A stretch of DNA of 64,000 bases from Desulfobacteraceae bacterium. GTDB taxonomy: Bacteria; Desulfobacterota; Desulfobacteria; Desulfobacterales; Desulfosalsimonadaceae. Shown here in pieces: positions 1-64,000 of this stretch (position 1 is the first letter of the stretch; each line of letters opens with the position of its first letter). Location of the stretch: positions 1-64,000 of the forward strand of contig QZKW01000076.1 of assembly GCA_003599885.1 (NCBI GenBank). Direction: 5' to 3'. A program made the translations under genes and the position numbers. The notes under the pieces were generated by a model that saw only the letters and a program-made list of their open reading frames with translations, did no database searches and was not told the DNA's origin.

Positions 1-341
1 TGGACGATTTCTTTCGGATCAAGCCAGTAACGCTTTTCAAAGATGCTGCCCGTCTTTTTATCCATTATGGCCAATGCGATTTGTTGGCGATGGAGAGCGC
101 GATGATTATTTCCGGGGCGGGATCGGCGCTTTTGTCGCAAGGCTTTTTTACTTCTTGAGGCAACCGGATGCTCGTCATACCCCAATCCTTTTGACTTTTC
201 CAGAAGGCTCCTGGCTTCACTTATTTTTTCCATGAGGTTAAAGGCCGCGACTGCCGGCGGTATGTCTTGGCCTTGTGCATCAACCTGCGTCGCGATAATG
301 CACAGGCAAGATAATATTGCCGCCCGGAAAAAATGGACCAT
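1..341 (-). CDS. Secreted protein of unknown function (partial, C-terminus beyond left edge)
   Basis: The frame is open from an ATG at 341 down to the window edge (about 113 codons visible). AAAGGAG lies 6-7 nt upstream of the ATG, a good ribosome binding site. The product begins with a basic residue, a hydrophobic stretch (about residues 5-18) and a plausible signal peptidase I site after VDA (about residue 22), so it is probably exported. After that come a short helical stretch, a basic Arg/Lys-rich segment near residues 60-80, and a more ordered part starting IALAIMDKKTG. I do not recognise the family. A lipoprotein reading (Cys 12-14) was considered, but the stretch before it is too short. 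It is separated from the HD gene by about 155 nt with no gene. Confidence 0.6.
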   Translation of the reverse strand, partial: MVHFFRAAILSCLCIIATQVDAQGQDIPPAVAAFNLMEKISEARSLLEKSKGLGYDEHPVASRSKKALRQKRRSRPGNNHRALHRQQIALAIMDKKTGSIFEKRYWLDPKEIV

Positions 342-497
342 CCACAACTCCTTTTATCAGCCCCGAAGGACTCCAATAGAATCGGCCCGGTAATCAACTG
401 CATTGGTGGATCGCTTCGGGAACATGATTCCGAATAACCCCTTATTATTTTTGCGTTAAAAACATCATGACCGGTTTTGACATCCTTGAAATTCTTT

Positions 498-1139
498 TTA
501 ATCCAGAAGATGACCTTTACTCACTGCATCCGACAGCGATGTCGAAATATAATCCCAAAGCCGATTGGATCCGGTTTCCATGACCTGGTTTTTTGCCACG
601 ACCTGAGATTTTCGAATGCCATGCTCCTGCCAGGATTTCCCATGGGTCACGATATTGTGCAGCATGGGCTGGAACCGGTCCAGTGAATTGGCAAACCTGG
701 CCTCCGGGGTTTGCGCGGATTCGAATTCCTCCCATAGATCACGCAGCATGTTCCCCTGGTCCGCAGGCAGAATCGAAAACAGCCGGTCGGCGGCTGCCTG
801 CTCCCGCTCTGCCTTGCTGCCGTTGCCGGCGTCATCATATATAAACGTATCCCCGGCATCGATCTCCACGATATCGTGCACCAGAACCATGCGGATAACC
901 CGTCCCAAGTCAAGATCCGGATGGTTGGCATGCTCCAAAAGCAGCATGCACATGATGGCCAGATGCCAGGAATGCTCCACGGAATTTTCATGCCGGGAGG
1001 CATCTGTCAAATAGGTTTGGCGATGAATCTGCTTGAGTTTGTCTATTTCGATGATGAATTTTACCTGCTGAGCCAGCCGCTGCCCTTCCATGGAAATCTT
1101 GTCCTGTTCATATAATGATTCAACATCTGAAAAATTCAT
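498..1139 (-). CDS. HD-domain phosphohydrolase (YfbR/HDDC2-like, probable 5'-deoxynucleotidase)
   Basis: 213 aa. The HD_3-type signature is visible: HENSVEHSWHLA (first metal-binding His), then LVHDIVEIDAGD (the HD pair followed by an acidic E...GD motif), and a later conserved Asp in NSLDRFQP. This arrangement is that of YfbR/HDDC2-type nucleotidases, which hydrolyse deoxynucleoside monophosphates. Substrate specificity is inferred, not visible. I start at ATG 1139 (MNFSDVE), preceded by GGAAAG. A TTG 51 nt further upstream overlaps the nrdJ stop and would add a non-family, polar N-terminus. The gene lies directly downstream of nrdJ on the same strand (about 40 nt), so both are probably on one transcript. 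That fits a role in balancing dNTP pools. Confidence 0.75.
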   Translation of the reverse strand: MNFSDVESLYEQDKISMEGQRLAQQVKFIIEIDKLKQIHRQTYLTDASRHENSVEHSWHLAIMCMLLLEHANHPDLDLGRVIRMVLVHDIVEIDAGDTFIYDDAGNGSKAEREQAAADRLFSILPADQGNMLRDLWEEFESAQTPEARFANSLDRFQPMLHNIVTHGKSWQEHGIRKSQVVAKNQVMETGSNRLWDYISTSLSDAVSKGHLLD

Positions 1140-1180
1140 ATTTTTCTTTCCATTCTCATTTTCGAAGGATCTAAAACCAT

Positions 1181-3421
1181 CTATCCACAATCACTATAAC
1201 CGCAAACCTTGCAAACGCTGCAACCGCCTTCATGAAGCATTCTTCCGCCGCAATCAGGGCAGGCTCCCCTTACAAGGGTATGTCTTTGAGGAACTTCCCC
1301 ATAGCCATTGGCGGCCATGTGCTCTTCAATGGCTTTTGCAACTGCATCAGCACAGGAAAGCACCTTGTTTTCTCCAAAACCAGCAGGGGAATGACAAGAA
1401 ATCCCTTTGAGCTGAGTAATGACATTGCGGGCTTCAATACCGCTTCTCCAGGCCAATGAAACCATTCGCCCGATTGCCTCATTCTGGGATGCGGCACATC
1501 CGCCTGCTTTACCCATGGTGGTAAATAATTCAAAGAGCCCCTCTTGGTCTTCATTGATGGTGATATAAATAGGGCCGCATCCTGTCTGAATCTGATGGGT
1601 CCTCCCCTTAAGAATTTTGGGACGCTTTCGTTTTGGGCGTTGCATTGCTTTTTCGGTATGTTCTTCAGTCGGTTTGGCTTCATCCGGGGCTGATCCGGTC
1701 GTCAAAACCTGCTTGTCGCGGGAACCGTCCCGGTATATGGTAACCCCCTTGCATCCAAGCTGCCAGGCCAGATCGTAGACCTTGGCCACATCATCAGCGG
1801 TGGCTGTTTTTGAAAAATTAACGGTTTTGCTGACGGCATTGTCCGTATGTTTTTGAAAAGCCGCCTGCATCCGGATATGCATTTCGGGCGAAATATCATG
1901 GGCTGTGGCAAATACCCCCTGGACATCTTCGGGTATGCCAAAGTTATCCCTGACCCTGCCGGTAACAGCGATCTGCGCCATGAGTTCATGACTGTAAAAA
2001 CCCTGGGCCTTTGCTATTTTTTCAAAAATGGGGTGCACTTCAACCAGTATATCATCATCCATCACCTGGCGCGTGTATGAGACGGCAAAGAGCGGTTCAA
2101 CGCCCGACGAGGCATTGGCGATGATGGAGAGGGTCCCGGTGGGGGCTATGGTGGTGACCGTGGCGTTTCGGATCGGCACCTCCCCTCTTTTTTCAAAAAC
2201 AGAGCCCGCAAAATTCGGAAAAGGGCCGCGCTGCATTGCCAATTTCCGGGAAGCTGCGTGGGCTTCATCGTTAATGAATTGCATGACATTGCCTGCCAAC
2301 TCAATGGCTTCTTCCGTATCGTATGGTATCTGAAGCTGGATGAGCATATCGGCCCATCCCATTACACCCAGACCGATTTTACGGTTACCCAGGGTCATTC
2401 GGGCGATTTCAGGCAATGGATAGCGATTAACCTCTACCACATTATCCAGAAAGTGCACACCCAGATGAACAGTATGTTTCAGGTGATCCCAGTCAATCTT
2501 TCCGTCTCTAACCATCTTTCCCAGATTTATTGAGCCCAGATTGCAGGATTCATAAGGGAGGAGCGGCTGCTCGCCGCAAGGGTTCGTTGATTCGATGGCG
2601 CCGATATGAGGCGTTGGGTTGTCACGGTTCAGGCGATCCAGAAACACGATGCCAGGCTCCCCGTTTTCCCATGCCTGGGTCACAATTTTTTCAAATACCT
2701 CACTGGCGTTAAGGGTTCCCATCGTTTTTCCGTTTCTGGGATTGACCAGGTTATAAGTTTCGCCACGCTTTACAGCTTCCATGAAAATTTCGGTAATTCC
2801 AACGGAAATATTAAAATTATTGAGTTGTGTCATGTCTGCCTTACAAGTGATAAAATCCATAATATCCGGATGATCGACCCGGAGTATGGCCATGTTGGCT
2901 CCCCTCCGCGTCCCTCCCTGCTTTATGGTTTCAGTGGCCATATCAAACACTTTCATGAATGAAAGGGGGCCGCTGGAAACCCCGGTGGTGCTTTTGACCA
3001 CGTCATTGGCCGGACGAAGCCGGGAAAAGGAAAATCCTGTTCCCCCGCCTGATTTATGAATCAGTGCGGTGTGCTTGACCGCATCGAAGATTTCTTCCAT
3101 GGAATCGCCTACCGGCAGCACAAAGCAGGCCGACAACTGGCCCAGTTCCCGCCCTGCATTCATGAGGGTGGGAGAATTTGGCAGAAATTCCAGGGAGGCC
3201 ATCATTGTATAAAATTGATCGCTAATGGCGGATGTATCGGCCGCATTGTCAAATTTGAGGTCCGCTGCTGCAATGGTGTCTGCAACCCGTTTGAACATAT
3301 CAGCGGGTTGTTCAAGAATTTTTCCGTCCGTATCCCGTTTCAGATATCGCCTTTCTAAAACAGTCATGGCATTTGGGTTCAATTCGGGCTGTAATATACG
3401 GCTTCTCCGGCGCATCATCAT
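1181..3421 (-). CDS. nrdJ: Adenosylcobalamin-dependent (class II) ribonucleoside-diphosphate reductase
   Basis: About 746 aa. Reduces ribonucleotides to deoxyribonucleotides using a thiyl radical generated from adenosylcobalamin, so it works with or without oxygen. Visible landmarks: the redox cysteine in QLSACF (Cys99); the catalytic N-x-C-x-E motif NPCGE (Cys282, Glu284); the partner redox cysteine 11 residues later in ESCNLGS (Cys293); the phosphate-binding PTGTLS region; and a C-terminal zinc-ribbon-like tail with CPDC and CKVC pairs. The Cys282-Cys293 spacing matches characterised class II enzymes. Three consecutive ATGs (3421, 3418, 3415) follow GGAGG at 3423-3427. The third has the best spacing (7 nt), so the real N-terminus may be two residues shorter. 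No B12 riboswitch is apparent; NrdR boxes lie upstream. Confidence 0.95.
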   Translation of the reverse strand: MMMRRRSRILQPELNPNAMTVLERRYLKRDTDGKILEQPADMFKRVADTIAAADLKFDNAADTSAISDQFYTMMASLEFLPNSPTLMNAGRELGQLSACFVLPVGDSMEEIFDAVKHTALIHKSGGGTGFSFSRLRPANDVVKSTTGVSSGPLSFMKVFDMATETIKQGGTRRGANMAILRVDHPDIMDFITCKADMTQLNNFNISVGITEIFMEAVKRGETYNLVNPRNGKTMGTLNASEVFEKIVTQAWENGEPGIVFLDRLNRDNPTPHIGAIESTNPCGEQPLLPYESCNLGSINLGKMVRDGKIDWDHLKHTVHLGVHFLDNVVEVNRYPLPEIARMTLGNRKIGLGVMGWADMLIQLQIPYDTEEAIELAGNVMQFINDEAHAASRKLAMQRGPFPNFAGSVFEKRGEVPIRNATVTTIAPTGTLSIIANASSGVEPLFAVSYTRQVMDDDILVEVHPIFEKIAKAQGFYSHELMAQIAVTGRVRDNFGIPEDVQGVFATAHDISPEMHIRMQAAFQKHTDNAVSKTVNFSKTATADDVAKVYDLAWQLGCKGVTIYRDGSRDKQVLTTGSAPDEAKPTEEHTEKAMQRPKRKRPKILKGRTHQIQTGCGPIYITINEDQEGLFELFTTMGKAGGCAASQNEAIGRMVSLAWRSGIEARNVITQLKGISCHSPAGFGENKVLSCADAVAKAIEEHMAANGYGEVPQRHTLVRGACPDCGGRMLHEGGCSVCKVCGYSDCG

Positions 3422-3457
3422 TCCTCCGTGACAGGCAGATAAAAAAATTGAACAAAT

Positions 3458-3483
3458 AAAAAACGCCCTTGGCGTTATTTTTT
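3458..3483. terminator. Terminator-like hairpin in the nrdJ leader
   Basis: AACGCC (3462-3467) and GGCGTT (3471-3476) form a 6-bp stem with a 3-nt loop. On the minus strand it is followed by six T (3463-3458), and on the plus strand by A and six T (3477-3483). It therefore resembles a bidirectional intrinsic terminator. It lies between the predicted nrdJ promoter and its start codon, so it could attenuate nrdJ, or stop transcripts arriving from either side. The stem is short, so activity is uncertain. Confidence 0.4.
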
Positions 3484-3525
3484 CAATATATGGTATTTAA
3501 TTATAGTTAACAACAATATATTGTA
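3483..3525 (-). promoter_or_regulatory. Tandem NrdR boxes and promoter of nrdJ
   Basis: Two near-palindromes match the core of the NrdR box: CAATATATTG at 3514-3523 and CAATATATGG at 3484-3493. Their starts are 30 bp apart, about three helical turns, which is the usual arrangement of paired NrdR boxes upstream of ribonucleotide reductase genes. On the minus strand a perfect TATAAT lies between them (3505-3500). A TTGTTA / 17 nt / TATATT combination would put the -10 inside the downstream box. Either way the boxes straddle the promoter, consistent with ATP/dATP-controlled repression by NrdR. The nrdR gene is not in the window. Confidence 0.75.
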
Positions 3526-3760
3526 TCGAATAGATTTTTTCTGTTTAAATTCTTATTTGGCCAAAAGTCCACAATTGCATTAGATTACATATGCCTAACC
3601 GGCAATGCCGACCGGGCGAACTCCGGCTTGAGCCACTGATTTTACGCCTTTTTACATACTCGCGGATATCGTTTTCGCTCAGGTTTCGGGTGCCAAGCCG
3701 CTGTTTCTCTTTACTGTTCGGAATTTCCTTATATTTTTTTAATTCAGATAATTAGGATAC
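3526..3760. other. Intergenic region between mscS-type gene and nrdJ promoter; no gene seen
   Basis: No start codon with a ribosome binding site is visible. The minus strand has an open stretch of roughly 60 codons but no initiation codon near its beginning, and it does not resemble a known protein. It may be decayed coding DNA. No convincing terminator hairpin follows the channel gene. Confidence 0.5.
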
Positions 3761-6235
3761 TTAAATGCCATTCACACATTCAGGAACCGGACCTTGATCT
3801 TTTTTTATAATTTCCGGATGACGCGAAAATATCGACTCATCCACACTGCGCAGATGCAGATCCCGCTGTGGGAAAGCGATCTCGATTTTCACTTCACGGA
3901 AACGACGTTCAATTTCCTGGTTGATTTCACTACTTACTCTCAGTCTTTCATCCACGTTCAGAATCCAGACGCGGAGCTCAAAATTGAGAGCACTGTCACC
4001 GAAGCTCAGAAACAATACCTGAGGCAAAACCCTCTTCGCCACCATTGGATTTGATTTAGCGCTCTCGATCAGCGTTTCCATCACCAGGGGAACGTCGGAA
4101 CCATAAGCTACCCCAATAGGAATTCTAAGTCTGATTTGGCGATTGCTGAGGGTCCAGTTGGTCACATTGTTTGCAATCAGAACCGAGTTGGGCACAATCA
4201 CGTCTGCCTGGTCAAGCGTTTTCACAACCGTCGATCGAAGGCCAATATGCGTGACTTCAGCCCACATCCCGTCGACTTCAATACTGTCACCCATTCTAAT
4301 CGGTCGTTCAAACAGCAAAATAAGACCGCTGACAAAATTATTCATAATTCCCTGCATGCCGAAGCCGAGGCCGACGCCAAGAGCACTAAGCATAAGCGTC
4401 AATTTTGAGACATCTATCCCAAGTGCTGAAATTGCAAATAAAAAACCAACAGATACGATAACATAGTGAACCAGTTTTGACATCGAAAGCTGGCTCCCCT
4501 TTTCCATGCCAGTTTTGGCAAATATCGTTTTCATGAGCAATTTTTGCAGCGTCCAGGACAGGAAAAAAGATCCGTAAAGAATACAAGCGGAAACCAATAT
4601 CAAACCGATAGTAATTTGCTGGGGTCCAATGTTGAATCCAAGAGCCAACACCCCTATGACCGTCGATTGCAGGTTGGGGTAAATCCCAAAGGAAATTAAA
4701 ACAGCAGGGATCAACAGTAATCCGAATATGAGGCAGTTCATGATAAAGGATATTTGGCGAATGATGGTATCGGCTTCGCTGTCCATAACCCGTTCCTGAC
4801 GGAGGGGAGAGTGGTAAAATATCCAATTCAGGCCCCCGCGAAGCATGTATGTAAACATTATGCAGGTGAGAGTCATGGCGATTGACTGTGTCACCGATGT
4901 TAAGAGATACGAGGCAATGCCCGCCTCCCCCCAGAAATTCATGAGGATGTTGACGAAAAAAATGAAAGTAATTATTCGTAATACCCAGGTATAAACATTT
5001 GATTTTTTATCATTATTATTTTCCATGGACCATCGGAAGCAGAAGAAAAGTCCGACAAGCGATGCAAAAATCAAATACAGTCTATAAAGCGGGAGCGGCA
5101 GGCTGATTATGAATAAGACCCTGTTGATCAATAAAACAGTTACCACCCCATAAATAAAATTCTTTTTCCAGGATGAGTCAACAATCTTTCCTGAAAGTCT
5201 GGCAAAGGAGATTCCCCCAGCAAACAAATTAATGGATGAAAACGTAGCGGGAGTTCCTTCATATTGATAAATAAATAATGTTGACACGATGCCTAAAAAA
5301 AATGCGGCGGAAAAAGGCCTTTCGGAAAGAAATTCCCAACCCTCTGAATCTTTCAATACCTGCCGGTTCCGATAAACGGCAATGAATACGAACAGAGAAA
5401 GAAATCCCTGGAGAAAAATGATCCACCCCTTTTGTGAAAAGAAATCGCTTCCCGGCCAGATGATCTGATTTACGCCGATTTTCGTTGCGTACCACAACGC
5501 GTCTGAGAATTGAGAGATAAATTCAGAAGATAGGATTGGGGGTGATTTGCTAAGCAAAGAGCCGCTTCGTCCTGACTGGATCAAACTCTCTAATTCGGCA
5601 TTAAGTGCGTACATTTTCGTTTGGATAGTAGCGGCTTCCTCTTGTATGGACAGCATCACATCCATTCGATTAATGATTCGATTCAACGCTGAAGTGATCG
5701 TTTTCTTTGCTTTTTCAACGGCCGCATGAACTTGATTTATCGGCCCCTGTTTGAGCAGGGAAGACTGCCATTGATTCCAGGATTGTTCTTCAGACAGCCA
5801 CTCATTTCGAAAATCCTCAAGCTGACCGATTTCCTGGTTAAGCGCCTCGTTGATTTTTTCGAATAAATATTTCTCTTGCTGAAGTTCGTCCCTTATCATT
5901 ATCAACTGATTGAACTTGTAATCTTTCGAATCTTTCAACTGTTTTAATTGGTCGGTAAAACCTATCAGATCCGCCTGGATATCGATGTAGTTATCTTTAA
6001 TTTCAGCTTCATCCAGGTTGGCATCCATCTTATTTTCAAGGTCCAGCAAACGTCCGGATAGTTTTGTAGCCAAAGGGATAACATCGGCGAGATCAGGGAC
6101 GTCACCGGTTAAATCCTTTGTAACTGTGGAAATTTGGTCTGGTAGGGTTGCACCATGCGCCATCACGCAATTTGTCACCAAAAATACGGCTATTGACAAT
6201 ACGGCCCAAATACTTTTCTTTCCAAAGAATCGCAT
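3761..6235 (-). CDS. Large MscS-family mechanosensitive channel with periplasmic coiled-coil domain
   Basis: 824 aa from ATG 6235, which has GGGAGA just upstream; a longer reading adds 30 residues ahead of the signal peptide. A signal peptide (to about residue 29, ending MAHGA) is followed by about 240 residues of helical, charged, probably periplasmic coiled coil. Multiple transmembrane helices follow (about residues 265-600). The C-terminal third is a typical MscS core: the pore-lining helix LSALGVGLGFGMQGIMNN, then FERPIRMGDSIEVDG, the beta domain with DVIVPNSVLI, and the C-terminal alpha/beta domain. The architecture resembles MscK/YbdG-type large channels that release solutes on hypo-osmotic shock. 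MscS-like specificity for ions is inferred. No close operon partner is present; the lipoprotein gene is divergent. Confidence 0.88.
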   Translation of the reverse strand: MRFFGKKSIWAVLSIAVFLVTNCVMAHGATLPDQISTVTKDLTGDVPDLADVIPLATKLSGRLLDLENKMDANLDEAEIKDNYIDIQADLIGFTDQLKQLKDSKDYKFNQLIMIRDELQQEKYLFEKINEALNQEIGQLEDFRNEWLSEEQSWNQWQSSLLKQGPINQVHAAVEKAKKTITSALNRIINRMDVMLSIQEEAATIQTKMYALNAELESLIQSGRSGSLLSKSPPILSSEFISQFSDALWYATKIGVNQIIWPGSDFFSQKGWIIFLQGFLSLFVFIAVYRNRQVLKDSEGWEFLSERPFSAAFFLGIVSTLFIYQYEGTPATFSSINLFAGGISFARLSGKIVDSSWKKNFIYGVVTVLLINRVLFIISLPLPLYRLYLIFASLVGLFFCFRWSMENNNDKKSNVYTWVLRIITFIFFVNILMNFWGEAGIASYLLTSVTQSIAMTLTCIMFTYMLRGGLNWIFYHSPLRQERVMDSEADTIIRQISFIMNCLIFGLLLIPAVLISFGIYPNLQSTVIGVLALGFNIGPQQITIGLILVSACILYGSFFLSWTLQKLLMKTIFAKTGMEKGSQLSMSKLVHYVIVSVGFLFAISALGIDVSKLTLMLSALGVGLGFGMQGIMNNFVSGLILLFERPIRMGDSIEVDGMWAEVTHIGLRSTVVKTLDQADVIVPNSVLIANNVTNWTLSNRQIRLRIPIGVAYGSDVPLVMETLIESAKSNPMVAKRVLPQVLFLSFGDSALNFELRVWILNVDERLRVSSEINQEIERRFREVKIEIAFPQRDLHLRSVDESIFSRHPEIIKKDQGPVPECVNGI

Positions 6236-6425
6236 AGATTTCTCCCGGCAAGAGTCAATATAAAAATGAGCTTTCAGGGTAGAGAAGGATAAAAAAATAT
6301 TTTTAAATGTAGCATCATACCGCATTTAAACCAAAATGTTTCATTGTTTTTTATGCCTCTAAATTATTTACAGCCATTTTTGGATTTGTTAAAATGAGTT
6401 CAAAAGTTTAAAGGAGGAACTTATT

Positions 6426-6464
6426 ATGAAAACCCCGACAATAAGCCTAAATGTGATTGATTAA
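6426..6464 (+). other. Twelve-codon reading frame with near-perfect Shine-Dalgarno
   Basis: AAAGGAGG (6410-6417) lies 8 nt before an ATG that opens a 12-residue frame (MKTPTISLNVID) ending in TAA, about 90 nt upstream of the lipoprotein start. It lies in a 317-nt gap (6236-6552) that is otherwise AT-rich and contains nothing else I recognise. It may be a leader peptide, or the surviving 5' end of a lost gene. Confidence 0.3.
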
Positions 6465-6552
6465 GATCAGGTTACATAAAATATTGGGACCATGGCATTC
6501 ATTTGTCTTTGAAAAATAAACAAATTTTTAAATTTTTTAAGGAAAAAACAGT

Positions 6553-6894
6553 ATGAAAAATGCAAAAAAATTCATCACAATAGCCGTGTTTTCAATTGTA
6601 CTGGGAGGCTGTGCTTCGGATGCTGATCCGACGGCGGCGGACTACATGCGCGGGCATGCTTCAGAGCTTCAGACCGAGGTCGATTTAAAGGATGAGCTTG
6701 CAAGGGAGTGGGATCGGGGGGCGCGACTCATCGAAACCGGTGAAAGACATGTACAGCTCGGTGAAGATCAGGTGGCGGAAGGCAAGGAAAATATTGAAAG
6801 AGGAAACCAGGAAATCCTTGAAGGCAGAATGCTCATCGAAAACAGTGAGCGGACTTTCAACGAAAATTTTCCGACACAAAAGATAAAACCGTGA
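6553..6894 (+). CDS. Small coiled-coil lipoprotein
   Basis: 113 aa. A lipoprotein signal peptide is clear: a lysine-rich N-terminus, a hydrophobic core, then the lipobox LGGC with the lipidated Cys at residue 20. Asp appears at +4 rather than +2, so retention in the inner membrane is not indicated and outer-membrane localisation is plausible. The remainder is highly charged and helical, with a repeating E-x-G pattern (LIETGERHVQLGEDQVAEGK, then further GN/EG repeats), suggesting a short coiled coil like the murein-lipoprotein or DUF-type small lipoproteins. AAGGA lies about 9 nt before the ATG. Its function is unknown; a structural role in the envelope is an inference from size and localisation. 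Confidence 0.72.
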   Translation: MKNAKKFITIAVFSIVLGGCASDADPTAADYMRGHASELQTEVDLKDELAREWDRGARLIETGERHVQLGEDQVAEGKENIERGNQEILEGRMLIENSERTFNENFPTQKIKP

Positions 6895-6943
6895 TCGGAA
6901 AGGAATGCGGCTTGCATCGATAGGCATCTTTCAACCATAATCG

Positions 6944-7001
6944 CGAAAAGAAAAAGGTATCACGCCTGTTTTTTTGATACATCAACAGGCGTGATACCTT
7001 T
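6944..7001 (-). terminator. Rho-independent terminator of the OmpA-family gene
   Basis: AAAGGTATCACGCCTGTT (6953-6970) and its exact complement at 6984-7001 form an 18-bp perfect stem. On the minus strand the stem is followed by a T-rich tract (6955-6944, interrupted once by C). It lies about 70 nt downstream of the OmpA-family stop codon. On the plus strand no T tract follows, so it is mainly a minus-strand terminator, though the stem could also protect the 3' end of the lipoprotein mRNA. Confidence 0.8.
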
Positions 7002-7073
7002 AATGTCCCCCCTACTCTTCTTATACGGATACTTTCCCGGAAGACGGCAGGGTTTATTTGCAAGTGGGTGATA

Positions 7074-8174
7074 TTAGAATAGCGGGTTGATCTCAACGCG
7101 ACGATTTAACGCCCTGCCCTCAACCGTATTATTCGTTGCTGCGGGGTTGTTCATTCCAAACCCCTTGGTGGTCAACCGATCTTTGCTGATTCCTCTTTTG
7201 AGCAGATAACTTTTTATCGCCCATGCACGCTTTTCAGACAATTTCTGGTTATATGCCGCTGAACCGACATTATCGGTATATCCCTGAATTTCAAACCGCA
7301 AGCCGGGATTACGGTTCATCACCGTGACCACATCATCCAGTTCCTGTACATATTGATTCTTAATATTTACCTTATCCGTATCAAACAAAACCCCCTGAAC
7401 GACCCAGCAGCCGCGGGCATCCACATGCGCGCCCTTGGGGGTGTTGGGGCATTCATCCAAATAATCGGCAACGCCATCGCCGTCAGTGTCAAGCGGACAG
7501 CCTTTTGCATCCACTTTTACGCCCATGGGTGTATTCGGGCAGGCATCGTCACAGTCATATACGCCGTCCTTGTCGGTGTCGGGTTTGGGCGGGGCAACCG
7601 CTGCGACCGGAGTTACCGCAAGCTCTGGCGCCGGTTTGTCTTTGCCGAAGTTAAACATCAAGCCACCAGTATAAAGCAGGTTGTTGTAAGAGTCATCAAA
7701 GGTAATCAGATGCCGGACATCGGCCCTGATCGCGACGGTGTTTTCATAAATGAAATATTTGAGGCCCGCGCCGTAATTCAGCAGGAAATCGGTATCTGTA
7801 CTATATCCGTCCGGATCAAATATGATTGCACCAGCTCCAACAGCAACATAAGGCACCAGTTGCTGGTCCGGCGTCAAATTATATACCATATCCAGATGCA
7901 TCGGCCACGCGTCAATGTCAAGGCTTCCCGGGTCTGAATCAGTCGTTGTGTAGTTGCCCATCAACTCCGCGCCTAAGTTGTCTGTGAACTGGTAACCCAG
8001 CCCCAGTCCGTAAGTCGGCCCATTGTCGATATTCTGGTTCCCTTCAAACACATGTCCGCCAAACATGGGAGAAATATAAAAATCTCCCTGCCTGGTTTCG
8101 CACCATCCCGCCTGTGCAGCGCACAGGAGCCCTGCAATCAGTAAAAAACTCCACATTGTCTTCTTTCTCATCAT
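7074..8174 (-). CDS. OmpA-family outer-membrane protein with thrombospondin type 3 repeats
   Basis: 366 aa. Signal peptide to about residue 25 (ending GWCE). An N-terminal eight-stranded OmpA-like beta-barrel spans about residues 28-180, with alternating aromatic residues and final strand GGLMFNFG. A Pro/Ala-rich hinge follows. Two calcium-binding thrombospondin type 3 repeats (DTDKDGVYDCDD and DTDGDGVADYLDECP, about residues 197-250) come next. The C-terminal OmpA/peptidoglycan-binding domain (about residues 255-366) contains the hallmark GYTDNVGSAAYNQKLSEKRA, including the Asp and Arg that bind diaminopimelate. It anchors the outer membrane to peptidoglycan and may form a small pore. AGGAG lies 7 nt before ATG 8174. 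It is monocistronic, followed by a strong terminator. Confidence 0.93.
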   Translation of the reverse strand: MMRKKTMWSFLLIAGLLCAAQAGWCETRQGDFYISPMFGGHVFEGNQNIDNGPTYGLGLGYQFTDNLGAELMGNYTTTDSDPGSLDIDAWPMHLDMVYNLTPDQQLVPYVAVGAGAIIFDPDGYSTDTDFLLNYGAGLKYFIYENTVAIRADVRHLITFDDSYNNLLYTGGLMFNFGKDKPAPELAVTPVAAVAPPKPDTDKDGVYDCDDACPNTPMGVKVDAKGCPLDTDGDGVADYLDECPNTPKGAHVDARGCWVVQGVLFDTDKVNIKNQYVQELDDVVTVMNRNPGLRFEIQGYTDNVGSAAYNQKLSEKRAWAIKSYLLKRGISKDRLTTKGFGMNNPAATNNTVEGRALNRRVEINPLF

Positions 8175-8302
8175 GTTGTTCTCCTAATTGAAAAAATTAT
8201 TTATTATGTATCGCTATCAATACGCTCGACATCTGAAAACTGTGTGTTGCATAACGATATTTAGAATCTGTTTCAAGAATTTTCTTTGAAATTCAAGTCA
8301 GT

Positions 8303-8345
8303 TATCAAAAGAAAAAGGGGGTAAACCCATTGGGTTGACCCCCTT
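8303..8345 (-). terminator. Terminator of the tRNA-Leu gene
   Basis: AAGGGGGT-AAACCCA (8315-8329) pairs with TGGGTT-GACCCCCTT (8331-8345), a GC-rich stem of about 14 bp. On the minus strand a T-rich tract follows (8314-8303, TTTTTCTTTTGA-like). It begins only 4 nt after the tRNA CCA end. Confidence 0.8.
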
Positions 8346-8349
8346 ATAT

Positions 8350-8436
8350 TGGTGCCGAAGGGGAGACTCGAACTCCCACGAACGTACGCCCACTAGACCC
8401 TGAACCTAGCGCGTCTACCAATTCCGCCACTTCGGC
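8350..8436 (-). tRNA. tRNA-Leu (anticodon CAG)
   Basis: 87 nt including an encoded CCA end (8352-8350). The acceptor stem is GCCGAAG paired with CTTCGGC. The D-arm contains GGCGGAATTGGTAGACGCG, and the T-arm has GTTCGAGTC. The anticodon stem CTAGG/TCTAG (one G-U pair) encloses the loop TTCAGGG, giving anticodon CAG, which reads CUG codons. The long variable arm is typical of leucine tRNAs. It stands alone between divergent ribF and the OmpA-family gene, with its own promoter and terminator. Confidence 0.96.
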
Positions 8437-8464
8437 AAATTTATTTAAACTCAAAAAAGAACCA

Positions 8465-8493
8465 TTGCTTTAACAGAAGTTTTTTCTTATATA
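8465..8493 (+). promoter_or_regulatory. Possible promoter of the ribF operon
   Basis: TTGCTT (8465-8470), a 17-nt spacer and TATATA (8488-8493) form a reasonable sigma-70 promoter about 55 nt before the ribF ATG. It overlaps the stronger divergent tRNA promoter, so the two may compete for RNA polymerase. Confidence 0.4.
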
Positions 8494-8514
8494 GCCATAA
8501 AAAGTTTGTGTCAA
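8486..8514 (-). promoter_or_regulatory. Sigma-70 promoter of tRNA-Leu
   Basis: On the minus strand TTGACA (8514-8509), a 17-nt spacer and TATAAG (8491-8486) make a near-consensus promoter. The expected start is near 8479, leaving a leader of about 43 nt before the mature tRNA 5' end. Confidence 0.8.
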
Positions 8515-8547
8515 GCTGAATCTATTCTAATTTTGGTAATTTTTACA

Positions 8548-9492
8548 ATGAACGTAATTACAGATTTAAGTACCATCGAACAGCCTTTTACCCGTCCGGT
8601 GGTGACCATCGGAAACTTTGATGGCGTCCATAAAGGGCATCAGGCAATATTCCACCAGGTGATAGAAAAAGCGGAATCCATCAAGGGGACATCCGTGGCC
8701 ATGACATTTGAGCCGCACCCCATGCGGGTTTTGAAAAAAAAGAAATCCCCTCCCCTGATTACTTTATATGAACAAAAAAAAGAACTGATTGCCAAAACCG
8801 GCATTGATGTTTTCATCTGCATCCCTTTTGATAAAGACTTTGCCGCCATCACCGCCCGAAGGTTTATCGAGGATATCCTTGTTAAAACCATCGGGCTCAG
8901 CGCTATTGTGATCGGTAACGATTATTCCTTCGGCAAGGATCGTAAAGGCAATGTCGCATTCCTCAGGCAACATGCGGACCGGTTCGGATATGAAGTGATT
9001 GTTGCCGACTGGATTCCGGGAAGCCTTAAAACCGCTGACCGCATCAGCAGCACCCGGATACGCGAAACCGTCATGGCCGGAAAAGTGGATGAAGTGGCCC
9101 AGCTTTTGGGGAGATACTATCAAATTCGCGGAAAAGTGGTCTCCGGCCGCAATCGCGGGGGACGCCTGCTGGGTTTTCCAACCGCCAACATTAACCTGAT
9201 AGATGAACTCTGTCCCAAGGCGGGAGTGTATGCCGTGACAGTCGAGTGTCAGGATAAAAAATATCAGGGAGTGGCCAATATCGGCTACAGCCCGACTTTT
9301 GATGATCATATCTTTACCGTTGAAGTCCACCTTCTGGATTTTAGCGGTGATTTATACGACCAGGATATCCGGGTTAATTTCATCCAGCGCATCCGAAATG
9401 AAAAAAAATTCGGCGGCCTTGATGAATTGTCCGCGCAAATCACCAAAGACATTCAAACCGCCCGCGACATCCTGTCAGGCAACCCCTCATAA
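8548..9492 (+). CDS. ribF: Bifunctional riboflavin kinase / FAD synthetase
   Basis: 314 aa from ATG 8548; an upstream TTG at 8506 would add 14 non-family residues. Converts riboflavin to FMN and then FAD in the cytosol. The N-terminal adenylyltransferase domain (about residues 1-180) shows GNFDGVHKGHQ, the nucleotidyltransferase HxGH-type motif, and later a TADRISSTRIRE motif of the ISSTxIR type. The C-terminal flavokinase domain (about residues 185-310) shows GRNRGGRLLGFPTANI and a VANIGYSPTF motif. Length is typical for the family. It is the first gene of a plus-strand run that continues through def, fmt, rsmB, rpe and aroQ. The ribosome binding site is weak. Confidence 0.95.
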   Translation: MNVITDLSTIEQPFTRPVVTIGNFDGVHKGHQAIFHQVIEKAESIKGTSVAMTFEPHPMRVLKKKKSPPLITLYEQKKELIAKTGIDVFICIPFDKDFAAITARRFIEDILVKTIGLSAIVIGNDYSFGKDRKGNVAFLRQHADRFGYEVIVADWIPGSLKTADRISSTRIRETVMAGKVDEVAQLLGRYYQIRGKVVSGRNRGGRLLGFPTANINLIDELCPKAGVYAVTVECQDKKYQGVANIGYSPTFDDHIFTVEVHLLDFSGDLYDQDIRVNFIQRIRNEKKFGGLDELSAQITKDIQTARDILSGNPS

Positions 9493-9506
9493 ATTGAGAA
9501 GGAATC

Positions 9507-10025
9507 ATGACGATACTCAATATTCTAACCTATCCGGATCCGTTTTTAAGACAACCCGTTCATCCGGTGACCGTTTTTGATGACGCGCTTCAGACCATTA
9601 TCGAAGATATGGCCGAAACCATGTATGACGCTCCGGGCGTCGGTCTTGCGGCCATTCAGGCAGGCATCGACATGCGCCTGATCGTGTTCGACCCGGCTGC
9701 GGATGTGGAAAAAAAGGAATATTCCGTACTGATCAATCCGGAGATTGTCTCTGCCCGGGGACAGATGATTTCCGAAAATGAAGGATGTCTGAGTGTTCCG
9801 GATTACCGGGCAGATGTGAAACGGTACGAATTTACCACCACAAAGGGACTGGACCGGTTCGGCAACCCGCTGACCATTGAAGCCGAAGGGTTGTTGTCCA
9901 TCATTCTTCAACATGAAATTGACCATTTAAACGGCATTTTGTTTATTGATCACCTTAGCGCACTCAAGCGGCAGCTCTATAAAAACCGGCGAAAAAAGGC
10001 GCTCAAAAATGAAGAAACCGCTTAA
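9507..10025 (+). CDS. def: Peptide deformylase
   Basis: 172 aa. Removes the formyl group from nascent N-formylmethionine. All three metal-site motifs are present: GVGLAAIQ (residues 44-51), EGCLSVP (metal ligand Cys94) and QHEIDHLNG (ligands His136 and His140, catalytic Glu137). AAGGA lies just ahead of the ATG, 14 nt after ribF. The 3' end overlaps the fmt start by 17 nt, so the enzyme adding the formyl group (Fmt) and the one removing it are translationally linked, as in many bacteria. The C-terminal tail is basic (YKNRRKKALKN), which may help ribosome binding. Confidence 0.96.
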   Translation: MTILNILTYPDPFLRQPVHPVTVFDDALQTIIEDMAETMYDAPGVGLAAIQAGIDMRLIVFDPAADVEKKEYSVLINPEIVSARGQMISENEGCLSVPDYRADVKRYEFTTTKGLDRFGNPLTIEAEGLLSIILQHEIDHLNGILFIDHLSALKRQLYKNRRKKALKNEETA

Positions 10026-10950
10026 TGTGGTCTTTATGGGGACACCGGACTTTGCGGTGCCCTGCCTGGAAGCCCTGCATGAATATGGATGCCGGGTTTC
10101 ACTGGTGGTCACCCGGCCCGACCAGCCCAAAGGACGGGGCCGGAAAATCATTGCCCCGCCGGTAAAAAACACAGCCGCAGAATTCGGCTATCCGGTCTTA
10201 CAGCCGGTATCGGTTAAAACAGAAGAATTTTATGACATTATTTCTGCGATCGCTCCTGATGTTCTGGTGGTTGTCGCGTTCGGGCACGTACTTCCCAAAA
10301 GAATTCTTGAAATTCCCGCATGGGGAGCAATCAATATTCATGCCTCCCTGCTGCCGAAATACCGGGGACCGGCACCGATTCAGTGGGCCATCATCAACGG
10401 TGACGACCACACCGGCGTCACCACTATGCTGATGGATAAGGGACTGGATACCGGTGAAATTTTATTGACCGCCGAAATACCGATACAACCGGATGATACG
10501 TCCCAGGCCCTTCATGACCGGCTGGCCATAGAAGGATCGGAATTGCTCAAAAAAACATTGGCGGGAATGGAAAGTTCCACCCTCCGCCCCATTTCCCAGA
10601 ACCATGCCATGGCCACGTATGCCCCGATGCTGGCCAAAAAAGACGGCCATATCGACTGGTCGCTTTCGGCAGAAACAATTGAACGGATGATTCGCGGCAT
10701 GACACCCTGGCCCGGCGCATTTACGTTTTGGGACGACAAACAAATTAAAATTTTTAAAGCCCTGCCAAAACCGGATTCTTCCAAGGCTCCTCCAGGCACC
10801 GTTATTGAAGGGTTCTCCAATGAGTTGCGCGTAGCTGCCGGGAGCGGCGCATTGTCCATCATTGAGCTTCAGGGTTCATCCGGAAAGCGAATGCACATCA
10901 GTGATTTTTTAAGGGGGGCGACCATTCCCACGGGAACGCTTCTCACGTGA
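10009..10950 (+). CDS. fmt: Methionyl-tRNA formyltransferase
   Basis: 313 aa from ATG 10009. That start is supported by the conserved opening VVFMGTPDFAVPCLEAL; a further upstream ATG inside def would only add def-overlapping residues. Formylates Met-tRNA(fMet) using 10-formyltetrahydrofolate. The formyltransferase core contains NIHASLLPKYRGPAPIQWAI, with the catalytic Asn and His and the SLLP loop, and the catalytic Asp in MDKGLDTGEIL. A C-terminal OB-like domain (about residues 205-310) begins near YAPMLAKKDGHIDWS, the family's linker motif. The gene overlaps def by 17 nt. Confidence 0.96.
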   Translation: MKKPLNVVFMGTPDFAVPCLEALHEYGCRVSLVVTRPDQPKGRGRKIIAPPVKNTAAEFGYPVLQPVSVKTEEFYDIISAIAPDVLVVVAFGHVLPKRILEIPAWGAINIHASLLPKYRGPAPIQWAIINGDDHTGVTTMLMDKGLDTGEILLTAEIPIQPDDTSQALHDRLAIEGSELLKKTLAGMESSTLRPISQNHAMATYAPMLAKKDGHIDWSLSAETIERMIRGMTPWPGAFTFWDDKQIKIFKALPKPDSSKAPPGTVIEGFSNELRVAAGSGALSIIELQGSSGKRMHISDFLRGATIPTGTLLT

Positions 10951-11002
10951 TTTCCGGACAAAAACCGTCTGCCATGTTTGTCCTTATTATACTAAAGGTT
11001 CT

Positions 11003-12367
11003 ATGACCGATATCCCTCGAAACACGGCCCTCAGCGTGTTAAATATTCTTTCACAAAAACACCACTCCCATTTAGACCGGATTATCACAGATTCTGTTGA
11101 TAATGCCGGGTTAGGTCTGTCCTTACGCGACCGCAGGCTGGTCAATGCGCTTGTCTTTGGCGTTTTAAGGTGGCGGGAAAATCTTGACTGGACCATAGGT
11201 CACTTTTCAAAAACCCCTCTGGAAAAGATTCGCCCTGAAATTCTCAACGTTCTTCGCCTCGGACTCTATCAGATATTTTTTTTGGACCGCATACCGGATT
11301 CCGCAGCTGTTAATACTTCTGTCGAAATGGCAAAAGAAATTGCTCCGGTCTGGGTGGTGAAATTTGTGAATGCGATTCTTCGCAACGCCATTCGAAACCG
11401 GGACGATCTTCCCCGCCCTTCCATCAAAGACAACCCGGCGCACGCGCTTTCCATTTCAAAATCTTTTCCCCTGTGGTTAATCCAAAGATGGCTCCAGCGT
11501 TTCGGGCGTGAAGAAACCGCCCGCTTATGTGACGCCCACAATAAAATTCCGCCCATCACCATCAGGGCCAATACGATTCTGATGGACCGTGCGAAATTGT
11601 CGGAAATTCTTGCCGACGAGACAGAGGCTGTCTTTCCCACACCCTATTCGCCGGACGGACTATTTTTTCAGGGAGCCAAACAATCCATTCACGAATTTGA
11701 AGCATTTAAAAATGGATTGTTTCAGGTCCAGGATGAAGCGGCCCAACTCATTTCATTTCTTCTGTCGCCCCAGCCGGGGGAACGTATCCTGGACGCCTGC
11801 GCCGGCCTTGGCGGGAAAACCGGTCATATCGCTCAGTTAATGAAAAATTCCGGGCAAATCATTGCTGCAGACAGCGATGGTAATAAGCTGATACAATTAA
11901 AAGAGACAGCGCAGCGACTGGGAATCCATAATGTCTCCACCCGGATTCACGATTTCACCCGACCATTTGCTGACACTGCCCTTGGTCTGTTTGACCGGGT
12001 TCTTCTTGACGCGCCCTGCTCCGGCCTTGGGGTAATCCGCCGCAATCCCGATATCAAATGGGACAGCTCCAGAAAAGATCTGGCCCGATTCCGGGAAAAA
12101 CAACTGGTGTTATTGCGGCAGGTCAGCGCCCTGGTAAAACCCGGCGGAGTTGTAGTATATGCGGTTTGCAGTGTGGAACCCGAAGAAAACGAGTCGGTGA
12201 TCGCAAAGTTTTTATTGTCTTCTCCTGATTTTCAGGTTCAGAAAACATTGCCGGACGCACCCTTTTCATTCGCACCATTTATGGACGTTCAAGGGTTTAT
12301 CCGGACGTTTCCCCACATTCACGGCATGGATGGTTTTTTTGCGGTTTCCATGAAAAGGATGAGATGA
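11003..12367 (+). CDS. rsmB: 16S rRNA (cytosine-967-C5)-methyltransferase
   Basis: 454 aa. The N-terminal NusB-like RNA-binding domain (about residues 1-140) contains LSLRDRRLVNALVFGVLRWR and VNTSVEMAKE. The C-terminal Rossmann methyltransferase domain has the SAM-binding DACAGLGGKTGHIAQL. It also has both cysteines of the m5C mechanism: APCSGLGVIRRNPDIKW (motif IV) and YAVCSVEPEENE (motif VI, the catalytic nucleophile). The NusB-plus-methyltransferase order distinguishes RsmB (Sun) from other NOL1/NOP2 enzymes. AAAGG is 5-6 nt before the ATG. Its position after fmt matches the common def-fmt-rsmB order. Confidence 0.95.
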   Translation: MTDIPRNTALSVLNILSQKHHSHLDRIITDSVDNAGLGLSLRDRRLVNALVFGVLRWRENLDWTIGHFSKTPLEKIRPEILNVLRLGLYQIFFLDRIPDSAAVNTSVEMAKEIAPVWVVKFVNAILRNAIRNRDDLPRPSIKDNPAHALSISKSFPLWLIQRWLQRFGREETARLCDAHNKIPPITIRANTILMDRAKLSEILADETEAVFPTPYSPDGLFFQGAKQSIHEFEAFKNGLFQVQDEAAQLISFLLSPQPGERILDACAGLGGKTGHIAQLMKNSGQIIAADSDGNKLIQLKETAQRLGIHNVSTRIHDFTRPFADTALGLFDRVLLDAPCSGLGVIRRNPDIKWDSSRKDLARFREKQLVLLRQVSALVKPGGVVVYAVCSVEPEENESVIAKFLLSSPDFQVQKTLPDAPFSFAPFMDVQGFIRTFPHIHGMDGFFAVSMKRMR

Positions 12368-12415
12368 TATGATGTATTTTAAAAAAATAACCATTAATGC
12401 TGGAGAAACATATTT

Positions 12416-13069
12416 ATGAAATTAATAGCGCCATCCATACTTTCCGCCGATTTTTCCATCCTTGGGAACGAAATTCGAAATGTGGAGGCAGCGGGCGCAG
12501 ACTGGATCCACATTGATGTCATGGATGGCCATTTTGTTCCCAACATTACCATAGGCCCGCTTATCGTCGAGGCTGTCAACCGGGTAACAGATCTGCCCCT
12601 GGATGTTCATCTGATGATTGAACGTCCTGATCAATTTATCCCCGAATTCGTGAAAGCCGGGGCAGACCTGATTGCCGTACATGTGGAAGCCTGCACACAT
12701 TTAAACCGGACAGTGGACCTGATCAAATCTGCCGGATGCCGCGCAGGGGTTGTGTTGAACCCGGCCACGTCGCTTAAAACCATAGACTGGATTCTGGAAT
12801 ATGTGGATTTTGTTCTGCTGATGAGCGTGAATCCGGGTTTTGGCGGACAGTCCTTTATTTCCAACACCCTTCACAAGATACAACAACTCAGACAGACCAT
12901 CGACGACCGGGGGCTTTCCGCCCTGATTCAGATTGACGGCGGGGTAAATGCGAAAACCATCCGCAGCATTTCCGATGCCGGCGCGGATGTGTTTGTGGCC
13001 GGTTCCGCGATATTCGGCAAAGGGGATTACAGGGAAAAAATTAATGCATTACGGCAACATATTGAATAG
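12416..13069 (+). CDS. rpe: Ribulose-phosphate 3-epimerase
   Basis: 217 aa TIM barrel, the usual length. Interconverts ribulose-5-phosphate and xylulose-5-phosphate in the pentose phosphate pathway. Conserved features: IAPSILSADFS at the N-terminus, the metal-binding DWIHIDVMDGHFVPNITIGP, DVHLMI with the ligand His, the active-site loop LLMSVNPGFGGQSF, and IDGGVNAKTI with the catalytic Asp. GGAG lies 10 nt before the ATG. rpe follows rsmB closely, a gene order seen in many proteobacteria. Confidence 0.96.
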   Translation: MKLIAPSILSADFSILGNEIRNVEAAGADWIHIDVMDGHFVPNITIGPLIVEAVNRVTDLPLDVHLMIERPDQFIPEFVKAGADLIAVHVEACTHLNRTVDLIKSAGCRAGVVLNPATSLKTIDWILEYVDFVLLMSVNPGFGGQSFISNTLHKIQQLRQTIDDRGLSALIQIDGGVNAKTIRSISDAGADVFVAGSAIFGKGDYREKINALRQHIE

Positions 13070-13080
13070 GGAGAGATCTA

Positions 13081-13521
13081 ATGGCGCACAAAATCCTGGT
13101 GATTCACGGACCCAACCTGAATATGCTCGGTAAAAGAGAGCCGGAAACATACGGTGCGGACACCCTGTCGGACATCAACACCGCCCTGGTCCTTCACGGC
13201 AAAAATCAGGATGCCGAGGTAACAACTTTCCAGTCCAATCTTGAAGGTGAAATTGTTGATAAAATCCAGCAGGCCATTGGTATCTATGATGGTTTAATTA
13301 TTAATCCTGCGGCTTATACCCACACCAGCATCGCCATCCGGGACGCCGTTCTGCTGCTTAAAATGCCGGTGGTGGAAGTGCATCTGTCCAATATTTACAA
13401 AAGGGAGCCCTTCCGGCATCACTCGTTTTTATCGGATGTGGTTGCCGGCCAGATTGCCGGATTCGGCATGCAGGGGTATTTCATGGCCCTTGACGCCATC
13501 CTCCATATCCTCAAATCCTGA
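13081..13521 (+). CDS. aroQ: Type II 3-dehydroquinate dehydratase
   Basis: 146 aa, the normal type II length. Dehydrates 3-dehydroquinate to 3-dehydroshikimate in the shikimate pathway. The conserved opening HGPNLNMLGKREPETYG contains the catalytic flexible-loop Arg and Tyr. FQSNLEGEIVDKIQ and NPAAYTHTSIAIRDA (substrate-binding Asn and His) follow, and then VEVHLSNIYKREPFRHHS, with the second catalytic His. GGGAGAG lies just upstream, and the gene is only 11 nt after rpe, so it is in the same operon. Confidence 0.96.
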   Translation: MAHKILVIHGPNLNMLGKREPETYGADTLSDINTALVLHGKNQDAEVTTFQSNLEGEIVDKIQQAIGIYDGLIINPAAYTHTSIAIRDAVLLLKMPVVEVHLSNIYKREPFRHHSFLSDVVAGQIAGFGMQGYFMALDAILHILKS

Positions 13522-13541
13522 CCCGCTGCCCCACAATATAT

Positions 13542-15038
13542 ATGAGACGCGCGCTCGCCCCTGCAGTTTCACTGATCATCGGCATGATCGCCGCACAACT
13601 CTTTTTTACTTTTTTTGTCAAAGCTTCAAATACTTATCTGTATAACAACCTGATAGCCATGCAACAGGCCGGATACCATTTGCTTGTGCCCAATACCCTG
13701 GTGATGCCAACGCTTCAGGAATGGGCCCCCGCTGTTTACGGCGGGTTATTTTTCACTTTAACTGTTGGCGCTGGCCTATCGCTGATGGGGTGGTTCGGCG
13801 TATACTTATGGCGGATTTTTCCCAGGCTTCGCTGGATAATCGCAGGTTCATTGCTTCTTTTCAGTGGCTATGTTCTGATAAACCTCAATAGTCCGGGCGT
13901 CAACCTGCCGATAACCTTCATTTGTATGCTGATTCCGGCTATTTCAGGATTTGTGGCTCTCCAATTTTATGCGGGACTGTGTATTTCAGGTAATTTTCGA
14001 ATACCTGTCGTCCATATGGCAGTCATTGTCATGATCGGAATGATCTGGATGCCGAAAGTCAACGCGGATGTATTTACCACCATTAGGGATTCTCTGCTTT
14101 TGACCAATCCTACAGGACAGAAAATCAACGATTTTTACTATAAGTACACCTTGTATCCAGCGGAAGCCTTCAAGTCCCTGGATCAAAAGCAGCTTAAAAC
14201 CGTTAATATTAAAATACCGGACAACGGTTTGAGTCAACGTATTGAAAGCCGGTTATTAAAGGAAGATTACTTTCCAGTGGCTGCGACCCACCCGGCGGAT
14301 ATCGTGGTGATCCAGGAAAACAACCGCATATTATTCCAAAATAACGGGCGCACCGTCCACATATCAACCATTTCAGAATTTTTCGCATCGCCTTCAGATC
14401 ACCTGACTACGGTATCCCAAAAAAGCGATTACTATCATTTTTTTAGAAAAATGACCTTTATCGGCCTGATTGCCGCCTCTCCCCTGATCTGTTATATGAT
14501 CCTGCACACGGTTTTGACGATTCTCCTGTTTCCCATCCCTTCCGTTGTCATGCGCTCTGGATGCGCAGCGACGGCATGCCTGCTGGCCACCGGTATAGCG
14601 GCCTTGCCATTATATATAGACGCTTCCCCCCCTGCCCCATCTGAAATCAGCCGCTATCTGGAGTCAGACCGCTGGCAGGACCGTGTCAGCGCATTAAAAT
14701 GCATCTCAAATGATGATATTCCCATTGACGGATTAAATGAACTTTTCAGGCTGGTCGACAGTCCCTGGACAGCCGAACGGTATTGGCTGGCGAAATCCCT
14801 GAGCAACAGCCGATCACCCAAAACCGGTCAACTGGCCCTCATCCTGCTGAATGATCCCCAGCCCAATGTGGAATGCATGGCCTTGTTCAGCCTTGGGAAC
14901 AGAAACCAGCCGGCTGCCATTCCTGAAATTCAAAGAAAGATGGCATCTTCTGATCACTGGTATGTCCAGTGGTATGGGTATAAAGCCCTGAAACGGCTCG
15001 GATGGAAACAACAGATCGGGCAGGAACAACCCAAATGA
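13542..15038 (+). CDS. Multi-pass membrane protein with C-terminal HEAT-like repeats, function unknown
   Basis: 498 aa. Hydrophobic segments lie near residues 7-27, 65-90, 97-115, 123-145 and 155-172. A soluble, probably extracytoplasmic section (about residues 175-300) precedes two more transmembrane segments (about 308-335 and 342-360). The last 130 residues have HEAT/PBS-type repeat character (RWQDRVSALKCIS, AERYWLAKSLSNSR, NVECMALFSLGNR, WYVQWYGYKALKRLGW). HEAT repeats usually bind other proteins. I do not recognise the family. The gene starts 20 nt after aroQ and shares its last 4 nt with the next gene (ATGA overlap), so it is coexpressed with a CPBP protease and may be its partner. Confidence 0.7.
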   Translation: MRRALAPAVSLIIGMIAAQLFFTFFVKASNTYLYNNLIAMQQAGYHLLVPNTLVMPTLQEWAPAVYGGLFFTLTVGAGLSLMGWFGVYLWRIFPRLRWIIAGSLLLFSGYVLINLNSPGVNLPITFICMLIPAISGFVALQFYAGLCISGNFRIPVVHMAVIVMIGMIWMPKVNADVFTTIRDSLLLTNPTGQKINDFYYKYTLYPAEAFKSLDQKQLKTVNIKIPDNGLSQRIESRLLKEDYFPVAATHPADIVVIQENNRILFQNNGRTVHISTISEFFASPSDHLTTVSQKSDYYHFFRKMTFIGLIAASPLICYMILHTVLTILLFPIPSVVMRSGCAATACLLATGIAALPLYIDASPPAPSEISRYLESDRWQDRVSALKCISNDDIPIDGLNELFRLVDSPWTAERYWLAKSLSNSRSPKTGQLALILLNDPQPNVECMALFSLGNRNQPAAIPEIQRKMASSDHWYVQWYGYKALKRLGWKQQIGQEQPK

Positions 15039-15673
15039 ACGCCTTACCGTTTATATTATCGATACTCAGTGTGTTTGCGATAGAAGCCGGGATTCGGTTT
15101 CTGGATCTGGCTCCCCTGATGCTGATCGGTTTTGCCCGATGCGTTGAGGCTCTTGTTATCCTGCTCATTTTTTATATGTCAAAAAACGGCATTTCGGCTA
15201 TCGGATTCGAAAAATACCGGATAATCCGGGGGATTCAAAAAGGTTTGGTATGGTCGGCCGGGTTTGGTGCGCTGGCGGGACTGGGAGGGCTTATTTTGTT
15301 TATTTGCGGGTTTGATCCGTTTGCGCTTATTCACGTGGGGCTGCCAAAAACCAGACCCCAGATAATTCTGTTTTTTCTGGTGGGCGGCGTGATAGCGCCC
15401 ATAGCCGAAGAGATATTTTTCCGTGGGATCATTTATGGATATCTGAGAGACTTTATGTTTAAAAAAATGGACCGATGGGGGGTGTTGCCGGCCCTCTTCA
15501 TCAGCACTGCCTTGTTTGTCATGGCCCATCAGGTCGGTTCCGGCATTCCCCTGCCCCAGCTTGCGGGAGGAGTTGTATTTTGCGTGGCCTATGAAATCGA
15601 AAAATCCCTGTTTGCACCCATCATCATCCACTCTCTGGGTAACCTGGCGCTGTTCACCGTGTCCTGTTTTTGA
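15035..15673 (+). CDS. CPBP-family intramembrane glutamic endopeptidase
   Basis: 212 aa, start ATG 15035 overlapping the previous stop in ATGA, with AGGAAC upstream. Six to eight hydrophobic segments. The family motifs are intact: AEEIFFRG (the EExxxR motif, with the catalytic Glu pair and Arg) at about residues 124-131, and FVMAHQVG (the FxxxH motif). The product therefore belongs to the Abi/CAAX-protease-like (Rce1-type) membrane proteases. Bacterial members cleave diverse substrates or act in bacteriocin immunity; which applies here cannot be told. Translational coupling to the HEAT-repeat membrane protein suggests a joint function. Confidence 0.85.
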   Translation: MNALPFILSILSVFAIEAGIRFLDLAPLMLIGFARCVEALVILLIFYMSKNGISAIGFEKYRIIRGIQKGLVWSAGFGALAGLGGLILFICGFDPFALIHVGLPKTRPQIILFFLVGGVIAPIAEEIFFRGIIYGYLRDFMFKKMDRWGVLPALFISTALFVMAHQVGSGIPLPQLAGGVVFCVAYEIEKSLFAPIIIHSLGNLALFTVSCF

Positions 15674-15684
15674 AACCCGGTTCT

Positions 15685-18060
15685 TTACATTTTTCCATCC
15701 AGCACGTTGCGGACGGTGGTGGCCAGTTTCTGGAATGTCAGGGGTTTGAAAATAAAAGCCTTTAAACCCATAGCTTTGGCTGCCGCTTCATCGATTCTCG
15801 GATTGTAACCGGTACAGATCACCACCGGAAGTTCCGGCCGTATGGCGATCATTTTTTTGGCCAGTTCATCGCCATTCATTTCAGGCATGGTCATATCGGA
15901 AATCACCAGATCAAAATGGTCGGGAGACTGAAGAAACTGGCACCATGCATCAACGCTTTTAGCGCACGTTTCCACCGAATACCCCAGATACTCCAGCATT
16001 TCCCTTCCGGTTTCAATAATGCTGTCCTCATCATCCACCAGTAAAATCCGTTCAGTACCCACAGGCAATAAGGACTCTTCCTGGGCCAAGGGTTCGATTT
16101 CCCGTATTTTGACCACATGCAACAAAGGTAAATAAATATAAAAATCAGAGCCTTTTCCGGGTTCGCTCGAAAACAGGACAGCGCCGCCATGTTTTTTGAT
16201 GATGCTTTGAACCACTGCAAGGCCTAAACCGGTACCCACGCACTGGTCTTTGGTCGTGAAATACGGATCAAAAATCCACTTTTTATCTTTGGTGTCGATT
16301 CCGTGCCCGGTATCGCTTACGGTCAGTTTCACATAGTTGCCGGGAGATAATTCCATGTTTTCCCGGCGGTCATCCGCTTGGAGAGTTTCCCTTTCAAGGG
16401 AAACCGTCAATGTGCCGCTCCGCCCCTTCATGGATTGCCCGGCGTTGGTGACCAGATTCATGATCACCTGGTGCATCTGCACCGGGTCCGCCTCCACCAT
16501 GCCGGCGTTTTCATTGATATTTTCATGGATTTCAATGGATGGCGGCATTGTGGGCCTCATCATCCCCAGCACATCCCGAATAATGATGCCCAGATCAACA
16601 GGCTTTCGTCTTTGTTCCGCCTGGCGGCTGATGGAAAGAATCTGCCGGACGAGATCTTTTGCCCGGTTGCCTGCTTTAAAGACTTCTTCAAGATATTGAA
16701 ATACTTTGCCGTCCGCTTCGGTATAAATTTTCGCCAGTTCAATATATCCAAGAATTGCTGATAAAATATTATTGAAGTCATGGGCAATGCCTCCTGCCAG
16801 TGTGCCGATGGCCTCCATTTTCTGGGATTGAATCAGTTGCGTTTCCAGTTGCCGCTGGGTGGTGATGTCATGAAAAACATTCAACGTAAAAAAATCATTT
16901 TTGATCTGAACGAGCCTGGAATACAAGAGAACTTGAATAAACTGGCCGTTTTTGACTTTATAGGAAATCTCGAACCCGGCAATGTCGCCTTTTTCAATCA
17001 ATAAATCCATGTACCTCTGACGGTCTTCCGCCGGAAACCCCAAATCCAGAGTACTTTTTCCAATGATTTCATAGCGCGTATACTGCATTTTTTCACAGAA
17101 TTTCTGGTTCACGTCCAGCACAGTGCCATTTAAATCCGTGACTGATATCGGTTGAGGCGAGATATTGAAAAGATGCCGAAACTTAATCTCGCTGGCCCGA
17201 AGCGCGTCCTCAACCTTTTTTTGTTCAGACAAGTCCGTGGCCACGCCGATAAATCCGATAACTCTTCCGTTATCGTCCTTTTGCAGGGTGGATGTCATAT
17301 AAGTCGAAAACACACTTCCGTCCGAGCGCCTGTGTCCGACCTCCCCCCGGTGATGGCCGTTTCTCAGCACTTTTTTATTGATGGGAATGACTTCATTCAG
17401 GTTCTGCGCATCCGTATGAAACATACTTAAATGTTTGCCGACAATGGTCTGGGGAGAGTATCCGTGCATATCCGCCCATGCCTGGTTGGCATAAGTGATG
17501 ATCCCGTTTAAATCCGCAGTGGCCACGCCTTCGCCTATCTGATCGATAATATTGACAAACCGGTTTAAACGCCCTTCGATCTGCTTTTGTTTGGCGATTT
17601 TGCGAACCACAACAAGGAGTAACGGTTTTTCATCGGGAAATATTCCCTGGATCCGGAGTTCCACGGGAAGTTTGTTTCCGGAAGCATCCCGGGTTTCCCA
17701 TTCGAAAACCTGAGGTTGTCCGTTTAAGGCGGCAGTCAGTTTGGGTTCACCTTCGGCAGAAGAATACGGCGGGTCACTTGAGAATAAAATACCGATATTC
17801 AGGTGATGAATTTCTTCAGGGGAATACCCGAAAACATCGCATAGTGAGGGATTGAATTCAATTATCCGCACGATTTCAGGGCTGTAAAGCAGCATGGCAT
17901 CGTCAACCGCTTCAAATATGACCCTGAAACGGTTTTCCTGTTGCCGGTTGGTTGCTGACGTTTGACGGAACTTCTCATCGAGCTTCCGGTTCCGGACAAA
18001 CGTCAGCAGCAGCAAAACCATGCTGATGGCAAGTAAAATGATGAGCAAAGGGATAATCAC
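15685..18060 (-). CDS. Multi-PAS hybrid sensor histidine kinase with receiver domain
   Basis: 791 aa with a GTG start. One N-terminal transmembrane helix (about residues 2-22) is followed by three PAS domains (about 40-160, 165-285 and 290-410). A HisKA domain carries the phospho-acceptor His in [11 protein letters not shown], and an HATPase domain has N-box [10 protein letters not shown] and G-boxes DTGHGID and [11 protein letters not shown]-terminal receiver (about 670-790) has the phospho-acceptor Asp in [16 protein letters not shown]. The AHDFNN H-box is typical of hybrid kinases with multiple PAS domains. The ligand cannot be predicted, and no dedicated regulator gene is adjacent. It is 12 nt downstream of asd, probably on the same transcript, though a functional link is not obvious. 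Confidence 0.92.
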
Positions 18061-18072
18061 GATGCCATCACA

Positions 18073-19188
18073 TCAGGAAAGATGGGCAAGAATAATCTTC
18101 AGCACTCTCCGGATGGGCTCCGCAGCTCCCCAGAGCAACTGGTCCCCAACGGTAAACAGGGTGATGTATTCGGGCCCGATATTGAGCTTTCGGATCCGGC
18201 CCACCGGAACCTCCAGTTTGCCGGTAACCGCTGCCGGGGTCAGGTGTTTGATGGTATCTTCCTTGGTATTTTGAACAACCTTTACCCAATCATTGGCGGA
18301 GGCGATGATCTGTTCTATTTCCTGGACCGGCAGGTCTTTTGTCAGCTTGATGGTTAATGCCTGACTGTGGCATCGCATGGCGCCAATGCGGACACAGATG
18401 CCGTCAATGGGGATGGGCGAAGCGGTTTGGAGAATCTTATTGGTTTCAGCAAAGCCTTTCCATTCTTCCTTGGATTGTCCGGATGCAACGGCTGTGTCAA
18501 TCCAGGGGATGGCGCTGCCGGCAAGAGGCACCCCAAAATAATCCACCGGAAACTCGGCGCCTCTCATGGTCTGGATAATGCGGCGGTCCAGATCCAGAAT
18601 AGACGATGCGGGGTCTGAGATAAATTCTTCACCTGCTTGGCTGATCACGCCCATCTGTTTGACCAGTTCCCGCATATTATTGGCACCGGCGCCTGAAGAC
18701 GCCTGATAGGTCATGGATGTGATCCATTCGATATACCCTTTTGCAAACAGGCCGCCCACAGCCATAAGCATCAAACTGACAGTGCAGTTGCCGCCGATGT
18801 AATTTTTAATCCCGTTGGCTAGCCCCTTGTCAATGACATGGCGGTTGACCGGATCAAGGACGATAATGCTGTCATTTTCCATTCGCAGAGAAGACGCCGC
18901 ATCCACCCAGTATCCATTCCATCCGGCGGAACGAAGGGCCGGATACACTTTTTTGGTATAATCTCCCCCTTGGCAGGTGACGATGATATCCATGCCGGAA
19001 AGGGTTTTGATATCAAAAGCATCCTGAAGGGGCGGAATATCCAGCCCGACTTCAGGACCGCTCTGCCCTATTTGGGATGTCGAAGCAAACAGCGGTTCAA
19101 ATCCATGAAAATCATCTTCTTCCATCATTCGGTCCATCAGCACCGAACCGACCATGCCCCGCCAGCCGATAAAACCAACCTTTAACAT
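18073..19188 (-). CDS. asd: Aspartate-semialdehyde dehydrogenase (enterobacterial type)
   Basis: 371 aa. Reduces beta-aspartyl phosphate to aspartate semialdehyde in the lysine, threonine, methionine and diaminopimelate pathway. The N-terminal NADP-binding motif is GFIGWRGMVGSVL. The catalytic nucleophile is Cys135 in IGGNCTVSLMLMA, at the same position as in the E. coli enzyme, and later SSGAGANNMREL and the catalytic His in RIGAMRCHSQA are present. The length and the GGNCTVSLML motif place it in the E. coli-like subgroup rather than the shorter Gram-positive type. A strong promoter lies about 140 nt upstream. No lysine riboswitch-like structure is evident in the leader. Confidence 0.95.
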   Translation of the reverse strand: MLKVGFIGWRGMVGSVLMDRMMEEDDFHGFEPLFASTSQIGQSGPEVGLDIPPLQDAFDIKTLSGMDIIVTCQGGDYTKKVYPALRSAGWNGYWVDAASSLRMENDSIIVLDPVNRHVIDKGLANGIKNYIGGNCTVSLMLMAVGGLFAKGYIEWITSMTYQASSGAGANNMRELVKQMGVISQAGEEFISDPASSILDLDRRIIQTMRGAEFPVDYFGVPLAGSAIPWIDTAVASGQSKEEWKGFAETNKILQTASPIPIDGICVRIGAMRCHSQALTIKLTKDLPVQEIEQIIASANDWVKVVQNTKEDTIKHLTPAAVTGKLEVPVGRIRKLNIGPEYITLFTVGDQLLWGAAEPIRRVLKIILAHLS

Positions 19189-19325
19189 TGCCGAGCCCCT
19201 TTCAAAGTTCTTGATTTATAATTTTAATCCATGCACAATAGCCGAAACCGTCAATTGTCGGCAGGTCATAGAAAGAATATCCAAAAAAACAGAAATGTAC
19301 GAATGAGTTTCTTAATTTATTTTAA

Positions 19326-19353
19326 CTTATAAAGCTTCCCGTTTCTTTGTCAA
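19326..19353 (-). promoter_or_regulatory. Sigma-70 promoter of asd
   Basis: On the minus strand TTGACA (19353-19348), a 16-nt spacer and TATAAG (19331-19326) form a near-consensus promoter. Transcription would begin near 19319 and leave a leader of roughly 130 nt before asd. Confidence 0.7.
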
Positions 19354-19471
19354 TAATAACATATGGATTACAAAATCCCGGACCGTATTCTTCGCCGCGC
19401 CGCATCTTTCAAGAAGACGCCTTCATTCGTATACTTCTAAACAACCACAGACGCAAAGAGCCTTTTAATCA

Positions 19472-20701
19472 ATGCCGATTTATGAATACAGCGCGTTAAA
19501 CGCCAAAGGCAAAACAGTCACAGACATCATGGACGCGGAAAGCGTAAACTCCGCCCGTCAAAAACTCCGGAGCGCCAATATCTATCCCCTGGCCATTCGC
19601 GAAGTGTACGACAAAAAAACCAAAAAATCCGCCCAACTGCCGTTTATCACCAAATACTTTTCTCCCAAAGTCAAACAATCCGAACTGGCCATGATGACCC
19701 GGCAACTGGCCACGCTTATCAGCGCGGGTTTTCCCCTGGTGTCAGGCATTTATACCTTGGTTCCGCAAACCAGCTCCCATATTTTTAAACAGGTCTTGTC
19801 TCAGACTAAAGACGCCATTGAAGCAGGTAGCAGTTTTGCCGACGCATTATCCAGCTATCCGGAAACATTTTCCGATATGTACGTCAACATGGTCCGCTCC
19901 GGAGAATCTTCCGGAACCCTTGAACTGGTTCTTGAACGCCTCGCGGACATTCTTGAAAAACAGCAGAAGTTGACCAACAGCATTCGCTCCGCTCTTACCT
20001 ACCCGATATTGATGCTGATCATCGGCATTCTGGTGCTATATTTTCTCCTGGCCTATGTCGTCCCGAAAATTACCGCTATTTTTTCCGATATGGGGCAAAC
20101 CCTGCCCGCCCCGACACGATTTCTTATCGCCACCAGCGAGTTTTTTAAATCCGGATGGTGGATGCTTCTTCTGGTCATTGCCGGGATTTTTTTCGGCATC
20201 AACCGGCTGAAAAAATCTGAAAAAGGAAGGCTCTGGTATGACAAAACCAAATTGTCCCTGCCCGGCATCGGCCTCCTGACCACCAAACTGGCAGTGGCCC
20301 GTTTTTCCAGGACCCTTGGCACGCTTCTGGAAAACGGCGTGTCCCTGCTTCAGGCCTTGCGGATCGTTAAAAATATCGTCGGCAACCGGGTCATTGCAGA
20401 TGCTATTGAAGCTGCCGCCGTGGAAGTGGAAAAAGGGAGCGGACTCGGCAAAGCACTGGACGCATCCAAAATTTTTCCCCATATTTCCATTCAGATGATA
20501 CAGGTGGGCGAGCAGAGCGGTGCGCTGGAGACCATGCTGAGCAAAATGGCCGATATTTATGAAAATGATGTGGAAAACACAGTGGTGGGGCTGAGTACGT
20601 TGCTGGAACCGATAATTATCTTGTTTATGGGCGTACTCGTCGGGTTTATTGTTCTGTCGATTCTATTGCCGATCTTTGAGATGAACCAGTTGATCAAGTG
20701 A
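19472..20701 (+). CDS. gspF: Type II secretion inner-membrane platform protein GspF
   Basis: 409 aa, full length. The N-terminal segment MPIYEYSALNAKGKT is the family signature. Two homologous cytoplasmic T2SSF domains (about residues 75-195 and 275-395) each contain a G-E-x-S/Q-G motif (VRSGESSGTLELVLERLADILE and VGEQSGALETMLSKMAD). Three transmembrane segments lie near 170-195, 215-245 and 375-400. GspF forms the membrane platform that works with the ATPase GspE. It lies alone on the plus strand, tail to tail with the rest of the gsp genes and separated by only 14 nt from the preceding stop. Its start has only a weak ribosome binding site. Confidence 0.95.
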   Translation: MPIYEYSALNAKGKTVTDIMDAESVNSARQKLRSANIYPLAIREVYDKKTKKSAQLPFITKYFSPKVKQSELAMMTRQLATLISAGFPLVSGIYTLVPQTSSHIFKQVLSQTKDAIEAGSSFADALSSYPETFSDMYVNMVRSGESSGTLELVLERLADILEKQQKLTNSIRSALTYPILMLIIGILVLYFLLAYVVPKITAIFSDMGQTLPAPTRFLIATSEFFKSGWWMLLLVIAGIFFGINRLKKSEKGRLWYDKTKLSLPGIGLLTTKLAVARFSRTLGTLLENGVSLLQALRIVKNIVGNRVIADAIEAAAVEVEKGSGLGKALDASKIFPHISIQMIQVGEQSGALETMLSKMADIYENDVENTVVGLSTLLEPIIILFMGVLVGFIVLSILLPIFEMNQLIK

Positions 20702-20715
20702 TGACGTAACGGCTT

Positions 20716-21765
20716 TTAAAACTGACAGGTCATACCTAATAAAATTTTATCTTTCTGGATATGGGCCGAAAAATCGGCCCCCGCACTTTTTTTGAGTTGC
20801 TGGACGAATTCACTCTTTTTTGCCTGATTAAATTTATACGCGCTGTTGATACCGCCATAGATGCTTCCGCTGTAAAATCCCAGCCCGACTAGCGACATCA
20901 TCCCTCCCAGGGCATAGAGGTCCTGGTCAAAGCTTTCAACTGCGCCAACCATGAACACACTGGTGAAAAAAAAAGCGATCAGAGAGTCCCGGTATCTGCC
21001 GCAATAAAAATAGCCGCCGCCCGGAACCACGGATAAAATGCCGGCAGTCACCGGATTTTTCTGCGGGATGGCCGCCTGCTCCTTTAACTGAGTATCCAGG
21101 GTTTGAATGTCAAATGCCGTCCGGCCGGACAGGCTGATCCGGTCAAATGCAGCCTGCGCCTTGTCGAAATCGCCGGACTCAAGATAGAGCCACCCGATTT
21201 GATGCCAGGCTTTATCCGCCACTGCTGCATCGCCGGACAGTTGTATCAGGTAGGTCAGTTGGTCGACTGCCGCCCGGTAATTGCCTGAACGTTGATAACT
21301 CCGGCTGATCATCCACCCACTTTCAATGCCAACGGGTGATGCGCCCTGCTTGTCGAGGATGGAAGTGAACTGATTTATGGCGGCGGCGTAATCCTTAAGA
21401 TGAAAAAGCGACATGCCGATATTGAACTGGGCATGGAGCACCCGTTCATCCCTGGGGAAAAAATAAACAAACTTTTTGTATTCAACCGTTGCCGTGCCAT
21501 AGTCATGACCGGCAAAACAATCATCCGCATACTTCATCTGGGTATCCGCGTTGATGAGGATATTTTCTTGACCTCCTAAAACAACGGATGCTGATGGGAG
21601 TATGAGCAACACAAAAACCATCCGCAACGTCAAAACAAATTTACGAATATGCAGGGATGCAGTGGGGGGCTGGAAAGTAGAAGCTGATGGCTGATGCCGG
21701 AAGATAAAAAACAATCGAATATATACCTTTCGCAGATCGGGTTTCTTTCCCGGCGAATAAACCAT
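20716..21765 (-). CDS. TPR-repeat membrane protein of unknown function downstream of gspE
   Basis: Up to 349 aa. ATG 21765 lies 2 nt after the gspE stop. The first 48 residues are atypical, and a signal-peptide-like segment starts only at MVFVLLILPSASVVLGG (ATG 21621), so the shorter form (301 aa) is plausible. Neither start has a good ribosome binding site. The middle (about residues 75-235) contains tetratricopeptide repeats such as HDYGTATVEYKKFVYFFPRD, LKDYAAAINQFTSIL and SGNYRAAVDQLTYL. The C-terminal third has hydrophobic segments around SVVPGGGYFYCGRY, a PGxGYxYxGR motif seen in TM2-like small membrane proteins. I infer a helper in envelope or secretion function from context only. Confidence 0.65.
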   Translation of the reverse strand: MVYSPGKKPDLRKVYIRLFFIFRHQPSASTFQPPTASLHIRKFVLTLRMVFVLLILPSASVVLGGQENILINADTQMKYADDCFAGHDYGTATVEYKKFVYFFPRDERVLHAQFNIGMSLFHLKDYAAAINQFTSILDKQGASPVGIESGWMISRSYQRSGNYRAAVDQLTYLIQLSGDAAVADKAWHQIGWLYLESGDFDKAQAAFDRISLSGRTAFDIQTLDTQLKEQAAIPQKNPVTAGILSVVPGGGYFYCGRYRDSLIAFFFTSVFMVGAVESFDQDLYALGGMMSLVGLGFYSGSIYGGINSAYKFNQAKKSEFVQQLKKSAGADFSAHIQKDKILLGMTCQF

Positions 21766-21767
21766 TA

Positions 21768-23510
21768 TCAGGTCTGGGTGACGCGCAGCACTTCCTCAAT
21801 GGTCGTGATTCCTTCAAGCACTTTTTGAATGCCGTCGTCATACAGGGTCGTCATTCCCTGGCTTACCGCTTCTTTTTTAATCTGGTGGGAATCATGGGAT
21901 TTCAGGATCATGCTTTGAAGGGATTCATTCAAAACCATAATCTCGTAAATGCCGAGTCTGCCCTTGTATCCGCTTCCGAAACACCGGGGACATCCTTTGG
22001 CTCGGTAAAAGGTCACCGGTCCGTCAGCGCTGGCGGCTCCTTTAATATTTCCAAGCTGCTGCAATGTTTCCGCATCCGGATGATATGGCTCCTTGCAGTC
22101 ACTGCACAATACCCTGAGAAGCCGCTGGGCGATGACTGCGATGACGGAAGAAGATATCAGAAACGGCTCAACGCCGATATCCACCAGGCGGGTGATGGCG
22201 CTGGCGGAATCATTGGTATGGAGGGTCGAGAACACCAGATGACCGGTCAATGCCGATTGAACTCCGATATCTGCGGTCTCCTGATCCCGCATCTCACCAA
22301 TGAGAATGACATCCGGATCCTGACGCACAATGGACCGGAGGCCTCTGGAAAAAGTCAGGTCAATCTTGGAATTGACCTGAATCTGACCGATGCCTTTGAG
22401 CTGGTATTCCACAGGATCTTCAATGGTGATGATATTGATGTCCGGCGAATTGATCTGTGAAAGAATCGCATACAGCGTGGTTGTTTTCCCGCTGCCGGTG
22501 GGACCGGTGACAAGAATGATGCCATGGGACAGATGGATCAGGCTTTCGATCAACTTTAACTTCTCGTCTTTCAATCCAAGATCCGGAAGTCGAAGCAACG
22601 TGCTTGATTTGTTCAATAATCTCAGAACGATCCGCTCCCCATAAGTAATGGGTATGGTAGACACCCGGATATCGATGCTCTGATCGCCGATTTTAACGTC
22701 AAACCGTCCATCCTGGGGCAGGCGTTTTTCCGCGATATTCATCTTGGACATGACCTTGATTCTTGAAATCAGGGATGACTGCATCCATTTCGGAGGACTC
22801 AGAAGGTCATACAAAATTCCGTCCACCCGGTAACGGACTTTAAAACTGTTCTGGTAGGGTTCAATATGAATATCACTGGCCCCGCTTTTGACCGACTGAG
22901 AGATAATATGGTTGACTAGTTTAATAATCGGGGCATCGCTCGTGTCATCCAAAAGGTCTGCGGTTTCTTCGATTTCGCTGATAATGTCGTTGCCGTCGCC
23001 TTCCATATCCGCAACCAGCTGCTGGGCAGTGTCCCGGCTGCTGTCATATGCGGAATTGATAAGGGAAAGAATGGATTCTCGGGTAGACAGGACCAGGGTC
23101 GCGTCATCCCATTGAAGAATCTTCAGCATGTCATCAACCGGCTGGAAAACAGTGGGGTTATTTAAAAGGATGACAGCCCTGCCGGCTTCTATCGTCTCAT
23201 CCTGTGCGGCTGTCATTGGCACCTTCTCCATGTTTTTGATTGGCACCATGACATATTTTTTTAAAAACTGAATGGAAAGTTTTTGGGTGAATTCCGTGCT
23301 GAATTCATCCAAAGTCACTTTCGGTAAAAAAGGCATCTGATACAATTTGCTGAATGCCTCCAAAAGCTGACTTTCCGTGACCAGTTTCTTTTTGACCAGC
23401 ATTTCCGAGAGTATGGCGTTCTGTTCCAGGCAGGTTTGCCGGATGTCTTTAAAAGCGTCTTCGGAAACGTCAAATTCCTGATTCAATATTTGTGAAAGGC
23501 GTTTAAACAT
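21768..23510 (-). CDS. gspE: Type II secretion ATPase GspE
   Basis: 580 aa. N-terminal T2SSE domain (about residues 45-150), then the ATPase domain. Walker A GPTGSGKT spans 336-343. The Asp box around IITIEDPVEYQ, Walker B-like VILIGEMRD (401-409) and the His box GHLVFSTLHTND follow. Four zinc-binding cysteines, Cys469/Cys472 and Cys507/Cys510 (CSDC and CPRC), form the C(M) domain typical of GspE, which argues against a PilT-type retraction motor. It powers pseudopilus assembly at the inner membrane together with GspF and GspL. It follows gspD by about 65 nt, and the TPR gene begins 2 nt after its stop. Confidence 0.95.
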   Translation of the reverse strand: MFKRLSQILNQEFDVSEDAFKDIRQTCLEQNAILSEMLVKKKLVTESQLLEAFSKLYQMPFLPKVTLDEFSTEFTQKLSIQFLKKYVMVPIKNMEKVPMTAAQDETIEAGRAVILLNNPTVFQPVDDMLKILQWDDATLVLSTRESILSLINSAYDSSRDTAQQLVADMEGDGNDIISEIEETADLLDDTSDAPIIKLVNHIISQSVKSGASDIHIEPYQNSFKVRYRVDGILYDLLSPPKWMQSSLISRIKVMSKMNIAEKRLPQDGRFDVKIGDQSIDIRVSTIPITYGERIVLRLLNKSSTLLRLPDLGLKDEKLKLIESLIHLSHGIILVTGPTGSGKTTTLYAILSQINSPDINIITIEDPVEYQLKGIGQIQVNSKIDLTFSRGLRSIVRQDPDVILIGEMRDQETADIGVQSALTGHLVFSTLHTNDSASAITRLVDIGVEPFLISSSVIAVIAQRLLRVLCSDCKEPYHPDAETLQQLGNIKGAASADGPVTFYRAKGCPRCFGSGYKGRLGIYEIMVLNESLQSMILKSHDSHQIKKEAVSQGMTTLYDDGIQKVLEGITTIEEVLRVTQT

Positions 23511-23575
23511 ATTCTTTTATGGTCGGTCCAAAGTTATGGAATAGCGTTGTATTACCGGTTACAATCAAATCCGGG

Positions 23576-25588
23576 TTATTCATTCATGATCAGAGTGGGC
23601 ACACTGATCTTGTCTTTAAAAAGTTTAATGTTGCCTGCTTCAATATCCTGCATGTTCAGGTTTTTAGAGTCGTATATCGCATCAATTTCCGCTTTGGTTT
23701 CGAGGACATGCGGCGTCAGAAAAACATACAGATTCGTCTGATCGGCGGCTTTTCCCATGGACCGGAACAACCAGCCGACGACAGGGATACTCCCCAGGCA
23801 GGGAACCCTGTAATCGGTTGAAGAAAGCGCATCGTCAATCAAACCGCCAATGACCACCGTATGGGCGTCATGAACCACCACGACAGTCGTAATTGTTCGT
23901 TTTAGGGTGGTCGGCTGGAATAAATCCGTGGTGGATTCGAGTTTGGTGGCTTCCATGGCGATTTCCAGCCGGACTTGCCTGTCTTTGTTGATTTGCGGCG
24001 TGACTTCCAAACTGATGCCGACATCCTTATATTCATAATTGGCGTAATCGGTATCACCGGAGCTGGCCTTTGTCAGGTAAGGTATGTTTTTGCCAACCGT
24101 AATTTTGGCTTTTTCATTTTCCGATGTCAGTATCTGCGGGGTGGACAGGATATGATAGGACCGGTCTTTTTTATAGGCGCTAACGATCGCCGCGATGTTG
24201 GGGAACACGACATTGCCAATCTGAATGGCTTCGCCGAAAACCCCCATGGAAAAACCAGGCGGCAGGAGAGACGGCTGACCGGTTGATGCAGAATATGCGG
24301 ACTGAAGATATCCGGGGTCACCGCCGGTCGCCCCGCCGCTAAATCCGCCGCCCCAGAGGACGTCCTTACCGTTAATGCTGGTATCATCGCCGACCAACCA
24401 TTCGGTGCCGATATTTAAAGACTCGTCCTTGTTGATCTCCATGAGCAGGCATTCGATATAGAGCATGGACCGGAACATATCGAGCTTTTTGATGATCTCT
24501 TTCAGCACCTCGTAGTCATCTTTTTCAGCCACGATAATGAGGCTGTTGGTGGCCTTGTCCGCTGTGATTTTCACGTTTTCGGAAAGTACGGGCGCCATCT
24601 TCTTGCCTTTGTCCGAATCTCCCTGCTGTTTTGTGGGGAATTCCTGAAGCACTTTTGCGAGGTCCTCGGCCTTTGCATTTTCCAGGTAATAGACATGGAT
24701 GCTTTCATTGCCCTTGGGCGTAACCTTATCGAGCATGGCAATGAGTTTCTTGACCCGCTCCGTACCGGTTTGACTGGCTAAAACAATAATAATATTCGTG
24801 CGTTTATCAGATACCAGAATCACGTCCTTCTGGCCTTTTTTGGCCTGCTGCTCGGCGTTGAACACCGAATCAATGGTTTTCGACAATTCTTCCGCATCCG
24901 CATGTTCCACCGGCAGCACGGAAATTTCCTTGCCGATGCCCGTCACATCAATGGCGTTAATAATATTGATGAGGCGTTTGATATTGGAATACACATCGGT
25001 GATAATCAGCATGTTTGTCGGCGCGTATGAAAGGACCACACTGCTTTTTGAAACCAGCGGCGCGCATAATTGTTTGACTTCATTTGGATCTGCATATTTT
25101 AGATGAATCAGCTGGGTGACGATTTTATCATTGGGAGAATCCGCTTCCTCTTTTAAGCGGGTCTCAATGCTCATGGTCCTTGCATAGGGAGATGGGATAA
25201 TTTTGGTCACATCCCCTGCATCCACTGCGGCGAATCCATGAACATCAAGGACCGACTCAAACACCGCATATGCTTCATTGACGGAAATACGGGTAGGTGA
25301 AATAACCGAAATCGTTCCCTTGACCCGCCGGTCAATGATAAAATTTTTGCCGGTGAGTTCACTGATAAATTTGATGAATACTTCGATCTCCACATCATTG
25401 AAATCAATTGAGATAAAGCTGTCCGGAGATACTTCGGAAGGTGACGGTCCCGGTGTCATGGACGGAGCCGGCTGGCTTGAAGGATTCTGCTGGCGGGGCT
25501 GGGCGAGGGACAAATGGGCACTGCCGGCAACAAAACATACAAGGAATACGATTGGCATAATAATTGAAAATTTCCGAATTTTTCGCAT
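23576..25588 (-). CDS. gspD: Type II secretion outer-membrane secretin GspD
   Basis: 670 aa from ATG 25588. GGAAG sits 6 nt before this ATG but directly abuts an earlier ATG at 25594. A signal peptide (about residues 1-30) and a Pro/Ser/Gln-rich linker are followed by N0 (SFISIDFNDVEIEVFIKFI) and three N1-N3 repeats (each with a motif like IIVLASQTG or NSLIIVAEKDD). The C-terminal secretin domain (about 390-620) contains GNVVFPNIAAIVSAYKKD and VVIGGLIDDALSSTDYRVP, the conserved secretin signature. A C-terminal S-like tail is present. It forms the gated outer-membrane channel. No GspS pilotin is recognisable here. Confidence 0.95.
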   Translation of the reverse strand: MRKIRKFSIIMPIVFLVCFVAGSAHLSLAQPRQQNPSSQPAPSMTPGPSPSEVSPDSFISIDFNDVEIEVFIKFISELTGKNFIIDRRVKGTISVISPTRISVNEAYAVFESVLDVHGFAAVDAGDVTKIIPSPYARTMSIETRLKEEADSPNDKIVTQLIHLKYADPNEVKQLCAPLVSKSSVVLSYAPTNMLIITDVYSNIKRLINIINAIDVTGIGKEISVLPVEHADAEELSKTIDSVFNAEQQAKKGQKDVILVSDKRTNIIIVLASQTGTERVKKLIAMLDKVTPKGNESIHVYYLENAKAEDLAKVLQEFPTKQQGDSDKGKKMAPVLSENVKITADKATNSLIIVAEKDDYEVLKEIIKKLDMFRSMLYIECLLMEINKDESLNIGTEWLVGDDTSINGKDVLWGGGFSGGATGGDPGYLQSAYSASTGQPSLLPPGFSMGVFGEAIQIGNVVFPNIAAIVSAYKKDRSYHILSTPQILTSENEKAKITVGKNIPYLTKASSGDTDYANYEYKDVGISLEVTPQINKDRQVRLEIAMEATKLESTTDLFQPTTLKRTITTVVVVHDAHTVVIGGLIDDALSSTDYRVPCLGSIPVVGWLFRSMGKAADQTNLYVFLTPHVLETKAEIDAIYDSKNLNMQDIEAGNIKLFKDKISVPTLIMNE

Positions 25589-25621
25589 AGTCATCTTCCG
25601 ATTTCTTATAAATAAAGTGAA

Positions 25622-26536
25622 CTATTCTCTAATTTGATAACCGATCGTCATCATGTCATTCTGGCGTTCAATCTGGATTTCAACCGATGTTGAAGACTTG
25701 AGACTGTCATAGAATTTTAGTGCGTCATCCACTGATTGGATTTCTTTACCGTTTACGCCTTTGACAATATCGCCATTTTTTAACCCCATTTCATTGAATA
25801 TGGAATTCTGCTGAACATGGCTTAACAGCAAACCGTCGGGTTTGCCATCTCTAAAATGCGGCCTGACTTTCACCTGGCTCATTAACTGATTAATATTTTT
25901 TAAGGAATCATTGATTTTATCACGGTCAATATTGACGGACTCATCCATTTCGCCGCCTTCATCCGGAAGACCGGGATCATATTCTTCCGATGCATCCGGA
26001 GAAAACGAATCGCCCCGTTTTTTTGTTTTATTCTTGTCTTCCTCCATCAACAGAACTTCATCTTTCCCATCTACACTGAGAACCACTTTTTTTCTCAGTA
26101 TCGCTTTGATCTGGGCATTGACAATGGCATCGCCGGCTTTATAAAGCCCCTGTTTGCGTTTTTGAACGTCTTCAATGACCGCGTACCCGCTGTCCCCCTG
26201 CCCGGCGGTAATCGTTCCCAGCAAATTCAGATTCAGGGTGGTTTGCTGAAGTTTATCCGGGTCGATATCAAGCGTTTTGGCCGGTTTAAGGGCCTGCAGG
26301 GTCTTAAGCAGATCCCGGCTGGTGATGGATTGATAAGCGGATAGCTGCCGGGCCTGTGGCTGGTTATTGACATGGATATTTTTTATATCTGATCCTGTCG
26401 CAATGACGGACGCCATGTCGGAAGATGCCGCCTGATTTAATGCTGCTGAAAGCACCTGGTAACCCAATGAAACGGAAAAAAATATAAAAACCGCAATCAG
26501 CAATAAATTGACTATGGAAAATAGATTTTTAATCAT
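25622..26536 (-). CDS. gspC: Type II secretion protein GspC (inner-membrane clamp with PDZ domain)
   Basis: 304 aa from ATG 26536; a TTG 9 nt earlier is also possible. One N-terminal transmembrane helix (about residues 8-30) is followed by the HR domain (about 100-165; NLNLLGTITAGQGDSGYAVIED is the part that contacts GspD). A charged linker leads to a C-terminal PDZ domain (about 225-304) with NGDIVKGVNGKEIQSVDDALKF. GspC couples the inner-membrane platform to the secretin and recruits substrates. It lies directly upstream of gspD, the classical order. Confidence 0.9.
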   Translation of the reverse strand: MIKNLFSIVNLLLIAVFIFFSVSLGYQVLSAALNQAASSDMASVIATGSDIKNIHVNNQPQARQLSAYQSITSRDLLKTLQALKPAKTLDIDPDKLQQTTLNLNLLGTITAGQGDSGYAVIEDVQKRKQGLYKAGDAIVNAQIKAILRKKVVLSVDGKDEVLLMEEDKNKTKKRGDSFSPDASEEYDPGLPDEGGEMDESVNIDRDKINDSLKNINQLMSQVKVRPHFRDGKPDGLLLSHVQQNSIFNEMGLKNGDIVKGVNGKEIQSVDDALKFYDSLKSSTSVEIQIERQNDMMTIGYQIRE

Positions 26537-26575
26537 AAGAAACAATCAATCAAAATGTGTATTGCTTAAAGCCAC

Positions 26576-27436
26576 TTATTTTAATGAAAAATTCGGCTGT
26601 TCCACAGATCCGGAAATACGGAAAGGGATGCCGCCGGTTTTTGTCTTCATGCCTGAGATCAGATCAACAGGGAACTGGGCGCCCAGCTGTTTGATGATGC
26701 CGGGATGCGGGGTCACTTCTCCGATAATATTGATCGGACTTTTTTCGATGGGAGTGTTGATGATCACTGACCCGCTTGCCGTCCCGGAGACTTCGCGACT
26801 GTCGACGTCAAGGCGCTTCAGCATCAGCTGTTGACCTGCCAGCTCAAAATCCGCATCAACATTTTTAAACGTCACCTGGCCAATGCCAAACAAGGCAGGC
26901 GTAAACTGAATGCTGCTCTCAGCAATTTTGATTTGGGCGTTACCCCTGCCGGAACCGGTCTCTTTGTTGGAAAATAAAACCGTGCCGCTGGCAATCCCTG
27001 ATACCTGACAGAGTTTCAAATCTTTAAGTGCCGGTATTTTCGATATTTGAACATCCTCAAATGACGCATTGAGGTCTATTTTAGGACTGGAAATTATTTC
27101 CGAGAGAATAACTTTTGCAGCCACTGTCCCGTCACAGGAATTCCCTGTAACCTGCATGGTTTTGTCAGCCGTAAACAGTGAAAGCAGGGATGGGGTCACT
27201 TTCACATGATCCAACACGGCAATTTTCTTATCCTGGCGAAACACTTCCAGTGCATCCAGGGATAATCCTAAAGGGAAACCGGGTTTTAAGCCCTGAACCG
27301 TAAATTTCACATCCGGGGACATCGAATTAACCCTATAATTTATATAGGATGTTACGGCATTGCTTGGGAACAAAAAATAGAGACAAAGGACTGTCACCCC
27401 AATAATATATCCCGTATAGGCCAGCCTTTTTTTCAT
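26576..27436 (-). CDS. gspN: Type II secretion protein GspN
   Basis: 286 aa. One N-terminal membrane anchor (residues 5-25, TGYIIGVTVLCLYFLFPSNA) is followed by a beta-rich periplasmic region resembling the AsmA/GspN fold. Characteristic segments are FPLGLSLDALEVFRQDKKIA, LPFxSG-like VSGIASGTVLFSNKETGSG and the C-terminal ISGMKTKTGGIPFRISGSV. GspN is an accessory T2SS protein present in some species and common in Desulfobacterota and Geobacter-type clusters. Its exact role is unsettled. It lies between gspM and gspC, as expected. Confidence 0.82.
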   Translation of the reverse strand: MKKRLAYTGYIIGVTVLCLYFLFPSNAVTSYINYRVNSMSPDVKFTVQGLKPGFPLGLSLDALEVFRQDKKIAVLDHVKVTPSLLSLFTADKTMQVTGNSCDGTVAAKVILSEIISSPKIDLNASFEDVQISKIPALKDLKLCQVSGIASGTVLFSNKETGSGRGNAQIKIAESSIQFTPALFGIGQVTFKNVDADFELAGQQLMLKRLDVDSREVSGTASGSVIINTPIEKSPINIIGEVTPHPGIIKQLGAQFPVDLISGMKTKTGGIPFRISGSVEQPNFSLK

Positions 27437-27492
27437 TTATACACTATCCTGAATATGATGATCCTGTAAAAAACAAAGCCAATGGAGAACCT

Positions 27493-28020
27493 TTATGATT
27501 CAAATGTCTCCACCTGTAAAACGGCGCTGATCAAGCCGCTGTCTTTCCCGGTTTTGGTGATTGACAGCCGTCTGACAATCAGCATATTTGCAGAAGTTTC
27601 CACTTTAAATAAATAAGAGGTTAAATCCTTCAGCGTAATCTCCTGAAGCTTTAATTCAACCCTGGATATTTTCAGACCGGAATCTTCCTTAACAGCAGAG
27701 GATGGCTTCATGTACTCGATATGATCTTTTAAGCCGGTATCTCCCGCCAGTTGATCCAGGAATGAAAAAAGGGTAAACCCCGGTTGTCTGTTGTTTAAAT
27801 TCTGACGGGAGGATTCAAGTTTTCCCTGCATGGCAAGGTATTCAGACCGTAAGATTTTCATATCAACCAGGATGCTTCTTTTTGAATCCAGGCGGCCTTT
27901 GAGTTCATCCCGTTTTTCAAATACCGGAACGATCAGCCATTGCACCATGATAAAAACAATCAGAAACACCCCGGCGCCGGATATCGCGATCTTTTCACGC
28001 TGGTTAAGATTTAAATTCAT
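27493..28020 (-). CDS. gspM: Type II secretion protein GspM
   Basis: 175 aa. A short cytoplasmic N-terminus (MNLNLNQREKIAI) precedes one transmembrane helix (about residues 12-32, VFLIVFIMVQWLIVPVF). A helical stalk (about 35-85) and a small ferredoxin-like periplasmic domain (about 90-175) follow. The arrangement matches GspM/PilO proteins, which dimerise with GspL. The RBS AGGAAAG lies 7 nt before the ATG. The position immediately after gspL supports the call more than sequence conservation, which is low in this family. Confidence 0.82.
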   Translation of the reverse strand: MNLNLNQREKIAISGAGVFLIVFIMVQWLIVPVFEKRDELKGRLDSKRSILVDMKILRSEYLAMQGKLESSRQNLNNRQPGFTLFSFLDQLAGDTGLKDHIEYMKPSSAVKEDSGLKISRVELKLQEITLKDLTSYLFKVETSANMLIVRRLSITKTGKDSGLISAVLQVETFES

Positions 28021-28044
28021 CCGTTGTCTTTCCTAAAAACCATT

Positions 28045-29502
28045 CTATAAATCGATCTTCAGTTTAAACTGAATGCGATTGGTTGATTTTTCAAGGTTCG
28101 CCGAGTTGATGGTAATATTTTTCAGCCCTTCGGCCTGGGCCAGCCGTCCTTTAATATCATCAACAGTGTTAAAGGAATCCGTATTGCCCGTCACAAGCAG
28201 GCTTTTGTCTCCCCGGACAAAATTGGTGATTTCCACATCCTGATCATTCGGGATACGTGAACTGATTTCGTTTAAGATGTCGATGTTGAGCATCTCATCT
28301 TCCATCTCTCCGGTAAATAAGCCTTTTTTGTTTTCTTCCTGGACCCTGGCCCTCATCTGTTGCAACGGGTCGACGATTTTGGTGACATCCGGAAATGTCG
28401 ACTGAAATAAAAAAGCGATTTGCTGATTGATCCTAAGGACTTCTTTTTGAAGGTAATGCGCTTCCAGCAAGACGTTGAACAAAGCGACAACAAATACAAA
28501 AACGGCGATCACCCCGGTACGGATAAAATCGTTTTTGTACTCTTCCCAGTATTTTTTGATAATGGAACGCGATCCGTAAAAATTTATCGTCTGCAGCCCA
28601 AGGATTTCCACTGCTGCAAGACTTAAGGCATTGTTCATCAAATTCGGATCAAAACCGGTGTCACTGTCGAGCTTGATATTTAAATCAATGTCATGGAGCA
28701 GATCCACATGCTTGACGGGGATCTCCATCTCACGATGAATCTCGTCCTGCAAAGACACCACATCGATCCCGCTTCCGGAAATCAATATCCTGGCCGGTTC
28801 AAAATCAGATGCAAATGAAGCTTCAAATGCTCCTATTACCTGCATAATGGTGTCGGAAAGTTTTTTGGCTTTTAACTGAAGATCCGGAAGGTGGGAATAA
28901 AATGATCGGGCAATGTGCAAACGGCCGGATGCCACCGCAAAAACTGTGGAATAGGTGTGATCAACGCTGATGAAGAACAAATCCTCATTGGATTCCAAGT
29001 ACTTTGCCAGGCACATGACCGAAGACAATCCGGAAGGCGCCACCATACGCGGTTCAATCTGAAAATCTTTTAAGGCATCCAGTATTTTCGTGAGTTCCGC
29101 CGTGTGGATCAATCCCACGAGAATGTCGGTTTTCTCTCCCTGAAAAATGGTCTGGAAATCAAAGGTCAGCTCTTCCACCGGATACGGCAGTGTGGGTTCC
29201 AGCTCAAACGGGAGTACCTGTCTGATTTTTTTTGAATCTTTAAAAGGCACCTGGAAGTTACGGTAGGATATGAATCGCGGCGAAATGGACACAATGGCTT
29301 CAACGCCGGTTAAGCTGATTCCTTCAACGCTTTTCTGTAATGCCTCTGAAATTTTATTGACCGGGGCATCCGCATCCGGGTCGGCATCCTCATACGGAAC
29401 AAAGCGTTGAAACTGAATCCAGTTCCCTTTTAAGCTGTTTTCAACCAGTACAGCGGAAATACCGTTGTCCTGAATATCCAGCGAAAATATTTTTCTGCTC
29501 AT
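28045..29502 (-). CDS. gspL: Type II secretion protein GspL (PilM/GspL-type actin-like fold)
   Basis: 485 aa. The N-terminal cytoplasmic half (about residues 1-320) has an ASKHA/PilM-like fold: SLDIQDNGISAVLVE near the start, GVEAIVSISPRFISYRNFQVPF, and LPFELEPTLPYPVEELTFDFQ (quoted here in overlapping short pieces), which is typical of GspL/PilM. A transmembrane helix (about 325-350, GVIAVFVFVVALFNVLLEA) leads to a helical periplasmic stretch and a C-terminal ferredoxin-like domain (about 405-485). It links GspE to GspM and the pseudopilus platform. It lies between gspK and gspM. Confidence 0.86.
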   Translation of the reverse strand: MSRKIFSLDIQDNGISAVLVENSLKGNWIQFQRFVPYEDADPDADAPVNKISEALQKSVEGISLTGVEAIVSISPRFISYRNFQVPFKDSKKIRQVLPFELEPTLPYPVEELTFDFQTIFQGEKTDILVGLIHTAELTKILDALKDFQIEPRMVAPSGLSSVMCLAKYLESNEDLFFISVDHTYSTVFAVASGRLHIARSFYSHLPDLQLKAKKLSDTIMQVIGAFEASFASDFEPARILISGSGIDVVSLQDEIHREMEIPVKHVDLLHDIDLNIKLDSDTGFDPNLMNNALSLAAVEILGLQTINFYGSRSIIKKYWEEYKNDFIRTGVIAVFVFVVALFNVLLEAHYLQKEVLRINQQIAFLFQSTFPDVTKIVDPLQQMRARVQEENKKGLFTGEMEDEMLNIDILNEISSRIPNDQDVEITNFVRGDKSLLVTGNTDSFNTVDDIKGRLAQAEGLKNITINSANLEKSTNRIQFKLKIDL

Positions 29503-29544
29503 AATTGATTACTGTTTTAAGATTGAAAAATAATAGACTCTACA

Positions 29545-30654
29545 CTATTCATTAGACCAATTCAATACCTTACAATACCATTTTCCGGATTCTTTTTCTT
29601 TTACCCGTTCCACCACAACAGAGGCAGTCATTTGGATCTCGTTAATCATGGCCCCGCAGTCGATGCGGAACAGATCGCTTTGGGTGGTGATCAGGGCGGC
29701 ATCAATATCCACATCAGCGCAGCCGGGGACTTCCTTATACCAGGTTGGGCCTGTCAATTCATGGAGGAATTGCCCATCAGCAGATTCCAGCCGGTAATTA
29801 AATATTTCAGGGGCGAAAAATTCCTGACCGATCGGCAATAAAGCGGCCAGCACCGGTATGTCCGCCGTGTTGATATTGATTTTCCCGTCATAGGTGAAGC
29901 GGTCCTTGGCCGCGCTCAGCCCGTATACCGTCAAATAATTAGAAATACCCATCAGTTGCGCATCGGCAGCATAAAAAAGATCCGGGGTAATGCCTCTGAC
30001 CCGGGTAAGTTCTTCAACATTTCGGAAGGGACCGTTGCGGCATTCATAGGGGGGATCAAGGTCCTTATAATAATCGTTTTCGGCGCCGTTTAATCCGGTA
30101 ATCGCATCATTGTCGCCGGAATCGAGCCAGTCCTTGACCGGATTGATGATGGCGCTGGGCTCAACGATTTCTTCAGTCAGGGACGCATCCGCCGTTTCCT
30201 GCTGGGAAAGGATCAAGGCCATAAAACGGAACCAGAAGTCACGCTGGGGAGCGTTAAACTCCTTGCCGTCCGGAAATTGAACCAGGGAATTGACCTGGAT
30301 ACGGCCCCGCTCATCAGAGATAATCAGCCGGATTTTTCCGTTATCAAAGGGGATCTGGGAGAGATAAGCCTCTATTTTTTCCGGATTCGCCCAGTCTTCC
30401 TGAACGGAATCTATTTCTGAACTGGTTTTATCTTTAATCAGTATCGCCTGGGCAATGTCAACCCCCGAAACGATCATTTGGGACAAAACGAGGCGGTCCC
30501 GCATCACGGCCGCACCGGTAAGGGAGCCCTGAATCTGCCAGTTAAGCTCGAAGGTCACGGCCACAAGAACCACGATCACTGACAAGGTCAGAATCAGGGC
30601 GATGCCTTTATTATCTTTATGAACCTTATAGTCTGCGGGTAAATGACGGTCCAT
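29545..30654 (-). CDS. gspK: Type II secretion minor pseudopilin GspK
   Basis: 369 aa from ATG 30654; longer forms run into gspJ. The prepilin signal is a short basic leader ending KG, with cleavage predicted after Gly17, followed by IALILTLSVIVVLVA. As usual for GspK there is no Glu at mature position 5. The large globular part includes a helical insertion domain with RVRGITPDLFYAADAQ, INTADIPVLAALLP and other helix-hairpin-helix-like segments, and a DSGDNDAITGLNGAENDYY calcium-site-like stretch. GspK caps the pseudopilus tip together with GspI and GspJ. Confidence 0.9.
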   Translation of the reverse strand: MDRHLPADYKVHKDNKGIALILTLSVIVVLVAVTFELNWQIQGSLTGAAVMRDRLVLSQMIVSGVDIAQAILIKDKTSSEIDSVQEDWANPEKIEAYLSQIPFDNGKIRLIISDERGRIQVNSLVQFPDGKEFNAPQRDFWFRFMALILSQQETADASLTEEIVEPSAIINPVKDWLDSGDNDAITGLNGAENDYYKDLDPPYECRNGPFRNVEELTRVRGITPDLFYAADAQLMGISNYLTVYGLSAAKDRFTYDGKININTADIPVLAALLPIGQEFFAPEIFNYRLESADGQFLHELTGPTWYKEVPGCADVDIDAALITTQSDLFRIDCGAMINEIQMTASVVVERVKEKESGKWYCKVLNWSNE

Positions 30655-30664
30655 CGTGTTATCT

Positions 30665-31393
30665 TTATTCAATTTTATCTCTGTAAACCGGAAGGCGGGT
30701 TGTTGTGGTGAACGGATACCCTTGAGCCCCGTTAGCAATTTTTAAACGGATTTCCACTGCAGATGGGGTGGCATATTTGACATTATCCGAATCCGAATCC
30801 CACTCTTCATATTCTTTGCCTTCTGCGTCAAAATAAACAAACGTCAGTTCTTCAATATTTTCACATAAAACCGGATCAGAGTCTTTTGGTTCAAACTCGC
30901 CGGCGTCTTTTTCCGGATACAATGTATCAGACCGCTTTAACACATATTGGGTTCCGGTATCCGGGTCATTGATTTCCTTGACATAATACACGATTTCTGC
31001 GATGCCGTTTTCAATCTTCCCTGTCATTGACAAATGCTCGGTGGAGGCAAACCGAAGTTGTGAAAAACTTTTGCCGCCGTAAAATTCCGATTTACCCACA
31101 AAACCATAGGGGTCCGGATCATCATCAAAATCAGGGGGTTCATACAAAGGCTTCTGATCGATATAGATGGCGGATAAATCGGACACCATTCGATTTAAAC
31201 ACGTTCGTGCCATCTCATAATCCCCTGTGCCGTTTTTTATGGATTCGGTCCGGGAAATGACGGCATTAAACGTCCCGAAAATGGTTGTAATCACAATTGA
31301 AAAAATAAAAATAGCGATTAAAATCTCAAGCAGGGTAAACCCCTGGCGGCTGTGCCTGGAGAAGAAACCGGAAGGAGGGTTTTGCCTATTCAT
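30665..31393 (-). CDS. gspJ: Type II secretion minor pseudopilin GspJ
   Basis: 242 aa. The prepilin motif is QGFTLLEILIAIFIFS, with cleavage after Gly18 and Glu at mature position 5. The globular domain has the GspJ-type segments LNRMVSDLSAIYID and LRFASTEHLS, and ends with VEIRLKIANGAQGYPFTTTT. It overlaps gspI by 8 nt, indicating translational coupling. It belongs to the pseudopilus tip. Confidence 0.9.
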   Translation of the reverse strand: MNRQNPPSGFFSRHSRQGFTLLEILIAIFIFSIVITTIFGTFNAVISRTESIKNGTGDYEMARTCLNRMVSDLSAIYIDQKPLYEPPDFDDDPDPYGFVGKSEFYGGKSFSQLRFASTEHLSMTGKIENGIAEIVYYVKEINDPDTGTQYVLKRSDTLYPEKDAGEFEPKDSDPVLCENIEELTFVYFDAEGKEYEEWDSDSDNVKYATPSAVEIRLKIANGAQGYPFTTTTRLPVYRDKIE

Positions 31394-31835
31394 CTTGTTT
31401 TCCGGATTCAGCGTTGAGGTAATGACGAAGGGAAAATTTCATTTGACCCTGATTCAAATCAACAAACATATCAATTTTTTTTAACTCAAGGGGCGGACTC
31501 TCCATCACTTCAATGGTCAGTTCCTCTATTTTCACCGTCCATGCATATCCCGGATAATCATCGCCGAAATCACCGGATTGGGAAGTTTCAAAATCAGTTG
31601 GTTTTAATATGATTTCAGACAGTTTGGCCTGGGCCAGCAGAGGCGCAATGGCATAAAACCGAATGGTTTCATTCATTGAAATGGTCTGGCCCTGCAATCG
31701 AACAATACTGACCAGCACAATGGCAATAATTGCGACCGCCACCATGACTTCCAGCAGGGTAAAGCCGCGACAGTCCGAAGCGGCATATGGTTTGGGAAGA
31801 TTAAAAGTCAATATATTCTTCGTGGATTTTGACAT
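31386..31835 (-). CDS. gspI: Type II secretion minor pseudopilin GspI
   Basis: 149 aa from ATG 31835; a TTG 18 nt upstream is also possible. The prepilin motif is RGFTLLEVMVAVAIIA, with cleavage after Gly24 and Glu at mature +5. GspI-type features are the short length and the sequence AKLSEIILKPTDFETSQSGD followed by YAWTVKIEEL. It overlaps gspH upstream by 35 nt and gspJ downstream by 8 nt. Confidence 0.88.
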   Translation of the reverse strand: MSKSTKNILTFNLPKPYAASDCRGFTLLEVMVAVAIIAIVLVSIVRLQGQTISMNETIRFYAIAPLLAQAKLSEIILKPTDFETSQSGDFGDDYPGYAWTVKIEELTIEVMESPPLELKKIDMFVDLNQGQMKFSLRHYLNAESGKQDE

Positions 31836-32343
31836 GGGAAATAAATGATTCAATCAGATAGGAACTCCGGTTGTCATTTTCATCTTGAACGTGGATGATC
31901 GCCTTGTCGGAATAACCTTTGGGATAAAAATGAATCGGGACAATGCCTTCTTTTATTTTTTTATCATCGACAAATTCAACATCCATCAGCCGATACCCTT
32001 CCGGCAGGGAATATTTATTTTCTTCAGGGGCTTTTTTCTCTTCGACTGCTTTTTCTTCAGGCGTTTCTTCTTTGGTCACGCTTTTTTCCGTCCACATCTG
32101 CTGGTTGTCAAAATCCAGGTTAAGGACGTAAAGGGTTTGATCTCTCAGGGCGTTTTCTTTGAGGGACTTAACGGTTAAGACAATCCATGTGGAAAGCTTG
32201 CGCTGATGGTCTGCGACAAAAGAAACGTTTAATTTGGGAAGCGCAAAAGCCAGAAGAATGCTGATCAATGAGATGACGACGATCAACTCGATCAGGGTAA
32301 AACCTTGATGGTTATTAAACCTTGATGTTGGAAACTTATTCAA
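31801..32343 (-). CDS. gspH: Type II secretion minor pseudopilin GspH with charged insert
   Basis: 180 aa if started at TTG 32343, which overlaps the gspG stop; the frame stays open further upstream, but an upstream start would lie inside gspG. The prepilin motif QGFTLIELIVVISLIS has cleavage after Gly14 and Glu at mature +5. After the N-terminal helix and a first beta segment (LYVLNLDFDNQQMW) there is a Lys/Glu-rich low-complexity stretch (about residues 87-110) that I do not expect in GspH. The fold resumes at LPEGYRLMDVEF. GspH links the major pseudopilin to the tip. Confidence 0.82.
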   Translation of the reverse strand: MNKFPTSRFNNHQGFTLIELIVVISLISILLAFALPKLNVSFVADHQRKLSTWIVLTVKSLKENALRDQTLYVLNLDFDNQQMWTEKSVTKEETPEEKAVEEKKAPEENKYSLPEGYRLMDVEFVDDKKIKEGIVPIHFYPKGYSDKAIIHVQDENDNRSSYLIESFISHVKIHEEYIDF

Positions 32344-32791
32344 TTTCCCAACTATTGATGTCCTGATTATATTCCTCGCCGCCGGGCTCGCCATCTGCGC
32401 CGTATGAAATAATGTCGAATTCTCCGTGGATTCCGGGGCTGAGATACACAAAGTCATTGTTCCAGGGATCTTTTGCGATTTTCCCCTTTTCAATGTATCC
32501 GCCGGATCGCCAGTTGGTCGGGAGTTTTCCGGTGCTCGGCTGGGTTACCAGTGCATCAAGGCCCTGTTCTGTGGTGGGGTACATCCCATTGTCCAAACGG
32601 TAAAGCTTTAAAGCGGTTTCAAAGCTCTGAATATCGACCTTGGCCTTCACCTGTTTGGCCTGCTCCGGACGTCCCATAATTTTGGGCGCCACCCAGACAG
32701 CCAGCACACTCAGGATGACAATAACCACCATGAGCTCAATCAGGGTAAAACCTTGACTGTCATTAAGAGTTCGCATATTTTGTTTCTTCAT
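32336..32791 (-). CDS. gspG: Type II secretion major pseudopilin GspG
   Basis: 151 aa from ATG 32791; ATGs at 32812 and 32776 are alternatives and none has a clear Shine-Dalgarno. The prepilin motif QGFTLIELMVVIVILSVLA has cleavage after Gly14 and Glu at +5. The diagnostic GspG segments are present: KVDIQSFETALKLYRLDNG, YPTTEQGLDALV, and the calcium-binding C-terminal loop ISYGADGEPGGEEYNQDI. It forms the bulk of the pseudopilus. It is the first gene of the minus-strand gsp operon, divergent from the pfaD-like gene across about 170 nt. Confidence 0.95.
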   Translation of the reverse strand: MKKQNMRTLNDSQGFTLIELMVVIVILSVLAVWVAPKIMGRPEQAKQVKAKVDIQSFETALKLYRLDNGMYPTTEQGLDALVTQPSTGKLPTNWRSGGYIEKGKIAKDPWNNDFVYLSPGIHGEFDIISYGADGEPGGEEYNQDINSWEIE

Positions 32792-32961
32792 AAGAATATT
32801 TTGATTTTGCATATTTGGACGCCTGTATTTGCAATATAGTGGAAAAATAACAAATGAAATGATATGAGGCAATTTACAGAGTCTACCTATCGAAACTGTT
32901 TGCAAATTTCAAGCTTTTTATTTCCCGGAACACATAAGAATAGTAAGGAATTTTAAGTATT

Positions 32962-34599
32962 TTGCATACGCCATTCAGCGGCTGGTTAAAATCACCCCGG
33001 TCAAACCCTGAAACCGATGCTCCGGCAATGGCCGCGGCCATGCTAAATGTACTGCAACCGATCTATATTGTTGACGTTCATGGAACCCCGGGAGTTTGCC
33101 GTAATGGAGAAGTGGTTATGGGTGATGATGCCGCCTCGCAGCCGGACGGCTTTCCGTTAATCGCCTTTGCCCCGCCCCTTCATCCCAAAAATCTCGGCAA
33201 CGCGGGATTCAAAAAGCGCTATCAGCTTCGCTATCCGTATATTTCTGGAGCAATGGCCCACGGCATCGCATCGGTTGAACTGACAAAGGCCGCTGCCTTG
33301 TCCGGTATGATGGGTTTTTTCGGAGCAGCCGGGCTTTCTTTAACTCATCTGGAAAAAACGATTTTTCAGCTCAAGAAAGAACTCGGCGACCTGCCATTTG
33401 GTGTGAATATCGTATATAGCGGCAACGATGCGCTTGAGCGCGCCACCATTGACCTGTTCATGAAACATAATATCCGCCGTATCAGCGCCGCAGGATACCT
33501 GAAACTGACCCCTTCACTTCTCTGTTTCCGGATCAGGGGAATCCATCAAAACCCGGACGGCAAAGTCATTTGTCCGAATAAAATCATTGCCAAGACCTCC
33601 CGCCTGGAAATCGCCCGGCAGTTTTTATCTCCTCCGCCAGAGAAAATGGTGCGTCAGCTGCTTGACCAGAAGCGCATCACGATTGATGAAGCCCGACTGT
33701 CTCACCTTATTCCCGTGGCCGAAGATCTCACAGCAGAAGCTGACTCCGGCGGGCACACGGACAACCGGGCAGCCTTTTCTCTCCTTCCTTCCATGCTGGA
33801 TTTGCGCGATGCGCTGTGTCATGAATTCAAATACGCTGCCCTTCCCTGTATCGGCCTTGGGGGAGGCATCGGAACTCCTCTGTCGGTTTGCGCGGCATTT
33901 TCCATGGGTGCGGATTATGTGCTTGCCGGCTCTGTCCATCAGTCGTGTATTGAATCCGGTACATCGGATATTGTCCGTAAAATGCTGGCCGAAGCCTCCC
34001 AAACCGACATCACCATGGCCCCATCCGCCAACATGTTTGAGCGGGGCATCAAGGTTCAGGTCCTAAAGCGCGGCACCCTGTTTGCACAGCGGGCCGCGAA
34101 ACTTTATGAGCTCTACCGCGCCCATGACAGTATTGACCATCTCCCGGATGATCAGAAAAAAGATCTTGAAGCCAATTTCTTTCAAAATACCCTTGACGAA
34201 CAATGGCAGTCCACCCGGCAGTTTTTCGAAGCCTATGATCCGGCCCAGATTGAACTGGCGGAAAAAGAACCCAAGCGCAAAATGGCGCTGATGTTCCGGT
34301 CTTATCTGGGCCAATCTTCCAAATGGGCAATCTCGGGGGATCTGTCCCGGAAAAAAGACTTTCAAATTTGGTGCGGCCCTGCCATGGGGGCCTTTAATGA
34401 ATGGAGCCGGGGTTCTTTTCTGGAAACACCTGCAAGCAGGAATTTTCAAACCGTTGCCATGAACCTGCTTTTAGGCGCCTGCGTGGCCATGCGCAGACAA
34501 TGGCTGATATCTTCCGGCTGGAATCTTCTGCCGCATATCGGGAAATTCAAACCCATTGAATTGCAACAAATACGAATGATATTAAATAACGACTTATAA
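32962..34599 (+). CDS. PfaD-family trans-acting enoyl reductase
   Basis: 545 aa with a TTG start (AGGAA lies about 12 nt upstream; the next ATG is 22 codons in). It belongs to the FMN-dependent nitronate monooxygenase/2-nitropropane dioxygenase TIM-barrel fold as used by PfaD. Key segments: ISGAMAHGIASVELTKAA near residue 95, the flavin-phosphate region LGGGIGTPLSVCAAFSMGAD with VLAGSVHQ, and the PfaD-specific C-terminal half (KMALMFRSYLGQSSKWA, FQIWCGPAMGAFNEW). In polyunsaturated fatty acid synthases and AT-less polyketide systems this enzyme reduces enoyl-thioesters in trans. Here the only companion is an acyltransferase; no ketosynthase or ACP gene is in the window. The substrate is therefore unknown. 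Confidence 0.85.
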   Translation: MHTPFSGWLKSPRSNPETDAPAMAAAMLNVLQPIYIVDVHGTPGVCRNGEVVMGDDAASQPDGFPLIAFAPPLHPKNLGNAGFKKRYQLRYPYISGAMAHGIASVELTKAAALSGMMGFFGAAGLSLTHLEKTIFQLKKELGDLPFGVNIVYSGNDALERATIDLFMKHNIRRISAAGYLKLTPSLLCFRIRGIHQNPDGKVICPNKIIAKTSRLEIARQFLSPPPEKMVRQLLDQKRITIDEARLSHLIPVAEDLTAEADSGGHTDNRAAFSLLPSMLDLRDALCHEFKYAALPCIGLGGGIGTPLSVCAAFSMGADYVLAGSVHQSCIESGTSDIVRKMLAEASQTDITMAPSANMFERGIKVQVLKRGTLFAQRAAKLYELYRAHDSIDHLPDDQKKDLEANFFQNTLDEQWQSTRQFFEAYDPAQIELAEKEPKRKMALMFRSYLGQSSKWAISGDLSRKKDFQIWCGPAMGAFNEWSRGSFLETPASRNFQTVAMNLLLGACVAMRRQWLISSGWNLLPHIGKFKPIELQQIRMILNNDL

Positions 34600-34621
34600 T
34601 ATTACTCCGGTTGTAATATTA
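34597..34621. repeat. Inverted repeat between the pfaD-like and acyltransferase genes
   Basis: TAATATTAC (34597-34605) and GTAATATTA (34613-34621) form a perfect 9-bp inverted repeat with a 7-nt centre, right after the pfaD-like stop. It is AT-rich with no T tract, so it is more likely an operator or mRNA-processing hairpin than an intrinsic terminator. Confidence 0.45.
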
Positions 34622-34691
34622 TTCCGGGATAAGACACGAACATAATATCTAAAACCATACATTAGCTATTAATAAATAAAGGCTTTAAATA

Positions 34692-36065
34692 ATGAGCAAT
34701 AATAACTTATTAAATCCCTCTTCAGATACCTGCTGGGAAGGGGCGCCGGAGATTATCGCGCTTTCCGGGTCCAGCCGTTCTGATCTCGAAAACAGGCTTA
34801 CGGCTTTGGGGGATAAATTTTTAACATCGCCTGGTCAGGATGACTTAAAACAATTTGCTGCAGACAGCCGGGCTTCTTTTGCTTCGGACAATGCCTGTCG
34901 ACTGGTATGCACCATCGGAACTCCTGATGAATGGCCGCAAATTATCCAAGAAGCGATCGAAAATTTAAAAAAAAACACAGCCGCCTGCTGGAGTTTAAAA
35001 AATATCTTCTATGGTGAAATACAATCCCCCGGCAGACTGGCGTTTATATTTCCCGGTCAAGGCAGCCAATATGTCAACATGGGACAGGATATGCTTTCCT
35101 GCTTTCCAGAGGCCCGGCAGACGCTCCTTCATGCCAACAACATATTTAATGGAAACAAAAAACTGACGGATTATATTTACCCATTACTTGACAACGAAAA
35201 AGAAGAGGCGGCCGTTCGTGAAGAAAACCTCCGCTGCACGGACGTTGCCCAGCCGGCTATTGGCGCGGTCAGTTTGGCTATTATGAAAGTTCTCAACCGG
35301 TTTGGTATAAAACCGGATGCCGCCTGCGGGCACAGTTACGGGGAACTTACGGCCTTGCATGCCGGTGGATGGTTTGATGAAATGACGTTTTTGACCCTGT
35401 CGGCTGCCAGGGGAAAATATATGGCGGCCGGTGGCAGTGGCGGCGACAAGGGCGGGATGCTGGCTGTCAAAGCGCCGCTTGAAAAAATTGATGACCTGAT
35501 CAGGGAGTCCAATCTTGATCTGGTTCTTGCCAACCGAAACAGCCCGGATCAGGGCGTGTTATCCGGGCCGACCGACGCCATCGCCCAAATGAAATCCATT
35601 TGCCGGGAACACAAAATCATTTCAGCCATCCTGCCGGTTTCCGGGGCCTTTCACAGCCGCCTGGTGGAGTCGGCAGCCGCTCCGTTTAAAAAACAGATAG
35701 CGGCAGCAGTATTTTCGCCATCCAGGATTCCCGTGTATTCCAATACCACTGCATTGCCCTACCCGGACCCGGAAAAAGAAGCCAAGGAACTCCTGGGTGG
35801 ACACTTGATGAACCCGGTCAATTTTACCAAAGAAATTGAAAACATGCACCATGCCGGGATCCGCATTTTTGTGGAAGCCGGGCCGCGCACTGTGCTTACC
35901 GGACTGGTCAAGGCAATATTAAAAGACCATGAAATTTTCGCAATGGGCGTGGACGGGTCTTCCGGAAAACAATCCGGATTGATGGATCTTGCCAAAATGC
36001 TGGGAATGCTTGCATCCATAGGGTATCCGGTGAACTTGAACAACTGGAGATTCTCTGGGATTTGA
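34692..36065 (+). CDS. Polyketide/PUFA-type malonyl-CoA acyltransferase with KS-AT linker-like N-terminus
   Basis: 457 aa, about 150 longer than FabD. Residues about 20-110 resemble the linker between ketosynthase and acyltransferase domains of polyketide synthases (IIALSGSSRSDLENRL at the start). The acyltransferase begins near residue 115 (FIFPGQGSQYVNMG). The catalytic Ser215 is in GHSYGE, and the catalytic His321 is in GAFHS, a motif associated with malonyl selectivity. The region ends with FVEAGPRTVLTGLVK. It would load malonyl groups onto an acyl carrier protein, none of which is nearby. AAAGG lies about 9 nt before the ATG. It follows the pfaD-like gene on the same strand, so the two probably serve one pathway. 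Confidence 0.82.
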   Translation: MSNNNLLNPSSDTCWEGAPEIIALSGSSRSDLENRLTALGDKFLTSPGQDDLKQFAADSRASFASDNACRLVCTIGTPDEWPQIIQEAIENLKKNTAACWSLKNIFYGEIQSPGRLAFIFPGQGSQYVNMGQDMLSCFPEARQTLLHANNIFNGNKKLTDYIYPLLDNEKEEAAVREENLRCTDVAQPAIGAVSLAIMKVLNRFGIKPDAACGHSYGELTALHAGGWFDEMTFLTLSAARGKYMAAGGSGGDKGGMLAVKAPLEKIDDLIRESNLDLVLANRNSPDQGVLSGPTDAIAQMKSICREHKIISAILPVSGAFHSRLVESAAAPFKKQIAAAVFSPSRIPVYSNTTALPYPDPEKEAKELLGGHLMNPVNFTKEIENMHHAGIRIFVEAGPRTVLTGLVKAILKDHEIFAMGVDGSSGKQSGLMDLAKMLGMLASIGYPVNLNNWRFSGI

Positions 36066-36113
36066 TGCCTGGCTGAATGCGACTTCTTTTCTAAATATAA
36101 GCAGCCGACCTTT

Positions 36114-37334
36114 TTACCCAAAATCATCAAAAGCGATCATCTCCGGCTCCACACCCAGGCTGTCCAGCATGTCCCTGATCGCCGCAAGCATGAGGGGGGG
36201 GCCGCAAAGATAATATTCCACTTCCCCCGGGTCCGGATAATTTTCAAGATAATGGTCGTACAGGCATTGGTGGATAAACCCGGTCATCCCCTCCCAGTGG
36301 TCTTCGGGCTGGGGATCGGACAGCGCGATATAAAACTTGAAATTAGCATTTTGGGCTTCCAGATCCTGGAAGTCTTTTTCATAAAAAATTTCCTGCCCGG
36401 ATCGGGCCCCATACCAGAATGTCATTTTCCGCTTTGTTTTTTCCGTAATCAGCTGATGAAAAATATGACTCCGCATGGGCGCCATACCTGCTCCGCCGCC
36501 CACAAAACACATTTCCCGGTCCGTGTCTTTAACGAAAAAATCCCCATAAGGGCCGCTGAAAGTCACCCGGTCGCCAGGTTTCAGACTGAACACATAGGAC
36601 GAACCGATTCCCGGCAGGGCTTCCGGCACGCCCGGCGGCGGGGTGGCGATGCGGATGGTAAATCGGATACAGGTGTTTTCATAGGGCGGGCTGGCAAGAG
36701 AATAAGCCCTGAAAACCGGTTCGCTGGCTGATGCTTTCAGTTGCCATAAATTAAAATTTTCCCATGCCGCCTTAAACCGATCGGCCACATCAAAATCCGT
36801 AAAACGGGTCTCGTATTCGGGAATATCAATTTGAATATAGGCGCCTGCCTTAAATTCAAGGGATTCGCCCGGATCCAGTTCCAGCACCAGCTCCTTGATA
36901 AATGTGGACACATTATCATTGGACGCGACCGTGGCGTTAAATTTCCGGATACTGAAAATCTCCGGCGCAATCTTTATTTTCATGTCCTCCCGGACCTTGA
37001 CCTGGCAGGCCAGCCGGATGTGTTCTTTTTTTTCCTTTCGGGACAGATGGGGCAGTTCCGTTGGAAGAATATCTCCCCCGCCCTCATAAATTTCACACCG
37101 GCACTGACCGCAGGAGCCCCCTCCCCCGCAGGCGGACGGTAAATAAATATCTTTTCCCGACAGCGCAGACAGCAGCGTGACGCCATTAGCGACAGAAATG
37201 CTTTTGGAGGGTTCTTCATTGATGAGAATGCGCCGGTCCCCTTTTTTGACGACCTTTGCTTCAAGAAACAGCAGCATGATCACCAAAAATCCGATGACAG
37301 ACGAAAAAACCGTGATGCTGATTGCGTATATCAA
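36114..37334 (-). CDS. nqrF: Na+-translocating NADH:quinone reductase subunit F
   Basis: 406 aa with a TTG start. An N-terminal membrane helix (about residues 5-26) is followed by a [2Fe-2S] ferredoxin domain with Cys69, Cys75, Cys78 and Cys110 (SACGGGGSCGQC... RLACQV). A ferredoxin-NADP-reductase-type flavin domain (FRAYSLASPP, the FAD-binding RxYS motif) and an NADH domain (FVGGGAGMAPMRSH, WYGARS, YLCGPP) follow. NqrF is the entry point for electrons from NADH in the Nqr complex. It ends the nqrABCDEF series and is followed by the converging acyltransferase gene. Confidence 0.95.
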   Translation of the reverse strand: MIYAISITVFSSVIGFLVIMLLFLEAKVVKKGDRRILINEEPSKSISVANGVTLLSALSGKDIYLPSACGGGGSCGQCRCEIYEGGGDILPTELPHLSRKEKKEHIRLACQVKVREDMKIKIAPEIFSIRKFNATVASNDNVSTFIKELVLELDPGESLEFKAGAYIQIDIPEYETRFTDFDVADRFKAAWENFNLWQLKASASEPVFRAYSLASPPYENTCIRFTIRIATPPPGVPEALPGIGSSYVFSLKPGDRVTFSGPYGDFFVKDTDREMCFVGGGAGMAPMRSHIFHQLITEKTKRKMTFWYGARSGQEIFYEKDFQDLEAQNANFKFYIALSDPQPEDHWEGMTGFIHQCLYDHYLENYPDPGEVEYYLCGPPLMLAAIRDMLDSLGVEPEMIAFDDFG

Positions 37335-37379
37335 CCCGTTGCAACCTTTCGTAAAATTGAAATATCGGGCATAAACCGG

Positions 37380-37994
37380 CTACCCGGTCGAAATCCCGGA
37401 AAAAAGCATAAACGACATGGCCATCAGCCCGGCGACGATCATGGTCAGGCCATACCCTTCAAGCCCTTCCGGAGGATTTGCATACCGCAGCTTTAAACGA
37501 ATGGCGGCCATGGAAACAATCGCCATCATCCATCCCACCCCGGAACCGAACCCAAAAATGAGGGACTCCATAAACGTCTGATTCCGCTCAACCATAAACA
37601 GGGAAACGCCGAGAATGGCGCAGTTAACAGCGATGAGCGGGAGAAATACCCCTAGGCCGGCATAAAGCGCTGCTGAAAAACGGTCAATGAGAATTTCAAT
37701 GGCCTGGACAACTGCCGCAATCACGGCAATAAACGTGATGAATTTTAAAAAACTCAAATCCGCTCCCGGCAATCCGATCCAGTCAAGCGCGCCGGGGGCG
37801 AGCAGGAAATGATAAATCAGCCAGTTGAGCGGCGTCGTCACACTGAGCACAAATACCACCGCAAAGCCTAAACCCACAGCGGTATTGATGTTTTTTGAAA
37901 CCGCGATAAAGGAACACATGCCCAGAAAATACGCCAGCAGGATATTCCCGGTAAAAACGGAATTGACAAACAGACTGATCAGATTTTCCGTCAT
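37380..37994 (-). CDS. nqrE: Na+-translocating NADH:quinone reductase subunit E
   Basis: 204 aa with six transmembrane helices. It carries the conserved half-inverted pair of cysteines (MCSFIAVS near residue 27 and [10 protein letters not shown] near residue 120) that, with NqrD, holds a membrane-embedded [2Fe-2S] cluster. The first helix [19 protein letters not shown] and the NqrE signature [12 protein letters not shown] are clear. Its ATG overlaps the nqrD stop in ATGA. Confidence 0.95.
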
Positions 37995-38620
37995 TTGTTT
38001 ACGCCCCTGCCCTTTGTAAGGGTTTTTTGCAGCCAGACCATCAGGCCGATAATAATAAACGCCGCCGGGGCCAGCAGCATGAAACCGGCATCCTCATAGC
38101 CAATGGCGTATAAGGATTCCGGCACCACCTGGACCCCGAACAATTTACCGGACCCCAACAACTCTCTTATAAATGCCACACTCACCAAAACCAGTCCATA
38201 ACCGGCCCCGTTGCCCATTCCATCTATAAACGACAAATGCGGGGGATTGGACAAAGCAAAGGATTCCGCCCGGCCCATGACAATGCAGTTGGTGATAATC
38301 AGGCCGACAAACACGGATAATTGTTTACTGGTATCATAAAAATATGCCCGCAGAAATTCGTCGGTGATAATAACAAACGTGGATATCACAGACAGTTCTA
38401 CGATGATCCGGATGTTGTTCGGGATCTGCCGGCGCATCAGGGAAATGATAAAACTGGAGCAGGAAACCACAAACGTCATGGCCAGAGCCATCACCAGGGC
38501 GGTTTTCAACTGAACCGTGACAGCCAGAGCAGAACAGATGCCCAGCATTTGAATATTGATGGGGTTGTCGCCCCAGATGGGACGCAGAAAAATTTGTAAT
38601 ATCGGGTTATTTTTTTTCAT
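37991..38620 (-). CDS. nqrD: Na+-translocating NADH:quinone reductase subunit D
   Basis: 209 aa from ATG 38620, which has AGGGG about 8 nt upstream and is preferred to a longer reading. Six transmembrane helices. The conserved cysteines are in [10 protein letters not shown] (about residue 29) and [11 protein letters not shown] (about 112). The opening [17 protein letters not shown] is the family signature, distinguishing NqrD from RnfE by its NPI start and the GDNP loop. It overlaps nqrC by 14 nt and nqrE by 4 nt. Confidence 0.95.
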
Positions 38621-39377
38621 TTTCACACCCCTGCACTTTAGACGGGGCGTCAGACTGCATCCGGCACTGCAGGATGTTCTGACGGAACCGGATTGAAAGC
38701 GGTTCATATTCGGTTAAAATTGTCTGCAAGCCTTTTGTTAAATATTGTCCGGTCAGGGTCGCGCCGCTGATGCCGTCCACATAGTTGGACAGATTCTGTT
38801 CGGTAACGGTGTCGGAAGCCTTGCCTTTACTGACTGAAACCGATACAAACTGGTTGCTTTGATTTACGATTTTTTTCCCGGCAAAATTTTTCTGAAACCA
38901 CCGGTTTTCAATTTCGCCTCCCAGTCCGGGGGTCTCCGAATGTTTATAGACCGTGAAGCCTTTGATGGTGGCACCGTCTTTTTGAAGTGCCAGATATCCA
39001 TAGATTTTTCCCCATAGCCCTCTTGTCTCAATCGGCAGGATATAGGCATCAATCTCCTTTTGCGTATCAAGGGCCAAATAAATGGGCAGAGCCGCTTCCT
39101 GGGAAGGCTGAGCGCCCTGAAGGCTTTCAAGAATGGTACCGGTTTGATCGACGGCCAGTTGCATAATATGCTTTGAATACAGCTGGTCTACTCTCTCTGA
39201 AGAATACGCAGACTCAGGATCAATTAAACCCACTGCTTTTAGAATATTTTTCCTCCGGTCAGTTTTGATATTCTGCTCCTGGGCAGGTTTGAATATCGTA
39301 GACGCCGCAGTCAGCAGCACGCTGCATACCAGGCACAGTGCCAGGGCAAACGTGATGGATTTGAGCTGATCAGACAT
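38607..39377 (-). CDS. nqrC: Na+-translocating NADH:quinone reductase subunit C
   Basis: 256 aa from ATG 39377, overlapping nqrB by 8 nt. One N-terminal transmembrane helix (about residues 8-27) anchors a periplasmic domain that carries covalent FMN. The FMN-attachment motif SGAT is at residues 204-207 (FMN on Thr207), preceded by DGI. Other family motifs are ETPGLGGEIENRWF and the GLWGKIYGYLAL segment. The flavin would be attached by an ApbE transferase encoded elsewhere. Confidence 0.95.
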   Translation of the reverse strand: MSDQLKSITFALALCLVCSVLLTAASTIFKPAQEQNIKTDRRKNILKAVGLIDPESAYSSERVDQLYSKHIMQLAVDQTGTILESLQGAQPSQEAALPIYLALDTQKEIDAYILPIETRGLWGKIYGYLALQKDGATIKGFTVYKHSETPGLGGEIENRWFQKNFAGKKIVNQSNQFVSVSVSKGKASDTVTEQNLSNYVDGISGATLTGQYLTKGLQTILTEYEPLSIRFRQNILQCRMQSDAPSKVQGCENEKK

Positions 39378-40569
39378 TGGGAATCCTTTTGCCTGCCCGA
39401 ATGCGGATTTCGACGACATCAAACAACGGCGAAAACAGGTTCATAAATAAGATGGCAAGCATCACCCCTTCGGGAAAAGCAGGATTGATTACCCGGATCA
39501 TCACCGTCAACAGCCCGATCAGAAAACCGTATACCCATTTGGATGCCGTGGTGCCGGGGGCGGAAACCGGATCAGTGGCCATATACACTATACCAAAGGC
39601 AAACCCGCCGGCAAGCAGATGGTATAAAGGGTTGATGTTTATCCAGGGATTTAACGGCGCTTGAGAGATAAGTCCAAAACCGAAACTGGTGACCAGAAGC
39701 CCTGCCACGCCGCCCAGAATAATCCGGTAACTTGCCACTCCGGTGATGATCAGAATCAGGGCCCCGATCAGACAGCACAGGGCGCTTGAATCAGCGACAC
39801 ATCCGGGATAAAGGCCAAAAAACAGATTTGTAAGACTAAAGCCGGATTGATGGAGCTGGGATTCAAATGTTTTAAACCCAGGAGCAAGCGTGGTGATGGA
39901 GAGTGGAGTGGCCCCCGAAACCGCAGAAACCGCCGATGAGGCGGCGCCGGAAACAGCCACCCACACGCTGTCTCCGGACATTCTGGCAGGATAGGCAAAA
40001 AACAAAAACGCCCTGGCCGTCAATGCGGGGTTAAAAATATTGCGCCCGGTACCGCCGAACACTTCTTTTCCAATCACCACCCCAAAAGAAATCCCCACCG
40101 CAACCTGCCACAGGGGAACGGTGGGCGGAAGGGTCATGGGAAACAGAAGGCCGGTAACCAGAAATCCTTCGCTGATGGGATGTTTCCGGATGGCCGAGAA
40201 CAGGGCTTCCCAAAAAAAACCCACGCCATAGGAGACGATGATCAGGGGCATGACAATTTTCAGGCCGGTCGCCACCACACTGAAAAAACTTAAGTCACTG
40301 CCGATTGCCAGCCGTGAATGATACCCTGTATTATAAATTCCGAAAATCAGCGGCGGGACCAGGGCCAGCAGAACAATGCTCATAAAGCGCTTTAAATCGA
40401 CGCCATCCCTGACATAGGGGGCTTTTCCAGCCGCAATGGCCGGGGTGAAAAATATGGTTTCGATAGCTTCAAATAAAGACGCCAGCGGATAGAGCCTGCC
40501 GCCATGGGAGAAATATCGACTGTTTCTCTCAAAAAACCCCCGCAAATATGTTTCTACCCGTTTACGCAA
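39370..40569 (-). CDS. nqrB: Na+-translocating NADH:quinone reductase subunit B
   Basis: 399 aa with a TTG start overlapping the nqrA stop by 8 nt, so it is translationally coupled; the next ATG is too far in. About ten transmembrane helices. A second covalent-FMN site is in SGATPLSI, with Thr221 as the flavinylated residue. The extended N-terminus (about 55 residues, ending KAPYVRDGVDLKRFM) and the GRNIFNPALTARAF motif are typical of NqrB rather than RnfD. NqrB also forms the riboflavin and quinone site and the sodium path. Confidence 0.95.
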   Translation of the reverse strand: MRKRVETYLRGFFERNSRYFSHGGRLYPLASLFEAIETIFFTPAIAAGKAPYVRDGVDLKRFMSIVLLALVPPLIFGIYNTGYHSRLAIGSDLSFFSVVATGLKIVMPLIIVSYGVGFFWEALFSAIRKHPISEGFLVTGLLFPMTLPPTVPLWQVAVGISFGVVIGKEVFGGTGRNIFNPALTARAFLFFAYPARMSGDSVWVAVSGAASSAVSAVSGATPLSITTLAPGFKTFESQLHQSGFSLTNLFFGLYPGCVADSSALCCLIGALILIITGVASYRIILGGVAGLLVTSFGFGLISQAPLNPWININPLYHLLAGGFAFGIVYMATDPVSAPGTTASKWVYGFLIGLLTVMIRVINPAFPEGVMLAILFMNLFSPLFDVVEIRIRAGKRIPNV

Positions 40570-41911
40570 CCTGATTCAGCTCCTTGTGATAGTGTTTTCT
40601 GGCATCTTTCAGGCATTCGGCCAGTTCGATCTTGGAGGGACAGACAAACGAACAGAGACCACATTCAACACAATCCAGAAGCCCATATGCCAGGGCCTCT
40701 TCAATTTCATCGGCCCAAAGGCTTTTACAGGTAAACTGGGGCAGGATATCAACCGGGCAGACGGAAGCACAATATCCACAATTGATACAAGGCCTTATTT
40801 CTCCATGCATATCTGTATTCACGGGAAGCAAGGCGGATGAAAAGGTTGATATCAGGGTACGGGAACGGCTCAGCCGGTGAAGACCCGGTCGCAAAAAACC
40901 AAACATTTCGCTTTGAGGGGAGACATCCACAATCATGATCGATGTTTGATTCAGGTCTAAATACTTGTCAGACGCAGTCGCATCACCAGACAGAATCCCC
41001 CCAACGATCCATTGTTTATCCGGACCGATGGAAAGCCCTGCCGCCAAATCCTGCAACCGGATGCCTGTACGGGTTTTCAAATGACGGCTGTTTTCAGGGG
41101 TTCCATCGGAAAAAGCGACAATCCGATCTACGGGATAGACGCCGGTTTTCAGGCATTTCCCGATCCCGATCACATCCTGCCCATTAATATACCAGTCCTG
41201 ATTCTCAGCAGGTGTCGTTTTGGTATGATAAAGCACCACCCCGGGGTCGGTTGCCGGGTATTCCCCTGTTATCCGGTGGGTCACCGATTCATTCAGAAAG
41301 TCAAAACCCGGCGGAATGTCTCCATACCAGCAAATGTTTATCCTGTCCGACATCCGGCTCAGCGCACGAACTCCGAATGTAAAGAATTCTTCCTGCCCCT
41401 TCAGATACACCTGCGAAAGGGGCTGAAAAGGGTCGGCCGATCCGAGGGAAATCCAGATGGCGGAAGGCTGCGATTTGGGATCGGCAATGCTCCGGAAAGG
41501 CAATTGACGAATCAGCGGCCACATGCCCCTGGTCATGAGACCGGCAATCAAGGAATCGCGGCTTGTATGGTCAAGAGCTTTTTCAGTAAACGCGTCAAAC
41601 GTCTCCTGATTTTCACTTTTATCCAGAGAAATGACGATCTCTTCAATCACCCGCCTGGGTCCGTAATGAATGGCGGACACCCTGCCACCGCCGGGAGACA
41701 AAAATTTGATATCCGGATTTTTTTTGTCCGAAAAAAGCGATGAACCGATATTGACAGAATCCCCTTCCTTTACAAGGAGGAGCGGCTTCACAAATGGAAG
41801 CTTGTCGACGACAAGGGCCACTGTCTGGCTTGCAAGTCGAATCTCTTGTTGATCGGTCGGCCTTCCGGCGATTTTAAATCGCCAGCCTTTTTTGATTCTG
41901 ACGGTTTTCAT
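40562..41911 (-). CDS. nqrA: NqrA subunit with two intact [4Fe-4S] cysteine motifs (NqrA/RnfC-like)
   Basis: 449 aa from ATG 41911, which overlaps the stop of the activase gene by one nucleotide. The N-terminal biotin-carboxyl-carrier-like and Rossmann-like domains match NqrA (RIKKGWRFKIAGRP, LPFVKPLLLVKEGDSV, FLSPGGGRVSAIHYGPRRV). Near the C-terminus there are two complete CxxCxxCxxxCP motifs: Cys375/378/381/385 and Cys414/417/420/424. Textbook Vibrio NqrA keeps only a remnant of this region and carries no cluster, whereas RnfC has two clusters. The other five genes are Nqr-type, so this subunit looks like an Nqr/Rnf intermediate with extra electron carriers on the cytoplasmic side. Confidence 0.92.
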   Translation of the reverse strand: MKTVRIKKGWRFKIAGRPTDQQEIRLASQTVALVVDKLPFVKPLLLVKEGDSVNIGSSLFSDKKNPDIKFLSPGGGRVSAIHYGPRRVIEEIVISLDKSENQETFDAFTEKALDHTSRDSLIAGLMTRGMWPLIRQLPFRSIADPKSQPSAIWISLGSADPFQPLSQVYLKGQEEFFTFGVRALSRMSDRINICWYGDIPPGFDFLNESVTHRITGEYPATDPGVVLYHTKTTPAENQDWYINGQDVIGIGKCLKTGVYPVDRIVAFSDGTPENSRHLKTRTGIRLQDLAAGLSIGPDKQWIVGGILSGDATASDKYLDLNQTSIMIVDVSPQSEMFGFLRPGLHRLSRSRTLISTFSSALLPVNTDMHGEIRPCINCGYCASVCPVDILPQFTCKSLWADEIEEALAYGLLDCVECGLCSFVCPSKIELAECLKDARKHYHKELNQVA

Positions 41912-44900
41912 TATCCATGTTCTCTCATCCGCTGATGCAACCGTTGGGCGCTCTGGCAAAACGCCTCCAGTTTCGCCTGAATCACCTGGGGGAAAGGCGA
42001 CCCATCGCTTTCAATGGCAAGAAACGGTAAGTCATCCATTCCTGCCAGGATCTTTTCCAGCTTTGTTTCCGATGGTGCGGAATTCAGTTTATTTTCCCGG
42101 TTCATAATCTCGATTAAAATGGCTTCCGACATTCGGTTAGGCATACACCCGAACGGACCGATGGCGATAACTCCGCATACGTTTGTGGCTACTTCTGAAA
42201 TGGCGCTGCCGATGGTCAATATGGCCTCTCCGCTTAAATTTTCAGAAATATAGGGCTTTGCCGTATTGATAATGGATTGCAGGTGGATCGGTTTCAGCGG
42301 CAATAATCCGATATCCGAAAAGATGGATGTCATCTGATCTTCGTACCGATTCATAAACTTCTGGCGGAAGAAAAACTTGATTTTCTCGGCAATGGACATA
42401 TTTTGCCAATGCCCATCCCTGGAGAGCATATAATCAGAATATCGGATCCATTCGGTAACCGGGGAACACGCCACCGCAAACCCCATCTCCGCCAGTTTCC
42501 GGGTTAATTTCTGACGTGACAAGGAATCCCTGCGCACAAACATTTCCCCGGTCATTAAAATTCTCGGCACTTCACCGGGCGGCCGTTTCACGGGAATCCG
42601 CTGCAACTGTTTCAGCTCATACGCCAGTTGCTTCATCAAATCATCGACACTGCATTTGCTCAGGACCTTCAGCAAATTCTGTAATGCATTATTAAATACC
42701 GGCATCGCCTCTTCCGGACTAACGGCGTTGGCAAGAAGCATCGCACGCAAATCCTCCATGATGTCGGACAACACAATCGAGCACCAGGCTTTTCTATTGC
42801 TGAATCCGCTCCCCATGCTGGCATAGGTGTCATCTGAGGTCAGGGAAACAATCGCCACATCCCTCAGTTCCAATCGTTTGATCAAATCCTCCATAAATAC
42901 GCCATATTGACCGAAACGGCACGGCCCGGAAGCAGACGGCATGAAATAGGCCAGGACTTCATCGGGTTGTTGGTGGTGGTAGACATAATTCAGCATCGTC
43001 CCGGTGGTCAGAATCAGCGGCAGGCATTCCTTACAGGAAGTATGGGCCCGTCCGATTTTTAATATGGCTTCATCCGACGGCGGATGAGACGCGACATTGA
43101 ATCCGGCCCCGCGAAACACAGCAGCCAGTGACTGGGTGGCGATCCAGCCCATGGACGGGATAAGAAGCGTCACCCTCGGATCGGTCAACGCAAGACTTTT
43201 CCCATCTGATGTGGTAATTTTCGGGTAACTGTTATTCATGGATATTTTTGCGGGAACAAAAGGCGCTGACTGCTTTACCACTGGATGGGTCTCTATCACC
43301 TGACGGTATTCGCTCACAATGTCTAAAAACGCCTCGATTCGGGTTTCAATGCCGGCATCTGCTGTATGGCTGTCCAGTTCAAGGGTCAGAGAAGGTTTTC
43401 GCCCCATTATGGTGCGAAAATACCCGATTAAAAAAGAATCCGGACCACAGGAAAAATTCGTAATATATGTGGCATAAAGTTGCGGATGTTTTTCCACCAG
43501 ACGCGCTGCTTTCAGGATCATCTGGCCTGTTCCCCAGTACATATGGCGTTTGGAGGGTTCATCATCAAAAGGCAGGAAATCGTAGGGAATCACCAAGACC
43601 CCTCGTGAGGCGAACTTATGGGGAATCCCCATGTGCGCTTCTTTTACCATGGCGTTGTAGGACCGCCCGAAAACCACAACAGCGATCCGGTCCGGTTCAG
43701 TCGCCAGCTCCGCCAACATCAATCGACCGATGGCCTTCTTTTTTTCAGTATAGTCATCCTGCTGTTGCAGCGCCTGTTCAAATGCGGCTTCGGCAATTTT
43801 TCGGGATACGCCCATTTGCATGGCGGTCTCCACCATCGGCGCTTTTGCCCGCGACAGTCCCATGGCCAGATCCAGCAAAGGCGTCAGGACTGAAACCCCA
43901 TGGTCTTCCTTAAGCTTCTGAATCGAGTCCTTAAACGACGCTTTCAGATAAAATGGCTCTCCCTGAACAAAAGGGCACGTCTGGGCCATGGGGTCACCGT
44001 TTTTGACGGGAATCGAACGCAGATGAGGAAGAAAAATGAAATCAGGAGGCGGATTCCGGTTGATCAAGGTATAAAAGAAACCATGAGCGAGTTCCGCAGG
44101 ATAACAAAAAGCCGCATTCCGTTGATCAATGCCTTCTCTTGAGGGGGTGTCCGGCATCAGAACACGAAAACCGATGCCATCAAAAAAAGCGGCAAAAAAC
44201 GGATAAAAACTGTTCACCAGAAAACTCTTATTGAGACCAACGGTTCGACGGGGCGATACGGGGTTTTCGGTTGGTAATGGCGGGACGAATTCCTCAAATA
44301 ATAATTTTTCACCTGCACGAACCAGATTCAGACTGCTGATGTCATATTTAAGATCATACCGCAGATTGTAATACCGGTTGCATGCGCCGCCAAACGGATA
44401 TTGCCGGCCTTCCAGTTCAATCATGTTGATTTCGCACCGGCGGTCGCAACGGTCTTTTCCTCCGGCACAAATAAATGATTTGCCGTAACTCACCGTCCGA
44501 TGGGCCAATTGATCCAGATCAAACGTTTTTTTCCCCATTAATCCAAGGGTGATCCGTTTTTTGATTTCAAGGGCCGCTCCGTAAGCGCCCATGAGCCCGG
44601 GTTCAGGGGGAACGATGATTTTTTTCCCGGATATGGCCGCCATGGCCAGCGGCACGGCCCGGTTATAACACACCCCGCCCTGCATAAAGACTTTTTCGCC
44701 CACCGGACGGTTGCCTTTTACGCGCTGAATATAATTCATACAGATGGAATACACCAGCCCTGCGACCACATCATTACGGTCAATGCCTTCGTGAATCGCG
44801 GTTTTAATATCTGAAGAAATAAATGCCGCACATTGATCGTTGAAATTAGGCGGCTTTTTCCCGCTTAATGCCTCATCCGCAATATCTTCCAACTCTACGC

Positions 44901-46290
44901 CCAGAGTCTCATAGGCAGACTCCGCCAGAAAGGACCCGGTGCCGGCGGAACATGCCTCATTCATCGCATAATCCGAAGGCACACCGGAAGTGATATAAGT
45001 ATATTTTGCGTCCTGTCCGCCGATTTCAAAAAGAGTGTCCACTCCCGGATCAAAATGCACCGCTGCCGCCGCATGGGCAATAATTTCATTGATGATGCCG
45101 TCGGTTAACGCATGAAGGCCGGCAATCTGGCGCCCTGACCCGCAAACGCCCAGCCCGGTGATGGTGATTTCAGCCGGGTCTACGGCTTTTTTTACCTGGC
45201 GAAAAATCTCAGTATAACATTTTCGGGCCGCACCTACCGGGTCGCCATCGGTCAGCAGATAAACCGACGCCAGAATGGCATTATCCTCATGGTTGAGCAG
45301 TACCGCCTTGGTGGTCGTTGACCCCACATCCAGACCGAGAATGCAGGTGTCATTAGCCCGGGGCGTCCCTTTCACAATCTGATTGAACACAACCTGATCC
45401 TGAAATTTTGCAAGAGCCGGTAATGTCTCAAATGATGAAACTTGTGCATTAATCACATCAAGTGCCGGGGCATTAGCGGATATTTCATTTTCGAGCGCCC
45501 AAAGCGCGGCTCCCAGCGCTTCAAAATACGGGGCCTGTTCCGGAACCACCAGGCCTGGAATGGCGTCTTTTAAATACTGAATCATCATGTGATTTTGGGA
45601 AGAACCGCCGACAACCATGATATTCCGTTTGTCCACTTTTTTCAGCAATTCAATTATTTTACCCGCCATCATGCCGCACAAACCCGCAGTGACCCGGGAT
45701 TTGGGGACCCCCTTATTGATGGCATGGGTGCAATCTGATTTGCAGAAAACAGAACACCTGCCGGACACGCCATAGGGTTCTTCCGTTGCAGACCATCGGG
45801 CTGCGTCTTCAAGAGAAACGTTCATGCGGCGAAGCTGCTGCATAAAAAATTCACCGGTGCCGGAGGCGCATTTATTGCCGGTGAGTACTGTTGAAATCCG
45901 CCCCTGACGGTTCATTACATAGACCATAAAGGTTTCACCGCCGGCCGACACGACCGCAGGACAGTCTATGCCAACGGGTTTGACAAACGGATAGGCATAT
46001 TCAACGGCTTCCGGCTCAGAAAGGGTGACGAGATTTACAAAATGGCGGAACCTGCGGCCTGTCGCCGCAATACGGTCAAATTGACTGAGATTCAGAGAGG
46101 ATAGAATGGATTGGATCGTTTTTCTGGGATTCCCCTCATGGGAATAAATAGCGGTGCCAATGATGTGCACCCCGCCATCCGGAAGGGTGGAAAATCCTTT
46201 GGCATCGTGTGAGCGGCAATCCTCAACCTGAACCACTGAGATACTGGACGCACCGATACAAATACCCAAAGCCTTTGTTTTTTCGTTCAT
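41911..46290 (-). CDS. Giant activase of the 2-hydroxyacyl-CoA dehydratase / benzoyl-CoA reductase type (tandem ASKHA plus DUF2229 and dehydratase-like domains)
   Basis: 1459 aa, cytoplasmic. Two BcrAD/BadFG (HgdC-like) ATPase domains lie in tandem. The first (about residues 8-265) has CASGTGEFF (Cys141) and CSVFCKSD (Cys179). The second (about 315-585) has LGLDVGSTTTKAV, FEIGGQDAKY, ACSAGTGSF (Cys447) and NDQCAAFISSD (Cys487). In HgdC, two such cysteines per monomer of a homodimer hold one [4Fe-4S] cluster, so this protein may form that site within one chain. Next come a DUF2229 region (from about 680, SFLVNSFYPFFAAFFDGIGF) and a dehydratase-subunit-like region (about 1080-1400). Such activators use ATP to fire electrons at very low potential. 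The target enzyme is unknown. Overlap with nqrA suggests coupling to membrane electron transport. Confidence 0.85.
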   Translation of the reverse strand: MNEKTKALGICIGASSISVVQVEDCRSHDAKGFSTLPDGGVHIIGTAIYSHEGNPRKTIQSILSSLNLSQFDRIAATGRRFRHFVNLVTLSEPEAVEYAYPFVKPVGIDCPAVVSAGGETFMVYVMNRQGRISTVLTGNKCASGTGEFFMQQLRRMNVSLEDAARWSATEEPYGVSGRCSVFCKSDCTHAINKGVPKSRVTAGLCGMMAGKIIELLKKVDKRNIMVVGGSSQNHMMIQYLKDAIPGLVVPEQAPYFEALGAALWALENEISANAPALDVINAQVSSFETLPALAKFQDQVVFNQIVKGTPRANDTCILGLDVGSTTTKAVLLNHEDNAILASVYLLTDGDPVGAARKCYTEIFRQVKKAVDPAEITITGLGVCGSGRQIAGLHALTDGIINEIIAHAAAAVHFDPGVDTLFEIGGQDAKYTYITSGVPSDYAMNEACSAGTGSFLAESAYETLGVELEDIADEALSGKKPPNFNDQCAAFISSDIKTAIHEGIDRNDVVAGLVYSICMNYIQRVKGNRPVGEKVFMQGGVCYNRAVPLAMAAISGKKIIVPPEPGLMGAYGAALEIKKRITLGLMGKKTFDLDQLAHRTVSYGKSFICAGGKDRCDRRCEINMIELEGRQYPFGGACNRYYNLRYDLKYDISSLNLVRAGEKLLFEEFVPPLPTENPVSPRRTVGLNKSFLVNSFYPFFAAFFDGIGFRVLMPDTPSREGIDQRNAAFCYPAELAHGFFYTLINRNPPPDFIFLPHLRSIPVKNGDPMAQTCPFVQGEPFYLKASFKDSIQKLKEDHGVSVLTPLLDLAMGLSRAKAPMVETAMQMGVSRKIAEAAFEQALQQQDDYTEKKKAIGRLMLAELATEPDRIAVVVFGRSYNAMVKEAHMGIPHKFASRGVLVIPYDFLPFDDEPSKRHMYWGTGQMILKAARLVEKHPQLYATYITNFSCGPDSFLIGYFRTIMGRKPSLTLELDSHTADAGIETRIEAFLDIVSEYRQVIETHPVVKQSAPFVPAKISMNNSYPKITTSDGKSLALTDPRVTLLIPSMGWIATQSLAAVFRGAGFNVASHPPSDEAILKIGRAHTSCKECLPLILTTGTMLNYVYHHQQPDEVLAYFMPSASGPCRFGQYGVFMEDLIKRLELRDVAIVSLTSDDTYASMGSGFSNRKAWCSIVLSDIMEDLRAMLLANAVSPEEAMPVFNNALQNLLKVLSKCSVDDLMKQLAYELKQLQRIPVKRPPGEVPRILMTGEMFVRRDSLSRQKLTRKLAEMGFAVACSPVTEWIRYSDYMLSRDGHWQNMSIAEKIKFFFRQKFMNRYEDQMTSIFSDIGLLPLKPIHLQSIINTAKPYISENLSGEAILTIGSAISEVATNVCGVIAIGPFGCMPNRMSEAILIEIMNRENKLNSAPSETKLEKILAGMDDLPFLAIESDGSPFPQVIQAKLEAFCQSAQRLHQRMREHG

Positions 46291-46392
46291 ATGATGATTC
46301 GAACCCGTTCCTTATAAAACTGCTTCACGTGAGACGGACCGCAGGTGGAATAAAAATCCGCCATAACCATAAAAAATTTGTGAGTACTCAGC

Positions 46393-47067
46393 TTATCTGC
46401 CTATTGGTACACACATTCGGGTATAGGTTTTCAACCCGGTGTCCAACTCCCCGCATTCTCCATTGTCTGAGGCGCCGACAACAATAATATAGCGTTCGGA
46501 TGGATTCAAAAAAACAGTTTCTTCCGGATTGATGCTTTCTCTGGAAATTGTACCGGAGCGCCATCGAAATAAAACGGGCGTGTGAGAATGACCACAGCAA
46601 ATCAGATGATAAGGCGTCTTGTCAAAAATCTCTTTAGCCCGACCGGTTGTGCCGTTATCCACCGGTTCATACAGCGATCTCACCGAATCAAACGGGAGTG
46701 AATGCGTAAAACAGATTTCATCATCAACGATCTTCATGGGAAGGCTTTCAAGAAATGTGAGAATTCCCTTTTTATCATTGCCCTGGATGTTCATGGAAGA
46801 ACCATTGGTCAGCATATTCTGGATATTAAAATCATTATTGCCCTTAACGGCAGATATTTCAAAACGGGTGATGATGTTAATCATCTCACATAGCTGGTTA
46901 TGCTGCAAGGAATCAAACAGATCGCCTAAATGGATGATTCGGTTTGCCGCATTGCTGCCGTGCAACCGGTTGATGCACGCCTGCATGGCGGCAAGGTTGC
47001 TGTGCGAATCCGCAATAAGCTTGACGCGGCCGGGCCGGGACCATACTTTCACTCGCCTTGTCATCAT
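46393..47067 (-). CDS. Calcineurin-like metallophosphoesterase (YfcE-type)
   Basis: 224 aa. The five metal-binding blocks of the family are visible: ADSHSN (D-x-H), GDLFD, GNND, FTHSLP (His) and CGHSHTP (GHxH). This is the compact YfcE/MJ0936-type phosphodiesterase. Substrates in that family include small phosphodiesters, but none can be assigned here. GGAAA precedes two adjacent ATGs. It is the first gene of the minus-strand run leading to the activase (about 100 nt gap) and nqr genes. Confidence 0.85.
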   Translation of the reverse strand: MMTRRVKVWSRPGRVKLIADSHSNLAAMQACINRLHGSNAANRIIHLGDLFDSLQHNQLCEMINIITRFEISAVKGNNDFNIQNMLTNGSSMNIQGNDKKGILTFLESLPMKIVDDEICFTHSLPFDSVRSLYEPVDNGTTGRAKEIFDKTPYHLICCGHSHTPVLFRWRSGTISRESINPEETVFLNPSERYIIVVGASDNGECGELDTGLKTYTRMCVPIGR

Positions 47068-47158
47068 CTGGTTTCCAAGCTATCCGGTTGGAAATTTCGT
47101 AAAATCAATGCCGCTTCTCGCGTCATTTTTGAAGAGCCTCTGTTTTGATATGATCGGC

Positions 47159-47187
47159 AAGGTATCTTATTGTTCTTATTCTGTCAA
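47159..47187 (-). promoter_or_regulatory. Candidate promoter of the metallophosphoesterase-activase-nqr run
   Basis: On the minus strand a perfect TTGACA (47187-47182) is followed after 17 nt by TACCTT (47164-47159), a weak -10. It lies about 90 nt upstream of the metallophosphoesterase ATG. No other promoter candidate as good is seen before nqrA. Confidence 0.5.
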
Positions 47188-47354
47188 TGCATGGGAAAAG
47201 CGTACCTTGCAATAAATGTCATAAAAATTGTTGGCCTTCGATCTGTTTCTTTGATAAATGACAACTAACTTTAACAAATATATAATTTTTGAATATTTTT
47301 CGAGCCAAATTTTTTCCAGCATGCTTAATAATGCATACAAAGGTATAATAAAAA

Positions 47355-47654
47355 ATGATAAAATCATTAAAAAAAGATTCATGGGTTTTTGTCGCTGTTC
47401 AGGACCCGGGGGGCAATGAACATTTTTTAGGTCTCTATGACCAGGAATCAGATGTGTCTTTTATTCCGATATTTAAAAACAAAGAGGACGCCCAATCCTG
47501 TCTGGTCCACCTGCCCACTCAAAAAGGTGCGAAATATGAAGTCCAGGCCATCATTTTTGAAGATCTGGCAAAAGATGCTTTAAATAATAATTTCGTTATT
47601 TTTCTTCTTGATGGAGAGGGAAAAATTCTTGAAAAAGACCTTCCTTATCATTGA
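47355..47654 (+). CDS. Small conserved-looking cytoplasmic protein coupled to elbB
   Basis: 99 aa. Soluble alpha/beta composition with no signal peptide or membrane segment. The N-terminal half reads SWVFVAVQDPGGNEHFLGLYD with FIPIFKNKEDAQSCL, and the C-terminal half KYEVQAIIFEDLAKDA. The pattern of a beta hairpin, a helix at KNKEDA and a final strand resembles the SseB/DUF3110-like small folds, but I cannot assign a family. AAAGG lies about 12 nt upstream, and a TATAAT lies just before the start (47344-47349). The elbB ATG follows 20 nt after the stop, so coexpression is likely. Confidence 0.7.
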   Translation: MIKSLKKDSWVFVAVQDPGGNEHFLGLYDQESDVSFIPIFKNKEDAQSCLVHLPTQKGAKYEVQAIIFEDLAKDALNNNFVIFLLDGEGKILEKDLPYH

Positions 47655-47674
47655 GTATTACGGAGGATAAAATC

Positions 47675-48328
47675 ATGAAAAGAATTGGGGTCTTATTGTC
47701 CGGATGCGGCGTATATGACGGTTCGGAAATTCATGAGGCCGTCATCACCCTGCTTGCCCTTGACCGCAGCGGCGCGCAAAGCATCTGCATGGCGCCGGAT
47801 ATTGAGCAATACCATGTGATGAATCATTTAACCGGCGAAGCCACTGACGAAAAACGGAATGTACTGGTTGAGTCCGCCCGTATCGCCAGAGGTAAAATCA
47901 AAGACATCAGGACAGTGACAGCCAATGATCTGGATGGATTGATCCTTCCCGGCGGGGTGGGCGCAGTAAAAAACCTGAGCAATTTCGCCATCAAAGGCAA
48001 AGACGCGAATGTCAATTCCGAGGTGTCAAGGCTTGTCAAGGAAATGATCGCTGCCGAAAAACCGGTTGGGGCCATGTGTATTTCCCCGGCAGTGCTGGCA
48101 AAAATTCTTGAGGATAAAAAACCTGAAGTAACCATAGGAAATGACTTCGGCACAGCGGAAACCATTGAAGCCATGGGCGGCGCTCATACCGCCTGTCCGG
48201 TTGACAGAATCCATGTGGATCATGTCAATAAGCTGATCACCACCCCGGCTTATATGATTGGCCCCGGCATTAAGGATATCGCCAGGGGCATTGAAAAGCT
48301 GGTGGACGAAGTTTTAAAGCAGGCCTGA
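47675..48328 (+). CDS. elbB: ElbB-type DJ-1/PfpI-family glyoxalase
   Basis: 217 aa from ATG 47675, with GGAGG 9 nt upstream. The length equals that of E. coli ElbB. Class I glutamine amidotransferase-like fold: an N-terminal VLLSGCGVYDGSEIHEAV, the oxyanion region LILPGGVGAVKNLSNFA, and the nucleophile elbow GAMCISPAVLAK with the catalytic Cys. A conserved MGGAHTACPVD follows. E. coli ElbB has glyoxalase activity and was linked to isoprenoid metabolism. Detoxification of reactive aldehydes is a reasonable reading here. Confidence 0.9.
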   Translation: MKRIGVLLSGCGVYDGSEIHEAVITLLALDRSGAQSICMAPDIEQYHVMNHLTGEATDEKRNVLVESARIARGKIKDIRTVTANDLDGLILPGGVGAVKNLSNFAIKGKDANVNSEVSRLVKEMIAAEKPVGAMCISPAVLAKILEDKKPEVTIGNDFGTAETIEAMGGAHTACPVDRIHVDHVNKLITTPAYMIGPGIKDIARGIEKLVDEVLKQA

Positions 48329-48355
48329 TTGATTTGGCCGGCGAATCAATCAGGC
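48323..48355. terminator. Convergent-gene hairpin containing both stop codons
   Basis: GCCTGATTGATT (48323-48334) and AATCAATCAGGC (48344-48355) form a perfect 12-bp stem around a GC-rich 9-nt loop. The elbB stop (48326-48328) lies in one arm and the DHH-CBS stop (48346-48348) in the other. There is no T tract on either side, so it may stabilise both 3' ends or act with Rho rather than alone. Confidence 0.5.
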
Positions 48356-49644
48356 AGCAGGTCATAAAAATACAGCATGGCGTCAGACCTTGACATAATC
48401 CCAATGATTTTTCCGTCTTTGACCACCGGCAATCTCCCGATATCATGCTTGACCATGATTCGGGCGGCCTCCATCGGGCTTTTATCCGGACCGATGGTGA
48501 TGTTTCTCGTACTCATAAATGCCTTGACAGGTGATTTCAACTGACTGGATTTTTTAATTTTTTGAAAGTCACGTCTTGAAATTACCCCTACCAGTTGTTC
48601 ATCATCGACCACCGGAAGACCGGTGCATCCCTTTTCCTTCAGCAGGTTGGCAACATCATTCATTGGCGTATCTGATGTAACGCTGAAAACCGGATAAGAC
48701 ATCAAGTCACTGATCATCACAGAAGATTGCTGGTTGCCTTTAAGCAGTTCCAGCAACCAGTCTTTCAATGCATCCGGACTGGCGGATTTGATCATGGCGG
48801 ACCCTGCGCCCGGATGCCCGCCGCCGCCCATGCTTCTCATGATGGAACCGACATTGATATCGTCCACATTGCTTCGGCCGATCACAATGCACCGGTCATT
48901 ATCCTTATGAACAAAAATTCCAAACGCAGCATCCACGTTGAGAATGTCCCGGTACATATTAATGACCAGCGACAAATTATTCACATGGCCCTCAATGACG
49001 ACGGAATTAATGCTGACCGAAAAATGATTGATTTTGATCCGGGGCGCGGTTTTAATCATTTCAAATAATATGTTTCTTTGTTTTTCCCCATAAGCCGGCT
49101 GCAAAAAAGTGGATAGAATGTTCAGGTCCGCTTTATTTTCCAGCAGATATCCGGCGGCATATGCATCTTCAGCAGTTGTCGACGAAAACGTCAGGCTGCC
49201 GGTGTCTTCATACAGTCCGGTCAAAAAAAGTGTGGCCTGCATAGGTGTCAAAAGAATGTCGCGTTTTTTGATTTCGCGAATCATGAGAGTGATATTGGCG
49301 CCTTTCTTTTCATGGCATTTCCAGGACGCATTAAAATCACACGGATTTTGATGGTGGTCCCAAACGTGGATGTCCAGATTTTCATTCTTTTTTAAGCTGC
49401 CCATAGGTTCAAGCCGCGACCACTTGCTGGTATCGACAACAATCAGTCGGGTGACTTTTTCGAGATCAATATCACTAATGGTTTGGGTTTCAAAAAGGTC
49501 TTTATGGATGGATAGAAACGCTTTCACGTTCGGGTTAATTGCCTTAGGGAGGATGGGCACTGCGTCCGGGTATAAAACGGTGCTGGCGATTACGGAGGCA
49601 AATCCGTCAAAATCAGCGCTTCGATGCGTCGTGATGATCTGCAT
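48346..49644 (-). CDS. DHH/DHHA1 phosphoesterase with two CBS domains
   Basis: 432 aa. The N-terminal DHH domain has THRSADFDGFAS, VVDTS and the name-giving DHHQNP. The DHHA1 domain ends in GGGGHPGAGSAM (glycine-rich substrate loop). Two CBS modules follow (about residues 310-365, LMSYPVFSV..TGLPVVDDEQLVGVIS, and about 370-430, GRLPVVKDGKIIGIMSR). In many Desulfobacterota and Aquificae the same DHH-CBS arrangement is the N-terminal half of long A-adding tRNA nucleotidyltransferases. Here the polymerase half is absent: the protein stops after CBS and the converging elbB follows. CBS domains suggest regulation by adenine nucleotides. AGGAC lies 7 nt before the ATG. Confidence 0.87.
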   Translation of the reverse strand: MQIITTHRSADFDGFASVIASTVLYPDAVPILPKAINPNVKAFLSIHKDLFETQTISDIDLEKVTRLIVVDTSKWSRLEPMGSLKKNENLDIHVWDHHQNPCDFNASWKCHEKKGANITLMIREIKKRDILLTPMQATLFLTGLYEDTGSLTFSSTTAEDAYAAGYLLENKADLNILSTFLQPAYGEKQRNILFEMIKTAPRIKINHFSVSINSVVIEGHVNNLSLVINMYRDILNVDAAFGIFVHKDNDRCIVIGRSNVDDINVGSIMRSMGGGGHPGAGSAMIKSASPDALKDWLLELLKGNQQSSVMISDLMSYPVFSVTSDTPMNDVANLLKEKGCTGLPVVDDEQLVGVISRRDFQKIKKSSQLKSPVKAFMSTRNITIGPDKSPMEAARIMVKHDIGRLPVVKDGKIIGIMSRSDAMLYFYDLLPD

Positions 49645-49710
49645 GGGTGCGTCCTGTCAGAAAGAGTATCAAGCCGAGGATAGAAGAATAGATTAAAATT
49701 TTAAGTATTT

Positions 49711-49738
49711 ATTCTATGTCGTAATCAAAAAAAGTCAA
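49711..49738 (-). promoter_or_regulatory. Sigma-70 promoter of the DHH-CBS gene
   Basis: On the minus strand TTGACT (49738-49733), a 16-nt spacer and TAGAAT (49716-49711) form a good promoter about 65 nt upstream of the ATG. The 328-nt gap 49645-49972 holds this and the divergent promoter at 49882, and I see no gene in it. Confidence 0.65.
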
Positions 49739-49881
49739 GGAGTTTACTGTTTCGTCAATATAACAGTATGATTTCAAGATATATTTTTGTAAATAACTCA
49801 TCGCACTATCGCTAATTGCCCGCCCACAGTATATTTGAAAATCGTGAATTTTGTAAACTAACTGAAAATATTGTTTTTTTC

Positions 49882-49924
49882 TTGACTTGAAATTTAAAAA
49901 TGGTATTAATGTAACAATATTGTT
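49882..49924 (+). promoter_or_regulatory. Promoter of the tandem-PilZ gene with palindromic operator-like site
   Basis: TTGACT (49882-49887), a 17-nt spacer and ATTAAT (49905-49910) precede the PilZ gene. The palindrome AACAATATTGTT (49913-49924) sits where transcription would start, a typical place for a repressor site. A related half, AATATTGTTTT, occurs about 45 nt upstream. Confidence 0.55.
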
Positions 49925-49972
49925 TTCTATCCAATATACCTGTCAAAAAACTGAACACGGTTTTATAATTTA

Positions 49973-52069
49973 ATGGATTATATCCAAAAAACCAAAGAAA
50001 CAACCCAGCCAGCAGATTCTTCCCAGAACGCCTTGCGGATTATTGATACGGATTTGGATGCTTTGGGAAAGCCCCCTGTCATTCAAAACGAAAAAAGCAT
50101 TAAAAAGAAAGCTCTTGTTAATCAACTGAATCATATCCACTTCAAGAATGAAACGATCCGTATCAATTTCAAGCACATCCGTGATGGCCATGCGATTTCC
50201 TTTTATGCCACCCCTCAACCCACCTTCGGAATAAGGCTGGTTTGCCTCTGGCAGGAATTGCCCGATGTCAGCCATCTCCTCACGACATACAAATTCCATA
50301 ATTTTATTGTCATCAATCATCAAAACATCACGACCGTTCATGCCGAACTTCGCGGTATCAGCAACAAGGGAATCTGTCTCACACTCCCGGAAAAATCAAC
50401 ACAAACCACTTCCCGGAAAATTAAACGCTATCCATGCGAGAATCTGGATGCGCAATTAATTCAAAATGGAATTATTTTTTTGGGGGCGCTGATTGACTTC
50501 AGCGCCAACTCCTTTAAAATTCAAATCAAATCTTCTCCCACCGAATCCTTCCAATGGATCAACACCAAAGACAATCTCAACCTGATCCTGTCCAATGGAA
50601 AAGGGACCATTTATTCCGGCCAATGCCATATCATCAAACAACAAGGGTGTTCCGGCAGAAAGACCATTATTCTCCAGCCGGTTCATGAAACCATCCAGCG
50701 CTTTAATCCCCAGGTTTTCCGGAGTAAACGTCTGGCGCTCACGCCCTCCCCTGATATTTTTTTTACCCACCCGTTAAGTCATACATTTATCAATTTAAAA
50801 ATTATTGACCTGTCCGGTTCCGGTCTTTCGGTGGAGGATGATGAAAACAGTGCGGTGCTTCTGCCAGGAATGATCATTCCCTCCATGACCCTGAACTTTG
50901 CCGGCAGCTTTAATTTTCATTGCAAAGCCCAGGTGGTTTACAGAAAACTCGTTGAGACGGATTCGCAAAAACCGGTTGTCAAATGCGGCATTGCATTTCT
51001 CGATATGAATCCAGAGGATCATATGCGGCTGCTGTCGCTTCTGCATCAAACCGTTAATAAAAATTTTTATATCTGCAATGAAGTGGACATGGATGATTTG
51101 TGGACGTTTTTCTTTGCCAGCGGATTTTTATATCCAAGAAAATATGCCTTTATCCATGAAAGCAAACAAAAAATAAAAACAACATATGAACGGCTCTATA
51201 CAAAAAATTCAAACATCGCCCGACACTTCACCTGGCAAAAAAAAGGGGAAATTCTCGGTCATCTGTCCATGCTGCGGTTCTACCAAAACACCTGGCTCAT
51301 TCAACATCTGGCTGCCATCGCATCCAAAGATCAACTTCGTATCGGCATCGAAATCTTAAATCAGATCGGATCATATGCCTATGACTGCCACCGCCTCTAT
51401 TCCAGCCACATGGATTATCTGATCTGTTACTTCAGACCGGAAAATCAATTTCCGAATCATTTTTTCGGAGGCGTCGCCCGTAGCATTAAAAACCCTAAAG
51501 CCTGTTCCATTGATACATTCGTTTATTATCACTATCGTAAATCAGCCATCACCATGCCTGACTTACCGGAAGACTGGACCTTAACAACACCCGGCTATAC
51601 TGATCTTACGGCGTTTGAAAACTATTATGAAAATCGATCGGGAGGGCTCATGCTGGATGCGCTGGACCTCATACCCGAGGATGAAGAGATGACCCAGCGG
51701 CATGATCTGTCTTCCGAGTATTCAAAAATTGAACTGAAAAGAGAACGGCGACTGTATGCGTTAAAACATAACAATCAGTTAAGAGCTGTTTTTATGTTGA
51801 ATGTCTCGAATTTTGCCGTCAACCTGTCTGATTTAACGAATTGCATCAGTGTATTTGTTGTCGACCCGGAAAATTTACCGGCAGCCATCCTCACTGCCGC
51901 TGTTTCGTCACTATCAGAACACTACAAAGAAAAAAAATTCCCTGTTTTGCTGTTCCCTGCGGAATACGCAACCATGCATTGTTTAAAATATGAGAAACTT
52001 TATGATCTCTGGACGCTCAATATGCAGCATACGGATGATTATTTCAAAAATTTCAATCATCTCTCCTGA
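49973..52069 (+). CDS. Tandem PilZ-domain protein with large uncharacterised C-terminal domain
   Basis: 698 aa, no signal peptide or clear membrane segment. Two PilZ-like domains can be seen. A degenerate one (about residues 148-238) has RKIKR then DFSANS. A fuller one (about 250-360) has RSKR at 250-253 and DLSGSG from 279, close to the RxxxR and D/NxSxxG motifs that bind cyclic-di-GMP. The C-terminal 330 residues (GEILGHLSMLRFYQNTWL, IDTFVYYHYRKS) loosely resemble a GNAT-like acyltransferase fold; this is only an impression. The protein is probably a c-di-GMP-responsive effector. The ribosome binding site is weak. A methyltransferase gene follows 70 nt later on the same strand. Confidence 0.72.
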   Translation: MDYIQKTKETTQPADSSQNALRIIDTDLDALGKPPVIQNEKSIKKKALVNQLNHIHFKNETIRINFKHIRDGHAISFYATPQPTFGIRLVCLWQELPDVSHLLTTYKFHNFIVINHQNITTVHAELRGISNKGICLTLPEKSTQTTSRKIKRYPCENLDAQLIQNGIIFLGALIDFSANSFKIQIKSSPTESFQWINTKDNLNLILSNGKGTIYSGQCHIIKQQGCSGRKTIILQPVHETIQRFNPQVFRSKRLALTPSPDIFFTHPLSHTFINLKIIDLSGSGLSVEDDENSAVLLPGMIIPSMTLNFAGSFNFHCKAQVVYRKLVETDSQKPVVKCGIAFLDMNPEDHMRLLSLLHQTVNKNFYICNEVDMDDLWTFFFASGFLYPRKYAFIHESKQKIKTTYERLYTKNSNIARHFTWQKKGEILGHLSMLRFYQNTWLIQHLAAIASKDQLRIGIEILNQIGSYAYDCHRLYSSHMDYLICYFRPENQFPNHFFGGVARSIKNPKACSIDTFVYYHYRKSAITMPDLPEDWTLTTPGYTDLTAFENYYENRSGGLMLDALDLIPEDEEMTQRHDLSSEYSKIELKRERRLYALKHNNQLRAVFMLNVSNFAVNLSDLTNCISVFVVDPENLPAAILTAAVSSLSEHYKEKKFPVLLFPAEYATMHCLKYEKLYDLWTLNMQHTDDYFKNFNHLS

Positions 52070-52139
52070 TAGGGGTTACAACACCAATTGGAATCGCATC
52101 TCTGGCTGACATCTATTTATCCTTTATAAAGTGAGAAAA

Positions 52140-52958
52140 ATGACGACTCTGCTCGCACACAGCTATTTAATGGAAAACGATCAGGAAATTCTAAGACTAA
52201 AACTTAAAACGGACCGTGTTGCCCTTGAAAAACAGGCGCTATGGGCCGGCATCAAACCCGGTATGCGGGTTGCCGATGTGGGATGCGGTGCGGGACAGAC
52301 GACTTATTTTTTAGATCAATTAATCCAGCCCGGAGGAGAAATCATCGGCATCGACAGCTCCAGCGAAAGAATAAAACATGCCCGAATGAACTTCTCTAAC
52401 GAAACCACAAAATTTATCTGTCGGGATATCACAGATGATTTGGACGATATCGGCACCTTTGATTTTATCTGGGTGCGGTTCCTGCTTGAATACCACCGGT
52501 CCAACAGCTTTGAAATTGTCAAAAACATCTCCAAAATCCTAAACCCAGGCGGTATTCTTTGCCTGATTGACCTGGACCACAATTGCCTGAATCATTATAA
52601 TGCCCCACCGTTATTAATGAAAAGCCTTTCCGGAATCATGAGCCAATTGGAAACCACTAAAAACTTTGACCCCTATGCCGGTAGAAAACTATATTCTTAT
52701 CTTTATGATTTAAATTTTGAAGACATTGATATGGACTTGTCCGCTCACCATCTTCTCTTTGGGAAACTCAATAAAACAGATGAGTTCAACTGGACAACAA
52801 AGGCAAAAGTAGCGGTTAAGAATTCCGGATATGATTTTAGTGAGTTTCCCGGCGGGTTTGATGAATTTTTTGAGGAATTTCAGGCATTCTTTTTGGATCC
52901 CCGGCGATTTACGTATACCCCCATTATTTCATGCAGAGGGTGTAAACCCCCATTGTGA
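52140..52958 (+). CDS. Class I SAM-dependent methyltransferase
   Basis: 272 aa from ATG 52140; a GTG 9 nt earlier is also possible. Rossmann methyltransferase with motif I VADVGCGAGQTTYF, the acidic motif II GIDSSSERI, and motif IV FDFIWVRFLLEY followed by PGGILCLIDLDHN. The C-terminal third lacks any family signature I can name, so the substrate (small molecule, lipid or protein) is open. It directly follows the tandem-PilZ gene and converges on the HD-GYP gene, with the two stops only 1 nt apart. Confidence 0.85.
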   Translation: MTTLLAHSYLMENDQEILRLKLKTDRVALEKQALWAGIKPGMRVADVGCGAGQTTYFLDQLIQPGGEIIGIDSSSERIKHARMNFSNETTKFICRDITDDLDDIGTFDFIWVRFLLEYHRSNSFEIVKNISKILNPGGILCLIDLDHNCLNHYNAPPLLMKSLSGIMSQLETTKNFDPYAGRKLYSYLYDLNFEDIDMDLSAHHLLFGKLNKTDEFNWTTKAKVAVKNSGYDFSEFPGGFDEFFEEFQAFFLDPRRFTYTPIISCRGCKPPL

Positions 52959-52959
52959 T

Positions 52960-54918
52960 TTATCCGGTTGATGCACGGAGTAATCCACCATTATTATGGA
53001 TAAATTTCTTTTGATAATACTGGATAAACGCGGTCACAACCTGCTGATCAAAAAACGTTCCGCTCTTTTCTTTTAATATCTCTATCACCTGGTCCGGCGG
53101 CATGGGCTCGTTATAATAGCGGTTTGCGGTCAATGCTTCAAAATAATCCGCCACCGCGATAATTCTGGCCCCAAGCGGGATATCTTCGCCCCGGACGCCT
53201 TGCGGGTATCCGCTTCCGTCAAATTTTTCGTGATGCGCAGCGGCGATTTCAGGGACCGCCTTCAGCGGGCCCTCAAAATTGATTTGTTCAAGGATTTCTT
53301 TAGTTTTGTCCACATGATATTTAACATATTCATATTCATGTTCGGTCAACTTATCCGCCTTTTTCAGCATGGAGTCCGGAATGCCGATCTTCCCGTAATC
53401 GTGAAGGAGCGCCGCCACCCGGACGACTTCGCCATCTTCCTTATTAAGACCCAGTTCATCGCAGATACCTGCAGAAAATTCCGCTACCCACTCTGAGTGA
53501 CCTTTGGTGACCGGGTCTCTGGCATCAATGCTTGAAACCAGCACTTTCAACACAGACTTCAACTGTTTTTTCTGGGATTCCAGATGTTGGGTATGCCGAA
53601 TGCTGATGCCGATGAAATGGGAGATTCCCATGAGCAAGCTCATATCGCTGTGAACGAGAAGGCGTCTGGACTGGATATTGTCCACAGCCAGAATGCCGAT
53701 GCTTTCATTATCGCAAATGATCGGACAGCAAATAAAAGACTTGGCCCCCATTTTTTGCGCAAAACTGACGCTTTTACTGGAGAGCGTTTCCTGAAACTCA
53801 TTGATATCATTGATGAGCTTTGGCTTTTTCTCCTTAAAACAAATGACGAAAACACCCTTTGAACTCGGATTATCCAAATGAAAATACAGTTTTTGTAAAA
53901 CATTATACTGTTCTTCGGTATACCCGAAACCGGCCCTGAAATTCATCAGCGTGCCTTCCTTGTTGGCCAGCATGATCAATCCGCGATCAAAATCAAGCCG
54001 CTTGTCCAGCACGGAAACCACTTCCGTCAACACATCATCCAGGTGATTGTACCGGTTGACGATTTGACCGATCTCCCGGGTAATTAAACGATTATTGTAA
54101 TTGATTTCAATCTGGTCCACCAACTGGTCTGTTGAATCCTTTAAATTTTGGAGCGCGTCGTTGAGATTGTTTTTTTCCATCCGAACCGCGATGAGAGAAA
54201 CAGACAATATCAAAACCGCAAAAATGGCATATGCCGGGATTAAAGCCCCCAGCGGGAAAAAAAACGCCATCAACAGACCTGCTGCGATCAGAAATAACGT
54301 GATATAATTTTTGATCAGATTCAAATAATTATAAAATGTTTTTTCCCAGGAAATGATATAGCGGCAGCAAGAATCTCCTTTAAATATGCATTCCGGATGC
54401 TCAATCCGGGGCTCTCGATGGTTAAAAATCATAGTTACGGCATCGAAAAACCCTTTTCGATTCTCACACTGGAAGGGTTTTTCGTTTGTTCCGGCATAGG
54501 GCGTCACAGTGATCTGAACCGTATTCGAAGCCAGCATTTTCGATTCAAATCGCGATGAGTGTGTAAATCCTGCTGATGCTTTTTCTATGAACTGATAGGC
54601 TTTGGCAGGGGTGGCCATGCCTAAAATATATTGCCGCATCACGCCGATGGTTTCTGGAGAAGCTGAAAAACGGCCGGCTTCTCTGGCGATATTTTCATTT
54701 TCCGTTAGAACGACAAGCCGTTCGTAGAAACGATCAATCTGATGCTGGGTGAACCAGTGTCCCTGATCATCTACTTCATGAGGTTTCATCCCGGCGTCGG
54801 CCAGAAGACCCTTGACATTGATATCCGGATAATTTTTTTTTACCAATTGAACATACGAATGAATGATTCGGCTGTTATACAACGGCTTATCCTGATGCTG
54901 GGTCATAATTCGGGGCAT
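52960..54918 (-). CDS. Membrane sensor with V4R-like, GAF and HD-GYP (cyclic-di-GMP phosphodiesterase) domains
   Basis: 652 aa from ATG 54918, chosen for the AAAGG about 6 nt upstream; an ATG at 54960 overlaps the previous gene. Residues about 1-190 form a soluble sensor ending in CIFKGDSCCRYIISW, like the cysteine-bearing ends of V4R/heme-NO-type domains. Two transmembrane helices follow (about 205-250), then a coiled coil, a GAF domain (about 285-430) and the HD-GYP domain (about 450-640). The HD pair is His506-Asp507 (HDYGKIGIPD), and HHEKFDGSGYPQG begins at 562, so the metal-binding residues of an active c-di-GMP phosphodiesterase are present. The N-terminal ligand is unknown. Confidence 0.87.
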   Translation of the reverse strand: MPRIMTQHQDKPLYNSRIIHSYVQLVKKNYPDINVKGLLADAGMKPHEVDDQGHWFTQHQIDRFYERLVVLTENENIAREAGRFSASPETIGVMRQYILGMATPAKAYQFIEKASAGFTHSSRFESKMLASNTVQITVTPYAGTNEKPFQCENRKGFFDAVTMIFNHREPRIEHPECIFKGDSCCRYIISWEKTFYNYLNLIKNYITLFLIAAGLLMAFFFPLGALIPAYAIFAVLILSVSLIAVRMEKNNLNDALQNLKDSTDQLVDQIEINYNNRLITREIGQIVNRYNHLDDVLTEVVSVLDKRLDFDRGLIMLANKEGTLMNFRAGFGYTEEQYNVLQKLYFHLDNPSSKGVFVICFKEKKPKLINDINEFQETLSSKSVSFAQKMGAKSFICCPIICDNESIGILAVDNIQSRRLLVHSDMSLLMGISHFIGISIRHTQHLESQKKQLKSVLKVLVSSIDARDPVTKGHSEWVAEFSAGICDELGLNKEDGEVVRVAALLHDYGKIGIPDSMLKKADKLTEHEYEYVKYHVDKTKEILEQINFEGPLKAVPEIAAAHHEKFDGSGYPQGVRGEDIPLGARIIAVADYFEALTANRYYNEPMPPDQVIEILKEKSGTFFDQQVVTAFIQYYQKKFIHNNGGLLRASTG

Positions 54919-54926
54919 GAAGGCCT

Positions 54927-56039
54927 TTAAACTGTCAATTCTTGATTGGTTAAACCGCAATGCCTTTCAGCGCTGGAATCCAGCATGAAGGGCAATCCGC
55001 CTTTTTCTTTTGGCGTGAATCCAAAAGATTGATACCAGACCTCATCGTCTTCCATACAAAAATAGACCATCACATCCGGAGCGATGGAACGGATATGTGC
55101 AATGATCATTCGATAAAAACTGATGCGAAGCGGTTTGAAATAGCGCATCTTCCCATCCAGGCCTTTGATGAATTCTCCATAAACGATCGTGGATGCGTCA
55201 AACCTTTTTTCAATAACAGGCTTTAAATCCGCCTTAAACCGGAAAGTCCCGAGACTGATCCAGACAATCCGGTCCGGAGGAATTATGGTAAACAGTCGGG
55301 TAATCACGTCACGGTAGTCATTCTCACACCCTTGATAAATAACCATCGGATCAAAGTGAAAGGCAACGGGGTATCCAGCGGCCACGCTTTTGGCGGCGGC
55401 CTTAAAGCGGGCATTTAAACCAGCCGTGTGCCGCTCATCTGTCTTGATGATTGTTTCAGTGTTTAGAGACCAGGACAGAATGGTTTTACGGTTATGCGCC
55501 ATTCCCAGAAGATGATCGATATTCACGGTTTTGGTCTTTAATTCCAGTACCGTGCTGCTCTGTCCTGCAAATTTTCGAATCAGCGAGGCCGCATACGGAT
55601 AAAGGGTTTCCCAAATCAAACTGTCCGTGAATTCACCGGTTCCGATGCGCATCAACTGGCGGCGGGCAAAAACTTCATCCAGAGATTGCTCCATATCCGC
55701 ATGATTGACAAAATACTGCAACACCGGCGGATGGAAATAGGACTGCAAAATGCAGTAAGAACAATCCATGGTACAAAACGTCCCGATATGCAGTATCGTA
55801 TAATCGCAGCAGGTATACTGTTCGGTGCCGGGACAAGGCCGGACAAACTTCCCTTTATTCCGGGTCAGCCACAGAGTTGCTTTCCCGGTATCCACAGGAC
55901 TCTCGGAGCGGGCAACCGGATCATACACCTCTTTTGGGTCATGAACAATCTGAAAAGGGATATCCAGACGGGTGCAAATGGCTTTGGCTGCCGGAAGATC
56001 CAGGACATCCCGATCAACATATAGTTGGGTTATCTTCAA
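54927..56039 (-). CDS. Spore-photoproduct-lyase-like radical SAM protein, probably not a true lyase
   Basis: 370 aa. Radical SAM cysteines are Cys89, Cys93 and Cys96 (TFCTMDCSYCILQSY), preceded by a CPGTEQYTCCDY segment. RIGTGEFTDSL, LELKTKTVNIDHLL and WSLNTETIIKTDERHT follow, the order seen in SPL-family enzymes. True spore photoproduct lyase needs another cysteine (Cys141 in Bacillus subtilis) as hydrogen donor; between Cys96 and Cys238 this protein has none. It is therefore probably a related enzyme with a different substrate. The gene overlaps the end of the ParB-like gene by 26 nt, and the HD-GYP gene begins 9 nt after its stop. Confidence 0.83.
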   Translation of the reverse strand: MKITQLYVDRDVLDLPAAKAICTRLDIPFQIVHDPKEVYDPVARSESPVDTGKATLWLTRNKGKFVRPCPGTEQYTCCDYTILHIGTFCTMDCSYCILQSYFHPPVLQYFVNHADMEQSLDEVFARRQLMRIGTGEFTDSLIWETLYPYAASLIRKFAGQSSTVLELKTKTVNIDHLLGMAHNRKTILSWSLNTETIIKTDERHTAGLNARFKAAAKSVAAGYPVAFHFDPMVIYQGCENDYRDVITRLFTIIPPDRIVWISLGTFRFKADLKPVIEKRFDASTIVYGEFIKGLDGKMRYFKPLRISFYRMIIAHIRSIAPDVMVYFCMEDDEVWYQSFGFTPKEKGGLPFMLDSSAERHCGLTNQELTV

Positions 56040-57000
56040 TATCTTTGTCTAATATTTTTTTAAAATCAGAAACATCCGCAAGACCGCCCAAAAACTCATT
56101 GCCGGACAGGAATTGGCTGATATTCTGAAACGTAAACGAAATGTTGAAACGGTCGCTTTCAAAATTGGCCGGGGGGATCAAGCGGATGGCCTCCGGCAAC
56201 TTGAGCCGTTGCAACCGGTCTTGAAAATTCTTTTCAAACCGCACCATTTCAGGATAGCGCATGCGCTGAAACTGTTCACGGATTTTCTGGATTTTCTGAT
56301 GCCGCTCAAGGCCTGGATCGTCAATTATAACTGCCCCAAGCACCTCCCTGATCAGTTGAAGAATTGGCACATGAGCCGCCAAGGCAATCTCGCGGGCCAT
56401 GGTCAGCATTTCCTTCTGATGATTGAGTGTGGGTTTTAATGTTTCAAACACATGCAGAAATATAAGCGCTGAGTCACGATCGAAATTGCCAAGTTCCAGG
56501 GCGATGGTCAGCGAAAGAACGCCGGAAATGATGGGACCAAACAATTCAGGATACACCATGGTCAGTTTTTTAAGTTTTTTGGTCAAGTCCGGGTTGACAT
56601 GAAGGCCAATTTTTTGGGCTTCATGGCTCAGGATGCGGTCATCATCAAAAAATGCCGATAATTTTGTTATGGCATTCGATTGTTCGATGGTGTTGAGGGC
56701 ACGGTTGCAGGCGTTGTCCGCAATGGCCAGGCGGCAGCATTCCAGATCGCCCGCAGTACCTTCAACAATCCGGGCTTCAATGCGGTCCCATCCCAGTTCA
56801 CGGCAGGCCGTAATTCTTCTGAATCCGCTGATAACAATGTATCTGCCGGCCTCCACCGACCGCAGCAAAGGCAGGGAAAGCAGTCCCACCTGCCCGATGG
56901 ACGCTATCAGATCTTCAACGGATTGTTGCGTTGATATTTGATAGGTCGTGTCATTTAAATCGACACGACCGAGTTCAATGGTTTCAGAAAAAAATTGCAT
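56014..57000 (-). CDS. ParB-like (ParB/Srx-fold) protein linked to an SPL-like radical SAM gene
   Basis: 328 aa. The N-terminal ParB/sulfiredoxin-fold domain (about residues 1-100) contains SVEDLIASIGQVGLLSLPL and the nucleotide-binding GFRR at 59-62 (VISGFRRITACRELGW), the equivalent of the GERR box that binds CTP in ParB. A helical middle region (about 105-250) resembles the KorB/Noc DNA-binding region only weakly. The C-terminus is not the ParB dimerisation domain I would expect, and there is no ParA gene nearby, so a chromosome-partition role is unlikely. It overlaps the radical SAM gene by 26 nt, so the two are surely coexpressed. Confidence 0.75.
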   Translation of the reverse strand: MQFFSETIELGRVDLNDTTYQISTQQSVEDLIASIGQVGLLSLPLLRSVEAGRYIVISGFRRITACRELGWDRIEARIVEGTAGDLECCRLAIADNACNRALNTIEQSNAITKLSAFFDDDRILSHEAQKIGLHVNPDLTKKLKKLTMVYPELFGPIISGVLSLTIALELGNFDRDSALIFLHVFETLKPTLNHQKEMLTMAREIALAAHVPILQLIREVLGAVIIDDPGLERHQKIQKIREQFQRMRYPEMVRFEKNFQDRLQRLKLPEAIRLIPPANFESDRFNISFTFQNISQFLSGNEFLGGLADVSDFKKILDKDIEDNPTIC

Positions 57001-57019
57001 TCGGCAATGGATGGGGGTT

Positions 57020-57904
57020 TCAACTGGTGAGGGAGGTCAAAGCCTCCATATATTTTTCAAATGTTTTTTGAATCACTTCATCAGGCAATGACGGGGCGGG
57101 CGGGGTTTTGTCCCAGCGGATGGACGTTAAATAATCCCGTAAATACTGTTTGTCGAAACTGTTCTGAGACCCGCCGGGTTTATAGGTTGCTCTGGGCCAG
57201 AACCTTGATGAATCCGGGGTCAATACTTCATCAATCAAAATGACCTGATCATTTTGTATGCCGAATTCAAACTTGGTATCTGCAATAATAATCCCTTTTT
57301 CAGCGGCAACAGCTTCGCCCTTTTTATATATGGCCAAGCTTAACTGTTTGACCTTTTCGGCCAGATCGGAGCCGATCAGACGGGCCGCTTCGTCAAAATC
57401 AATATTAATATCATGAGTGCCCATGGCTTCTTTGGTGGAAGGCGTAAAAATGGGTTCCGGCAGCTTATCGGATTCCTTGAGTCCTTCGGGGAGTTGGATG
57501 CCGCAAACAGTTCCGGACTCTTTGTATGACTGCCAGCCTGATCCGGTAATATACCCTCTCACGACACACTCAATGGGAAGCGGTTTAGCTTTATGAACCA
57601 GCATGCTTCTATCGCGCAGGATATCAGCGTAAGGCTTACAAACCGCCGGGTATTCGTCGACATTACTTGAAATCACGTGATTGGGAACGATGGACCCCAT
57701 AAGGTTAAACCAGAACAAGGAAATACGGGTTAAAATCTCCCCTTTTCTCGGGACAGGATCCGGCATCACCACGTCATAAGCGGAAATGCGATCCGATGCG
57801 ACCATTAACAGCTTGTCACCCAGGTCATAAATATCCCTGACCTTGCCTCTTTGAAGTAAATTTAACTCCGGAAATTCAGTTTGAAAAAGGGCATTGCTTG
57901 ACAT
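57020..57904 (-). CDS. purC: Phosphoribosylaminoimidazole-succinocarboxamide synthase
   Basis: 294 aa from ATG 57904, which has GGAG 7 nt upstream. Ligates aspartate to CAIR in purine biosynthesis. Conserved blocks: [26 protein letters not shown], quoted in part as GKVRDIY and [32 protein letters not shown], quoted in part as [15 protein letters not shown]; and [15 protein letters not shown]. The length matches the long (yeast/proteobacterial) SAICAR synthetase form. It sits oddly between signalling genes and the ParB-like gene. Confidence 0.95.
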
Positions 57905-57952
57905 CAATTACTCCGTAAGGGTTGAATATGAATCTATAAATCGATTTGTGTG

Positions 57953-58303
57953 TTAAACGTTAAACTGTTTATTGAATTCATTGATATATTTTTTTAAGAC
58001 AACAAGCGCTTCCTTGTTAACCTGGATGAACTCAATGCCAGCCTCAAACATTTTCCCTTCTCCCCGGTTGGCATACACCACTTTCCCCTTTATTTCAATC
58101 AAGTCATCTTCAATTCCAATTGAAATCAATAGGATATATTTAGTGTCAATCGGCTCATGGGTTTCCAGCTGGAGGCCGGTCTCGCTGATGTTCAACGTTC
58201 GGCCCATCCCCTGATTCCATGCTTTGCCGTCCGGATCAAGAGTGACATACGATAAAAGATTTAATGCTTCAACCCGGTCATGCTTTCGTTTATTATCTCC
58301 CAT
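57953..58303 (-). CDS. Single-domain PilZ protein
   Basis: 116 aa, almost entirely one PilZ domain. The opening KRKHDRVEA supplies the basic R-rich motif, and LNISETGLQLET supplies the D/NxSxxG motif (with Asn). GKVVYANRGEGKMFEAGIEF completes the barrel. It should bind cyclic-di-GMP and act as an adaptor for a partner. GGAGT lies upstream of the ATG. It follows the DUF4388/cNMP gene by about 100 nt, and the HD-GYP phosphodiesterase gene lies in the same minus-strand run. Confidence 0.85.
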   Translation of the reverse strand: MGDNKRKHDRVEALNLLSYVTLDPDGKAWNQGMGRTLNISETGLQLETHEPIDTKYILLISIGIEDDLIEIKGKVVYANRGEGKMFEAGIEFIQVNKEALVVLKKYINEFNKQFNV

Positions 58304-58406
58304 GAATGAACTCCTTCTGGTTGAAAATCATTTTCACTATTAAAAAAATACCCATTTATTTAAAGGCTATTTGACATTTACAAAAAAAAACAAAAAGAAT
58401 CAATAC

Positions 58407-59588
58407 TCATTCCTTGCCCGCCGGGTCTTTTTTTAAAATATCGACCAACCTTGCGGTGGTTATGGAGAGGCAAGTGAAGGTATGCTGGATCATGTTTTTG
58501 AGCATCAATGACAGTTTATCGTACTCTTTTTTTAACCCGATCAGATTGATTTGTTGGATTGAAAAATCATCTGAAACAAACACCTCAGCGGAATGGGGCT
58601 CATGCGAGGTATTTAAAAACGCAATATTCCCAATAAAATCACCGATGGTTAAGGCGCACAAAGGGATATACAGGTTATCGATTTTTCTGACGATAACAGC
58701 ATTACCGGAGGTTATTTTCATAACATAATTGTTCGCCTTATCAGGCAACGGCAGGTGCTTCATTGGGCTCATGCTCTTCTGCAGAGCCACTTTTTCGAAA
58801 ACCGCAGTTGCGCAGGTATGGGTGATTCGCTTCAGACGATTGTCAAATGACGCCAAGACAGTTCTTAACTCTTCGGACAATTTAGAATATTCTTCTAAAA
58901 TACGATGATAATCCAGAACCCCCAATTGAACCCGCCCGATGGCAGTAACTGTGGCGCTCCGCACATTGCTTCTGACGTTTTGGGAGGTAATGCTGCCGAT
59001 AAATGCGCCATCGGACAATTTAGTGATGGGCACCTGTCCTTCGGGCAGCAACCGGACGACTTCCACCGTCCCCTCAAGAATAACCCACAGCCAGTTGCCG
59101 AACTTCTCCTGGACCACGATTTCCTGGCCGTCTTCGAATTCATCTTCATCAACGATATATAAATAGTCAACAATCGGCCCTTTGATGACCGGCAGGCCGG
59201 AGGCGTCTTTTAAATCCAGATTCAATTTTCGTGTCTCAGTACTTCCAAACGTCTGGATTAGGCCATCATCCAACATCCTCAGCCCGTCAAGAATGATTTC
59301 CATCCGGCTTTTGTGAATATTTTTATTTACGAGAACAGGTTCTTCATTGAATTCAAAATAGGCATCCAGCCAGCCGAAAAAGGAATTTAAAACATTAATG
59401 CCGGTATCATTCTGATACTCAGCATCAACCGGATTGCCGTCCACGCAGTAAATCAACCCTGACCCATCAGCATGCATACTGGACAATTTAATGACGCCAG
59501 TGCTTCCGAGTCCGCCGAGAAGTTGAAGTAATTCAGCAAGACCAAGAAAGCTCAACCTGCCGCTTAACGCACTGTTCGAATTTATCAT
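58407..59588 (-). CDS. DUF4388 (PATAN-like) plus cyclic-nucleotide-binding-fold regulatory protein
   Basis: 393 aa from ATG 59588; a TTG 18 nt earlier is possible. The N-terminal DUF4388 domain (about residues 8-100) has GRLSFLGLAELLQLLGGLGSTGVI and FFGWLDAYFEF, typical of gliding and motility regulators. A cNMP-binding-like beta-barrel (about 135-255) has GNWLWVILEGTVEVVRLLPEGQV and LSDGAFIGSI, and a second, shorter one (about 275-370) follows. Phosphate-binding-cassette residues are only partly conserved, so ligand binding is uncertain. It lies 5 nt after the MglA-like GTPase stop, so the two are coexpressed. Confidence 0.75.
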   Translation of the reverse strand: MINSNSALSGRLSFLGLAELLQLLGGLGSTGVIKLSSMHADGSGLIYCVDGNPVDAEYQNDTGINVLNSFFGWLDAYFEFNEEPVLVNKNIHKSRMEIILDGLRMLDDGLIQTFGSTETRKLNLDLKDASGLPVIKGPIVDYLYIVDEDEFEDGQEIVVQEKFGNWLWVILEGTVEVVRLLPEGQVPITKLSDGAFIGSITSQNVRSNVRSATVTAIGRVQLGVLDYHRILEEYSKLSEELRTVLASFDNRLKRITHTCATAVFEKVALQKSMSPMKHLPLPDKANNYVMKITSGNAVIVRKIDNLYIPLCALTIGDFIGNIAFLNTSHEPHSAEVFVSDDFSIQQINLIGLKKEYDKLSLMLKNMIQHTFTCLSITTARLVDILKKDPAGKE

Positions 59589-59593
59589 AATTA

Positions 59594-60208
59594 CTATTGG
59601 GCCCAATTAAATTCATTTTGCAGTGATTGTAATGTGAGTTTAAGCACCTGAGTTAATGTATTGCCGACCCCTTGCCCGGATAAAGCGCTGGCGGGAAAAA
59701 AAGGTACTTTGAGTTGGCGGTTGAGCTCATGGTCCATTTTTTCAATGGACATTACCGGCAAACCCATCTGTTCAAGGTCCCGCTTATTATATTGCAGGAC
59801 CAGCGGAATCTTACGGATGCTCAAGCCCATTTTCAGGAGATTTTCGTGCAGATCCTTGAGTGAAATCATATTTTTTTCCCGCCGGACGGCAAGGGAATCA
59901 GCCACAAACACCACCCCGTCCACTCCTTTTAGAACGAGTTGACGGGTTGCCTGGTATTTTATCTGGCCGGGAACCGTATACAGTTGCACTTTGACATCAC
60001 AACCCTTTATTTTGCCGAGGCCTAACGGTAAAAAGTCAAAAAAAAGCGTCCGGTCCCCTTCGGTGTCGATGGAAATCATCTTGCCGATAACCTGCTTTTG
60101 AAATGCCTTGTGAATATATTCAAGATTTGTGGTTTTACCGCTGCGTCCGGGACCATAATACACAATCTTGCATTCAATCTGCCGATTTTTAAGGTTAATG
60201 ACCGCCAT
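59594..60208 (-). CDS. MglA-like Ras-family GTPase
   Basis: 204 aa from ATG 60208, with GGAG 8 nt upstream. Ras-like small GTPase with P-loop GPGRSGKTT (residues 19-27), G3 motif TVPGQ, which is characteristic of the MglA family, and G4 NKRD. The early GKMISIDTEGDRTLFFDFLP segment is also typical of MglA. In Myxococcus, MglA sets cell polarity for gliding and type IV pili together with its GAP MglB. No MglB (roadblock) gene is adjacent; instead a TPR protein precedes it and a DUF4388/cNMP protein follows. Confidence 0.9.
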   Translation of the reverse strand: MAVINLKNRQIECKIVYYGPGRSGKTTNLEYIHKAFQKQVIGKMISIDTEGDRTLFFDFLPLGLGKIKGCDVKVQLYTVPGQIKYQATRQLVLKGVDGVVFVADSLAVRREKNMISLKDLHENLLKMGLSIRKIPLVLQYNKRDLEQMGLPVMSIEKMDHELNRQLKVPFFPASALSGQGVGNTLTQVLKLTLQSLQNEFNWAQ

Positions 60209-60275
60209 TAAGAGCTCCAATGAGTTCCATTGTTAACATATTGATAAAATCAACAGCCGCTGTTTGAAATACCTT

Positions 60276-61199
60276 TCAGGAAATAATTTTGATGATTTTA
60301 ATTTCAAGGCTGGAGTCACCTTTTTTAGGCCCCGCATTAATTTCATTTCTGGCAGAAACATACCCTTCCCCTGAAAAAATGGCGACGGAAGAATAAAACG
60401 TCATGTCTTTAAAAAGATCACCGGGCTTGATGCTTTCTATTAACTCTTTTTGCTTTCGGGGCATAATCATTTGAATATATTGACCGGACTGGAAACTGAC
60501 TTCCAGTTCGACTTTTTCACCTTCCCTCGCACCTCTCGGCAACGCAAAACGGACGGAGTTAATATCGAGCAATTCATCCTCATCGATTTCAGAATCCGGC
60601 TCCACGGTCTGCTGGGATTCCAGACCGTCGATCTCAATTTCAAGATTAAGACCTTTTTGCTTAACTAGTGCAGAAAAGTAATTTTGAATGGATGCGATTT
60701 CTTCAGGAGGGAACAGCTTGGTTTTACGCCATTTCTGATACAGGGAAACGGCATAATCGCCGTAATTTTGTTCAAGCCAGCACCATAAAATATTCTTCGC
60801 CGCATCCAGACGAAGCGCATCTTGATCCAGCAACCGGTTAAATTCTTCGATGGCTTTATCATATTGTCCGAATTTCGCCAGTGCGATGGCGCCGCCCAAC
60901 GATGATGACCCTTTTGCTTCCGGATCATTAAAACTGTACATTTCTTTCATCAATGATTGCGCGTCTGGCGAGGCTTGAGGCGCCTTCTTCGTGCCGTCAA
61001 GTCTTTGGATGGTCTTTTTCAGTGTTTCTATGCGGGCCGAAATTTTCGCAAGAAGCGTATTCCGGTTCCGGATATTCTGATTGGCTTTGATCAGGCCTTC
61101 AATGGCACGGAATTTTTCGAGGGACTCCACCAGCAGACCATGGGTCTCGTAAAGTTCTGCCTCCTGATAGTATGCTTTAATTTTTTCCCCAAGATTCAT
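60276..61199 (-). CDS. TPR/coiled-coil protein, first gene of the GTPase operon
   Basis: 307 aa, soluble. Residues 1-75 are a helical repeat (AELYETHGLLVESLEKFRAIEGL), and a TPR-like repeat follows at about 105-145 (ALAKFGQYDKAIEEFNRLLDQD). The C-terminal half (about 205-305) is beta-rich, with a charged acidic linker (EPDSEIDEDELLD) and an all-beta finish (VELEVSFQSGQYIQMIMPRK, YVSARNEINAGPKKGD). It is probably a scaffold for the MglA-like GTPase 67 nt downstream; that is inferred only from order. GGGGAC lies upstream of the ATG. I do not recognise the C-terminal domain. Confidence 0.72.
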   Translation of the reverse strand: MNLGEKIKAYYQEAELYETHGLLVESLEKFRAIEGLIKANQNIRNRNTLLAKISARIETLKKTIQRLDGTKKAPQASPDAQSLMKEMYSFNDPEAKGSSSLGGAIALAKFGQYDKAIEEFNRLLDQDALRLDAAKNILWCWLEQNYGDYAVSLYQKWRKTKLFPPEEIASIQNYFSALVKQKGLNLEIEIDGLESQQTVEPDSEIDEDELLDINSVRFALPRGAREGEKVELEVSFQSGQYIQMIMPRKQKELIESIKPGDLFKDMTFYSSVAIFSGEGYVSARNEINAGPKKGDSSLEIKIIKIIS

Positions 61200-61295
61200 C
61201 TGCGTCCCCGGTCAACGATTAACTGTAATTATTGTCAGTTAGCATATTAAAGGCCGGGAATAAAGTTTTTCTGCATTTTTTAATATTGCATCCCT

Positions 61296-61321
61296 CATGA
61301 CATTCTGTTTTTATTGTCATG
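61296..61321. repeat. Inverted repeat between the TPR operon and mdh
   Basis: CATGACA (61296-61302) and TGTCATG (61315-61321) form a 7-bp inverted repeat with a 12-nt centre in the divergent intergenic region. It may be a regulator site; it has no terminator-like T tract. Confidence 0.35.
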
Positions 61322-61347
61322 CAATTATGGGCTCCCGCCTTATTTAT

Positions 61348-61376
61348 TAAATACTTATAATCAGGAACCTTGTCAA
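61348..61376 (-). promoter_or_regulatory. Candidate promoter of the TPR-GTPase operon
   Basis: On the minus strand TTGACA (61376-61371), a 17-nt spacer and TATTTA (61353-61348) lie about 150 nt upstream of the TPR gene. The -35 is perfect, the -10 moderate. Confidence 0.45.
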
Positions 61377-61389
61377 GCTTGCTGATTGA

Positions 61390-62364
<975 letters not shown>

Positions 62365-62387
62365 AAGCTTTTCTGCGCGTCGTTTTA

Positions 62388-64000
62388 TTAAGGAAGCGTC
62401 GACAATGCGCTGAAAATTGTCCTTGCCGTTGCCAAATTGATGCCGGGCGTGGCAGTCAGATCTTCCACCGTCGCCTCGCGCAGTTTCTGAAAACTGGAGA
62501 ATTGTTTCATCAAAGCCGCTTTGCGCTTTTTGCCGATACCGGGTATGGCGTCAAGGCAGGAGTGCAAAGCGGTTTTTCCGCGTTTTTGGCGATGAAAGGC
62601 AATGGCGAAGCGGTGGGCCTCATCCCGGATGCGCTGAAGTAAAAACATTGCCTCCATATCTTTTCCGAAATTCACCGGGTTGACCCGGCCCGGCAAATAG
62701 ATCTTATCCGTTGGCTCATTACGGTCCACGTCTTTTTTGGCGATGCCGATAATTCCAAAGGCATTCTTCAGTCCCAGCCGCTCAATGACCGATACCGCGA
62801 TATTCAACTGGCCCCTGCCCCCGTCCACCATCAACAGATCGGGCAAGTCGGTATCCTGATGGCCTTTTTTAAACCGCCGTGCCAGGACTTCGCTCATGGA
62901 CGCATAATCATCCTGAAGATCAACGGTTTTGATCGTATAGCGGCGGTAGCTTTTTTTCTCCGGTTTGCCGTCGACAAATACCACCATCCCGGACACCAGA
63001 TTGCTGCCCGATATGCCGGAATTGTCAAAGCACTCAATGCGCCTCGGCACAGCCTTTAATTGCAGCCGACGGGCCAGGCCCTCAAGCAGCTCGCTTCCTG
63101 CCGCCATTTCATCCATTATCCGGGTAAGCCGGGTACTGGCGTTTTCTCCGGCCATGGAGAGCAGACGCAGCTTATCCCCGCGTTTTGGCAAGATGACGCG
63201 AACTGACGTTTTTTTGATTTCAGACAGCCATCCGGAAAAGACAGGTGCATCCTCCAGTTGCAGCGGAACAATAATTTCTTTGGGGACATAATCGGATTTG
63301 CCGTAATACTGTTTCACAAACGCATCAACAATTTCATGGTCCGGGGAAATCGCATCCTTGAAAACAAACTGGCGCACCGCCTGAAAAAATCCGTTCCGGA
63401 CAAGCAGCACAACCAGCACCGCAACCATATCATTTCTCGAAATAGCGATGACATCCCTGTCAACAAAATCCCTGGTGACCGCTATCTGCTTTTCCACCGT
63501 GGTCTGCAAGGCGAAAATTTTATCCCGCAACCTGGCGGCTTCTTCAAACGCCTGTTTCTCTGCGGCAGCCGTCATTTCATCGGTAAATTTTCGGATCAGG
63601 TCATAAATCCGGCCATTTAAAAACATCCGGACCTCGTCCACCATTTTCCTGTACGCCTGCCGGTCCACAGGATAGCAGCAGGGAGCCAGACACAAACCCA
63701 TCTGATAATTCAGACAGGGTCTGGATCGCGAGACTACCTGATCGGACAGGCATTTTCGCAATTTAAAGGCTTTGTTGATGATTTTGATGGTGTCGCGTAC
63801 GGACCCCGGTGATGTGTATGGGCCGAAATAGACCGCACGGTCATTTCCGGTTTTCCGGACAACTTGCAGGCAGGGATAATCGCTCTCCAGGTCAATGCGG
63901 ATGGACGGATACCGCTTGTCGTCCTTTAAAAGGATATTGTAGCGGGGTTTATATTTTTTAATGAGAGTGGATTCGAGAATTAAGGCGTCATTTTCAGAAG
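62388..64000 (-). CDS. uvrC: Excinuclease ABC subunit C (partial, N-terminus beyond right edge)
   Basis: The visible frame runs from the stop at 62388 to the window edge, roughly 537 codons; only the first part of the GIY-YIG nuclease domain is missing. It starts in mid-domain with ILESTLIKKYKPRYNI and continues with CLAPCCYP. The UVR helical motif (about LIRKFTDEMTAAAEKQAFEEAA), the RNase H-like endonuclease half (ECFDNSGISGSNLVSGMV, DLLMVDGGRGQLN) and C-terminal helix-hairpin-helix repeats (CLDAIPGIGKKRKAALM) follow. UvrC makes both incisions in nucleotide excision repair. Confidence 0.95.
   Translation of the reverse strand, partial: SENDALILESTLIKKYKPRYNILLKDDKRYPSIRIDLESDYPCLQVVRKTGNDRAVYFGPYTSPGSVRDTIKIINKAFKLRKCLSDQVVSRSRPCLNYQMGLCLAPCCYPVDRQAYRKMVDEVRMFLNGRIYDLIRKFTDEMTAAAEKQAFEEAARLRDKIFALQTTVEKQIAVTRDFVDRDVIAISRNDMVAVLVVLLVRNGFFQAVRQFVFKDAISPDHEIVDAFVKQYYGKSDYVPKEIIVPLQLEDAPVFSGWLSEIKKTSVRVILPKRGDKLRLLSMAGENASTRLTRIMDEMAAGSELLEGLARRLQLKAVPRRIECFDNSGISGSNLVSGMVVFVDGKPEKKSYRRYTIKTVDLQDDYASMSEVLARRFKKGHQDTDLPDLLMVDGGRGQLNIAVSVIERLGLKNAFGIIGIAKKDVDRNEPTDKIYLPGRVNPVNFGKDMEAMFLLQRIRDEAHRFAIAFHRQKRGKTALHSCLDAIPGIGKKRKAALMKQFSSFQKLREATVEDLTATPGINLATARTIFSALSTLP

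Follow-up and report, generated by a model that had tools for sequence, protein, structure and literature searches.

The closest described systems to the gene pair considered here are spore photoproduct lyase (SPL), a radical SAM enzyme, and the ParB, Noc and KorB proteins together with PadC of Myxococcus xanthus. The excerpted text of PMC3742179 gives the hydrogen-donor cysteine of SPL as C141 (Bs) or C140 (Gt) and its radical-relay tyrosine as Y99 (Bs) or Y98 (Gt). According to the available part of PMC8494293, E78 of B. subtilis ParB is needed for CTP hydrolysis, E78Q abolishing appreciable hydrolysis, and PadC binds CTP without hydrolysis, has Phe at the place of the catalytic Glu and is without ENLQR. 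An SPL homologue of vent Epsilonproteobacteria, in a non-spore-former, is 23% identical to its closest characterised protein, that of B. subtilis, and the accessible sections of that paper mention no ParB-like partner (PMC2628731). In two species an SPL homologue lies beside rubrerythrin, as stated in an excerpt of PMC5317093. We found no description of a pairing of ParB-like and SPL-like genes in the literature searched, mainly open-licence PMC papers, and as far as that search reaches the combination is undescribed. The genus of the two rubrerythrin-SPL species is presumably Hippea.

Such a pair occurs in a 64,000-nucleotide stretch of a Desulfobacteraceae contig (QZKW01000076.1), hereafter the window. 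Both of its proteins are members of known superfamilies, and neither matches the catalytic hallmarks of the family for which it would be named.

Layout of the locus

The genes of the pair and their immediate neighbours are as follows.

56014-57000, minus strand: ParB-like partner gene, ATG start, 328 aa, with ParB_N (putative CTP pocket), HTH and C-terminal domains
54927-56039, minus strand: SPL-like radical SAM gene, TTG start, 370 aa
56014-56039, minus strand: overlap of the ParB-like and SPL-like genes, 26 nt
57020-57907, minus strand: purC, 19 nt before the ParB-like gene
ATG at 54918, minus strand: HD-GYP gene (GAF and HD_5), 8 nt past the stop of the SPL-like gene

The original prediction had described a ParB-like gene with a GFRR box overlapping an SPL-like gene by 26 nt, and both reading frames are present as described. 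The overlap suggests that the two genes may be translationally coupled. An HD-GYP gene had also been placed directly after the pair. Its position stands, with a spacing of 8 nt where 9 had been given, but it does not hold up as a third component, since its cluster occurs in 4 of 81 loci (5 of 41 in a smaller set, one of the five being a short piece). The first possible start of this gene is the TTG at 54960, from which it would overlap the SPL-like gene.

As for parA, a Pfam scan of six window proteins gave no match to ParA. The strongest ParB_N match of the host genome scores 115.5 bits and lies on another contig (G000:C4), compared with 30.6 bits for the ParB-like protein of the pair. The former is presumably the partition ParB of the host. 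With a so much stronger match elsewhere, it is very unlikely that the ParB-like protein of the pair serves as partition ParB; the plasmid partition protein that had been named as a counter-explanation did not materialize, and an annotation as partition protein is unsuitable.

Upstream of the pair, the block 57020-61199 (minus strand) encodes a TPR-like protein, a Ras/Arf-like GTPase, a DUF4388 and cyclic-nucleotide-binding protein, a PilZ-like protein and purC, and many genomes of the order likewise keep it next to the pair. The TPR-like and PilZ-like identities are those we take these two proteins to have. In the direction from the TPR-like gene to purC, the corresponding clusters (8, 5, 3, 4 and 2) are found in 15, 25, 31, 29 and 44 of 81 loci, and the block appears to resemble an MglA-type signalling module. 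Seven of the 44 loci with purC upstream are among L183-L222, one of them (L215) from the order; purC upstream is common but not needed.

Distribution of the two genes

The sample of the window's order comprises 146 genomes, of which 126 carry both genes, 2 the ParB-like gene alone, 4 the SPL-like gene alone and 14 neither. This count excludes weak ParB matches, secondary fragments and SPL matches of about 26-36% identity, which were taken as another subfamily, and four genomes (G052, G056, G070 and G087) are scored as having neither because their weak or distant matches were excluded. In the window's own family, 33 of 36 genomes have both genes and 3 have neither; the genes overlap or lie at most 30 nt apart in 32 of these 33, some being cut by contig ends. 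The 33rd, G006, belongs to the window's genus and has both genes decayed side by side (L240; G006:C29, 1917-2787). Throughout the order sample the two genes are within 20 kb of each other in 84 genomes, on the same strand with the ParB-like gene upstream in 83 of them, on different contigs in 39 and far apart in 3. Their spacing is 0.3-2.5 kb in 13 genomes and 2.5-20 kb in 20.

Four loci (L065, L067, L068 and L070) have five genes between the members of the pair, in one shared order (clusters 12, 13, 23, 24 and 18), which we take to encode a TetR-like regulator, a protein of ~680 aa, a symporter-like protein and two sensor-like proteins. The single long frame inspected as a candidate fusion of both genes (G100) ran through an N stretch and was discarded.

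Across the phylum, 297 genomes were searched with profiles of the full partner, of the enzyme and of the C-terminal domain of the partner alone, at thresholds of E 1e-60 for the enzyme and E 0.001 for the domain, with up to 14 domain candidates scored per genome. The enzyme and the C-terminal domain occur together in 161 genomes, neither occurs in 122, the enzyme alone in 6 and the domain alone in 8, counts that are uncorrected for phylogeny. All but 3 of the 14 single-gene genomes are accounted for by gene pieces or contig ends. A nearly full-length enzyme just below the first threshold is present in G146, pieces of the enzyme in G150, G237, G252 and G275, and a piece of the partner in G307. 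In G212, G300 and G394 the partner sits at a contig start, pointing off the contig, and in G325 and G327 the contig has base 24 or 122 as the start of the enzyme, which leaves no room on it for a neighbouring partner. Three genomes of family f83 (G256, G284 and G309) are left over, with the enzyme but with no partner detected even on a second look. Other f83 genomes have both genes, on different contigs. Family labels were assigned for part of the 297 genomes, and at least 13 families are mixed, some of their genomes having the pair and others neither gene.

Gene order was recorded for 150 of the 167 genomes with the enzyme and 150 of the 169 with the C-terminal domain. Among the 131 listed genomes with both, 92, from 32 families, have the genes within 500 nt on the same strand with the partner upstream, and no other arrangement within 500 nt was seen. 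The remaining ones have the genes on different contigs (33) or far apart on one contig (6). For 17 listed families no adjacent pair was seen, the genes being on different contigs or far apart. In 80 fetched loci and the window, the neighbours vary between lineages and the pair persists. Pairwise distances of the two proteins are correlated (r 0.81 in 42 loci outside the order, with 0 of 2000 permutations as high), a correlation to which shared descent adds. This value omits L215 and the broken L240, both from the order; over a set of 44 loci that includes these two, r is 0.68.

Because it recurs across the phylum sample, the pair is beyond chance, and the genes are mostly kept or missing together and are therefore probably one two-protein machine. 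We consider a functional pairing of the two genes to be highly probable. The original prediction had proposed a conserved unit and a search for conserved adjacency, and the order, phylum and gene-order counts agree in both respects; absence of the pairing from relatives, which it had named as the adverse outcome, was not what these counts gave.

Several broader associations were considered and set aside. DsrA is above cut-off in 143 of the 297 genomes; 96 have both DsrA and the enzyme, 71 the enzyme only, 47 DsrA only and 83 neither (odds ratio 2.4, P 0.0003, uncorrected). Since this association is loose, sulfate reduction was rejected as the main link. Anti-phage defence was rejected as well: no PADLOC model matched the enzyme, and the partner gave only partial matches in the ParB_N region (E 7e-4 and 5e-3), none of them convincing. 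To look for a mobile or viral origin, viral contigs were scanned with patterns, and none of the 6 stretches obtained was a relative. Plasmid records gave two weak relatives, a Bacillus splB and a Fusobacterium gene, the latter with no partner match in its 8.9-kb surroundings, and three phage records gave partial partner matches covering 21-69%. This origin was also rejected.

Conserved residues of the enzyme and its partner

The SPL-like protein matches the Pfam SPL family with 88.4 bits (cut-off 27); the NCBIfam SPL equivalog TIGR04070 gives 101.7 bits, below its cut-off of 400. A model of the enzyme (mean pLDDT 86.9) aligns with six SPL entries at Z 31.8-32.1, rmsd 2.6 and 312-313 aligned residues, and the next family reaches Z 13.6. 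The features discussed below are as follows.

55752-55775, minus strand: CX3CX2C radical SAM motif (C89, C93, C96), Cys in 162/162 at each position
55806-55835, minus strand: second cysteine group C69, C77, C78 (CPGTxxYxCC), Cys in 161/161 at C69, 154/161 at C77 and 161/161 at C78
55632-55634, minus strand: E136, at the place of the SPL hydrogen-donor Cys (C140 Gt / C141 Bs) in the GtSPL alignment
55056-55058, minus strand: C328, closing the last strand of the barrel, Cys in 162/162 and in 50/50 outside the order

Residues were counted in enzyme matches of at least 150 bits and partner matches of at least 60 bits with duplicates removed, 163 and 117 being kept. Seventy-two of the kept enzyme loci were found through the patterns GTGE[FY]TDS[LM] and CPGTxxY[TRN]CC; the counts therefore favour E136, C69, C77 and C78, and were repeated without these loci.

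With GtSPL (PDB 4FHC series) the enzyme shares the fold over residues 1-329 (Z about 32, 21% identity), CX3CX2C and the SAM-site Tyr, Tyr95, which is kept in all 162 enzymes. Unlike SPL, it has Glu for the catalytic Cys and mostly Ile for the relay Tyr; it also has additional invariant cysteines (C69, C78 and C328), its C-terminus is longer and a partner gene goes with it. Among 162 distinct enzymes, 159 have Glu at position 136, 2 have Asp and 1 has Gln, and none has Cys; the recount without pattern-found loci gives Glu 87, Asp 2 and Gln 1 of 90, again with no Cys. I97, which aligns with the relay Y98 of GtSPL, is Ile in 140, Phe in 10, Val in 9, Ala in 2 and Tyr in 1 of 162. At C69 and C78 the recount gives Cys in 89 of 89. 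The R299-Y300 loop is common, with R in 163/163 and Y in 154/163 enzymes. A remnant of a spore lyase, the other counter-explanation named at the outset, thus did not turn up, the SPL catalytic residues being absent (position 136). The replaced residues mark a subfamily of SPL for which annotation as spore lyase is unsuitable.

In the enzyme model, C328 closes a strand at residues 325-328. Radical SAM active sites lie at the side of the barrel where this strand ends. Because of this location at the end of the last barrel strand, on the active-site side, C328 may be a new hydrogen donor.

The ParB-like partner matches Pfam ParB_N with 28.4 bits (cut-off 26.3), and the NCBIfam ParB domain TIGR00180 with 37.7 bits, below the cut-off of 58.45. 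Its model has a mean pLDDT of 93.5, and KorB, Noc, ParB and PadC match over about residues 1-204. It is divided as follows.

56698-57000, minus strand: ParB_N (ParB/Srx fold), residues 1-101; PadC 6ryk, Z 12.8, rmsd 2.0, 98 aligned
56815-56826, minus strand: GFRR box, residues 59-62; G59 and R62 in 111/111
56389-56742, minus strand: HTH domain, residues 87-204; Noc DNA-binding domain 6y93, Z 8.3, rmsd 2.2, 114 aligned
56017-56388, minus strand: C-terminal domain, residues 205-328, with R-Y/F-P and F-E-G motifs; found beside the enzyme where ParB_N is missing

Of 111 aligned partners (124 sequences, duplicates retained), 86 have Phe where GERR has its catalytic Glu, and a single one has Glu. 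For the 35 from outside the order, the residue is Phe 12 times, Tyr 9 times, and Trp and Glu once each. Judged from these alignments, the Glu is generally lost, and Phe in its place is mostly characteristic of the order; with Phe in only 12 of 35 elsewhere, the analogy with PadC is therefore best for the order. Of 68 partners from the order, all keep E106 and 67 keep N96 and R100, which makes nucleotide binding plausible. The 6y93 match has a middling Z and points to a predicted DNA-binding domain, the recognition region of which is poorly conserved.

The partner is thus like ParB, Noc and KorB in its ParB_N and HTH folds, its G..R box and, in the order, N96, R100 and E106. It is unlike them in that the GERR Glu is replaced in 110 of 111, the C-terminal domain is without a Pfam match, no ParA was seen beside it in the window and its gene order is tied to a radical SAM gene. 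With PadC (PDB 6RYK) it shares the ParB_N fold and, within the order, Phe where the catalytic Glu would stand; unlike PadC as the available part of its description presents it, the partner keeps an ENxxR-like N..R motif in the order and has a radical SAM enzyme as its mate.

Pfam gave no match to the C-terminal domain of the window member and no family that matches more than 2 of 47 members. Among 115 partners, 114 have P250 and 110 have E281. Fold matches barely cover residues 250-328; a Raf1 row (Z 5.7) reaches residue 328, and none covers the domain well. In eight genomes (G182, G217, G277, G303, G337, G290, G359 and G419) an ORF or frame of 168-200 aa beside the enzyme holds the C-terminal part only. 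These partners without ParB_N span four families (f110, f140, f145 and f129); similar short partners at contig ends in G389 and G283 were left out of the count. In G412 the ParB_N part is very weak, at 7.5 bits. ParB_N is missing in four families that keep the rest, and the DNA-clamp part is therefore not core everywhere. The core thus seems to be the enzyme together with the C-terminal domain, the ParB part apparently being an addition that most lineages have retained.

Possible functions of the pair

We tentatively propose a two-subunit radical SAM machine that most likely acts on DNA and for which the ParB part would be a CTP-gated loader, a scheme that as a whole is a serious possibility but falls short of probable. 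The first subunit, an enzyme of the SPL superfamily, would bind [4Fe-4S] and SAM and generate the 5'-deoxyadenosyl radical, with a chemistry unlike that of SPL. The second, a dedicated partner, would dock on or activate the enzyme through its C-terminal domain and in most lineages would also bear a ParB-type CTP pocket and HTH. A CTP-bound, non-hydrolysing clamp like that of PadC would then load the enzyme onto DNA, where it would repair or modify a base. We infer direct contact between the subunits, CTP binding, DNA as the substrate and the reaction itself. A more specific version, in which a CTP-locked, non-hydrolysing ParB-type clamp loads the enzyme on chromosomal DNA for a hitherto undescribed kind of base repair or modification in which C328 takes over from the SPL cysteine as hydrogen donor, is rather doubtful. 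The titles of a few hosts refer to groundwater, sediment or a worm endosymbiont, and UV lesions are therefore a doubtful substrate.

Next in rank, and unlikely in our estimate, is an enzyme that modifies or activates a protein. Its substrate or activator would be the partner's conserved C-terminal domain or else a protein which that domain binds, and ParB_N and HTH would be a regulatory addition. It is the C-terminal domain, not ParB_N, that stays beside the enzyme in short partners, and P250 and E281 are almost always kept in it. Peptide and protein radical SAM enzymes are found among the second-tier fold matches, though these are generic, and the fold of the enzyme is far nearer to the DNA lyase (Z 32) than to the listed peptide enzymes (Z about 13 or less).

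Modification of RNA is more unlikely still. The pair would act on rRNA, tRNA or a nucleotide, and the ParB-like pocket would bind a nucleotide ligand instead of serving DNA loading. Viperin with CTP is the second-best fold family for the enzyme, although its Z of 13.6 is within the general radical SAM level. Clusters 6 and 9, which we take to be elongation-factor-G-like and TlyA-like, are often near the pair in the order (21 and 14 of 81 loci, respectively), but outside the order L221 is the only locus with cluster 6, and no locus has cluster 9. By Pfam, no RNA-binding domain is found in either protein.

It is improbable that the two genes are independent neighbours, old core genes held in place by general synteny with no functional coupling. 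The block around purC is syntenic in the order, and 33 genomes have 0.3-20 kb between the genes, as this explanation would have it. However, the flanks vary across the phylum while the pair persists, and both genes are missing from some genomes of at least 13 otherwise pair-bearing families and have decayed jointly in G006.

Least likely is an ordinary SPL, acting in the manner of SPL on spore photoproduct or some other UV dimer, beside a ParB-like gene that is a mere neighbour. The SPL fold, SAM-site residues and R299-Y300 loop are kept, and the enzyme occurs in 1 of the 8 genomes where photolyase matches strongly, compared with 166 of the 289 others (Fisher P 0.023, uncorrected for phylogeny). 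SPL proper is nevertheless nearly excluded, as none of 162 enzymes has the hydrogen-donor Cys and 1 of 162 has the relay Tyr; the TIGR04070 score, too, is far below its cut-off. Photolyase PF03441 is found in 23 of the 297 genomes at E 0.001, in 13 above cut-off and in 8 as a strong match. With the above-cut-off set, the enzyme is present in 4 of 13 genomes against 163 of 284 others (P 0.084, uncorrected for phylogeny), and the photolyase association depends on the threshold.

If the proposed loading of the enzyme by a ParB-type clamp is true, the pair would link a ParB-type CTP switch to radical chemistry on DNA. Present in 161 of 297 sampled genomes of a large phylum and usually kept or missing as a unit, it is a clear target for experiment.
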